Of a stretch of DNA of 34,979 nt, positions 1 to 34,979 are shown piece by piece (within the stretch, counting starts at the first letter, position 1; every line of letters starts with the position of its first letter). Under the pieces are notes generated by a model. That model made no database searches. It was not told where the DNA came from and saw nothing but the letters and a program-made list of their open reading frames with translations. Source of the stretch: a virus; the IMG/VR virus record IMGVR_UViG_3300025941_000011, positions 1 to 34,979 of that record. The stretch is one strand, 5' to 3'. The position numbers and the translations under genes were made by a program.

Positions 1-127
1 CGTCAGAACCGGCTTAACGCGGCGCGCGACAAATTGTTCGAGGTGACGCGCGACCCCGATCACGACATCGAGACGGCAAACGGGCTCAACGCCGAGATTG
101 CCGAACAGGAGCAGCGGCTGTCCTCGC
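1..127. repeat. Left copy of 127-bp terminal direct repeat
   Basis: The first 127 bases are identical to the last 127 bases (34853-34979). The repeat lies inside the capsid coding frame, and the frame is kept across the join. This indicates a circular or circularly permuted molecule cut at an arbitrary point. An exact length of 127 is also a common assembler k-mer size, so the repeat is probably an assembly overlap and not a biological terminal repeat. Confidence 0.95.
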
Positions 128-1314
128 TGCGCAGCACCGAGCGTTCGCTGGCGTTGCGGGCTCAACAGCAACCGGCGCTGGCGGCAGTGACGGCGCCCGC
201 CATCAACCGCCGGCCGCTCGGGCTGCCGGCCAAGGAGCGCACGCCCGGCGATTTGTACGCTAACCATTGCGTCGCGCGTTTCATTTCGGTGGCAAACCGG
301 ATGCCACTTGAGCAGGTGCTGGCCGAGCGCTACCCGGACGACGAGCAGACGGCGCTCGTCACCCGCGCGGCGATTGCGGGGGCGACGACGACGACGGCCG
401 GTTGGGCGTTGGAACTGGTGCAGACCGGGCAGGCGGAATTCGTCAACTCGCTGATGCCGACCCAGGTATTCCCGCAATTGTCGGCGATGGGCGTGGCGCT
501 GAATTTCGGCCCGAATGCCGGGGCTATCAAGATCCCCAGCCGAGCGAACACGCCGAGCATCGGCGGCAGCTTCGTGGCCGAGGCGGCGCCTATCCCGGTG
601 CGCCGGCTGGGCACGACGAGCATCACGCTTTATCCGCACAAGGTGGGCGGCATCAGCGTGATGAGCCGGGAGATTGCCGCCTACAGCAACCCTGACATCG
701 AGGCGCTGATCCGCAGCAGCATTGTCGATGACACGGCGATCAACATCGATGCGTTGCTGTTGGACAACGTTGCGGTCAGCACCACGCGGCCGGCGGGGTT
801 GACCAACGGCGTCTCGACGCTGACCGCGACGGCCGGCGGCGGCTATGCGGCGTTTCTCGGCGACTTGCAGAAATTGACGGCGCCGTTCTATGCCGCCAAT
901 GCGGGCCGCAACCTGGCGCTGCTGATGAACCCGGCGCAGCGCAATCAGCTCACCTTCGCGCCTGGCCCGAGCGGCGTGCCGTTCGGCTGGAGTGAGCAGT
1001 TCACCAATATGTTTCGGGTGATCACCAGCACCAGCGTGGCGGCCGGCGCGGTGTACATGATCGACGCCGCCGATTTTGTCAGCGTGTCGGGTGCGCCGGA
1101 ATTTGATGTCAGCGAGATGGCGACGGTTCACATGGAGGATACGACGCCGCTTCAGATCGCCAGCGGCGCACAGGGTTCGGGCGTGCTGGCGACACCGACG
1201 CAGAGCATGTTCCAGACCGCCCAGATCGCGATCAGAATGCTGGCCAATGTTAATTGGGCCATGCGGCGAAGCGGCATGGTGCAGTTCATCGGCAGCGGCG
1301 TGTCGTGGGCATAA
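1..1314 (+). CDS. Major capsid protein part of protease-capsid fusion (5' end at right window edge)
   Basis: This is the C-terminal 437 residues of an HK97-fold major capsid protein, the shell subunit of the head. The frame is open from base 1 with no credible start here. The 5' part lies at 34247-34979, and together they give a 639-residue protein. Residues 1-60 of this piece are charged and helical (EIAEQEQRLSSLR region), as in the delta/scaffold domain of HK97-type capsids. The shell domain begins near the LVTRAAIAG segment and runs to the end, with the usual Phage_capsid pattern: an N-arm followed by a long alternating region with PSIGGSFVAEAAPIPV. An ATG-less start inside the frame near base 34 would give only a truncated protein. 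A strong terminator follows the stop. The family assignment is firm; the exact maturation cleavage site cannot be read from sequence. Confidence 0.93.
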   Translation, partial: RQNRLNAARDKLFEVTRDPDHDIETANGLNAEIAEQEQRLSSLRSTERSLALRAQQQPALAAVTAPAINRRPLGLPAKERTPGDLYANHCVARFISVANRMPLEQVLAERYPDDEQTALVTRAAIAGATTTTAGWALELVQTGQAEFVNSLMPTQVFPQLSAMGVALNFGPNAGAIKIPSRANTPSIGGSFVAEAAPIPVRRLGTTSITLYPHKVGGISVMSREIAAYSNPDIEALIRSSIVDDTAINIDALLLDNVAVSTTRPAGLTNGVSTLTATAGGGYAAFLGDLQKLTAPFYAANAGRNLALLMNPAQRNQLTFAPGPSGVPFGWSEQFTNMFRVITSTSVAAGAVYMIDAADFVSVSGAPEFDVSEMATVHMEDTTPLQIASGAQGSGVLATPTQSMFQTAQIAIRMLANVNWAMRRSGMVQFIGSGVSWA

Positions 1315-1327
1315 GCACATTGCGTCA

Positions 1328-1353
1328 GGCGGGGCTTCGGCCCCGCCATTTTC
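1328..1353 (+). terminator. Rho-independent terminator with UUCG loop after capsid gene
   Basis: A perfect 8-bp stem GGCGGGGC / GCCCCGCC closes a TTCG tetraloop (1336-1339) and is followed by ATTTTC. It lies 13 bases after the capsid stop. It could end a fraction of transcripts there, so that capsid mRNA exceeds downstream tail mRNA. The T-run is short, so read-through is likely, as the downstream genes appear to have no promoter of their own. Confidence 0.8.
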
Positions 1354-1365
1354 GTGGGTGGACAG

Positions 1366-1806
1366 ATGGAAAGCAGACCGCCGGAACGCATGGTGCCGCG
1401 GCAGCCGCGCGAGGAGGCCGGGCCGCAGGATGTGGTGCCGCAACCGACGCAGGCACGCGCGGATTACCTGAAGGAAAGGGTTCACACGGGTGATCCCGGC
1501 CCGCTGGCCGCGCCGCTGAATGTGGACGTGCCCGCCGTTTCCGGCAACGGCACGGTGGGTGCCACACTGAACTGCACGATGGGCAACTGGACCGGCGACC
1601 CGACGAGCTACGCCTATCAGTGGAAAAGCGACGGCACGGACGTTGCCGGGACCGGCGACAGCTACGTCGTTGCGGCCGGCGATGCCGGGCACGGCATCAC
1701 CTGTGTCGTCACCGCGACGAACGATGCCGGCAGCACCGCGGCACCGCCGTCGAATGCGGTGGCGATTGCTGCGGCCGGCACCGAAACCGAGACACGGAGG
1801 AAATGA
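1366..1806 (+). CDS. Ig-like domain protein, putative head decoration
   Basis: 146-residue protein. Residues 1-45 are polar and charged. Residues 55-135 match the common bacterial/phage Ig-like pattern: NCTMGNWTG, then YQWKSDG, then GHGITCVVTATNDAGS, with Cys70 and Cys113 and Trp75/Trp86 in the usual core places. Such domains often decorate capsids or fibres and bind weakly to cell-surface sugars. The position straight after the capsid gene suggests a head decoration protein (inference). The ATG at 1366 is preferred because GGTGGA lies just upstream; an in-frame GTG at 1354 would add four residues. The stop overlaps the next start (ATGA). Confidence 0.75.
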   Translation: MESRPPERMVPRQPREEAGPQDVVPQPTQARADYLKERVHTGDPGPLAAPLNVDVPAVSGNGTVGATLNCTMGNWTGDPTSYAYQWKSDGTDVAGTGDSYVVAAGDAGHGITCVVTATNDAGSTAAPPSNAVAIAAAGTETETRRK

Positions 1807-2048
1807 TGGAAAGCACCACCAGGGCAGCCACGCGCACGACGGCGGCGGCAACGCCGGAAGGCGATCGGCTGGCGCAGGATCGAGCCTTCAAGGAAGCTAC
1901 CGACAAGGAGATCGCCGAGCGACTCTCCTCCCCGCCGGAACCGCCGACGCCGACGCAGGAGGAGGCCGACGCTGCGAAAACAGGCACGCTCGGGGAACGC
2001 CGCGACGTAAAGCCGGCGGCGTCTGGCGCGGGGTACACGACGCGCTGA
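1803..2048 (+). CDS. Small hypothetical protein between decoration and portal genes
   Basis: 81-residue Thr/Ala/Glu-rich protein with no recognised domain. The start overlaps the previous stop (ATGATGG) and follows a very strong Shine-Dalgarno GGAGG at 1796-1800; the second ATG at 1806 is an equally good start. The stop TGA overlaps the portal ATG. The sequence looks disordered (PPEPPTPTQEE segment). The excellent ribosome site and tight coupling on both sides argue that it is expressed. Its function is unknown. Confidence 0.6.
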   Translation: MMESTTRAATRTTAAATPEGDRLAQDRAFKEATDKEIAERLSSPPEPPTPTQEEADAAKTGTLGERRDVKPAASGAGYTTR

Positions 2049-3433
2049 TGGCGAACTGGCTTACCCGCGCCTTCGGTTGGGGTGCGCCGGTTCCGGAAGG
2101 CGCGTACCGGCCTGGCCCATACATGCTCTCGAACGGTTGGCTCCCCGCCGGAAGCCCGTGGAACTATTGGCAGCTTAGGCAGAACGTGCAGCCCTACGGC
2201 TCGCGCTCGGCGATGCTGGAAGCCTGCATCAGCGCGTACAGCCAGACCGTGCCAATGTGCCCCGGCGATCACTGGCGCCGGCTTGAGAATGGCGGACGTG
2301 AGCGCGTCACCAATTCGGCGCTATCGCGCATCATGCGGCGGCCGAACGATTACCAGAGCATCAGCGACTTTTTGCTGAACCTGACGCGCCGGCTATACGA
2401 GCAAGGCAATGCCTATGCGGTGGCGGCGCGGAACGACCGGGCCGAAATCACCGAATTGCACCTGATGCGAACCGGGGCGGCGGATATCGCCGAGGACGGC
2501 AGCATCTTCTACAGCCTGTCGGGTAACGAGGTCATCGAGCGGCGGCTCGATCTGTCGCGCGGCGTGCCGAGTCGCGATGTGCTGCACGTCCGGTTGCACA
2601 CGCCGCGACACCCGCTGAAGGGCGAATCACCCATCCTGGCGGCGGCGCTCGACTTGGCGATGAGCAATGCCGCACTGCAACAGCAAGTGCAGTTTTACAT
2701 CAACCAGAGCCGGCCGAGTTTCCTGCTGACCACCGATGTGGTGATGAAGCGGGAACAGGCGCAGGAGCTGCGCGCCTGGTGGAATGAGCAGTCGCAGAGC
2801 GAGAATGTCGGCGGCACGCCGATCCTGACAGCGGGGTTGAAAGCCCAGCCGATGCAAACGAGCGCGGTCGATGCGCAATTGGTCGAGACGCTTAAGATGA
2901 GCGATCAGGCGATTGCGCTGGCGATGCGGATACCGCTGCAAATCCTCGGTATCGGCGGCACTACCTACGCCAGCACCGAACTACTGATGCAAAGCTGGAT
3001 TGCGACCGGGCTGGGGTTCGTGATCAACCACATCGAGGAGGCATTCGGGCAATTATTCCGGTTGCGCGGCGTGCCGGACGAATACCTCGAACTGGACACC
3101 AGGGCATTGCTTCGCTCGGCCTACCGCGAGCGCATCGAGGGGCTGGCCCGCGGCGTCATCTCAGGGATCTACTCGCCCGACGAGGCGCGGGCGCAGGAGG
3201 ATCTGCCGGCGGTGCCGGGTGGGCATGGGGCGGAACCCAGGGTGCAACAGCAGGTCGTCCCGCTGTCATATGGCAGCGACATGCAGCCGCCCTCGCCGCA
3301 ACCGGCAATCCCGCCGCCGCAGGATCCGCCACCAACCGACAACACCGCCGGGGGCGCCGATGCCGGCGACACCGCGAGCAAACTCGCTTCGTTCCGCGCT
3401 GCGTATGACGAATACCGCCACCTTGCCGCGTGA
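2048..3433 (+). CDS. Portal protein, HK97 family
   Basis: 461-residue portal protein. It forms the dodecameric ring at the head vertex through which DNA is packaged and to which the neck attaches. Length, position after the capsid and sequence fit the Phage_portal (PF04860, HK97-type) family: a YGSRSAMLEACISAYSQT start region, the LLNLTRRLYEQGNAYAV core segment, the VLHVRLHTP region, and the helical SDQAIALAMRIPLQILGI clip/stem region. The C-terminus is a Pro/Gln-rich tail (PPSPQPAIPPPQDPPP). A longer open frame extends upstream to 1643, but the ATG at 2048 overlaps the previous stop and gives the family's usual N-terminus. The last 29 bases overlap the next gene. Confidence 0.93.
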   Translation: MANWLTRAFGWGAPVPEGAYRPGPYMLSNGWLPAGSPWNYWQLRQNVQPYGSRSAMLEACISAYSQTVPMCPGDHWRRLENGGRERVTNSALSRIMRRPNDYQSISDFLLNLTRRLYEQGNAYAVAARNDRAEITELHLMRTGAADIAEDGSIFYSLSGNEVIERRLDLSRGVPSRDVLHVRLHTPRHPLKGESPILAAALDLAMSNAALQQQVQFYINQSRPSFLLTTDVVMKREQAQELRAWWNEQSQSENVGGTPILTAGLKAQPMQTSAVDAQLVETLKMSDQAIALAMRIPLQILGIGGTTYASTELLMQSWIATGLGFVINHIEEAFGQLFRLRGVPDEYLELDTRALLRSAYRERIEGLARGVISGIYSPDEARAQEDLPAVPGGHGAEPRVQQQVVPLSYGSDMQPPSPQPAIPPPQDPPPTDNTAGGADAGDTASKLASFRAAYDEYRHLAA

Positions 3434-4028
3434 CCCGCTGGCGGCCGAGCTTGGCTCGGTCGTCGGGACGCTGGAGCGGGAGTTGCGGTTGCAGATGGCG
3501 GCGATGCTGGCCGAGGCGCGCGAGGAGATTGCGACGCTGCGGGCGTGGCGTGCCGAGGCGGCGTTACAGATGGCCGCGCTTGTCGGCCCGCCGGGGCCAA
3601 TGGGGGGGCGCGGAGAGCGTGGCGAGCCCGGCGAGAGTATCGTTGGCCCGGCCGGGGAACAGGGCATTCCTGGGCCGGCAGGCGAACCCGGACCCGTCGG
3701 CCGGATGCCTGCAATCAGGGGCGCCTGGAAGCCCGCCACGGCATATGAATCGCTCGACGTGGTGATGTGTGGCGCAAGCAGCTTCATCGCGCTCTGCGAC
3801 GCCCCTGGCGCCTGTCCCGGCGACGATTGGCAGATCCTCGCCCGCGGTGGCAAAGCCGGCCCGCCCGGTCCGGCCGGCACAATGGGCGAGAGGGGCTGGC
3901 CCGGCCCGCCGGGGCCGTCGCCACAGTCGCTCGACGTGGACAGCGAAGGGCTGTTGACGCTGCAGCTCGGCGACGGCTCGGCGCTGACCTGCGATCTCTA
4001 TCCGGTGCTGGCGAAGCTCGGCCGATGA
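3405..4028 (+). CDS. Collagen-like protein with carbohydrate-binding-like module, neck region
   Basis: 207 residues. Residues 10-58 are a predicted coiled coil, 61-100 are Gly-X-Y collagen-like repeats (GPPGPMGGRGERGEPGE), 105-146 are a short module with the pattern RGAW..ATAYESLDVV, and 149-171 are collagen-like again. The C-terminus has a beta segment LDVDSEGLLTLQLGDGS. This suggests a trimeric fibre. It sits between portal and connector, which is an odd place for a tail fibre, so a head or neck whisker is possible (inference). The same two non-collagen modules occur in the large fibre at 14546. The start at 3405 overlaps the portal end and has no clear ribosome site, so the start is uncertain. 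The stop overlaps the next ATG (ATGA). Confidence 0.8.
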   Translation: MTNTATLPRDPLAAELGSVVGTLERELRLQMAAMLAEAREEIATLRAWRAEAALQMAALVGPPGPMGGRGERGEPGESIVGPAGEQGIPGPAGEPGPVGRMPAIRGAWKPATAYESLDVVMCGASSFIALCDAPGACPGDDWQILARGGKAGPPGPAGTMGERGWPGPPGPSPQSLDVDSEGLLTLQLGDGSALTCDLYPVLAKLGR

Positions 4029-4678
4029 GCCGCTGGGGCTACCGCTTTACGCGCGTCGTAACGCCGGCTGCGAGCCTCGCGCTCGTCAGTATTGATCAGG
4101 CAAAGGCCGCGCTCGGCATCGACCCCGCCGATACATCGCAAGACGCGACGCTCTCGGCGCAGATCGACTCCGTGTCGATGGCGATCAACAACTGGTGCGA
4201 CAGAATTTTTGCGGTGCAAACCTACCGCGACCAACTCCGCAACGCCTGCGGCTGGTATGGCGAGCCGCTAGTCGTACGGCAGTACCCGATTGTCGTGGAT
4301 GACGGCGGCGTGCCGCTGGTGGCCGTCGAGGAAGACGGCGGCGCGCTCGACCCGGCGCTGTTGGAAGTCTACCCGGAGCAGGGCGCCGTGTACCGGCTCG
4401 ATGCGACCGCGGTGCCAAGCGCCTGGGACGCCGCGCTCATCGTCGTGGATTACACCAGCGGATACACGACGATCCCGAGCGACGTACAGGCCGCTTGCCT
4501 CGAATGGTTGACCCTGCGCTGGCATGCCGTAGGACGCGACCCGGCGCTGCGCTCGGAGACGATCCCCGACCTCATCACCCAGGTCTACGCAGGCGATGCC
4601 GGGGCCGGCACCAGCGGCGGCGCCATGCCGGCAGGCGCACAAGACATGCTCTACCCGCACAAGATCTGGACGGTATGA
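4025..4678 (+). CDS. Head-tail connector protein, gp6/phiE125 gp8-like
   Basis: 217-residue protein that fits the phage head-tail connector (gp6-like; phiE125 gp8-type) group. It has an N-terminal helical part (LVSIDQAKAALGIDPADTSQDATLSAQIDSV) that usually binds the portal ring, then a beta-rich insert, and a later helical segment with DVQAACLEWLTLRWHAVGRD. The gene order portal, connector, closure, terminator agrees. The start overlaps the previous stop and the stop overlaps the next start, both as ATGA, which implies coupled translation. Confidence 0.85.
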   Translation: MSRWGYRFTRVVTPAASLALVSIDQAKAALGIDPADTSQDATLSAQIDSVSMAINNWCDRIFAVQTYRDQLRNACGWYGEPLVVRQYPIVVDDGGVPLVAVEEDGGALDPALLEVYPEQGAVYRLDATAVPSAWDAALIVVDYTSGYTTIPSDVQAACLEWLTLRWHAVGRDPALRSETIPDLITQVYAGDAGAGTSGGAMPAGAQDMLYPHKIWTV

Positions 4679-5019
4679 CGCCCGCGGTATTGATCGAGCG
4701 GCTCGACGCGGCGATCGCCGGCTACGGGCAGACCGTCACGTTGCAACGCACCGCGGTAGATCCGGCAACCGGCGGGGTCACTGTGGCCGAGCAGATCGCG
4801 TGCCCGGCAGCGGTGCGAAATTTCGGGCCGCAATCCCTGGAGCCGGGAGAGGCAAAGGAGATCAAGGTCGTTCTCAGCCCGACCGGGCTCGGATCATTCG
4901 GCCTGCCGAGCCGTGACGATGTGATCCTGATCGACGGCAACCCGAGCAACATCACCGAGATCGACCCGCTGACCTATGGCGGCACGCTATGCCGCATCAA
5001 CCTGCTCTGCCGTGGATAA
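4675..5019 (+). CDS. Head closure / head-tail adaptor protein
   Basis: 114-residue beta-rich protein in the place of the head closure protein (SPP1 gp16 / HK97 gp7 type), which plugs the portal after packaging and docks the tail. It begins MTPAVLIERLDAAIAGYGQTVTLQR and ends in alternating strands with GLPSRDDVILIDG, consistent with the small beta-barrel of that group. The assignment rests on position, size and pattern, as this family is very divergent. ATGA overlap at the start; the next gene starts inside its last codons. Confidence 0.7.
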   Translation: MTPAVLIERLDAAIAGYGQTVTLQRTAVDPATGGVTVAEQIACPAAVRNFGPQSLEPGEAKEIKVVLSPTGLGSFGLPSRDDVILIDGNPSNITEIDPLTYGGTLCRINLLCRG

Positions 5020-5455
5020 GCGCGAGGAAATTCTGTCTCGGCTGGCGGCGGTTTGCGTTTCGGTAAGCGGTATTGCTGCCGTCGTCCGCAACGCTCTCGA
5101 CGTCCCCGGCAATGCCCGTCCCGCGGTGATCATTCAGGACGGCATCGAGGCGCTGATGGATCAGCCCGAGGGCGTGCGGCACAGCGAACTGCAACGCATG
5201 GAATTGTCGCCGGGCCTCAGCGTCTATGTGCGGGCCGGCGGCGCGGCCGATGCCGGCGTGTTGCTGTCGCGCTACCGCAGCGCCATCGTCGCCGCTGTCC
5301 TAAATGACGGCACCCTGCGCGATGTCACCGGCACTAACGGGCGCATGCGCTACGAGGGCTGCGCGGTGCTGCCGCCGGATGCCGAGGCCAAGGAGCATCG
5401 GCTCGATATCACGCTGGTCTTTTCCTACGCATTCCGCCTGGACGAATTATTATGA
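5012..5455 (+). CDS. Tail terminator / tail completion protein
   Basis: 147-residue protein in the position of the tail terminator (lambda gpU-like), which stops tube polymerisation and joins the tail to the neck. A helical N-terminus (KREEILSRLAAVCVSV) is followed by a beta-rich domain that includes LDITLVFSYAFRLDELL at the C-terminus. The GTG at 5012 overlaps the upstream stop and is preferred over the in-frame ATG at 4976, which would overlap the previous gene by 44 bases. Function is inferred from order and size. Confidence 0.65.
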   Translation: MDKREEILSRLAAVCVSVSGIAAVVRNALDVPGNARPAVIIQDGIEALMDQPEGVRHSELQRMELSPGLSVYVRAGGAADAGVLLSRYRSAIVAAVLNDGTLRDVTGTNGRMRYEGCAVLPPDAEAKEHRLDITLVFSYAFRLDELL

Positions 5456-5943
5456 GCGTCACGGTCGACTCCAACCTCAGCCGGTTGAGCCTGCATTTCG
5501 ATCAGATATCGGCAGAGCTTCAGAAGAAGCTGAAGGTGGCGATAGGGCGGGCAACACACCAGTTGCTGGCACGCGTCAAGGCGGCCGAGCCGGTGCAGAC
5601 CGGCCGGCTGCGCGCCGCCACCCACGCCTTCGTTGACGAGCGCGAGGACTTTGTCCGAGGGCGGGTGCGGATACTCGCCACCGGCAAGGCCAATCCGCTC
5701 GCCGCGCGCTTCGGTGCCCTCGAATACGGCGCGCCGGGAAAGCGGCGCAGCGGGCCGGTGACGGTGCGGGCGTACCGCCGCGGCGGTCAGCCTGTCGGCA
5801 GCTATGAGCGCCGCCGCCCGAGAATCCAGGCGCGACGGTTCCTGCGCGGATCGATGGCGGCGATGCGGCCCGCCATCAAAGCAGAACTCGAAGCCGCCAT
5901 CGGTCAGGTGATCAACGAGTTCGACTTCGACATCGTGAAATAA
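5452..5943 (+). CDS. HK97 gp10-like neck/tail-joining protein
   Basis: 163 residues. The N-terminal part has helices (ISAELQKKLKVAIGRATHQLLARVKAAEPVQTGRLRA) with the VQTGRLR motif typical of the HK97 gp10 family (PF04883 type). A basic, arginine-rich stretch and the FLRGSMAAMRPAIKAELE helix follow. Members take part in joining head and tail or completing the tail. It starts with an ATGA overlap and is followed by an 11-base gap before the tube gene. Confidence 0.85.
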   Translation: MSVTVDSNLSRLSLHFDQISAELQKKLKVAIGRATHQLLARVKAAEPVQTGRLRAATHAFVDEREDFVRGRVRILATGKANPLAARFGALEYGAPGKRRSGPVTVRAYRRGGQPVGSYERRRPRIQARRFLRGSMAAMRPAIKAELEAAIGQVINEFDFDIVK

Positions 5944-5954
5944 AGGATGCTGAC

Positions 5955-6467
5955 ATGGCCGTCTCGACACTGAACATCGGCACCGAGCCCGAGAAGCGCG
6001 GCACGCTTATATTTACGGGCGAGAACGACATCGGGCCGCAACTTACCATCACGTTTACCAGCGTCCAGATCACGCCATCCGCTCCGATGAACTTCATCGG
6101 CGACGAATATGGCTTGCTGGAGGTGACGGGCGAGGTGTTGGCCGACGATACCGGCAGCTTCGGGACGGTCGAGCATCCCGACGACGCCGTCGTGCCACCT
6201 GACGTAAAGAACTACTACGTCGGGACTGGCGTGGTGACGTGGACCCCGGAAGCAACCACCGCGGTGCCGACGCCGACTGCGCGCGATGTCGGCAATGTCA
6301 ACGTGTTCGAGTTCACCCAGGCGGTCGAGCAGCTCGACCACTGGAACCATCGCGGCGGCATTCGCAAAAAGGACTTCCGGCCTGTCGTCCAGCAATCGGC
6401 GACGGTGCGGATGGTGATGGACGAGTTCAGCGCAGAGAATCTGCGTCTGGCGTTGATGGCGACCTGA
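5955..6467 (+). CDS. Major tail tube protein
   Basis: 170-residue protein of the tail tube type. It begins MAVSTLNIGTEPEKRGTLIFTGENDIGPQL and is largely beta, with TLIFTGENDIGPQLTITFTSVQITPS. Such subunits stack as hexamers around the tape measure. The position between the neck genes and the tail assembly chaperones is the standard one. A separate, good ribosome site (AAGGA at 5943-5947, 7 bases before ATG) fits the need for high expression. No sheath gene is present, which supports a siphovirus tail. Confidence 0.82.
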   Translation: MAVSTLNIGTEPEKRGTLIFTGENDIGPQLTITFTSVQITPSAPMNFIGDEYGLLEVTGEVLADDTGSFGTVEHPDDAVVPPDVKNYYVGTGVVTWTPEATTAVPTPTARDVGNVNVFEFTQAVEQLDHWNHRGGIRKKDFRPVVQQSATVRMVMDEFSAENLRLALMAT

Positions 6468-6468
6468 G

Positions 6469-6894
6469 ATGCCGATCAGCTTTTTGGAACTGGTGCCGGT
6501 CAGGCCTCGCGCCACCGTGGTGATTGACAGCGAAGCCGGCCCGGCGCAGTTCGAGGTTGCCGGAATATCGCTGGCAAATCTGGCCGAGATCGCGCGGAAA
6601 TATCCGACATTCGCCAAAGTCGTCGAGGGCAACGCCAGCCTGATGGCCGCAACCGACGCAATGCCGGCGCTGATCGCCGCGGGCCTTGGGCATTACGGCA
6701 ACCCGGAATACGAGCGGCAGGCCGCGTCGTTGCCGCCTGACCTGGTGATCTCCCTGGCCGGGGAGGTCGTCAAGCTGACATTCCCGCAGCGCCCTTCGCT
6801 GGCGCTGACCGAGCCCGAGGCCGAGCCCGAGGCCGAGCCAGCGCAGCCAGACAGCCGGCCGGCAGTCATCTCGCAGTTGCGATTGAGCAGTTGA
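6469..6894 (+). CDS. Tail assembly chaperone, upstream partner
   Basis: 141-residue protein between tube and tape measure, where the lambda gpG-type chaperone lies. It has an N-terminal beta part (ATVVIDSEAGPAQFEVAG), a helical centre, and a Glu/Pro-rich linker (EPEAEPEAEPAQPD, 6811-6852) before the stop. The next frame (-1) is open well upstream of the stop, so a lambda gpG-gpGT-style frameshift product is possible, but I see no canonical slippery heptamer. The stop TGA overlaps the TTG at 6891 instead. Confidence 0.75.
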   Translation: MPISFLELVPVRPRATVVIDSEAGPAQFEVAGISLANLAEIARKYPTFAKVVEGNASLMAATDAMPALIAAGLGHYGNPEYERQAASLPPDLVISLAGEVVKLTFPQRPSLALTEPEAEPEAEPAQPDSRPAVISQLRLSS

Positions 6895-7079
6895 TCGCCT
6901 GGAACCACACGCCGGACGCGATCTGGCAGATGACCCCGGCACAGGTCTTCGCGTGGGTTAGTCTCGGCCTCGATCGCGAGAAGATCGATCGCGCCTTGCG
7001 GCTGGTCGATGCCGCCACCGCGGCGCGCCGCGACGGTAGCGAGATTCAGCGCGCCATCAGCGAATTGACCGGAGCATAA
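6891..7079 (+). CDS. Tail assembly chaperone, downstream partner (T-like)
   Basis: 62 residues if started at TTG 6891, which overlaps the upstream stop (TTGA). The sequence QLIAWNHTPDAIWQMTPAQVFAWVSLGLDREKIDRAL is the kind of short helical segment found in the second chaperone frame just before the tape measure. The reading frame continues upstream without a stop through at least 6771, including a plausible VAIEQ lead-in at 6876-6890. It could therefore be made as a -1 frameshift extension of the previous gene or as a coupled separate protein; the sequence does not decide. Confidence 0.65.
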   Translation: MIAWNHTPDAIWQMTPAQVFAWVSLGLDREKIDRALRLVDAATAARRDGSEIQRAISELTGA

Positions 7080-7082
7080 CGG

Positions 7083-9476
7083 GTGGCAGGCGGCGACAAT
7101 CTCACCATCCAGATCGGCGCCGACAGCTCGAAGCTCCGTGCCGATCTCAAGCTGACGCAGGCCGAACTTAAAAACCTCGACCGGCAGATCAACGCCGCGG
7201 TCAAAACCGGCGACACCGCTCGCGCGCGGGAGTTGGCTAACACCTTCGGGAAATTGCAGGAGTCGGCGGTCGCGCTTGAGCGCGGCCTGAAGGGGCTCGG
7301 GGCAACCGGGGCGCGGGCATTCAACGAAATCTCGCATTCGGCCAACCGGGCGGATGCAAGCATCAACGTCACCGCCAGGAGCGCGAGCCGGCTATTCAAA
7401 CAGCTCCAGAGCCTGCCGCGCACCTTGGGTATCGGCGGGACCCTACTCGGCGGCGGGATCGGCGGCGCCGTAGGCGCTGGCGTCGGCATCGGCATCAACA
7501 AACTGATCGAACAGCTTGGCGAGTACGCGAAGACGTTGCGCGAGATACGCGACATCTCGCGTGAGACAACCGTCAAGCCGCTAACGGTTCAGGCCACGCA
7601 GGAACTCGCCGCCGCAGCCGGCGAGTCGGCGGAAACCGCGAACAAGTTCTTGACCGGGTTGCACGGCACGCTGGCGCAAGTCGCAACCAAGACAAGAGAT
7701 CTGCGCACCGGCCTGGAAGTCGGCGGGGATGCGGCAAAACAATCCACCCAGAACTTCGCCGGCTTTGGCGACAAGGTTGTCGAGGTGTTTCACGGCGCGG
7801 AGCCGCGTATCCGCGATTTTTCCGATGCACTCGCGATACTTAGGGTCAGAGAACAAGATCTGATAAAGCTGCCTATCGACAAACAGATGCAGCTAGTCTC
7901 GGAAGCCTTCCTGAAAACCCAGAAAAACGCCAAGGCACTGCATCTCACCGAACTCCAGCTTAATGAAGTCGCAAAAGCCGTCTTCAAGGTGCCAACAGCA
8001 GAGGCGGCCGCAATGGCGACGGCACTCATAAACAAACAAGCCAAGGAGGAGGACCTCGCCAAGGCGCAGCGCGGCGCTACCGAGCAAAATCTGGAAAACC
8101 TCAGAAAGGAGGCACAGGCGAACGCAAAACTTGCCGAAACGACGAGTGAAGCCGGGGCCGCGATTGCGAAAAACACCCTCCCGGCCCGAACCGCTCTGAC
8201 GCTTCAGGCAGCCGATTTTCTCACCAACCTGCCGACGACACTCATGCAGGTGCTTACTGCTGGAGCACCTGGCGGAGTACGGGGGCCGGATTTCGGCGGC
8301 GGCGGTGAATTGGGAGTGCCGGCGGCTCTCGGCGAGATCAAGAAAGAAGCTCTCACCTTGCCGGCGTTTTTTAGCGATTTGATGTCGAAGATTGGAAAGA
8401 TCTTCACGGAAGAAGCACCAAAGACAGAGTTTATTTTTCCGATCGAGCCTATCAAACAAGAAGCCAATACCCTGCCGCCGTTTTTCCAAACGCTGGGGAC
8501 CGCGATCGGCACCATCTGGAAAAACACCTTCTCCCCGTCAGGGATGGGCGATCCGAGCATTCCCGCGATGCCGGTCGACGCTACGAAGAATCAATTCGGC
8601 ACATTGCCGGCGTATTTCCAAGGATTGGCAGACCAGATCAAAGGCATCTGGGCCGATCTGATGAAAACCCTGGCGGCCCAGAATGCCGCCGCCGCGGCAT
8701 CGGCCAAAGGTCTGGGAGACACCGCCAAAGCCGCCGCCGCGCCGATGGAGACGACCAACGTTTTTATGATGGGTGATGCCGGCGGTGGCGATGCCGGCAG
8801 CGCTGGCGGCCTCCCTACTGTGTTACGCGGCACGGGACGTGGCCCCGATGACGGGCATGGCCCGGTGGTGGGCGGCGCCGGTTCCGGCTACGGGCCGCAG
8901 CGCGCGACGCAATCGACCACGCCCGGCTTTAGCGATTATCAGGCGCAGCCGTTTCGCGTGGTCTCTCCTATGCGCGAGGGGACCTATGGCTCGCAGGCCG
9001 CCAAATCCGCCGCCGAGGCAAGCGCGGATGCCGCTGCAGCCAGCCGCACCGCCGCCGAGGCGAGCCGGTCGGCAGCGGATGCCTGGACCGATCCGAGCTA
9101 TAATTATGCCTCGGGCGGCATGGTGCGTGGCCCCGGCAGCGGCACCAGCGATTCCATCCTGGCGCGGGTGTCGAACGGCGAGTTCATCATGCGCGCCGCA
9201 GCGGTCAACCGGCTCGGGACGGGCTTTCTGTCGCGGCTGAACGGGTTTGCCGATGGCGGGATGGTTATGCCGTCGCGGGGTATCCCGAGCTTTGCCGGCG
9301 GCGGCCTCGTTGAAGCATCCGGCGGCACTCCGGTGCATCTGCATCTCGGGAGCCATAGCTTCGCGCTGTCCGGCAACAGCAGCGTGGTCTCCTCGCTCGT
9401 CACCGAGGCGCACCGGCACAGGATGCGTGCGGCCGGCACCAAGCCCAGTTGGTACGGGGGCTCACCGGGGCGATGA
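7083..9476 (+). CDS. Tape measure protein
   Basis: 797 residues, the longest protein of the central tail module. It sets tail length and is ejected into the cell envelope. By the usual rule of about 1.5 angstrom per residue it would fit a tail near 120 nm. The N-terminus is helical (SSKLRADLKLTQAELKNLDRQINAAVKTGD). A Gly-rich hydrophobic segment near residues 119-140 (GIGGTLLGGGIGGAVGAGVG) may cross a membrane. The centre has a repeated LTLPAFFSDLMSKIGKIF / LPPFFQTLGTAIGTIW / LPAYFQGLADQIKGIW element, three copies between about residues 423 and 525. A GTG start with GGAG nine bases upstream is chosen. The end overlaps the next gene. Confidence 0.92.
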   Translation: MAGGDNLTIQIGADSSKLRADLKLTQAELKNLDRQINAAVKTGDTARARELANTFGKLQESAVALERGLKGLGATGARAFNEISHSANRADASINVTARSASRLFKQLQSLPRTLGIGGTLLGGGIGGAVGAGVGIGINKLIEQLGEYAKTLREIRDISRETTVKPLTVQATQELAAAAGESAETANKFLTGLHGTLAQVATKTRDLRTGLEVGGDAAKQSTQNFAGFGDKVVEVFHGAEPRIRDFSDALAILRVREQDLIKLPIDKQMQLVSEAFLKTQKNAKALHLTELQLNEVAKAVFKVPTAEAAAMATALINKQAKEEDLAKAQRGATEQNLENLRKEAQANAKLAETTSEAGAAIAKNTLPARTALTLQAADFLTNLPTTLMQVLTAGAPGGVRGPDFGGGGELGVPAALGEIKKEALTLPAFFSDLMSKIGKIFTEEAPKTEFIFPIEPIKQEANTLPPFFQTLGTAIGTIWKNTFSPSGMGDPSIPAMPVDATKNQFGTLPAYFQGLADQIKGIWADLMKTLAAQNAAAAASAKGLGDTAKAAAAPMETTNVFMMGDAGGGDAGSAGGLPTVLRGTGRGPDDGHGPVVGGAGSGYGPQRATQSTTPGFSDYQAQPFRVVSPMREGTYGSQAAKSAAEASADAAAASRTAAEASRSAADAWTDPSYNYASGGMVRGPGSGTSDSILARVSNGEFIMRAAAVNRLGTGFLSRLNGFADGGMVMPSRGIPSFAGGGLVEASGGTPVHLHLGSHSFALSGNSSVVSSLVTEAHRHRMRAAGTKPSWYGGSPGR

Positions 9477-9931
9477 TCAGCGCCACCAATCCCACCGTCT
9501 TCGACATCCATTTCCCGAGCGACACCGCGCCGGGCGTTGCCGCGTACTCGGCCCGAGGGCTGCGGGGTACGCTCGGCCTGTGCAATGCCGTAAGCGGCGG
9601 CCTGCGCCGCACCGTCAACGGCACGCTGATCGATATCGGGGCGCCGCAGATGCGCAAATACACGCTCTCGATCTCGGGCAACGACCAGGAGTCGCCTGCG
9701 GTTGACGGGTTGTGGCCGGGCATGCAGGTCGTGGTCGACAGCAACGTCGAGCTTGCCTTCCTGACGGCCGGCGGCAGCGCGGGCCGCACGATGGTCCCCG
9801 GCAGCGAGCGGTTCGAAGGCGCGTACACCTACTACTGCATGCGCCTGACGATGCTCGTGGTCGGGCTCGACATCGATCGCGCCGAGTGGGCGCAAGAGGT
9901 CGGCTGGTCACTGATGTTGGAGGAAGTCTGA
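9473..9931 (+). CDS. Minor tail protein after tape measure, function unknown
   Basis: 152-residue, mostly beta protein directly after the tape measure, where distal tail or tail-tip proteins normally lie. I do not recognise a named family. Visible segments are TVFDIHFPSDTAPG, the GLRRTVNGTLIDIGAP strand pair, and MRKYTLSISGNDQESP. The ATG at 9473 overlaps the tape measure stop (ATGA) and is preferred over the GTG-type start at 9449. The stop shares a base with the next ATG (TGATG). Confidence 0.7.
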   Translation: MISATNPTVFDIHFPSDTAPGVAAYSARGLRGTLGLCNAVSGGLRRTVNGTLIDIGAPQMRKYTLSISGNDQESPAVDGLWPGMQVVVDSNVELAFLTAGGSAGRTMVPGSERFEGAYTYYCMRLTMLVVGLDIDRAEWAQEVGWSLMLEEV

Positions 9932-10068
9932 TGGCGTGCGCCGGATGCGCGGCGCGACGGGCCGCGATGATTCAGATGAAGCAGCAACTGCTCGCCCGGA
10001 TGCTCGGCATGGTCCCGCCGCCGCCGAAGCCGCCGCCTGCTAAGGCACCGCCGGCAAAGAAGGACTAA
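9931..10068 (+). CDS. 45-residue Cys- and Pro-rich small tail-module protein
   Basis: A very short protein, MACAGCAARRAAMIQ at the start with a CAGC pair, then a helix rich in Met/Gln/Leu, then a Pro/Lys/Ala tail (PPPPKPPPAKAPPAKKD). It is locked between two tail genes by TGATG and TAATG junctions, and its frame is intact, so it is likely translated. The CxxC pair could bind a metal or form a disulfide. Function unknown. Confidence 0.6.
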   Translation: MACAGCAARRAAMIQMKQQLLARMLGMVPPPPKPPPAKAPPAKKD

Positions 10069-12770
10069 TGAGCGGTCCCTTCTTTTTCGCTTGGGCTGGC
10101 GGCGTCATCACCGAGCAGCAGACGCTCGTCATCAACGGCAACACGCACGGCGGCGCCATCGAGCAGGCAACCATCGTCGGCGATGTCGAGGCCGGCACCG
10201 CGGCGCTGTTCAACATGGCGAGCAACAGCGGGCTCGACGACGCCGAACTCTACACGATTGCCGGGCCGGGCTTGGCAGACGACACATACTTTATCTACGA
10301 CGGCTCGGTGCTGGCGCCCGAAGCGGGTGCCGTCAACCTGTCATCGCCGGCAACCGGAAGCCTCAAGAGCGCCACCTACACCACCACCAAGGCTGTGCTC
10401 GTTGGCTCGACGGCAGCGGCGATGTCGGCCGGCTCGGACGCCATTACGCTGGTAGACGACATTGGCTTGCTGCCGGGGCTCTACTGCGTCTCGGGCACCA
10501 GCATCGGCGAGACGGCGGCGCCGGCCGGCGGGACCATGCTCGTGTCGAGCGCGCTGGCCGATTACGACGGCGGCGGCGTCATGCTGCTTTATGTGTTCGG
10601 GCCGGGCGGGCCGCAGGCGGTGACGGCGACCTCGACCGGCACCTACGCCATCCGCATCACCGGGCTGGCCGATGCGGACTGGTACAGCATCACGAACATT
10701 CCGGCCGGCGCGCTGGCGTCGCTTACCGCGGGGCTGCGCTACAACATCAGCGGCAACGGGCTGCAAGTCGGGACGACCTTTGTCGCGCCCGGCAGCGCGA
10801 CGGCGATCACCATCGACCAGCCGGCGACGTCGGCTGCCATCAACGGGATCTTCACGATCACCGGGCCGCGAGCACCCAACGCGGATTTCGACCCCGTGGC
10901 GCACGCCCGCGAGGACGAGGAGATCGTCGGGCTCGAAATCACCCAGGAGGAGGGCGGGCTCGCATCGCTGACAATCGAGATCCGCAACCCGCACGTCGGC
11001 CTGCTGGCGCTCGGCCGGAACCTCTGGTGCTGGCTGTCGTGGGATAGGAACTATGGCGGCGAGCCCGACATCGTGCCGTTGTTTAACGGCCGGTTGATCG
11101 GCGTGCCGAAGCTCTCGACGGGCGAGATCGTGACGCTGGAGTTTCTCGCCCGGCCCGACGACTACAACGAACAGAAGACCGCGCTCAGCGGCGAGATGGC
11201 GGTGTTGCCGCATTACGACCCGGTGTGGATTACCGCGGCCGAGAACCCGGACACGGTGCTGGAAGCCTATTCGAGGCTCTGGCATGTCGACCGCACGACC
11301 CTCGAACTGACGGCCAGCGACATTCTGCAAGGCGAAGACGGGATCCTGACGATAGGCGAGGACGAGGCTTTCTATGACAGCTTCAGCCTCGAATACGGCG
11401 CGCCGCCGCTGACGGCAGTCAACGTGTCGGGCACGGTGAGCTGGTCGCAACAGGGCAGCGGCTCGCTCGATGTCACCGAGACGCTGGTGCAGGCGTTCGC
11501 CGACGCGGGTTCGCCCTATCGCTCGATCTTCGCGGTGGGCAAGATCAATTATCCGCTGTGGGGCTATACCCGCATTACCGGCGGCGGCCTCATACAAGTC
11601 GCATGCGGCGAAGGGTTGCGCACCGATTGGCCGGCGCCTGGCACGTCTATCGGCGGCGGCTGGACGCTCAGCACCGACAACGAAGGCGAGGGCAAGCCTC
11701 TGTGCTACTGCATCGAGGCGGACATGCCGAACGGCTGGCTCGAGCCGATCGATTACAACGTCAAAACGACGATGCAGGAACCGCTATCGTCGGTCGATGT
11801 CGGTCGATCGGATGCCGCGCTGCTGACGAACAAGTGGATTCAAGTCATCATCAAATTCCCGCTGAACAACTACAAAATCCGCATGGTGCTGGATTGGCGG
11901 GCCGACCGGCAGCGCACCGAGACGGTCGAGGCGGTCCTCACCGCCAATGTGCAGCGGGAGTTGTCCGACAGCGCCGACAGCGACCACGAGGACATCGCGC
12001 TCACCTCGTCCTATGTCGGGCAGGCAACCGATGACGGCGGGCAGGTTCCCATCGGCAGCCTGTCGCAGCGCAGCTATTTCCAGAGCACCCGCGGCGCGCA
12101 GTCCTTCGAATATCTGCTGCTCTTGGCGCGAGCCAAGATGCGGGCGCGGGCGCGCGCGGTCGACATCACATTCGGCGTCCCTTGGGCCGCCGCGCTCGAC
12201 ATCACGCTGCGCCACAATGTGACTTATCTCGACCGCCGTCTGCCCGGCGGCAGCGCCACGGGCAAAGTCAAAAGCTACAAGCTCGCCGTCGCTGACGGCG
12301 CCATGTCCGGCGAGTTCGTCATCGGGTGCAGCATCGGCAACGGCGACCCGTCGAGCGCCGCGGTCGGCGTGCCGACCTACGTCGAGGATGGCTATGTCGA
12401 GCCGGGCTATCAGGTGATTGCCGGCGGCCAGAAGGAATTGCTCACGGGCGAGCTCGCCTATGAGACGCTGGACGCTTTTATCATCGATGACGACGGCCTC
12501 GACCTGTCGAATATGACGATCGACCGCGCGGTCAATTCATGCGTCGTGGTCAACGGGCTGGAGCAGCAGCTTTTCACGCTGGCCGATTTTCAAGACAAGA
12601 TCGCGCCCGCCATGCACGGCGACCCGATCCAAGCGGTAGCCACGATGTCTACCGCGGTGACGCTCGACCTCAAGCCGGTGACGGGCAACACATTCCACAC
12701 GTCGTTTTTCCCGGCCGTCAGCCAGCTATCGCTGCCGAAGACGATCGACCTCGCCGCCGCCTCGGGATAA
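10068..12770 (+). CDS. Large tail-tip / hub-like protein with extended N-terminal domain
   Basis: 900 residues. The first roughly 270 residues are repetitive beta segments rich in Gly/Ala/Thr with TSTGTYAIRITGLADADWY and similar stretches. From about residue 275 (HAREDEEIVGLEITQEEGG) the sequence looks like a siphovirus tail-hub protein: NPHVGLLALGRNLWCWLSWD, then LFNGRLIGVPKLSTGEIVTLEF, which resembles the beta domains that form the ring closing the tail tube. The position after the tape measure and small minor tail genes fits. The N-terminal extension may be a receptor-facing insertion (inference). The C-terminus ends in a further beta region. Confidence 0.7.
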   Translation: MSGPFFFAWAGGVITEQQTLVINGNTHGGAIEQATIVGDVEAGTAALFNMASNSGLDDAELYTIAGPGLADDTYFIYDGSVLAPEAGAVNLSSPATGSLKSATYTTTKAVLVGSTAAAMSAGSDAITLVDDIGLLPGLYCVSGTSIGETAAPAGGTMLVSSALADYDGGGVMLLYVFGPGGPQAVTATSTGTYAIRITGLADADWYSITNIPAGALASLTAGLRYNISGNGLQVGTTFVAPGSATAITIDQPATSAAINGIFTITGPRAPNADFDPVAHAREDEEIVGLEITQEEGGLASLTIEIRNPHVGLLALGRNLWCWLSWDRNYGGEPDIVPLFNGRLIGVPKLSTGEIVTLEFLARPDDYNEQKTALSGEMAVLPHYDPVWITAAENPDTVLEAYSRLWHVDRTTLELTASDILQGEDGILTIGEDEAFYDSFSLEYGAPPLTAVNVSGTVSWSQQGSGSLDVTETLVQAFADAGSPYRSIFAVGKINYPLWGYTRITGGGLIQVACGEGLRTDWPAPGTSIGGGWTLSTDNEGEGKPLCYCIEADMPNGWLEPIDYNVKTTMQEPLSSVDVGRSDAALLTNKWIQVIIKFPLNNYKIRMVLDWRADRQRTETVEAVLTANVQRELSDSADSDHEDIALTSSYVGQATDDGGQVPIGSLSQRSYFQSTRGAQSFEYLLLLARAKMRARARAVDITFGVPWAAALDITLRHNVTYLDRRLPGGSATGKVKSYKLAVADGAMSGEFVIGCSIGNGDPSSAAVGVPTYVEDGYVEPGYQVIAGGQKELLTGELAYETLDAFIIDDDGLDLSNMTIDRAVNSCVVVNGLEQQLFTLADFQDKIAPAMHGDPIQAVATMSTAVTLDLKPVTGNTFHTSFFPAVSQLSLPKTIDLAAASG

Positions 12771-12776
12771 CGCGCC

Positions 12777-13247
12777 ATGCCGTTCGAGTATGCAGTTCGC
12801 CCGTTTCAAACGCCGGGCGCGCAGGGGCGGATTCGCATTCCCTCGGCGCCGCAAGGTTTCGATCAACGCGCAACCCTGACCTGGGGCAATAAGACGAGCC
12901 TCGACAGCATGGGTAAGAAGGGCATCTCGGTATCCACGCACTGGCCGGATTTTAGCGAAGGTTGTTGCACCGAGGAGTCGGCGCAGAAGAGCAACGAGAT
13001 GGAAACCGTAACCGTGGCCAATGAAGGCGCGAACGGCGGCAGCGTTACGTTCCAACGGGCAAAGTGGCTCAAGCTCGACAAAGAGCACCGCGACGCCTGC
13101 GGCGACATGGCGGTCTGGTACAACGTCCAGATGAATGCGTCGGATGCCTCTATCATGAAGAACTACGCGACGCTCGCAGCACAGATGGGCGTGCGCACGC
13201 CGGAACCCGAGAAATGCAAAGTACAGGCTACGTTCAATAACGTCTGA
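12777..13247 (+). CDS. Tail-module protein, first copy of tandem duplicated pair
   Basis: 156 residues, no recognised family. It is a paralogue of the next gene: residues from IPSAPQGFDQ to STHWPD (38 positions) and from VWYNVQMNAS to EPEKCK (36 positions) are identical in both proteins, while the middle (about residues 60-105, GCCTEESAQKSNEM) and the extreme C-terminus differ. Many of the identical residues use different codons, so the identity is kept by selection. The Cys pair and CGDM motif are shared. It lies between hub and fibre genes and may be a tail-tip structural or adsorption protein (inference). Confidence 0.75.
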   Translation: MPFEYAVRPFQTPGAQGRIRIPSAPQGFDQRATLTWGNKTSLDSMGKKGISVSTHWPDFSEGCCTEESAQKSNEMETVTVANEGANGGSVTFQRAKWLKLDKEHRDACGDMAVWYNVQMNASDASIMKNYATLAAQMGVRTPEPEKCKVQATFNNV

Positions 13248-13254
13248 GGCTGTC

Positions 13255-13746
13255 ATGCCATTCGAGTATTTTGTCCGGCCGTTCGAGAGCCGCGATGTTC
13301 ACGGGCGGGTCGTCATTCCCTCGGCGCCGCAAGGTTTTGACCAGCGCGCGACATTGACGTGGGGCAACAAAACCAGCCTGGACAGCATGGGTAAAAAGGG
13401 CATCTCGGTAAGCACCCACTGGCCCGATGACCCGCAGAATCAGGAGGACTGTTGCAAGGAAGAGTTCCAAGAAAAGGATCGGAAAAAGACCACCGTGAAG
13501 ATCACCGATTCGTCCGAACCGGAGAATTGGATCTTGGTTAATCGAGCCACTGAGCTGTCGCTGGATAAGAACCACCAGAACCGCTGTGGCGACATGGGCG
13601 TCTGGTACAATGTGCAGATGAACGCGTCAGACGCATCGATCATGAAGAACTATGCGACGCTCGCGGCACAGATGGGCGTACGGACTCCGGAACCGGAAAA
13701 GTGCAAGTCGGTGATGAAGCTGAATGCCAACACGGCGGGAACATAG
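13255..13746 (+). CDS. Tail-module protein, second copy of tandem duplicated pair
   Basis: 163 residues, 8 bases after its paralogue and starting with almost the same codons (MPFEY). It shares the two identical blocks described for the upstream copy. The centre is longer and different (DCCKEEFQEKDRKKTTVKITDSSEPENW) and it ends in KSVMKLNANTAGT. Keeping both copies with conserved flanks and a divergent middle suggests that the middle contacts a variable partner, such as receptor or another tail protein. No similar domain is known to me. Confidence 0.75.
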   Translation: MPFEYFVRPFESRDVHGRVVIPSAPQGFDQRATLTWGNKTSLDSMGKKGISVSTHWPDDPQNQEDCCKEEFQEKDRKKTTVKITDSSEPENWILVNRATELSLDKNHQNRCGDMGVWYNVQMNASDASIMKNYATLAAQMGVRTPEPEKCKSVMKLNANTAGT

Positions 13747-13749
13747 CCT

Positions 13750-14544
13750 GTGCCATACGTCGAGTTTCCCGCCGACGAGATAATCGACTGCCACTTCAAG
13801 AAGAAAGACCCCGGCGACCCCGGCGACGGCGGCGAGGGCACGCATCTCTGCGGCGAGTGGGGCTACGACTTCCCCGGCGACGGATTCTATGTGATCTACT
13901 ACGACCCGCCGCCGCCGGGTGCGTCCGGCGAGTTCCGCCATTCCCCGCGCCTCATTCCCTATCGGGTACGGCGCGAGCTTATTTTCCCGCGACTGATCTC
14001 GCCGCGGGACGATCAGGTGTGGGCGATTTCGCTGCCGTATTACCTGATGGAGAGCGGAATCTACTTCAACCCGTATGCCGACCCGGCGCTCGATGCGGCA
14101 CAGGGGCGAACCCCGCTGAGGGTGCCTGCGGTGGCTTACGAGATTAGCTGGTCGTTTGAGCTGCGGGCTGATCCGCCGCCGTTTCCGGGGCAAGTACCTT
14201 GTACGTTTCTGACCGGCCACGGCATGGGGCTCGGCATGACGAACGCGATAATCGACCCCGAGTTCAACATCTTCAAACCCAATATGCCGACATCCCCAAA
14301 CTATGGCCCGGCACCCGTAACGTATGATGTGGCGAGCGACGGCTCGGGCATTTTGACCACGATGGGCTACGCGAACATCATCACCACTTGCGACGATCAG
14401 GATTGGGTCATCGCGAATTGTCCGGAGAATGTCGGTTGCTTCAACCAGACGTGGAGCGGGGATTCGCACTTCAATATAAAAGCCATTTGCGCGGGGCCCG
14501 CTACACCGTCGCCGGCACCGCACCGCCGCCGAAGGGTTCGCTGA
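13750..14544 (+). CDS. Hypothetical tail protein, 264 residues
   Basis: No family recognised. It starts at GTG 13750, three bases after the preceding stop, and ends one base before the fibre ATG. The protein is beta-like and rich in Pro, Gly, Tyr and Cys (HLCGEWGYDFPGDGFYVIYY, TTCDDQDWVIANCPENVGCF), which suggests an extracellular structural protein with disulfides. It ends in an Arg-rich tail (PAPHRRRRVR). The place between the duplicated pair and the fibre suggests a tail-tip or fibre-attachment role (inference). Confidence 0.6.
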   Translation: MPYVEFPADEIIDCHFKKKDPGDPGDGGEGTHLCGEWGYDFPGDGFYVIYYDPPPPGASGEFRHSPRLIPYRVRRELIFPRLISPRDDQVWAISLPYYLMESGIYFNPYADPALDAAQGRTPLRVPAVAYEISWSFELRADPPPFPGQVPCTFLTGHGMGLGMTNAIIDPEFNIFKPNMPTSPNYGPAPVTYDVASDGSGILTTMGYANIITTCDDQDWVIANCPENVGCFNQTWSGDSHFNIKAICAGPATPSPAPHRRRRVR

Positions 14545-14545
14545 T

Positions 14546-17389
14546 ATGGTCGATGTAACCTATCGCACCCTCGGCCCCTGGGGTGCCGGCAAGGGCGCGA
14601 ACCTTCAACCAAGCGAGGTGGACAACAACTTTTACTCGCTGGTGCAAGCTATCGTAAACATTCAGGACAACCCGGAAGAGCCGAACGGTATCTACTCGAT
14701 CACCGTGTCGGGTACGCAGATGACCATCACATTAAACGATGGCACGGTGCTCGGCCCCTACACATTGCCGGTGCTCACATTCCGCTGGCGTGGCGAGTGG
14801 GATGCGTTTGCGTCATACGAAGTGCTCGATGTGTTTACCATCACGCACCAGGGCATCTACATGGTGCAGGTCACGCATTCGGGCACGGGCGAGCCGTTCG
14901 ACCCGAATAAGACATACGACGACGGCACGACGGTAACGCCGGTATTCCTGCAACTGTTCGGTGCCGTCGATGCCAGCCTCTCGGCCTTGCCGGATGTCGT
15001 GCTGACCGACCTCGCCGACGAAGACTTCCTGCAATGGATCGAGGCACCGGACCCGGCCGACAATCGCTGGCGCAACGTGCATCTCGGCACGATGGCCTAT
15101 CAGGACGAGAACAGCGTCTCGATAACCGGCGGGTATATTACCGGGCTGGCGACGCCGAGCGCGCCGCTCGATGCCGCGACAAAAGCCTACGTCGATGCCA
15201 TGCCCGCGGGCATGACGGCGCCCAGCCCGACGCTGATGGCGAACATCATCGGGTACGTCAACCCGGCGATACCTAACACGCTCTCGGACGTTCTCGACGC
15301 CACGCTCGGCCCCACCGGCTCGGTGCGCGGCAACCTGCTGCACCGCGCCGCCGCCGGGTGGGAAGCATTGCCGCCAGGCACGGCCGGCTATTTCCTACAG
15401 ACCCACGGCAGCGGCCTCGATGTTACCTGGGAGCCCGGCGGGGCCGGTGTCACGACCCTTTATGCCGGCGCAGGCATTACATTCGGCGGCGCGCCCATCA
15501 CCGCCAGCGGCACGATATCGCTCGCCGCGGCCGGCGACGACACGCTACTGGCAAATACATCGGGCGCCTCGGCCGCGCCGGTTCCGACGACGCTCACGGC
15601 GTATCTCGACAGCGTCCTCGGCACGGCTCGCGGCACCGTCCTGACCCGCACTGTCGGCGGCTGGCTGACGCTCGCGCCGGGGCTGGTCGGGCAATACCTG
15701 AAAACCCTCGGCGCCGGGGCCGATCTTGTATGGGATAGCCCCGCCGGCTCGGGCACCGTCACCAGCATAACCGCCGGCACCGGCATCTCGACGGGTGGCT
15801 CGCCGATCACTGGCACGGGCACGGTGGCGCTGGCGGCAATCGCCACGGCGTCGCTGCTGGCGAACACATCCGGCTCCAGCGCCGCGCCCGTGCCGGCGAC
15901 GGCAACCCTGTTCTTCGACAGCGTATTCGGCTCGACGCAGGGCGCGGTGCTCTACCGCAACGCCACAACCTGGGTCGTCCTGGCGCCCGGCACCAGCGGC
16001 CAGGTATTGACCACGGGCGGCGCCAGTGCCAACCCGTCCTGGGCGGCCATCCCGGCCAGCGCTCCGATCGCCAATCAGCGGCTCCTCGCCAACATCAGCG
16101 GCGGCACCGCGGCGGCGTCAGCCAACACGCTGAGCGGCATTCTGGATGCGATCCTGGGCAGCAGCCGCGGCATGCTCGTCTATCGCAGCGCGACCGGCTG
16201 GGTGGCGTTGCCGGCGGGGACCAGCGGCCAGGTGCTGACGACGGGCGGCACCGCCGCCGACCCGAGTTGGGCGGCAGCAAGCGGCGGCGCCAGCATCACC
16301 GTCAGCGACACACCTCCTGCGAGCCCGAGTCCCGGCGACGCGTGGTTCGATGGCGTCGCGGCACAGCTCTATATCCGCATGGACGACGGGACCAGCGTGC
16401 AGTGGGTTCCGGCGAGCAACCAGCCGGGGCCGCAGGGGCCGGCGGGGACGCCGGGCACCAGCATTCCGCTGCCGGTGGCGATCGCTAGCGGAGGCACCGG
16501 CCAGACAACGGCGGCGGCAGCTCTGGCTGCCTTGGGTGGGATATCCGGGAATCAGACGATCACGCTGAGCGGCGCGATCAGCGGCACCGGCACGACGGCC
16601 ATCACCACGACCTTGGCGACAGTGCCGATCGCCTCGGGCGGCACCAACGCCACGACCGCGGCAGCGGCGCTGACCAATCTCGGCGCAGTTGCCAAGGCCG
16701 GCGACACGGTGACTGGCACGCTGACCCTGCAAACACCAACTGCCTTGGTGCTGCGGAAGCCCAGTGCGGGCGATAGCAATAACATTTACGGTAATGGCAA
16801 TGGCGGCCAACCGCGATGGGTGTTGTCACTCGGCGACAGTGGGGCCGAGAGCGGTAGCAACTCGGGAAGCAATTTCAGTGTCGCGCGGTTCAACGATGCC
16901 GGCACATTTATCGATTACCCGTTTACGATTAACCGCGCGACCGGCGACGCGACGTTTAGCAGCAATCTCACCATTGGCGGCGCGACCGCGACCAAACCGG
17001 GCGGCGGCCCGTGGGTAGCGCCGAGCGACCGCAGCCTCAAATCAGGCGCTGCGCCGTGGCATACCGGGCTGGCCGAGGTGCTTCAGTTAGAGCCGATCAT
17101 CTATCGCTACGCCAACGCCGCGTGGAACCTCGAACACACGGACTACGTCGGTGTCGATGCGGAAGATGCGGCGGCAATCATTCCCGAGATGGGCCGGCTC
17201 GTGTCAGTGCCGGCCGATGATGTTGTTGTTGTGGACCCGCACGCACCGCCCGGGGGCGTCCCGCCGGGGCACCAGACGGTGGAGGTCGCGGGCGTCGAGT
17301 TCGGTCCCTTAGTGTACGCCTTAGTAAACTCAGTCAAAGAGCTCGCGGCTCGCCTGGAGAAGTTGGAGCAGGCGGGGGTTGTGCAGTGA
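14546..17389 (+). CDS. Tail fibre with internal repeats and C-terminal S74 intramolecular chaperone
   Basis: 947 residues. N-terminus: LQPSEVDNNFYSLVQ, a common fibre anchor pattern. Residues 50-76 are a beta segment and 80-120 a carbohydrate-binding-like module (RGEWDAFASYEVLDVF). Four repeats of a unit LLANxSG...LDxxLGxxRG...GW..L.PGTxGQ.L.T start near residues 230, 334, 437 and 513. A short collagen-like stretch is near 627 and TTA...GGT repeats follow. The C-terminal 121 residues are a Peptidase_S74-type chaperone: Ser827-Asp828-Arg829 with Lys832 at the self-cleavage site (PSDRSLKS), then YVGVDAEDAAAIIPE and a final coiled coil. This domain trimerises the fibre and cuts itself off. Likely the host-receptor fibre. 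Confidence 0.88.
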   Translation: MVDVTYRTLGPWGAGKGANLQPSEVDNNFYSLVQAIVNIQDNPEEPNGIYSITVSGTQMTITLNDGTVLGPYTLPVLTFRWRGEWDAFASYEVLDVFTITHQGIYMVQVTHSGTGEPFDPNKTYDDGTTVTPVFLQLFGAVDASLSALPDVVLTDLADEDFLQWIEAPDPADNRWRNVHLGTMAYQDENSVSITGGYITGLATPSAPLDAATKAYVDAMPAGMTAPSPTLMANIIGYVNPAIPNTLSDVLDATLGPTGSVRGNLLHRAAAGWEALPPGTAGYFLQTHGSGLDVTWEPGGAGVTTLYAGAGITFGGAPITASGTISLAAAGDDTLLANTSGASAAPVPTTLTAYLDSVLGTARGTVLTRTVGGWLTLAPGLVGQYLKTLGAGADLVWDSPAGSGTVTSITAGTGISTGGSPITGTGTVALAAIATASLLANTSGSSAAPVPATATLFFDSVFGSTQGAVLYRNATTWVVLAPGTSGQVLTTGGASANPSWAAIPASAPIANQRLLANISGGTAAASANTLSGILDAILGSSRGMLVYRSATGWVALPAGTSGQVLTTGGTAADPSWAAASGGASITVSDTPPASPSPGDAWFDGVAAQLYIRMDDGTSVQWVPASNQPGPQGPAGTPGTSIPLPVAIASGGTGQTTAAAALAALGGISGNQTITLSGAISGTGTTAITTTLATVPIASGGTNATTAAAALTNLGAVAKAGDTVTGTLTLQTPTALVLRKPSAGDSNNIYGNGNGGQPRWVLSLGDSGAESGSNSGSNFSVARFNDAGTFIDYPFTINRATGDATFSSNLTIGGATATKPGGGPWVAPSDRSLKSGAAPWHTGLAEVLQLEPIIYRYANAAWNLEHTDYVGVDAEDAAAIIPEMGRLVSVPADDVVVVDPHAPPGGVPPGHQTVEVAGVEFGPLVYALVNSVKELAARLEKLEQAGVVQ

Positions 17390-17988
17390 TAAATTTCCCT
17401 GACAGCCCGAGCACCGGGACGATCCACACGGTTGGTGCCGCATCCTGGACATACGATGGCACGAAGTGGGTTGCGACATCCGGCAGCGGCGGCGGCATCA
17501 ACCAGTTGACCGGCGACGTGACGGCCGGGCCGGGTGGCGGCAGCCAGGCCGCGACGCTGGCGACGACCGCGGTGGCGGCGGGCAGCTACACGCACAGCGC
17601 GATTACGGTCGATGCGAAGGGCAGGCTGACGGCGGCCTCGACCGGCACGCTGCCGGTGAATTTCATCTTTTGCGCCGGGACGGTGCTAGCCAACGCCGAG
17701 GAGCTGGCCCGCTTTGTCCCGCCGGCCTGCAGCTTCCCGAGCGGCGGCGCCGGCAGCTCGGGGACAGCGGGGGCCGCGGCGACGGCGAGCGCGACGCTGA
17801 CGGCGAAGAAAAACGGCACCGCGTTCGCCACCTTCGTCTGGGCCGCGGCCGGCACTGCCGCCACCGTCACGCTGTCGAGCACGACGACGTTTAACGGCAC
17901 CAGCGACGTGCTGTCGCTGGAGGGGCCGGCAACCGCCGACACGACGCTGGCGAAACTCGGCGTCAACCTGGCCGGCACGCGTACCTGA
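17386..17988 (+). CDS. Tail-fibre-associated protein
   Basis: 200 residues. The first part has INQLTGDVTAGPGGGSQAATL and ITVDAKGRLTAASTG, repeated elements seen in many phage fibre and spike proteins. The remainder is Ala/Thr-rich beta with GGAGSSGTAGAAATASATL. It starts at GTG 17386 overlapping the fibre stop (GTGA) and its stop shares a base with the next ATG. It probably assembles with, or sits on, the fibre encoded just upstream (inference). Confidence 0.7.
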   Translation: MINFPDSPSTGTIHTVGAASWTYDGTKWVATSGSGGGINQLTGDVTAGPGGGSQAATLATTAVAAGSYTHSAITVDAKGRLTAASTGTLPVNFIFCAGTVLANAEELARFVPPACSFPSGGAGSSGTAGAAATASATLTAKKNGTAFATFVWAAAGTAATVTLSSTTTFNGTSDVLSLEGPATADTTLAKLGVNLAGTRT

Positions 17989-19106
17989 TGCCGACCGGCG
18001 GGTTCCTCGGGTATGCGCCGGCTACCCGCGGCACCGGCAATGCCGGCGCCAACTCAATCTTCCTGACATCGCTGGTTGCTCAAAGATCCGGGTCGGCAGT
18101 TACCTTGCTACTGGATGCGCCATCCGCGACGGCAAGCACGACCTTCAAGGCGCTGATCTACGATAGCGCTCATTCTGTGCTGCTGGCATCCAGCGCACAG
18201 GTCAACGCGATTGGCGCCAACTACAACCGCATCGCGTTGACAACCCCCCTAAGCCTGGTGGCGGGCACGACATATTACATCGGCTACGTTTGTTCGACTT
18301 CCCTGCCGGTCACGACATCGGCCTCCGGTGGTCCGTCATCATGGCTCGTCAGTGGCGGCCAGAGCGTTGCCAGCCCCGCCAATCCGCTGGTGGGAGGAGC
18401 CATCAATGCCAATTCCCTGATGATGGCGCTGGAGCTCGATGGCACCAGTGCGGCAGGATTCGGGTATAGCCTCGACCAGGGCTCAGGCGTCACGCTGTCG
18501 GCGTCGAATACTGTGGCAACCTACCCTGGGGGAACGACGGCACGCCAGGGCGCCCGCAGCGTCGTGACGAAGGTTTCGGGCACCGGCAAATGGTACGCGG
18601 AGGTGATCGCCGGGGGCACGCTGAACAGCAACGTCGGCATCGGGATCACGACAGCAAACTGGCCCACGGGAGACGCGGGCGCTGGGTGGGCGGGTACAAC
18701 GGCGCACTCCTATGTCTCTTTTTTACTGCCGACCGGGACATTGCAGGGAGCTGCCGGCACAACCGCGCTCGGGTTGACCTATGTCTCGGGCGACGTGATC
18801 GGCGTCGCGTATGACGCGACGGCAAACCTTGTGTGGTTCAACAAAAACGGCGGCAGCTTTTTCGGCGCCAGCTCGACCGCGGGCAATCCCGCGGCGGGGA
18901 CCGGCGGTGCCGCATTCCAGGGCACGCAGTGGCCGGTGACTGTCGCCGGCTCGACCGGCGCGACGGCGACCGCTGCCGTCCTGACGCTGCGCGATACGGC
19001 GGGCGCTCTGCAATACACGCCGCCATCGGGGTTTACGGTGTGGTCGCCGGCGACCTATCCGGCGCCGGCTGCCGCGCTGCGGCGGCGGGTCATGGTCGTA
19101 GGATGA
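17988..19106 (+). CDS. SPRY-domain tail protein, putative host-binding
   Basis: 372 residues. Residues 1-155 are a beta-rich domain (TTFKALIYDSAHSVLLASS, TTYYIGYVCSTSLP) of the type found on phage fibres. About residues 165-330 fit a SPRY/B30.2-like fold: GKWYAEVIAGGTLNSNVGIGI, then GDVIGVAYDATANLVWFNKNGGSFF, the usual order of the SPRY core with the Asp and the WF..NG turn. SPRY domains bind proteins or sugars. An adsorption or decoration role is inferred. The C-terminus is PSGFTVWSPATYPAP plus a short basic end. Confidence 0.75.
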   Translation: MPTGGFLGYAPATRGTGNAGANSIFLTSLVAQRSGSAVTLLLDAPSATASTTFKALIYDSAHSVLLASSAQVNAIGANYNRIALTTPLSLVAGTTYYIGYVCSTSLPVTTSASGGPSSWLVSGGQSVASPANPLVGGAINANSLMMALELDGTSAAGFGYSLDQGSGVTLSASNTVATYPGGTTARQGARSVVTKVSGTGKWYAEVIAGGTLNSNVGIGITTANWPTGDAGAGWAGTTAHSYVSFLLPTGTLQGAAGTTALGLTYVSGDVIGVAYDATANLVWFNKNGGSFFGASSTAGNPAAGTGGAAFQGTQWPVTVAGSTGATATAAVLTLRDTAGALQYTPPSGFTVWSPATYPAPAAALRRRVMVVG

Positions 19107-19285
19107 TTGTAATGCTGAGCTTCACTAACCGGCTGCCGATCGCGGTCGAGCTGCTCAACAACATGGGGACCGGGCAACCCGTGGCGCCGGGTCAAGTGCT
19201 CGAAATGACATTCGAGTTGCAGGACAACGAGGATGGCGTCGGCGACCTGGTACTGATCTGCGAGCCGGGGAGAGTTACATCATGA
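19103..19285 (+). CDS. 60-residue hypothetical protein
   Basis: A short protein with MLSFTNRLPIAVELLNN near its start and FELQDNEDGVGDLVLICEPGRVTS at its end. It overlaps the previous stop and the next start (ATGA at both ends), so it is part of the coupled chain. An alternative start at ATG 19112 would remove three residues. It may be a small beta protein; function unknown. Confidence 0.6.
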   Translation: MIVMLSFTNRLPIAVELLNNMGTGQPVAPGQVLEMTFELQDNEDGVGDLVLICEPGRVTS

Positions 19286-19440
19286 TCCTGGAGATCCTCT
19301 TTGTCGTGGTCATGTTTTTATGGCTTTTGACGATCCTGCCACTGCCGCCGATGGCGCCGTTCTCGGCATCGAATGTTTACTTCGCCTTTGTCGCGGTGTT
19401 GCTGCTGGGTTTGTACATTTTCCTGCCGGCGATGCGATGA
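19282..19440 (+). CDS. Small two-helix membrane protein, holin candidate
   Basis: 52-residue protein. Two hydrophobic segments are clear: residues 2-20 (ILEILFVVVMFLWLLTILP) and about 32-49 (YFAFVAVLLLGLYIFLP), with a Pro-rich turn between them (LPPMAPFSAS) and a final basic residue. Short two-helix proteins late in the tail operon are often holins, which open the inner membrane at lysis. No endolysin is recognisable nearby, so this is a candidate only. It starts and ends with ATGA overlaps, which supports that it is a real coupled gene. It could instead be a small superinfection or envelope protein. Confidence 0.6.
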   Translation: MILEILFVVVMFLWLLTILPLPPMAPFSASNVYFAFVAVLLLGLYIFLPAMR

Positions 19441-19441
19441 G

Positions 19442-19675
19442 GTGGCGCATTTCGTCTTCGCCGCCACGCTACAACTAATCGTGCTACACCAGGTCGACGG
19501 TCGCGAAGTTGCAATAAACCCAGCGCAAGTAACCAGCCTTCACGCCGCGCTGCCAGGGAAGCCCAACAAGATCGTGGTGCCTGGCGCGCGGTGCCTGGTC
19601 GGGCTGGTGGACGGCAAGTTCGCAGCGGTGCTTGAGACATGCGCCGCGGTGCGACAACTCATCGAAGGCAAGTAG
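19442..19675 (+). CDS. Small FlbD-like protein
   Basis: 77 residues from GTG 19442. The pattern LIVLHQVDGREVAINPAQV followed by IVVPGARCLVGLVDGKFAAVLETCAAVRQLIE resembles the flagellar FlbD-like domain (hydrophobic strand, GREVxINP, then a strand and a final helix), which also occurs in phages. The similarity is by eye. Another start further down is possible. The gene is followed by a weak terminator. Function in the phage is unknown. Confidence 0.55.
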   Translation: MAHFVFAATLQLIVLHQVDGREVAINPAQVTSLHAALPGKPNKIVVPGARCLVGLVDGKFAAVLETCAAVRQLIEGK

Positions 19676-19685
19676 CAGACGACGG

Positions 19686-19707
19686 GGCGGCCATTGGGGC
19701 CGCCTTT
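19686..19707 (+). terminator. Weak hairpin terminator
   Basis: A 7-bp stem GGCGGCC / GGCCGCC (19686-19692 and 19698-19704) with a 5-base loop, followed by TTT only. It lies 11 bases after the stop of the 19442 gene and just before the strong ribosome site of the Pro-rich gene. With so short a T-run it is probably partial. Confidence 0.5.
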
Positions 19708-19725
19708 ATGCTGAGGAGGCAACCG

Positions 19726-20208
19726 ATGGCAGCAGTGCCAGTGACGTTTCAAGGAATATTGTTTTTCTCGGATGTTGGCGTCGGTGGCGGGCCGATGCCG
19801 GGCGGACCCTATCCCTCGCACCCCATCGCGCCGGGCGGGCCGCCGCCGGGCATTTGGCCGAGCCCAGGCCACCCAGACCAGGGACTGCCCCCGAGCGGTG
19901 TCGGTATCTGGCCGAGCCCCGGCTACCCTTCACATCCGATCGCCCCCGGTGGTCCGCCGCCCGGCATCTGGCCCAGCCCAGGCCATCCGAGCCAGCCGAT
20001 TTACTGGCCGCCCTATCCGAGCCAGGGGCCGGGATTCCCGACGCCGCCGATTTATCTACCGCGCCCGCCGGAAGGCTTTCCCGAGCCGCCGCCGGAAGGC
20101 AACAAGCCACCACCAGAGGGCGGCGGGTGGGGCTATGTGGAGGCTTACGGTTGGGGCTATTTCCCCATGATGGGCGGCAAGCCGCAACCGACGCCGCCGT
20201 CCCCTTGA
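19726..20208 (+). CDS. Proline-rich repeat protein, last gene of tail operon
   Basis: 160 residues. A short N-terminal domain (VPVTFQGILFFSDVG) precedes low-complexity Pro/Gly sequence in which GGPPPGIWPSPGHP occurs twice, with a shortened IWPSPGYP between. The region after residue 80 is also Pro-rich (PPYPSQGPGFPTPPIYLPRPPEG), and the C-terminus has GWGYVEAYGWGYFPMMGG. The ATG at 19726 has a strong GAGGAGG site 5-6 bases upstream. A structural or adhesive role is possible. It is followed by the bidirectional terminator at 20275. Confidence 0.65.
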   Translation: MAAVPVTFQGILFFSDVGVGGGPMPGGPYPSHPIAPGGPPPGIWPSPGHPDQGLPPSGVGIWPSPGYPSHPIAPGGPPPGIWPSPGHPSQPIYWPPYPSQGPGFPTPPIYLPRPPEGFPEPPPEGNKPPPEGGGWGYVEAYGWGYFPMMGGKPQPTPPSP

Positions 20209-20274
20209 CCGAGCCGCCGCCAGCGGAGGCAACGCCCGGCCGCAGGCGGCGGCTGTTACGACGGTAGGTTGGGT

Positions 20275-20306
20275 GGCCCCGCTTCGGCGGGGCCTTTTCT
20301 TTATTG
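20275..20306 (+). terminator. Rho-independent terminator at end of structural operon
   Basis: A perfect 8-bp stem GGCCCCGC / GCGGGGCC closes a TTCG loop (20283-20286) and is followed by TTTTCTTTATT. It is the mirror of the hairpin at 1328 and lies 67 bases after the last structural stop, between converging genes. It would end the late transcript. On the opposite strand no T-run follows the stem. Confidence 0.88.
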
Positions 20307-20642
20307 GCAGTGCGGACCTCCGAACTTGACTACCTCAGGCTTATCGCTCCCCTCCTTGTGATAAAGGAGGACGGTGCGGCAAGGAGGTTTGGCAACGCGC
20401 TGCTCCTCAGCTTCCCGGCGGAGGCGGAGACGCTTAAGTCCCTCGATCGGACCCGAGATGAACTTTTCGATATTCTCGCACTCTTCCAATTTGGCGCGGG
20501 TCATCTGGCTAATTGGCGTATTCCTGCACGCGGGGTCCATCGCATCGATCAGATCATTCACCTTCGGATCATCTGCGGCTTGTGCCGCGCTTAAGCCGGC
20601 GAGACAGGCAACGAGAGCGGCTGATAAAATGCGATAAGCCAT
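20301..20642 (-). CDS. Putative secreted small cysteine protein, possible lysogenic-conversion gene
   Basis: 113 residues on the opposite strand to all structural genes. Residues 1-23 look like a Sec signal peptide (MAYRILSAALVACLAGLSAAQA, cleavage near AQA-A). The mature part has four cysteines (PACRN, EECEN, PPCRT, PHCQ), suited to two disulfides in the periplasm, and a basic segment KRLRLRREAEEQRV. No family recognised. Its position between the structural operon and the attachment site, in opposite orientation, is typical of an independently expressed gene that alters the lysogen (moron), but a lysis role cannot be excluded. The start ATG is at 20642. Confidence 0.7.
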   Translation of the reverse strand: MAYRILSAALVACLAGLSAAQAADDPKVNDLIDAMDPACRNTPISQMTRAKLEECENIEKFISGPIEGLKRLRLRREAEEQRVAKPPCRTVLLYHKEGSDKPEVVKFGGPHCQ

Positions 20643-20871
20643 GATCGAAACACCTGCGTTCGGTTGTGGTCAGGCGTCGGGCGGGGATGCTACCCGCTCG
20701 GCGCCGCCCCTAGATGGGGCAGAGGTTGCCGGGCCGTCTTGATAAGAGCGGCCAGAAACTTGATTTCAGGTTAGGCCGTCAGACCATCAGCGCGAGGATG
20801 ATCCCGGCCAGCAGGAGGCCGGCGAGCAGGGCGTCGAGGCGCTCGCTCACGAGCGGAACGAACTCGGAATC

Positions 20872-20890
20872 TGGTGCCACTTTTGGTGCC
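20872..20890 (+). repeat. 19-bp direct repeat left of attP (candidate integrase arm site)
   Basis: TGGTGCCACTTTTGGTGCC is repeated exactly at 21082-21100, 192 bases further on, with the tRNA-like core between. Each copy contains two TGGTGCC heptamers 12 bases apart. An inverted heptamer GGCACCA lies at 20898-20904. Arm-type binding sites of tyrosine integrases have this arrangement. This is inferred from layout. Confidence 0.6.
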
Positions 20891-20930
20891 GTTTTCTGGC
20901 ACCAAGCCCCGATTCGCCCCGTTTTTGTTC

Positions 20931-20960
20931 TTGCGGCGACCCGGCGGAAATGCCTATAAG
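20931..20960 (+). promoter_or_regulatory. Putative promoter in front of tRNA-like attP segment
   Basis: TTGCGG (20931-20936), an 18-base gap and TATAAG (20955-20960) resemble a sigma-70 promoter. Transcription would start near 20967, about 12 bases before the first base of the tRNA-Pro-like sequence. After integration this could drive the rebuilt tRNA gene. No gene lies between promoter and tRNA segment, and the rest of 20643-20979 holds no confident gene. Confidence 0.4.
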
Positions 20961-20979
20961 CCATTGGCTGATAAGGGCA

Positions 20980-21018
20980 CGGGGCGTAGCGCAGTCCGGT
21001 AGCGCGCCTGCTTTGGGA
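20980..21018 (+). other. attP: attP core: 5' half of tRNA-Pro(UGG) gene
   Basis: Thirty-nine bases read as the first half of tRNA-Pro: acceptor strand CGGGGCG, TA, D-arm GCGC-AGTCCGGTA-GCGC, G, anticodon stem CCTGC and anticodon loop TTTGGGA with anticodon TGG. After 21018 the match stops: the next bases AGATA cannot pair with CCTGC and there is no T-arm or acceptor 3' strand. The segment is therefore not a functional tRNA. It sits 28 bases from the integrase gene, so it is the phage attachment core for a host tRNA-Pro gene, with exchange in or before the anticodon loop. It carries the 5' half, unlike the usual 3'-end attP. Confidence 0.85.
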
Positions 21019-21045
21019 AGATACCGGGTAGCCACCGTAAGCATC

Positions 21046-22215
21046 TCAATTGTCTAGCGTTTTCGCTCCCGAGACGAGCCTTGGTGCCACTTTTGGTGCC
21101 ATTAAACTTGCCGCCTCCATCGCCGCGCGCACCTGAGCGGTGTCCGAATTGGCGTAGCGCGCCGTCGTCGCGATGTCGGCGTGCCCGAGCATTTCCTTCA
21201 CGACGTTGAGGTTGCCGCAGGCCGCCAAGGTGCGGGTGGCCGCGGTGTGGCGCAGATCGTGGAAGCGCAACGCCGGCAGGCCGATCGCATCGCGCGCCGC
21301 CATCCAATCCTTGCGCCAGCCGTCATGGCTGAACGGGTAGCGGGCGCCTTTCGCCTGCATCACGCGGTGGTGCGGATCGTGCCGGTTGCGGCGGCAGACA
21401 TAGGTAAAGACGAACTCGCGGTCCCGCCCTTGCTCGCGAGCCAGTAGTTGCGCCAGCGCATCGGTCAGTGGCAGCACCAGCAGCTTGCCGCCGGGCCGGC
21501 GCGACTTGACCCGGAAGGTCAGCGTGCGGCCTTGCCAGTCGATCTGGTCCCAGCGCAATCCGATGGCGTTCTCCAGCCGCACTCCGGCGATCAGGGAAAA
21601 TTCGATGAGCGGCCAGTAATCCGGCCGCAGCACCTCGAATAGCGCGGCTTCCTTTTCCGGCGACAGGATCGTCTGCGCCTTGTCGGGCTCCGGAAGCATG
21701 ACTCGGCGCCAGTCGATTTCCGGGACCGCAACGCGCCAGTGCCTGGCGGCGATGATCACCGAGCGCAGTAAGCCGATTTCCCGGTTGATCGAGGCGTTGG
21801 CGCGGTCGCGCAACTCCATCCTGCCGGTCTGTTGGTTGCGGGCGCGGCGGACGCGCCGACGGGCAACGTAATCCTCTAGGTCGCGGGTGCCGAGGCGGGC
21901 CAGCGGCGTCTCGTTGCCTAGCTCGCGGATCAGGGTTTGGCTGTGTCGCTTGATGTCGCCCGCGCTCCTGACGTGCGCGCCGCGGGTTTCCCAATAGCGC
22001 CCAAGGGCTTCGCCGAGCGTGAACCGCGCGCCCGTCGCATCGGCGGCCGACTCTCGACCAGCCTGGGCGGCGGCGAAGACGGCGGCGGCTTCGGCCTCGG
22101 CGGCCTCGCGGGTGTCCGCGCCAAGGCGGTCGCGAAATCGACGACCTCGGAATTGGAAATTACAATACCAGCCGTCTCGGCCTGGCCGCTGTTTGACGAG
22201 TGATTTTCGCCGCAA
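21046..22215 (-). CDS. int: Tyrosine site-specific integrase
   Basis: 389 residues. It catalyses recombination between attP (28 bases downstream of its stop) and the host tRNA-Pro gene. The N-terminus (WYCNFQFRGRRFRDRL) is an arm-binding-type domain, residues about 80-170 a core-binding SAM-like domain, and the rest the catalytic domain: Arg213 (GVRLENAIGLRW), His319-x-x-Arg322 (HDLRH), His345 (LGH) and nucleophile Tyr354 (ARYAN). The open frame reaches 22497, but that part overlaps the HTH gene. A TTG at 22215 has AGGAG eight bases upstream (22224-22228) and gives the family's usual N-terminus, so it is chosen. The C-terminal codons contain one of the two 19-bp repeats. It overlaps the HTH gene by 286 bases. 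Confidence 0.9.
   Translation of the reverse strand: MRRKSLVKQRPGRDGWYCNFQFRGRRFRDRLGADTREAAEAEAAAVFAAAQAGRESAADATGARFTLGEALGRYWETRGAHVRSAGDIKRHSQTLIRELGNETPLARLGTRDLEDYVARRRVRRARNQQTGRMELRDRANASINREIGLLRSVIIAARHWRVAVPEIDWRRVMLPEPDKAQTILSPEKEAALFEVLRPDYWPLIEFSLIAGVRLENAIGLRWDQIDWQGRTLTFRVKSRRPGGKLLVLPLTDALAQLLAREQGRDREFVFTYVCRRNRHDPHHRVMQAKGARYPFSHDGWRKDWMAARDAIGLPALRFHDLRHTAATRTLAACGNLNVVKEMLGHADIATTARYANSDTAQVRAAMEAASLMAPKVAPRLVSGAKTLDN
21082..21100 (+). repeat. 19-bp direct repeat right of attP, inside integrase C-terminus
   Basis: An identical copy of 20872-20890 (TGGTGCCACTTTTGGTGCC). On the minus strand it encodes the APKVAP stretch near the end of integrase. Having one arm-like site inside the int coding end and one beyond the core places the core between two equal sites. 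Confidence 0.6.
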
Positions 22216-22454
22216 GGTCCGCGCTCCTGTTGTTGGAGGTAGTTCGCCAGATCCGATGGTTTGAACTTGCGGCGGCTGCCGACCAGCACATAGCGCAGCC
22301 GGCCCGCCTCGATCTCCTGGGTCAGCGTCTCCGAGGTGATCCCGAAGGCGCGACAAACCTCGGTCTGCGGGATCAGGAGCCGGCCGTGGGTCAGATCCAC
22401 GATCCGCTCCCAGAGGTCGGGGTCGATGCCGGCTGTGGGGGCAGCCATTGGCAT
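21930..22454 (-). CDS. HTH protein upstream of integrase, excisionase-like
   Basis: Up to 174 residues. Residues about 28-70 (LLIPQTEVCRAFGITSETLTQEIEAGRLRYVLVGSRRKFKPSDLANYLQQ) fit a MerR-like winged helix (HTH_17/excisionase type): a strand, a recognition helix, then the wing with G-SRRKFKPSDL. It is likely a directionality factor or regulator of integration. ATG 22454 lies 4 bases from AGGAG (22459-22463); ATG 22448 lies 10 bases away and is equally possible. No stop occurs until 21930, so about 95 residues of Ser/Pro/Arg-rich tail are read out of frame over the start of integrase. Only the first 75-80 residues look like a protein domain. Confidence 0.75.
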   Translation of the reverse strand: MPMAAPTAGIDPDLWERIVDLTHGRLLIPQTEVCRAFGITSETLTQEIEAGRLRYVLVGSRRKFKPSDLANYLQQQERGPCGENHSSNSGQAETAGIVISNSEVVDFATALARTPARPPRPKPPPSSPPPRLVESRPPMRRARGSRSAKPLGAIGKPAARTSGARATSSDTAKP

Positions 22455-22472
22455 ACATCTCCTGTCGTCTGC

Positions 22473-22486
22473 GTGAAAAAAAACAC
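22473..22486. promoter_or_regulatory. Operator-like GTG-A8-CAC site upstream of HTH/int genes
   Basis: GTGAAAAAAAACAC has the same length and ends as the perfect palindrome at 23271-23284. It lies 19 bases upstream of the HTH start. It may let the repressor control the integration genes. Confidence 0.4.
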
Positions 22487-22528
22487 CTCTCCATCATCTT
22501 AGGCGTAACAAAATCTGCCTGTCCATAA

Positions 22529-22547
22529 GGTGGGAAAAAAATTCACC
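22529..22547. promoter_or_regulatory. Second A-tract operator-like site
   Basis: GGTGGGAAAAAAATTCACC has GGTG/CACC ends around an A/T tract, like the other operator-like sites. It lies in the 175-base gap between the divergent HTH gene and the gene at 22630. No other gene is visible in this gap. Confidence 0.35.
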
Positions 22548-22594
22548 AGAATCGCCCGGCGCGGGTTGCGCCGCGCTTTAAGTCGCGCGTAGCA

Positions 22595-22608
22595 TTGACA
22601 CTGGTCAA
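22595..22608. promoter_or_regulatory. Inverted repeat TTGAC-N4-GTCAA
   Basis: TTGACACTGGTCAA contains a possible -35 hexamer (TTGACA, 22595-22600) and is itself a dyad. It lies 22 bases before the small gene at 22630. No good -10 follows at 17 bases, so a promoter here is uncertain. Confidence 0.35.
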
Positions 22609-22629
22609 ACCCCGGCAAGGGAGGATGTG

Positions 22630-22830
22630 TTGGCGAACACCGATCTCGGCCCGCTCCGCCCGATTGCCGATGCTCCCATTAAAGACGGCGAGCCTTACGG
22701 CCCCTGCCTCTTGACCCCCGGTCGCAACCGCACCTGGGCAATCGGTGAATACGACGGGAGCAATTGGCACGATCTCGACAATGGCCCCCTGGACCCAACC
22801 CATTATTTGCTTTTGCCGCCCGGAGGGTAA
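22630..22830 (+). CDS. Small hypothetical protein, weakly DUF551-like
   Basis: 66 residues. The pattern LRPIADAPIKDGEPYGPCLL ... WAIGEYDGSNWHDL ... PTHYLLLPP recalls the small phage DUF551 group (PI..AP.DG, W, PTHW.PLP). The similarity is by eye. TTG 22630 lies 5 bases after AAGGGAGG (22617-22624); an in-frame GTG at 22627 is also possible but too close. It converges with the repressor gene and overlaps its end by 28 bases. Confidence 0.5.
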   Translation: MANTDLGPLRPIADAPIKDGEPYGPCLLTPGRNRTWAIGEYDGSNWHDLDNGPLDPTHYLLLPPGG

Positions 22831-23216
22831 TCCCCGTTGAGCACCCGATCCATCACGTGCCGCATCAGTTCGCACGGATCCACATCGGTCCCATCGGATG
22901 CTACGTAAACCAACGCTGCGATCTGTGCCGTCATCATCCGCGCCGCTACCGCGATACGTTTCAGCTTTTCGCTATCGACTGACAATGGCACCTCTTCCGG
23001 CGGCTCGTTCAAGCCAAGCAACTCGGCGGGCGGCACATCGAGGGTTTTCGCCAGGTTAAGAAGGAGGTTCGTCGAGCGGCCTTCCTGTGGGCGCGAAAAA
23101 TAGCGGTGGGTAATGCCGGCCGCCTCCAGGGCTGCGCGCACGCTCAGCCCCCTGGCCTTTGCCAGAGTCTTCACCCGCTTCTTAAAAGCGGCATCGTCCC
23201 ACAGAGCATCTACCAC
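22803..23216 (-). CDS. XRE-type repressor, no peptidase domain
   Basis: 137 residues from GTG 23216, which has GGGAGG six bases upstream. Residues 11-70 (FKKRVKTLAKARGLSVRAALEAAGITHRYFSRPQEG...TLDVPPAELLGL) are an XRE/Cro-CI helix-turn-helix domain. The rest is a helical C-terminus with KLKRIAVAARMMTAQIAALVY, probably for dimerisation. There is no S24/LexA-type self-cleavage domain, so SOS-induced self-cleavage is unlikely. It is read towards the integrase side and faces the early operon across a control region with several dyads, so it is the likely lysogeny repressor. Longer starts to 23297 would run through those dyads. Confidence 0.8.
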   Translation of the reverse strand: MVDALWDDAAFKKRVKTLAKARGLSVRAALEAAGITHRYFSRPQEGRSTNLLLNLAKTLDVPPAELLGLNEPPEEVPLSVDSEKLKRIAVAARMMTAQIAALVYVASDGTDVDPCELMRHVMDRVLNGDYPPGGKSK

Positions 23217-23246
23217 GGCTGGCCTCCCGTGCCAGGATTGACGCAT

Positions 23247-23259
23247 GGACAAACTGTCC
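23247..23259. promoter_or_regulatory. Dyad GGACA-AAC-TGTCC
   Basis: A perfect 5+5 dyad with a 3-base centre just upstream of the repressor start. It is a candidate operator for one of the two HTH regulators. No independent support. Confidence 0.4.
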
Positions 23260-23270
23260 CCTTCCAATAC

Positions 23271-23284
23271 GTGAAAATTTTCAC
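23271..23284. promoter_or_regulatory. Perfect palindromic operator GTGAAAATTTTCAC
   Basis: A 14-base perfect palindrome in the gap between the divergent repressor and early genes. It overlaps the -35 of the rightward promoter, so binding would block early transcription. Related GTG/CAC A-tract sites occur at 22473 and 22529, and a half-match (TTTTTTTCAC) ends at 23330. Confidence 0.65.
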
Positions 23285-23307
23285 CGTTTCTAGGCAAAAC
23301 ATATGAT
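23280..23307 (+). promoter_or_regulatory. Putative rightward early promoter
   Basis: TTCACC (23280-23285), a 16-base gap and TATGAT (23302-23307). The start would be near 23314, about 52 bases before the HTH gene at 23366. The -35 lies inside the palindromic operator, the layout expected for a repressor-controlled early promoter. Confidence 0.5.
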
Positions 23308-23330
23308 TAACGCTGCGCGGTTTTTTTCAC

Positions 23331-23356
23331 TTGAGCGGGTAATTTGAAACGCTCAA
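23331..23356. promoter_or_regulatory. Inverted repeat TTGAGCG-N12-CGCTCAA
   Basis: Seven-base perfect arms separated by 12 bases, ending 9 bases before the ATG of the next gene. It may be an operator or an RNA hairpin in the early leader. Both readings are inferred. Confidence 0.45.
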
Positions 23357-23365
23357 AGTCGGCGC

Positions 23366-23686
23366 ATGATCAGCCCCGCCGACCTGCTCAGGCTCGCCCG
23401 CCTCTACGCCGCGGCCGAGGGTGTGTCGCTGTATACCGTCGGGCGGCGGGCTTGCGGCGGCAATAACCGGATCTTCCGACGCATCGAGGTCGGTCACGGG
23501 GCCAATACCCGGACCCTCGCCCAGGTTGAGACGTGGTTCCGCGCCAACTGGCCCCAGAACGCTCCGTGGCCTGTCGATCTGGCGCCCGGTCCTTTATCTC
23601 AGAGACGGCGCCGGAAGATGCCTGACGATAGCGGCAATCCCGGTGCCGGCGAGGTCTCCTGCGCCGTCGCGGCGGGCGAGACATGA
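23366..23686 (+). CDS. HTH-type early regulator, Cro-like position
   Basis: 106 residues. Residues 1-65 (MISPADLLRLARLYAAAEGVSLYTVGRRACGGNNRIFRRIEVGHGANTRTLAQVETWFRANWP) have a five-helix pattern like small phage HTH regulators: helix, then SLYTVGRRACG as the turn, then RIFRRIEVG. The tail from residue 75 is basic and disordered. Being the first gene of the rightward early operon, opposite the repressor, it takes the place of Cro (inference). ATG at 23366; its stop overlaps the next ATG. Confidence 0.65.
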   Translation: MISPADLLRLARLYAAAEGVSLYTVGRRACGGNNRIFRRIEVGHGANTRTLAQVETWFRANWPQNAPWPVDLAPGPLSQRRRRKMPDDSGNPGAGEVSCAVAAGET

Positions 23687-23970
23687 GCCGAACCCCCGCC
23701 TGCGAAGACAGCGCCGCCATCGCCGAGCGGTTGGCCGAGATCCAGCGCGCCCGCATGCAGGCAATCGCCGGCTGCTCGTGCCCGCAGCGCGACACCAGCG
23801 GCAACGTCGTTCACACGCCGCTATGCCCGCTGCGCGCTGCGCCGGCCAGCCAAATGGAGATGGCGCGCGAAGCCATCCAACGAGCAAGGGCGCGGCAGCG
23901 GCGCACCGCTGACGATTACATCGCCGAAGGCATCGCCGCGAAATACGCGCGCCACCGGGTGCTGTCGTGA
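23683..23970 (+). CDS. Hypothetical early protein with cysteine cluster
   Basis: 95 residues. Cys/His residues in GCSCPQRDTSGNVVHTPLCP could bind a metal; the flanks are helical (AIAERLAEIQRARMQ, EMAREAIQRARARQRRTADDYIAEGI). No family recognised. ATGA overlap with the previous gene and GTGA with the next one. Confidence 0.6.
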   Translation: MSRTPACEDSAAIAERLAEIQRARMQAIAGCSCPQRDTSGNVVHTPLCPLRAAPASQMEMAREAIQRARARQRRTADDYIAEGIAAKYARHRVLS

Positions 23971-24077
23971 GGGCCGCGCCGATCGCGCTCGCCGCTGCGC
24001 TGGCCTGCCGGCAAGAGAATGCGTTCCCGGCGGGGTGGGGCTGTATCGAAAACTACAACTGTCGGAAGCGCCCATGA
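23967..24077 (+). CDS. 36-residue early microprotein
   Basis: A short frame from GTG 23967 overlapping the previous stop. The N-terminus MRAAPIALAAALAC is hydrophobic and could be a signal or lipoprotein-type segment; the remainder holds two more cysteines (GWGCIENYNCRKRP). Its stop overlaps a following ATG. Coupling on both sides is the main support. Function unknown. Confidence 0.4.
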   Translation: MRAAPIALAAALACRQENAFPAGWGCIENYNCRKRP

Positions 24078-24172
24078 CAGCTCAGCTAGAACGCTCTTTT
24101 CGAGAGCGTTTCATGGTGCGCTGTCAGCCACCTCGGCTTTTCGGCATCAGTTCAACTGGTGCGTCAATGTAA
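24074..24172 (+). CDS. 32-residue early microprotein (uncertain)
   Basis: ATG 24074 overlaps the previous stop (ATGA), and the frame runs MTAQLERSFRERFMVRC to TAA at 24170-24172. It contains the hairpin at 24090-24110. It may be a real coupled gene or chance. Codon choice is unremarkable, and no domain is visible. Confidence 0.3.
   Translation: MTAQLERSFRERFMVRCQPPRLFGISSTGASM
24090..24110 (+). terminator. Hairpin, possible attenuator
   Basis: Eight-base arms AACGCTCT / AGAGCGTT with a TTTCG loop, followed by TTCA. The T-run is too short for a strong terminator. It lies about 90 bases before the strong ribosome site of the 24197 gene and may limit read-through. Confidence 0.4.
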
Positions 24173-24196
24173 GCCGATTTTTAAGGAGATGGTCTA

Positions 24197-24520
24197 ATGA
24201 ACGCAAAGGAGTTCGGCCGCAAGTTGGAGAGTCTTTGTGCGGCCCATAAGATCGGAGTGGACACGGGACTTAAGTACGGTAACGACTATGTAGACCTCGT
24301 GTCCGATAAGTCCGACCCCGAGATTCGGGAGAGGGCGCAGCACGAGCTGGACACGTTCTTCGCTGAGCACGGGGCTACCGACGCCGAACCGGACATTAAG
24401 GCGCTGGCGGCCCTTTGTGGGCTGAAGAACACCAACGCGGACCGGCAATGGCTGCGCCACCAAGTCACGCTGCGGCGTCTTACATACAAGCCCGCCGAGA
24501 TGTCTGCGGCTGCCGACTAA
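24197..24520 (+). CDS. Hypothetical early protein
   Basis: 107 residues, no family recognised. It is charged and mostly helical: FGRKLESLCAAHKIGVDTGLKYGN, EIRERAQHELDTFFAEHG, and ADRQWLRHQVTLRRLTYKPAEM near the end. A strong AAGGAG lies 8 bases before the ATG, and the gene stands between a hairpin and a terminator, so it may be expressed at a high level as a separate unit. The base composition is less GC-rich than in the structural genes. Confidence 0.65.
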   Translation: MNAKEFGRKLESLCAAHKIGVDTGLKYGNDYVDLVSDKSDPEIRERAQHELDTFFAEHGATDAEPDIKALAALCGLKNTNADRQWLRHQVTLRRLTYKPAEMSAAAD

Positions 24521-24535
24521 CTCACCCTATAGGGG

Positions 24536-24567
24536 GACAGGGGCGGGCAACTGCCCCTGTCATTTTC
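24536..24567 (+). terminator. Rho-independent terminator
   Basis: A 9-bp perfect stem GACAGGGGC / GCCCCTGTC (24536-24544 and 24553-24561) with an 8-base loop, followed by ATTTTC. It ends 4 bases before the ATG of the next gene. It would end or attenuate the 24197 transcript. Confidence 0.7.
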
Positions 24568-24570
24568 AGA

Positions 24571-25356
24571 ATGACTGATCTCACGGGCGCCGCTCATCAG
24601 CTTAACGTCTTGTGGAAATCCGGCCGCGATAAGTACGCTTCCTTTTTCACGGTGCTGGGGGAGGTGAGGAACGAGGTCGGAAGTGATGCACTTAACGATT
24701 GGTGTATCGTAAACCTGCGTCTACACATAGATACGATTGTTCGCATATTAGGGTTGTTGCGCGACACCGACGCGCAACGCGAAAGGCTGGAGTTAAGGGA
24801 TGCGCTTGAGGCCAAGCGCAAGACAGATGCCGACAGGCGCGATAGGAAGGAGGCGGAACGGCTGCAACGACAAGTCATTCGCCAAGCTGCACTAGAAGAG
24901 AAGCGGGCGGCGAAAGAAGCCGCCGAGCAAGAGCGAGCCAGGCAGCGTCGTAATAAAGCCCAACGGGAAAGTTACCACGAGCGCAAAGAGCGTGCCCTGG
25001 CCGCTCACCAACAGAAACAAGCGGGCGCAGCCGTCGATGCGATCGACAATCCGCGAGTGAAGATCCTGCTGGCTGAATGCCAGGAGATCGAAAAGACCAG
25101 CCGCGTCGAGCTTGGTCGTCGCTATGCTGAATTGCAGAATATCGTCAACAGTGGACATCTCGGGAAAAACCCAGCCACCGGCAGAACGTGGTCGTGGACT
25201 ACATGGGCAGAATTGCACATCCAACGGACGCGGCGGGATATTTACAACTGTATTGTGGAATTTGGGAACTCATTTCCCAACCCACATGAAAGTAATGTAA
25301 ATAACAATATCGTTCCTTTGTCTCGTCCGCCAAACAGCGCAGTAAATGGGGGTTGA
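24571..25356 (+). CDS. Coiled-coil early protein, unknown function
   Basis: 261 residues. An N-terminal helical domain (LNVLWKSGRDKYASFFTVLGEVRNEVGSDALNDWCIVNL) is followed by a long charged coiled coil from about residue 65 to 150 (Glu/Arg/Ala-rich). A third domain at about 168-235 has ELGRRYAELQNIVNSGHLGKN and TWSWTTWAELHIQRTRRDIYN. I cannot name the family. The last 30 residues are Asn-rich and look disordered. The ATG at 24571 follows a terminator directly, so the gene may depend on read-through. Composition is lower in GC than the neighbours. Confidence 0.65.
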   Translation: MTDLTGAAHQLNVLWKSGRDKYASFFTVLGEVRNEVGSDALNDWCIVNLRLHIDTIVRILGLLRDTDAQRERLELRDALEAKRKTDADRRDRKEAERLQRQVIRQAALEEKRAAKEAAEQERARQRRNKAQRESYHERKERALAAHQQKQAGAAVDAIDNPRVKILLAECQEIEKTSRVELGRRYAELQNIVNSGHLGKNPATGRTWSWTTWAELHIQRTRRDIYNCIVEFGNSFPNPHESNVNNNIVPLSRPPNSAVNGG

Positions 25357-25365
25357 TCAACTCCT

Positions 25366-25908
25366 ATGGTCGCCTCGCTCGTAAGTTTACAGAAATCTCT
25401 CGGGGTATCGGCGCGTGATATCAGCGAGCCTTTACTTCGTGCCGATCCGCATCGGTGGGGTTCTGGCCTAATCCACCTGATCGATGTCGAAAACGACAAA
25501 ACATATTGCGGCAAGCCGCCCCGCACTTGCCCCGGTACTAAATTTCAAGGCGGGCGGGATCAGATCACTTGCAAGGCGTGCCTTCGGGTAATCGACGCAA
25601 GAGCACGAGCGGAAGAGATACGCAGAACATGGGCGGCCGAAGAGCGCGCCCGCCAAGAAGACCAACGGCTTTGGTGGCAGCGCTACGACGCGTACCTCAA
25701 AAGCGCAACTTGGTACAGAAAACGGGAACGCGTTTTTGAGCGTGCACGCGGCTATTGCGAAGGCTGTCGAAACCAACCGGCAGAGCAGGTGCATCACCGC
25801 GTTTACCCGCGGGACTGCCAGCCGGGTTCTCCTGAGTGGATAGCTAAAGAGAAGCTATTTGATCTGGTCGCGCTTTGCGACGACTGCCATCGGGACGTGC
25901 ACGGGTGA
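25366..25908 (+). CDS. HNH endonuclease with extra N-terminal Cys cluster
   Basis: 180 residues. The C-terminal 65 residues are an HNH nuclease domain: Cys131-x-x-Cys134, His143-His144 (VHHRVYP), Cys171-x-x-Cys174-His175 and His179 (CDDCHRDVHG). The N-terminal part has four more Cys (48, 55, 69, 72; TYCGKPPRTCPG, CKAC) that could form a separate zinc site, joined by a helical linker rich in Arg/Glu/Trp. It probably nicks or cuts DNA; the phage target is unknown. The next gene starts inside its stop. Confidence 0.85.
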   Translation: MVASLVSLQKSLGVSARDISEPLLRADPHRWGSGLIHLIDVENDKTYCGKPPRTCPGTKFQGGRDQITCKACLRVIDARARAEEIRRTWAAEERARQEDQRLWWQRYDAYLKSATWYRKRERVFERARGYCEGCRNQPAEQVHHRVYPRDCQPGSPEWIAKEKLFDLVALCDDCHRDVHG

Positions 25909-26243
25909 CCCCCGCCCCGATACACGGTCTCCGCTACCGCTGGTGGGTGCTCCAGGGCGAAATGTCAGACCCGGCGGCCCCTCGTTACCATTGGGTGCCG
26001 TCGTTTGTAGGCCTATTCGTACTTGTGCCCGTACTGAACTCTATCGGCCGCTGGATTGAGGCTGGCAAAATGAAACGCCGGGCGTTGGAGGCCCGGCGCT
26101 TCGGAGGAGGATGCGATGCGTACTCATCGCAAACTCTCGCTACGCATCATCGTGATTCTGCGCGTCAGAATCAAGGTGGGGCGCTAAGCGAGGATGGTCA
26201 ACCCGGTGCTTGCCGGGTTGGCCTCCCCCGGAGCCGGCCGTGA
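25905..26243 (+). CDS. Small protein with one membrane segment
   Basis: 112 residues from GTG 25905. Residues about 39-56 (VPSFVGLFVLVPVLNSIG) are hydrophobic and may cross the membrane. After residue 60 the sequence loses a protein-like look and codon choice becomes less GC-rich at third positions, and the frame passes two hairpins (26076-26098 and 26199-26220). The stop overlaps the next GTG and the start overlaps the previous stop, which supports translation. Function unknown. Confidence 0.5.
   Translation: MTPAPIHGLRYRWWVLQGEMSDPAAPRYHWVPSFVGLFVLVPVLNSIGRWIEAGKMKRRALEARRFGGGCDAYSSQTLATHHRDSARQNQGGALSEDGQPGACRVGLPRSRP
26116..26187 (+). CDS. 23-residue microprotein with very strong ribosome site (uncertain)
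   Basis: ATG 26116 lies 5 bases after GGAGGAGG (26103-26110), the best ribosome site of the early region, and encodes a basic peptide, MRTHRKLSLRIIVILRVRIK plus three residues. It sits inside the 25905 gene in another frame and right after an 8-bp hairpin. Either a small basic membrane-active peptide or a chance match. Confidence 0.3.
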   Translation: MRTHRKLSLRIIVILRVRIKVGR

Positions 26244-26761
26244 TTGTCGCGGGCGCAGACCCCGGCGCCGACGGCGCAGTCGCCTTTATCGATGCCGAGA
26301 CGTGCCGCGTCCTGGCGATTGTCGACATGCCGATGGCCGGCACCGAGCTGATGGTGCGCGACCTCGCCAACGAGCTGCTCGCCGCGCTGGACGAGCGCCG
26401 CTGCGGCCATCTGTGGATCGAACGGCAAGCGCCGTGGGCCGGCGGCGAGCGCCGTATCGGCGCCAGCAGCGCCTTTGCGTTGGGCCAAAGGTACATGGCC
26501 GTGAAAGCAATCGCCGCCTGTCACGGATGGCCCCTCTCGATCGTCACCGCGGCCAAATGGAAGTCGCATTACGGCATCAAGGCCAGCAAAACCTTGGCGC
26601 TTGCTGCCGCCGGGCGGCTGCTGCCCGAAGACGCCGGCCTGTGGACCGCGCGCCGGGGCTACTGCACCAGGGCGCACGCCATCGGCCGCGCGGAAGCGGC
26701 CCTCATAGGGCTGTACGGCATACGGACATTCCACACCATCGCACGCGGGGTGGCAGCATGA
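26240..26761 (+). CDS. RuvC-like Holliday junction resolvase
   Basis: 173 residues of the RNase H fold. The N-terminal GADPG motif gives the first catalytic Asp (Asp7), Glu61 (LWIERQ) the second, and the C-terminal helix AHAIGRAEAALIG has Glu152 where cellular RuvC has Asp. It would cut branched DNA before packaging or during recombination. The GTG at 26240 overlaps the preceding stop, with GGAG seven bases upstream. The next gene starts in its stop (ATGA). It stands in front of the exonuclease and annealing genes. Confidence 0.85.
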   Translation: MIVAGADPGADGAVAFIDAETCRVLAIVDMPMAGTELMVRDLANELLAALDERRCGHLWIERQAPWAGGERRIGASSAFALGQRYMAVKAIAACHGWPLSIVTAAKWKSHYGIKASKTLALAAAGRLLPEDAGLWTARRGYCTRAHAIGRAEAALIGLYGIRTFHTIARGVAA

Positions 26762-27207
26762 GCGAGCACGACCGCGAGCTGGCCGAGGCGATCCTCCGCG
26801 AGCTGTCCTCCGACGTAAGCGCCGCCCGAGCGGCGCTCGCCTGGGCCGACACCAAGGACATGCGGCGCACGCTCGCCCACGTCGCCGCCGTCGCCATCGA
26901 GGCGGTGCTCGCCCGCCGGCTGTGTGAGGCCGCCCGCACCGGGCCGTGGGAGGGCGGCAACCCTGTGCCGATTAAAGATGTCGGCCCTGGCTTCGCCGCG
27001 TTCCTGCGTCACGAAATGTCCTGCGAGGAGAGCGTTTGCCATTGGCAATGGTTCGCCGAGCGACAGAACGAGGACGGTCAAGACTGCGATCATTACGTCT
27101 GGTGCCGCAGCTGCGGCAGCTCGTACCCCTGGCTCGACACATACTACCTCCGCCGCCTGTTTGAGGCCGGCGAGGCCACCCGCACCGGGCCGTGGGATAC
27201 GCCATGA
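26758..27207 (+). CDS. Hypothetical early protein, possible zinc site
   Basis: 149 residues, no family recognised. The N-terminal half is helical (SEHDRELAEAILRELSSDVSAARAALAWAD). The C-terminal half has CEESVCHWQWFAE and HYVWCRSCGSSYPW, so four Cys and several His/Trp may form a zinc-binding fold. ATGA overlaps on both sides place it in the recombination operon between the resolvase and the exonuclease. Confidence 0.6.
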   Translation: MSEHDRELAEAILRELSSDVSAARAALAWADTKDMRRTLAHVAAVAIEAVLARRLCEAARTGPWEGGNPVPIKDVGPGFAAFLRHEMSCEESVCHWQWFAERQNEDGQDCDHYVWCRSCGSSYPWLDTYYLRRLFEAGEATRTGPWDTP

Positions 27208-28130
27208 CCGAGCCGGCGCGCGAGCAATGGACGATCACCAGCCTCGCTGAATGGCTCGACCGTCGCCGGTTGGACATAACCGCGTCACGCCTACCGGCAC
27301 TCTTCGGTCTGCACCCTTATCTCTCACTGCCGCAGCTCGCCGATATCATGCGCGGCTCCACCGGCACCGGCACTGCCTCAGTGCCCGACAGCCCCGCCAT
27401 GCGCCGCGGGCGCATCCTGGAACCGGCCGTCGCCGCCGCGCTCGCCGAGGAGCGGCCAGAACTGCCGCCGCTGGTCAAAGCCACGACCTATCACCGTGTC
27501 CCCGAATGGCGCCTGGGCTGCACGCCGGACTACCTGTGCGGCGACGACGGACTGGTGCAATGCAAGACCGTCAGCAGCCACCAGTGGCAAGCCTGGCACG
27601 GCAAAATCCCCACCGGCTACGTCATCCAGACGCTGTGCGAGATGATGGTCACAGGTCGCGCCTGGGGCCTGCTGGCGGTGCTGGAAGTCTCCCCCTCCTA
27701 TCCGCTGCACGTCGTTGAAGTGCCCCGCCACGCGGCCGCAGAGCGCCGCATATTGGATGCTGTCGCTGACTGGTGGCGCAGCTTCGATGCCGGCGATCTC
27801 GCCGGCACCGCGCCGAGCGCGCAGATCGAGGCCGATCTCGACGATGGCTCATACCGCGACCTCAGCGGTGATAACGAGCTACCACCACTCCTCGACGAAC
27901 GCGCCGCGCTGAAGGCCACCACCAGCGGCGCCGAAAAGCGGCTGAAGGAAATCGATTACGTCATCAAGAACCGCATGGGGACGGCGGCGCGCGGGTGGCT
28001 GCCCGGCTGGAATATCAGCTTTGCGACACAACACCGCCGCGAGGTGCTGATCCCCGCCAAGGACATCCGCACTCTGCGCGTGCGCGCCGTCGATGACGCG
28101 GCGCTGCTCGACGAGGAGCCCGCCGCGTGA
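27204..28130 (+). CDS. YqaJ-like viral recombinase (exonuclease)
   Basis: 308 residues. The fold and motifs fit YqaJ/lambda-exonuclease-like PD-(D/E)XK nucleases: TASRLPALFGLHPYLS at the start, Glu73 (RGRILEPAV), Asp109 (LGCTPDYL), then LVQCKTV with Lys121, and Gln142 (GYVIQTLCEMMVTG) of the C-terminal helix. The usual acidic residue two before the Lys is here Gln119 (codon CAA at 27558-27560), which is unusual. Such enzymes resect DNA ends to make single strands for the RecT-like partner encoded two genes downstream. ATGA overlap at the start and GTGA at the end. Confidence 0.85.
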   Translation: MTEPAREQWTITSLAEWLDRRRLDITASRLPALFGLHPYLSLPQLADIMRGSTGTGTASVPDSPAMRRGRILEPAVAAALAEERPELPPLVKATTYHRVPEWRLGCTPDYLCGDDGLVQCKTVSSHQWQAWHGKIPTGYVIQTLCEMMVTGRAWGLLAVLEVSPSYPLHVVEVPRHAAAERRILDAVADWWRSFDAGDLAGTAPSAQIEADLDDGSYRDLSGDNELPPLLDERAALKATTSGAEKRLKEIDYVIKNRMGTAARGWLPGWNISFATQHRREVLIPAKDIRTLRVRAVDDAALLDEEPAA

Positions 28131-28495
28131 GCGACACCAAATTCAATCGCGCTGATTATGCCACTGAAGAATGGCGGGAGATGCAAGCCGAAGTTCTGGC
28201 GGAGAGTGGGCATGTTTGCCAAATCTGCGGCGGACTATGGGGTGAAGCAACCGTCGCGCATCATGTGTATTACGATAACGGTGTGCTGTGTAAGGACGCG
28301 CTAGTGGCGCTCTGCCGCACCTGCCACGACGAAATCCATAGTTCGTCACCTTACTGCCAAGCGTGCGGCGCGTTTTTCTGGATGGAAACTTTGGACGCGC
28401 ACGCTCGCTATCACACCGGGTGGGATTATCGCCGCTCCGATGAAATGTCGGGTTACTGCAGCGATTGTGCCTGGCCGTTCTTGAAGGATGACTGA
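28127..28495 (+). CDS. HNH-type zinc protein with second zinc motif
   Basis: 122 residues. Residues 15-72 are HNH-like: Cys31-x-x-Cys34, His45-His46 (VAHHVYYD), Cys63-x-x-Cys66-His67 and His71. Residues 77-114 hold a second set (CQAC, CSDC, and His92/His96), so two zinc modules are likely. It may be a nuclease or a DNA-binding HNH relative; it lies between exonuclease and annealing genes. The GTG at 28127 overlaps the exonuclease stop. Confidence 0.75.
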   Translation: MSDTKFNRADYATEEWREMQAEVLAESGHVCQICGGLWGEATVAHHVYYDNGVLCKDALVALCRTCHDEIHSSSPYCQACGAFFWMETLDAHARYHTGWDYRRSDEMSGYCSDCAWPFLKDD

Positions 28496-28496
28496 G

Positions 28497-29543
28497 ATGC
28501 CGCAGAATGACGTGGTGACACTGCCCGCCCGGCCAGGTGCCATGCACCGCATGGAAGACATCGAAAAGCTCGCCGATGCCGTCGCCAAATCCCGCATGTT
28601 CGGCATCACCACAAAGGAGCAAGCCCTTGTCCTGATGAGCATATCGCAGGCCGAGGGGCGCCATCCGGCAGAAGCCGCACGGGACTACAATATCATTCAG
28701 GGGCGCCCGGCTAAAACCTCCGAAGCGATGATGCGCGACTTCATCCATGCCGGCGGCCGGGTCGAGTGGCACGCGCTGTCGGACGAGGCGGCGGATGCCA
28801 CGTTCTCGCATCCGGCCGGCGGCACCATCCGTATCCTCTGGGATACCGCTCGCGCCGCCAAAGCCGGCCTCGCGAGCAAAGACATGTGGCGGAAATTCCC
28901 GCGCCAGATGATGCGCAGCCGCTGTGTCAGTGAAGGTGTGCGCACCGTCTGCCCAATGGCAACGTCGGGGTTCTACGTCCCCGAGGAAGTGCGCGACATG
29001 CCGGCAATGGCACTGCCAGAGGCGGCCACCGACACGACCGCCGACCTCGACCAGTTCGCCGCCGTCACGGGTGACGCCGAGCCGCCGCCATACCCTGACA
29101 TCTTCGCGCTCGCGCATGCCGAGGCAGAGCGTGGAACGGCAGCGTTTCGAGCGTTCTGGCAGGCGCTGGAACCAGCAGATCGGGATGTCATCAGGGCCGG
29201 GCTTGCCGGTTACGAAAAGATCGCCAAACAGGCCGACGACCCCTTCGGCCTACCGCCACTCACACCGCCAGAACAGCCGCAGGATGGGTTCCCCATAGCT
29301 CAACCCGCGACTGGGCCGGCGCCGGTTGTACCCCCTTCCGACGCCGGCCAACCCTTTGCCCCCTGCGATGTTTTCGCCGAACTCGACCACGAGGCCCGCG
29401 CTGCCACAAAGGACGGCACCGCCGCTTTCAACGCGTGGCAGAAGACCCTGCGCCGCAGCGACCGCGACCTGTTGCGACCGCACTTCCCGGAATACGAGCG
29501 GCTCGCCGCCGAGGCCGATGCGTCATCGGGGCTGCCACTGTGA
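28497..29543 (+). CDS. RecT-like single-strand annealing protein with duplicated C-terminal module
   Basis: 348 residues. Residues 15-165 resemble phage RecT-type annealing proteins: HRMEDIEKLADAVAKSRMF, then ALVLMSISQAEGRHPAEAARDYNIIQGRPAK, and GGRVEWHALSDE...ATFSHPAGG. It would anneal strands left by the exonuclease. After residue 195 there is a repeated module: residues 201-254 and 291-348 share GTAAF, DRD, YE, AD, GLP in the same order. ATG 28497 has GAAGGA 8 bases upstream and is preferred; an in-frame ATG at 28488 is also possible. Confidence 0.78.
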   Translation: MPQNDVVTLPARPGAMHRMEDIEKLADAVAKSRMFGITTKEQALVLMSISQAEGRHPAEAARDYNIIQGRPAKTSEAMMRDFIHAGGRVEWHALSDEAADATFSHPAGGTIRILWDTARAAKAGLASKDMWRKFPRQMMRSRCVSEGVRTVCPMATSGFYVPEEVRDMPAMALPEAATDTTADLDQFAAVTGDAEPPPYPDIFALAHAEAERGTAAFRAFWQALEPADRDVIRAGLAGYEKIAKQADDPFGLPPLTPPEQPQDGFPIAQPATGPAPVVPPSDAGQPFAPCDVFAELDHEARAATKDGTAAFNAWQKTLRRSDRDLLRPHFPEYERLAAEADASSGLPL

Positions 29544-29866
29544 CCTGGCCCGCCGCATACCGCATCGCCGATGACGTGGCCCGCACCATTGCGTTGTGGC
29601 GCGCGACGGGGTTGACCGCGGGCCAGGCGTGGCGGGCACTCACCGGACGCTGGGTGCTGACAGTCAAGTGGTCAACCGTCGAGGCGGCGATGATCCGCAT
29701 CGCGCTGGGGCGGCTAGCCGGATCGCCTGTGGTGTCTAAGCGGCGTCTTGCTGCCAAGGTGCCACTATCACCACTACCACCACTGCAGTTCACCGACGAC
29801 CCGGTGGCGGCCCGTGACCACGGCTCGCCGGGGCGGCCGTCGCGCCCGCCGCCGCTCGGCTGGTGA
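29540..29866 (+). CDS. Hypothetical early protein, helical
   Basis: 108 residues. The helical N-terminal half (ADDVARTIALWRATGLTAGQAWRALTGRWV, VEAAMIRIALGRLAGSP) could be a small HTH; the C-terminal half is Pro/Arg-rich (SPLPPLQFTDDPVAARD). GTG 29540 overlaps the previous stop. Function unknown; its place before the DUF1376 gene suggests a replication or recombination accessory (inference). Confidence 0.55.
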   Translation: MTWPAAYRIADDVARTIALWRATGLTAGQAWRALTGRWVLTVKWSTVEAAMIRIALGRLAGSPVVSKRRLAAKVPLSPLPPLQFTDDPVAARDHGSPGRPSRPPPLGW

Positions 29867-29884
29867 AACTCGGGAGGAGTAACG

Positions 29885-30790
29885 ATGTCGCAGGCACCGA
29901 TGATGCCGATCTATCCCGACGCGCTGCTCGGCGACACGCTGCACCTCAGCGCGGAACAGCTCGGCGCCTACCTGCTGCTGCTGTTCGCAACCTGGCGCAA
30001 CAACGGCAAGCCGCTGGCCGACGACGATCGCAAACTGGCCCGCATCTGCCGGTCGACCACGGCTCACTGGCGCCGCGCCCTGCGCCCGACGCTGATCGAG
30101 TTTTTCCAAACCGACGACGGATTTTTGCATCAAAAAAGGCTCGAATCAGAGTGGAATCGAATTCACGATAAAATTATGCAGAATAAATTTAACGGATCGT
30201 CGGGAGGTGCAGCTAGCGCATTGAAATCGCGTCAATCAACCATTAGCGAACGCTCCAGCGAACGCTACAGCGAACGCTACAGCGAACGCTCCAGCGAATG
30301 CGTAGCGAACGCCCTAGCTAACCCAGATCCAGATCCAGAACCAAGGCGAAGCCAAGAGAAGAATTTAAAATTTAAAACTTCTAAAGGGGATCTTGGCTGC
30401 GCCCCGCGCGCGCATACGCACGCGCTCGCGCGCGAGGCGCCGTCCGAGCCCCACTCGGCCGAGGACATCGCCGCGGCCGATGCCCTCGTTGCCGGAGTGC
30501 TCGCCACGCTGGCCCTGCCACCGAGCGGGCTGCGCAACGGCACCTACGACGAGGCCGCCTACCGGCAAGCCATCACCGACCACAAACGCGAAGTCTGGCT
30601 GAACAACCTAGCGCACTTCGCCGGCCAGGCGCTGCCCGGCCTGCCCGAGAAGGAGGCCGCATGGGAAGCCATCGAGGCCGCCCGCGCCGCCGGGTCGCGT
30701 GCCCGAACGCCGCCCGATGTCCGCCGCGCGCTGGATGCGCTGAGCCGCCTGCGCGACACCAGCGCCGCCTATGCGGAGGCCGCCGAATGA
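29885..30790 (+). CDS. DUF1376 (YdaU-like) replication protein
   Basis: 301 residues. Residues 6-95 (MPIYPDALLGDTLHLSAEQLGAYLLLLFATWRNNGKPLADDDRKLARICR) match the DUF1376/YdaU domain, found at the N-terminus of phage replication-initiation proteins. A Ser/Glu/Arg repeat (SERSSERYSERYSERSSE) follows at about residues 120-137, then Lys-rich sequence and a C-terminal helical domain. The strong site GGGAGGAG lies 7-8 bases before the ATG. The middle of the gene is locally AT-rich and carries tandem DNA repeats, which suggests that the replication origin lies inside the gene. Confidence 0.8.
   Translation: MSQAPMMPIYPDALLGDTLHLSAEQLGAYLLLLFATWRNNGKPLADDDRKLARICRSTTAHWRRALRPTLIEFFQTDDGFLHQKRLESEWNRIHDKIMQNKFNGSSGGAASALKSRQSTISERSSERYSERYSERSSECVANALANPDPDPEPRRSQEKNLKFKTSKGDLGCAPRAHTHALAREAPSEPHSAEDIAAADALVAGVLATLALPPSGLRNGTYDEAAYRQAITDHKREVWLNNLAHFAGQALPGLPEKEAAWEAIEAARAAGSRARTPPDVRRALDALSRLRDTSAAYAEAAE
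30120..30390. other. ori: Candidate replication origin inside DUF1376 gene
   Basis: In a GC-rich genome this stretch has AT-rich blocks at 30120-30200 (GATTTTTGCATCAAAAAAGG, AAATTTAACGG) and 30359-30387 (GAATTTAAAATTTAAAACTT) on both sides of four 12-bp repeats (30246-30293). Iterons next to an easily melted block, in a replication protein gene, is the lambda O-gene arrangement. This is an inference. Confidence 0.5.
30246..30293 (+). repeat. Four tandem 12-bp repeats (iteron-like)
   Basis: Units GCGAACGCTCCA, GCGAACGCTACA, GCGAACGCTACA and GCGAACGCTCCA, followed by a degenerate fifth GCGAATGCGTAG. They keep the reading frame (SERS/SERY) of the DUF1376 gene. Confidence 0.8.
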
Positions 30791-31266
30791 TCGCCGCACC
30801 CTCCGCTGAGCGCCGGCAGCACGACCGCGTTGTCCGAGCCGGGGAAACGATCGCCGACAGCGAGGGCTGCATCGGTGCCCCGTGGCTGGTCGAATCCATG
30901 CTCGAACGAATGGAACGGCGCGGCGATATCGGCCGCCGGGAGCGCCATGCCGGCGAGGAGTTCGGCCGCCTGTTCCGGCTCGCGCATCTCGATCCGCTGC
31001 GCGCTGCCGGCATTGTGCGCGAAGGCGGAGGTAGCGCCGGGCCGCACGGCAGCGAACGCGCCCGCCGCCGCATCGTCGCTGCGATGGACGCGCTCGGCGG
31101 GCACGGCAGCCCCTGCGCCACCGCCGCGTGGTTTGTGCTGGGCTGCGAAATGTCCTTGCGGCAGTGGAGCTTACGCGAAGGCTGGGCCGGCAAACCGATC
31201 CGCGAGCAGGTTGCCAAAGGCATCCTCGTCGGCGCTCTGGGCATCCTCGCCGAACATTTCGCTTGA
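30787..31266 (+). CDS. DUF6456-like protein, possible late regulator
   Basis: 159 residues. The sequence ERMERRGDIGRRERHAGEEFGRLFRLAHLDPLR, then GPHGSERARRRIVAAMDALGG, ATAAWFVLGCEMSLRQWSLREGW, and IREQVAKGILVGALGILAEHF resembles DUF6456-type proteins that sit before packaging genes in alphaproteobacterial phages and prophages. An antiterminator-like role is possible but is inferred from position. ATGA overlap with the previous gene. It is the last gene before a 71-base gap and the packaging genes. Confidence 0.55.
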   Translation: MIAAPSAERRQHDRVVRAGETIADSEGCIGAPWLVESMLERMERRGDIGRRERHAGEEFGRLFRLAHLDPLRAAGIVREGGGSAGPHGSERARRRIVAAMDALGGHGSPCATAAWFVLGCEMSLRQWSLREGWAGKPIREQVAKGILVGALGILAEHFA

Positions 31267-31291
31267 CATGCTGCGGAACTTTCCCACGCTA
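31263..31291 (+). promoter_or_regulatory. Weak promoter candidate before packaging genes
   Basis: TTGACA (31263-31268), a 17-base gap and ACGCTA (31286-31291). The -10 is poor. It overlaps an imperfect dyad CTGCGG/CCGCAG (31271-31276, 31293-31298). It could start the late operon; a regulator-dependent promoter would look similar. Confidence 0.3.
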
Positions 31292-31337
31292 CCCGCAGTG
31301 TGAGATCTCCAACTCTCCACTATCCCTAGCCCCCTCT

Positions 31338-31694
31338 ATGTCCCCAGCCATGCCCAAACCGCGCCCTGCCAGCGACGGCTTCTACCACACGCCTGCCTGG
31401 CGAGCGGCCCGCAAGGCCGCGCTATTGCGCGCCCGCTTCCACTGCGCCGTCTGCGCTCGCAACGTCAGCCGCCCCGGCCAAGCCCGCGTCGATCACATCC
31501 AACCCGTTCGCACCCGGCCCGACCTCGCCCTCAACCCCGCCAACCTCCGGGTTTTGTGCCCTGTCTGCGATAACCAGTCCCACCGCGAGAAAGCACGCGG
31601 CCGAGACGCTAAACGCGACGAAAGGTTTGTAGTCAGTGGCTGCGATGCGTATGGAATACCGCTTGATACAAACCACCATTGGCGAACGGCCTGA
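31338..31694 (+). CDS. HNH endonuclease of packaging module
   Basis: 118 residues. HNH core: Cys36-x-x-Cys39, Asp52-His53 (RVDHIQPV), NPANLRVLCPVCDNQSH with Cys74-x-x-Cys77 and His82. HNH proteins next to terminase help cut DNA at the packaging site in many cos-type phages, so that role is likely here. ATG 31338 and the in-frame ATG 31350 are both possible starts. The 91-base gap after the stop holds no gene I can see. Confidence 0.85.
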   Translation: MSPAMPKPRPASDGFYHTPAWRAARKAALLRARFHCAVCARNVSRPGQARVDHIQPVRTRPDLALNPANLRVLCPVCDNQSHREKARGRDAKRDERFVVSGCDAYGIPLDTNHHWRTA

Positions 31695-31785
31695 TTTGTA
31701 CAAAATAGCAAAATCGCGGCCAGAGCCGCTTACTGGGGGCTCCCTCGCCAGATTTTCGAGGCCCCCGCCCCCTTGAGCGATAAGC

Positions 31786-32313
31786 GTGACTGGCGCTGAG
31801 CCGGCGGTAGTAAGAGACCTATTCGGAACACCAACCCAAGTCGAGACGCGCGTTGCTGCCAAGTCGCAGCAATCGGAGAGCACCCTTGTGGGCCGCTATG
31901 CCGAGTTCATGGTGTGTGCATACCTCAGTAAGCTAGGTCACACAGTGCACCATATAGATGCAGTGGGGTTCGACCTGATACTGGAATATGAGAATGTTAG
32001 TTACCGCGTAGATGTTAAGAGTAGCAAACAAACCTACATTGGCCCACGCAAAGAAATGGCTGTGTGGAATACGAACAAATCGCATTGGGTCCAGGGCGCT
32101 GCCAATAAGTACCAACGATGGATGACGCCAGCGGATTGCGATATGCTGGCTTTGTTTCATAGTACATTTAACACCGTGGTCTACTATCCTGTGGTTAAAC
32201 CCATTCACGATGTGCGGCTACCGCTGTCCCAGGTCCGCAACAGCGATTACGGTGAGGCCAGCCTGAGAGCTGCCATTATCGCCAAGAGTAAGAGTGGCAC
32301 GACGTGGCGATAA
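31786..32313 (+). CDS. PD-(D/E)XK-type nuclease between HNH and small terminase genes
   Basis: 175 residues from GTG 31786. The motif set is visible: Glu40 (GRYAEFMVCAYLSKLGH), Asp63 (VGFDLIL), then Asp76-x-Lys78 (YRVDVKSS), which fits the PD-(D/E)XK nuclease core, close to archaeal/viral resolvase-like and PDDEXK endonuclease groups. The C-terminal half is WNTNKSHWVQGAANKYQRW and DCDMLALFHSTFNTVVYY. It is visibly less GC-rich, with codons (AGT, ATA, TTA) rare in the neighbours, so it was probably acquired. It could be a homing-type or host-DNA nuclease. Confidence 0.7.
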   Translation: MTGAEPAVVRDLFGTPTQVETRVAAKSQQSESTLVGRYAEFMVCAYLSKLGHTVHHIDAVGFDLILEYENVSYRVDVKSSKQTYIGPRKEMAVWNTNKSHWVQGAANKYQRWMTPADCDMLALFHSTFNTVVYYPVVKPIHDVRLPLSQVRNSDYGEASLRAAIIAKSKSGTTWR

Positions 32314-32723
32314 CGCAGCGCGGTCGTAAGCCATCTGCTGGCCTGAGCATTGTTCCGCAGGTGCTGGAGCGGATTGAAAGGCTGAAGCCGCCCGAGGCGC
32401 TAGATATCGAGGCGCGGCAGGAGTGGCAGCGGATCGTCAACGGACACCCGGCCGATTGGTTTGATGCGGGTGCGGTTGGAATACTGACGCAGCTATGCCG
32501 TCACATTGTTGTTGCTAACCGCATAGACACAATGATCGGGCAGGTAGCCAACAATGCAACGCTGTTGAACCTGCTCAACGTTCAACGTTCTGAAAGCGAG
32601 AGCATCCGCAAACTAAGCGTCTCGTTGCGACTTACTCCGCAATCCTTGATCAACCACAATGCCAACAAGAAGCAGGCACAGGTAGTCAATGCGCCGTGGA
32701 CACGCACAAGAAACGCGGGCTGA
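32304..32723 (+). CDS. terS: Terminase small subunit, P27-like
   Basis: 139 residues. The helical segment ALDIEARQEWQRIVNGHPADWFDAGAVGILTQLCRHIVVANRI is the core of the P27-type small terminase family. It recognises the packaging site and recruits the large subunit. GTG 32304 overlaps the nuclease stop by 10 bases; an ATG is not available close by. It ends 35 bases inside the large-subunit frame. Confidence 0.85.
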   Translation: MAITQRGRKPSAGLSIVPQVLERIERLKPPEALDIEARQEWQRIVNGHPADWFDAGAVGILTQLCRHIVVANRIDTMIGQVANNATLLNLLNVQRSESESIRKLSVSLRLTPQSLINHNANKKQAQVVNAPWTRTRNAG

Positions 32724-34227
32724 GCGTAACATCTGGTGGATAGAGGAATGTTGCCGTGTGCCGAGCGGGCATGCGCAGATGGTGGGCAAGCGGGTAGTGT
32801 TGCGGGAATGGCAGCGGGATTGTCTGCGGGCGATATACGACAACCCGCATGGCACAAGGCGAGCGATATTAAGTTTCGGAAGGAAGAACGGCAAGACGGC
32901 GTTAAGTGCATTCTTGCTGTTATTGCACTTATGCGGGCCGGAAGCGAAAGCCAATTCGGCTATGTACAGTGCAGCGCAGAGCAGGGATCAGGCGGGCCTG
33001 TTGTTTGATCTGGCAGCGAAGTGTGTGAGGCTGTCGCCGGAACTGTATCCGTTCATCCAAATCCGCCAGACGGCAAAGGAGATCGTCTGTCCCGCGCTGG
33101 GGACGTTCTACAAAGCGCTGAGTGCGGAAGCTACGACGGCTTTCGGCCTGAACCCGGCGCTGACGATTTTTGACGAACTTGGCCAGGTACGCGGGCCGCG
33201 TAGCACATTGTACGAAGCCTTAGAGACGGCAACCGGAGCGCAGGATGATCCGTTGAGCATCGTCATTTCGACCCAAGCGCCAACGGATGCGGATTTGCTC
33301 AGCGTGTTGATAGACGATGCGCTGGCGGGGAATGACCCGCGGGTGATTGTCAGGTTGTATTCCGCGGATCAGGCGTTGGACCCGTTCGATGAAGAAACCA
33401 TCAAACGCGCAAATCCGGCATTCGGGGATTTCTTGAATAAGGCTGAAGTGCTGGCGATGGCGGAAGATGCTCGGCGGATGCCGAGCCGGGAAAGCGAGTT
33501 CCGCAATCTCATCTTGAATCAGCGGGTGGATCGAAACAGCCCGTTTGTGAGTGCCAGCGTGTGGGCCGGGTGCGGTGATGTGCCGTTGCCGATCGATGGC
33601 GTGCCGGTATATGGCGGGTTGGACTTGTCGGCTACGGCGGATTTAACGGCGCTGGTATTGATCGGCGAGATTGACGGTGTATGGCAGGTGCACCCGACAT
33701 TCTGGTTGCCGTCGGTGGGGCTGAGCACAAAGTCTCGGGCTGACCGGGTGCCGTATGATTTGTGGCAGGCGCAGGGGCATCTGCAAGCGGCGCCTGGCAA
33801 GAGCATCGAATACGAATATGTTGCCGAGCATCTGCGGGATGCGTTTCAGAGATACGATATCAGGAAGATCGGGTTCGACAGGTGGAACTGGAAGAATTTA
33901 CGACCGTGGCTGAGCAAGGCGGGATTTGACGAATACGACCTTGAAACCCGGTTTGTTGAATATGGCCAGGGCGTAGCGAGTATGTCGCCGGCCTTGCGTG
34001 AACTTGAAAGCGACTTACTGAATCGGAAGCTGGCGCATGGCATGCACCCGGTGTTGACGATGTGTGCGGCCGGTGCGGTGGTGTGGTCCGATGCGGCCGG
34101 GAATCGGAAATTGCACAAGGCGCTGAGCGCCAGCCGGATTGACGGCATGGTGGCGTTGACGATGGCGCGGGGTGTGGCGGCATCGGACGGCACCAGCGAC
34201 ATCGACATCATGGCGATGGTCGCCTGA
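32689..34227 (+). CDS. terL: Terminase large subunit
   Basis: 512 residues, the packaging motor. Walker A at 64-70 (GRKNGKT), Walker B at 158-163 (LTIFDE), coupling motif region near SIVISTQAP (189-197), and an RNase H-type nuclease domain beginning GGLDLSATADLTALV (Asp312, Asp318). It fits the Terminase_1 group that pairs with P27-like small subunits. ATG 32689 overlaps the small subunit end. The next gene starts 20 bases after its stop. Confidence 0.95.
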   Translation: MRRGHAQETRAERNIWWIEECCRVPSGHAQMVGKRVVLREWQRDCLRAIYDNPHGTRRAILSFGRKNGKTALSAFLLLLHLCGPEAKANSAMYSAAQSRDQAGLLFDLAAKCVRLSPELYPFIQIRQTAKEIVCPALGTFYKALSAEATTAFGLNPALTIFDELGQVRGPRSTLYEALETATGAQDDPLSIVISTQAPTDADLLSVLIDDALAGNDPRVIVRLYSADQALDPFDEETIKRANPAFGDFLNKAEVLAMAEDARRMPSRESEFRNLILNQRVDRNSPFVSASVWAGCGDVPLPIDGVPVYGGLDLSATADLTALVLIGEIDGVWQVHPTFWLPSVGLSTKSRADRVPYDLWQAQGHLQAAPGKSIEYEYVAEHLRDAFQRYDIRKIGFDRWNWKNLRPWLSKAGFDEYDLETRFVEYGQGVASMSPALRELESDLLNRKLAHGMHPVLTMCAAGAVVWSDAAGNRKLHKALSASRIDGMVALTMARGVAASDGTSDIDIMAMVA

Positions 34228-34246
34228 CCCCTTAGCGGGAAATACC

Positions 34247-34979
34247 ATGACCCTGGTACGCAAAACCGCCGCCGGCAAGGTGAGCGGAAGCCTCAGCTAC
34301 GTCCTGAGCGACGCCACGGTGGACCGCTACGGCGACGTGATCGAGCCGAGCGGGTGGATGCTCGACAACTTCCGCCGCCATCCGGTGGCGTTGTTCAACC
34401 ACAACCCCAACCAGGTTGTCGGTAACTGGCGCAATGTGCGGGTAGAGGGCGAGCGACTGCTCGGCGATTTCGAGCCGGCGCCGGCCGGCACGACGCAGAT
34501 AGCGGACGATGTGCGCCGGCTGATCGAGGCTGACCTTCTGGCCGCCACCAGCGTCGGTTTTCTCGGCATCGAGTCGGAGCCCATCGACCCGCAGCGGCCC
34601 GGCGGCGGCACCCGCTACACCAGGCAAGAGCTGCTTGAGACATCGATCGTATCGGTGCCGGCTAATCCGGCGGCACTGCAACTAGCGCGATCCCTCGGGA
34701 TCTCGGACGGCACCATAACCTTGGCCTTCGGCACGCCTGCCGCAACCGGGCCGGGATTGGTGACGAAAATCGGCACTCCTGCCGCGATGAAACCCGCATT
34801 GCGGGGCACTTCCATGACAGACCAACCGACCATCAGTCAGCAAATCGAGGACCGTCAGAACCGGCTTAACGCGGCGCGCGACAAATTGTTCGAGGTGACG
34901 CGCGACCCCGATCACGACATCGAGACGGCAAACGGGCTCAACGCCGAGATTGCCGAACAGGAGCAGCGGCTGTCCTCGC
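34247..34979 (+). CDS. Head maturation protease fused to capsid protein, 5' part (continues at base 1)
   Basis: The frame from ATG 34247 is open to the window end and continues in frame at base 1 to 1314, giving 639 residues. Residues 1-150 are an HK97-type prohead protease (peptidase S78 family): VDRYGDVIEP, His52 (FNHNP), Ser102 (AATSVGF), and Glu131 followed by TSIVSVPANPAA. After a Gly/Thr/Pro linker (151-189), residues 190-250 form the helical scaffold-like start of the capsid protein. An internal ATG at 34814 (Met190) could start a separate capsid protein, with only a weak GGGG site. A fused protease-capsid protein would have to cut itself free during head maturation. Confidence 0.9.
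   Translation, partial: MTLVRKTAAGKVSGSLSYVLSDATVDRYGDVIEPSGWMLDNFRRHPVALFNHNPNQVVGNWRNVRVEGERLLGDFEPAPAGTTQIADDVRRLIEADLLAATSVGFLGIESEPIDPQRPGGGTRYTRQELLETSIVSVPANPAALQLARSLGISDGTITLAFGTPAATGPGLVTKIGTPAAMKPALRGTSMTDQPTISQQIEDRQNRLNAARDKLFEVTRDPDHDIETANGLNAEIAEQEQRLSS
34853..34979. repeat. Right copy of 127-bp terminal direct repeat
   Basis: Identical to 1-127. Removing one copy gives a circle of 34,852 bp and restores the full protease-capsid frame. Confidence 0.95.

Follow-up and report, generated by a model that had tools for sequence, protein, structure and literature searches.

Phages and islands that integrate into tRNA genes mostly carry the 3′ end of the gene, as the initial annotation of the DNA described here had rightly stated. 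In Islander, 3760 islands are of the three-prime and 159 of the five-prime type, the latter (159/3919) with a displaced 5′ fragment (PMC4383910). Among 88 S. meliloti prophages, the numbers are 77 and 9, respectively (PMC11476347). The locus described here lies in a phage genome of 34,979 nucleotides (the window, by which we mean the whole stretch analysed) and belongs to the rarer type, since its attP carries a tRNA 5′ half like the attP of these islands and prophages. In those elements the other end holds a displaced 5′ fragment, whereas the window phage shows the attP half only. A further point of difference is the promoter in attP; neither paper treats this subject, and the word occurs 0 times in the main text of each (PMC4383910, PMC11476347). 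According to a review, the recombinant bacterial tRNA keeps its original promoter, very few exceptions aside, and the archaeal pTN3-type integrases are described as a notable departure from this rule (PMC8371274; PMC5495485). In the Thermococcus pTN3-type systems, attB is the tRNA 5′ half and the recombinant tRNA is parted from its original promoter, as we propose here (PMC8371274; PMC5495485). However, the pTN3-type att site lies inside the integrase gene; integration disrupts that gene, and the integrase promoter then drives the tRNA. The attP of the window phage is located outside the integrase gene, with a separate tRNA-like promoter on the arm far from it. Integration of the pTN3 type was rejected for the window phage, because attP lies outside its integrase gene, which converges on the tRNA half, and the promoter sits on the other arm. 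The tRNA-dependent lysogeny of Mycobacterium phage Fionnbharth is also related in that the losses of the host tRNA, its promoter among them, are made up for by the phage; there, a complete phage tRNA gene complements the destroyed host gene and the core is only ~10 bp (PMC10865867). This mode was likewise rejected, as the window phage would restore a tRNA half and does not encode a complete tRNA: a 39-nt half is present and ARAGORN found no complete tRNA gene in the window. Integration with a 5′ half is thus a known minority type. Less has been documented on conserved mimics of tRNA promoters in attP, and in the part of the literature that was searched we found no description of one in a phage.

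The genome carries a siphovirus-type gene set with a terminase related to those of HK97/HK022-like phages, a portal protein and a tape measure protein. The features outside the attachment site that are needed here are the following:

1..127 with 34853-34979, terminal direct repeat of 127 bp, identical ends
21046..22497, minus strand, tyrosine integrase ORF, 483 aa as listed, conserved from about residue 99
21930..22454, minus strand, helix-turn-helix ORF of 174 aa, excisionase-like, overlapping the integrase ORF in another frame

The identical 127-bp ends indicate a circular assembly, and positions 20872-21101 therefore represent an uninterrupted attP. Adjoining it is a tyrosine recombinase gene, whose product matches Pfam PF00589 (2.1e-22) and the phrog_1 integrase family (1.7e-54). 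The gene converges on the tRNA half, with its stop codon 27 nt away. The 174-aa ORF matches phrog_66, excisionase and transcriptional regulator, with an E-value of 3.5e-4 and is conserved in relatives. It overlaps the integrase gene out of frame throughout the window phage and its ten close relatives (L002-L011). The conserved part of the integrase starts within this overlap, where several members show no obvious ATG, so translation of the integrase may require a frameshift or initiation at an internal codon.

The attachment site itself is composed of the following elements:

20872..20891, plus strand, left-arm direct repeat TGGTGCCACTTTTGGTGCCG, candidate arm-type integrase sites, kept in relatives
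20897-20905, inverted copy TGGCACCAA of the left-arm repeat
20931..20936, plus strand, −35 element TTGCGG, ahead of the tRNA half
20955..20960, plus strand, −10 element TATAAG (CTATAA when read at N17), 19 nt before C1
20961..20979, plus strand, 19-nt stretch from the −10 element to C1, predicted to hold the start site and 5′ leader, variable among relatives
20980..21018, plus strand, 5′ half of tRNA-Pro(TGG), C1 to A38, expected attB/attP identity block, ending in the anticodon loop
21012..21018, plus strand, anticodon loop TTTGGGA, probable strand-exchange (overlap) region
21081..21101, plus strand, right-arm repeat TTGGTGCCACTTTTGGTGCCA, candidate arm-type integrase sites, overlapping the 3′ end of the integrase gene

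Repeats of TGGTGCCA thus flank the core on both sides (20872-20891, 20897-20905 and 21081-21101) and are candidate arm-type sites. We consider it likely, with a probability of roughly 0.87 for the explanation as a whole, that the phage is temperate and uses 20872-21101 as its attP, that its tyrosine integrase carries out recombination within the tRNA-Pro(TGG) anticodon loop, and that integration restores a promoter to this tRNA gene, the promoter being a mimic of the housekeeping kind.

The initial annotation had proposed that attP carries the 5′ half of tRNA-Pro up to the anticodon loop, and this was borne out to the base. The half (CGGGGCGTAGCGCAGTCCGGTAGCGCGCCTGCTTTGGGA, 39 nt, 20980-21018) occurs as an exact copy in six other IMG/VR phages and differs from the intact tRNA-Pro(TGG) genes L027-L036 and L061 by 1-3 mismatches. 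After A38, the phage continues with AGAT, whereas every intact tRNA-Pro examined shows GCAG or CCAG, and the tRNA fragment in attP accordingly ends at the anticodon loop. ARAGORN did not find a tRNA in attP by itself; joined to a native 3′ half, the 39-nt half folds as tRNA-Pro(tgg). The anticodon loop is the probable strand-exchange region, because the tRNA-Pro identity ends there and the identity block of relatives with 3′ halves begins at the same stem-loop.

The presence of promoter-like elements TTGCGG-N18-TATAAG ahead of the tRNA half, likewise proposed at the outset, could be confirmed, with a distance to C1 of 19 nt. The readings TTGCGG-N18-TATAAG and TTGCGG-N17-CTATAA fit the relatives equally well. 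A −35/−10 matrix was trained leave-one-out on tRNA-Pro 5′-half sites; the whole family of the window phage was excluded for its own test, and L090, L091, L092 and L167, which may be attL sites, were kept out of the training. With the matrix from phages outside the family, the site at 20931 comes first among the 69,946 positions scored on the two strands of the 35 kb window. Within its own 100-nt region, the score is reached by 59/5000 dinucleotide shuffles (p about 0.01), which is modest. Across tRNA-Pro 5′-half sites, a matrix match was observed in 21/21 cases at near-constant spacing, each reached by at most 5/300 dinucleotide shuffles. A chance resemblance of the promoter was rejected on the basis of the leave-one-out matrix together with this first rank. 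The native tRNA-Pro promoters of Sphingomonas (L061, TTGCAC-N18-TAAGGG) and Sinorhizobium (L071, TTGCGC-N17-TAATGA) were left out of the training; with 17.2 and 16.5 they are on a par with the better phage sites, and their distances to the tRNA are comparable. A generic sigma-70 scan gave no match at the TTGCGG/TATAAG site, indicating that the element is tRNA-promoter-like and not an E. coli consensus promoter. At sites with tRNA-Val or tRNA-Arg 5′ halves, the tRNA-Pro matrix is mostly insignificant (L054, L096, L118, L115, L122), and these sites were not counted as support; the promoter regularity is therefore demonstrated for tRNA-Pro only, plus one tRNA-Val attR, that of Sphingomonas parapaucimobilis, where the score is reached by 2/300 shuffles. 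Two native genes also lack a significant matrix score, the Shinella tRNA-Pro (L075, 267/300 shuffles) and the Sphingomonas tRNA-Val (34/300).

The ten close relatives are IMG/VR phages with integrases 73-95% identical to that of the window phage and with the same tRNA-Pro half beside the integrase gene. In these genomes the conserved block starts exactly at C1. Their left arms fall into two classes with no obvious similarity upstream of C1, class 1 carrying TTGC..-N17-CTATAA and class 2 carrying TTGC..-N17-TAGAAA, so that the −35 and −10 elements persist while the spacer varies. This pattern bears on the idea that the host promoter lies inside the attB/attP identity block, in which case the 5′ half would be the real core and integration would change nothing for the tRNA. 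RHph_I3_18 and L060 (R. leguminosarum pSK06, which was considered as an attL and whose upstream DNA may be of host or of phage origin) have 17 nt upstream of C1 in common, as expected for such a longer block. In the window family, however, conservation ends at C1 and is preceded by two unrelated left arms, and we regard a block that includes the host promoter as very improbable. In class-2 relatives L005, L006, L009 and L011, a conserved palindrome of the type GGAAACC-AAC-GGGTTTCC or AAACCC-AA-GGGGTT lies between the −10 element and C1, in the presumed leader; it is a candidate leader hairpin or operator.

To extend the comparison, we gathered additional integrases from the records of phages, plasmids and IMG/VR and typed the DNA beyond each integrase stop codon. 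Many distant relatives carry 5′ halves on the strand opposite to the integrase gene, namely of tRNA-Pro(TGG), tRNA-Pro(GGG), tRNA-Val(TAC) and tRNA-Arg(CCT). 3′ halves were found in phiLM21, in close kin of Sphingopyxis phage VSN-002 and in others. In the 3′-half relatives nearest in the tree, the half lies on the integrase gene's own strand, distal to the gene. The simplest reading is that the order of integrase gene, crossover and half is fixed while the core is able to sit either way round, which it probably can because the anticodon stem-loop is nearly palindromic. In an integrase tree of 48 rows, the 5′/3′ state needs five changes, at least three of which are forced by well-supported branches. 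A 3′-half clade at tRNA-Pro(TGG) is nested among 5′-half kin at the same tRNA, and within one integrase subclade using this target, L066, L067, L069 and L088 versus L053, L084-L087 and L129 represent a switch of attP polarity. Together with phiLM21 (L058), the first four of these resemble the window phage in having a related integrase and a crossover in the anticodon region, and several of the five use its target, tRNA-Pro(TGG). They differ from it by the opposite core orientation and by carrying the 3′ half; in these phages the host promoter is kept and none was found in attP, whereas the window phage carries a promoter. Among the distant relatives, L054 (PP438430, Synechococcus phage Ssp-JY40) and L081 (PP496355, a Microcystis phage) have tRNA halves and integrases that are alphaproteobacterial in type, and the cyanobacterial hosts named for them may be wrong. 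Two others, L137 and L138, carry two tRNA-His-like blocks with anticodon GTG, ~160 nt apart, near the integrase gene.

In 3′-half relatives, the matrix found no promoter on the integrase side (10/10) or on the distal side facing the integrase gene (10/10). Fisher's exact test for 21/21 against 0/10 gives 2e-8; when related sites are collapsed to 14, the value is 5e-7. Both serve as a guide only since the sequences are related. It is conceivable that the promoter serves the phage itself, with transcripts that run across the 5′ half, enter the integrase gene at its 3′ end and act as an antisense RNA that damps the integrase. The promoter does point at the integrase gene, whose stop codon is 27 nt past the half, and a search for a terminator-like site between the two found none. 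Yet the 3′-half relatives share the geometry of integrase gene, core and half and have no such promoter on the distal arm (10/10), which ties the promoter to the 5′ half. Moreover, a host promoter at attL would produce antisense RNA as well. Such a role in damping the integrase thus seems highly doubtful to us, and supplying a tRNA promoter is the function we favour.

The initial annotation had also called for reading attL and attR in prophages of this type. A relative shows the expected layout, while a lysogen of the window phage, whose host is probably alphaproteobacterial, was not found. Neither for this phage nor for its ten close relatives was an integrated copy obtained: an integrase profile search of genome contigs (alignment A1) gave only a 42%-identity stretch in Pimelobacter, and a search of IMG/VR with the intact tRNA-Pro pattern returned ten contigs, none of which has the left arm of the window phage, and hence no attR of the family. 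The informative prophage is that of S. parapaucimobilis YK209 (NZ_CP155752), which carries a related integrase (about 34% identity) and has both ends readable, flanked by host genes with near-neighbour RefSeq numbers (WP_0424905xx). On the integrase side, attL (about 184219) reads CTTGCCA...ATTAGG...TTCCCGAGAGG followed by a tRNA-Val 5′ half; at the far end, attR (about 223655) reads CTTGCCA...AATAGG...TTTCCCGAGAGG followed by an intact tRNA-Val(TAC). The 300 nt before attL are ~90% identical to the isolate contig L167 and thus represent host DNA; L167, and L090 by alignment score, match the S. parapaucimobilis host flank. At attR, the DNA above the promoter is unrelated to this flank, and only promoter and leader are alike. 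The displaced host half at attL carries C4A, which would mispair with the 3′ half, whereas the phage-borne half at attR has C4, as does L167. In the working tRNA-Val gene, promoter and 5′ half therefore come from the phage and the 3′ half from the host. The prophage lies beside a gene-transfer-agent-like cluster (positions 170546-184032 of the record), and NZ_CP155752, labelled a plasmid, looks chromosomal.

The two ends of this prophage bear again on a host promoter inside the identity block. They share about 12 nt of leader, over which, together with the 5′ half, identity is strict, and their −35/−10 elements are alike. Beyond this, likeness of the promoters is weaker (about 70%, with identical −35 elements), and the spacer and everything above −35 differ, which argues against inclusion of the host promoter. 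The roughly 70% likeness suggests that the phage promoter may have been captured from a host, perhaps along with the tRNA half, and then drifted. Another prophage contig from an isolate (G020/L164) carries an intact tRNA-Pro(TGG) at 392-468; the gene lies at the end remote from the integrase gene and has TTGCAT-N18-TAAGGG upstream. An intact tRNA gene after integration is thus seen in the YK209 prophage and in L164, while the window phage is known from attP alone; a displaced 5′ fragment staying with the host promoter was observed only in the S. parapaucimobilis prophage. The early suggestion that the hybrid tRNA is cut off from its host promoter consequently holds in these relatives and extends to the window phage by analogy.

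According to the model that we propose, the integrase would recombine in the anticodon loop of tRNA-Pro(TGG), and the phage promoter and 5′ half would be joined to the host 3′ half to yield an intact tRNA gene, as seen in the relative. This gene would be read from the tRNA-like promoter of the phage, judging from its sequence, whereas the host promoter would stay with the displaced 5′ half next to the integrase gene. Replacement of the host promoter by that of the phage is well supported by the sequence comparisons, although for the window phage it stays a prediction. Because the tRNA is presumably needed, selection would preserve the tRNA half together with the −35 and −10 elements, whereas the spacer and the arms would drift.

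It had further been proposed that the phage would then control expression of a host tRNA-Pro. A lysogen might indeed gain real control over the tRNA, whose expression could be raised, lowered or regulated: a promoter made of phage DNA may be subject to regulation, and class-2 relatives have the conserved palindrome between −10 and C1. If the promoter were tuned or regulated by the phage, the supply of an essential proline tRNA would track the state of the prophage, for instance upon induction. Against this, the element resembles native tRNA-Pro promoters, and no regulator site common to all members was seen; we consider both control of the tRNA and such a coupling to the prophage state unlikely. 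As the attP element agrees with native promoters in both its sequence and its placement, and neither an operator nor a regulator of the phage was seen, the claim of control is not supported, and ‘maintains’ describes the effect on expression better than ‘controls’. On sequence grounds, the phage promoter looks like a housekeeping mimic that would keep an essential tRNA working and not like a regulatory device.

This alphaproteobacterial integrase family shows the cargo that is needed when a phage carries off the 5′ half of a tRNA gene that is essential, namely the half together with a stand-in promoter. With at least three switches between 5′ and 3′ halves, and a promoter accompanying tRNA-Pro 5′ halves but none accompanying 3′ halves, the family represents a natural experiment on selection at attachment sites. 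Some tRNA genes of lysogens are probably transcribed from phage promoters, which is invisible in genome annotation.
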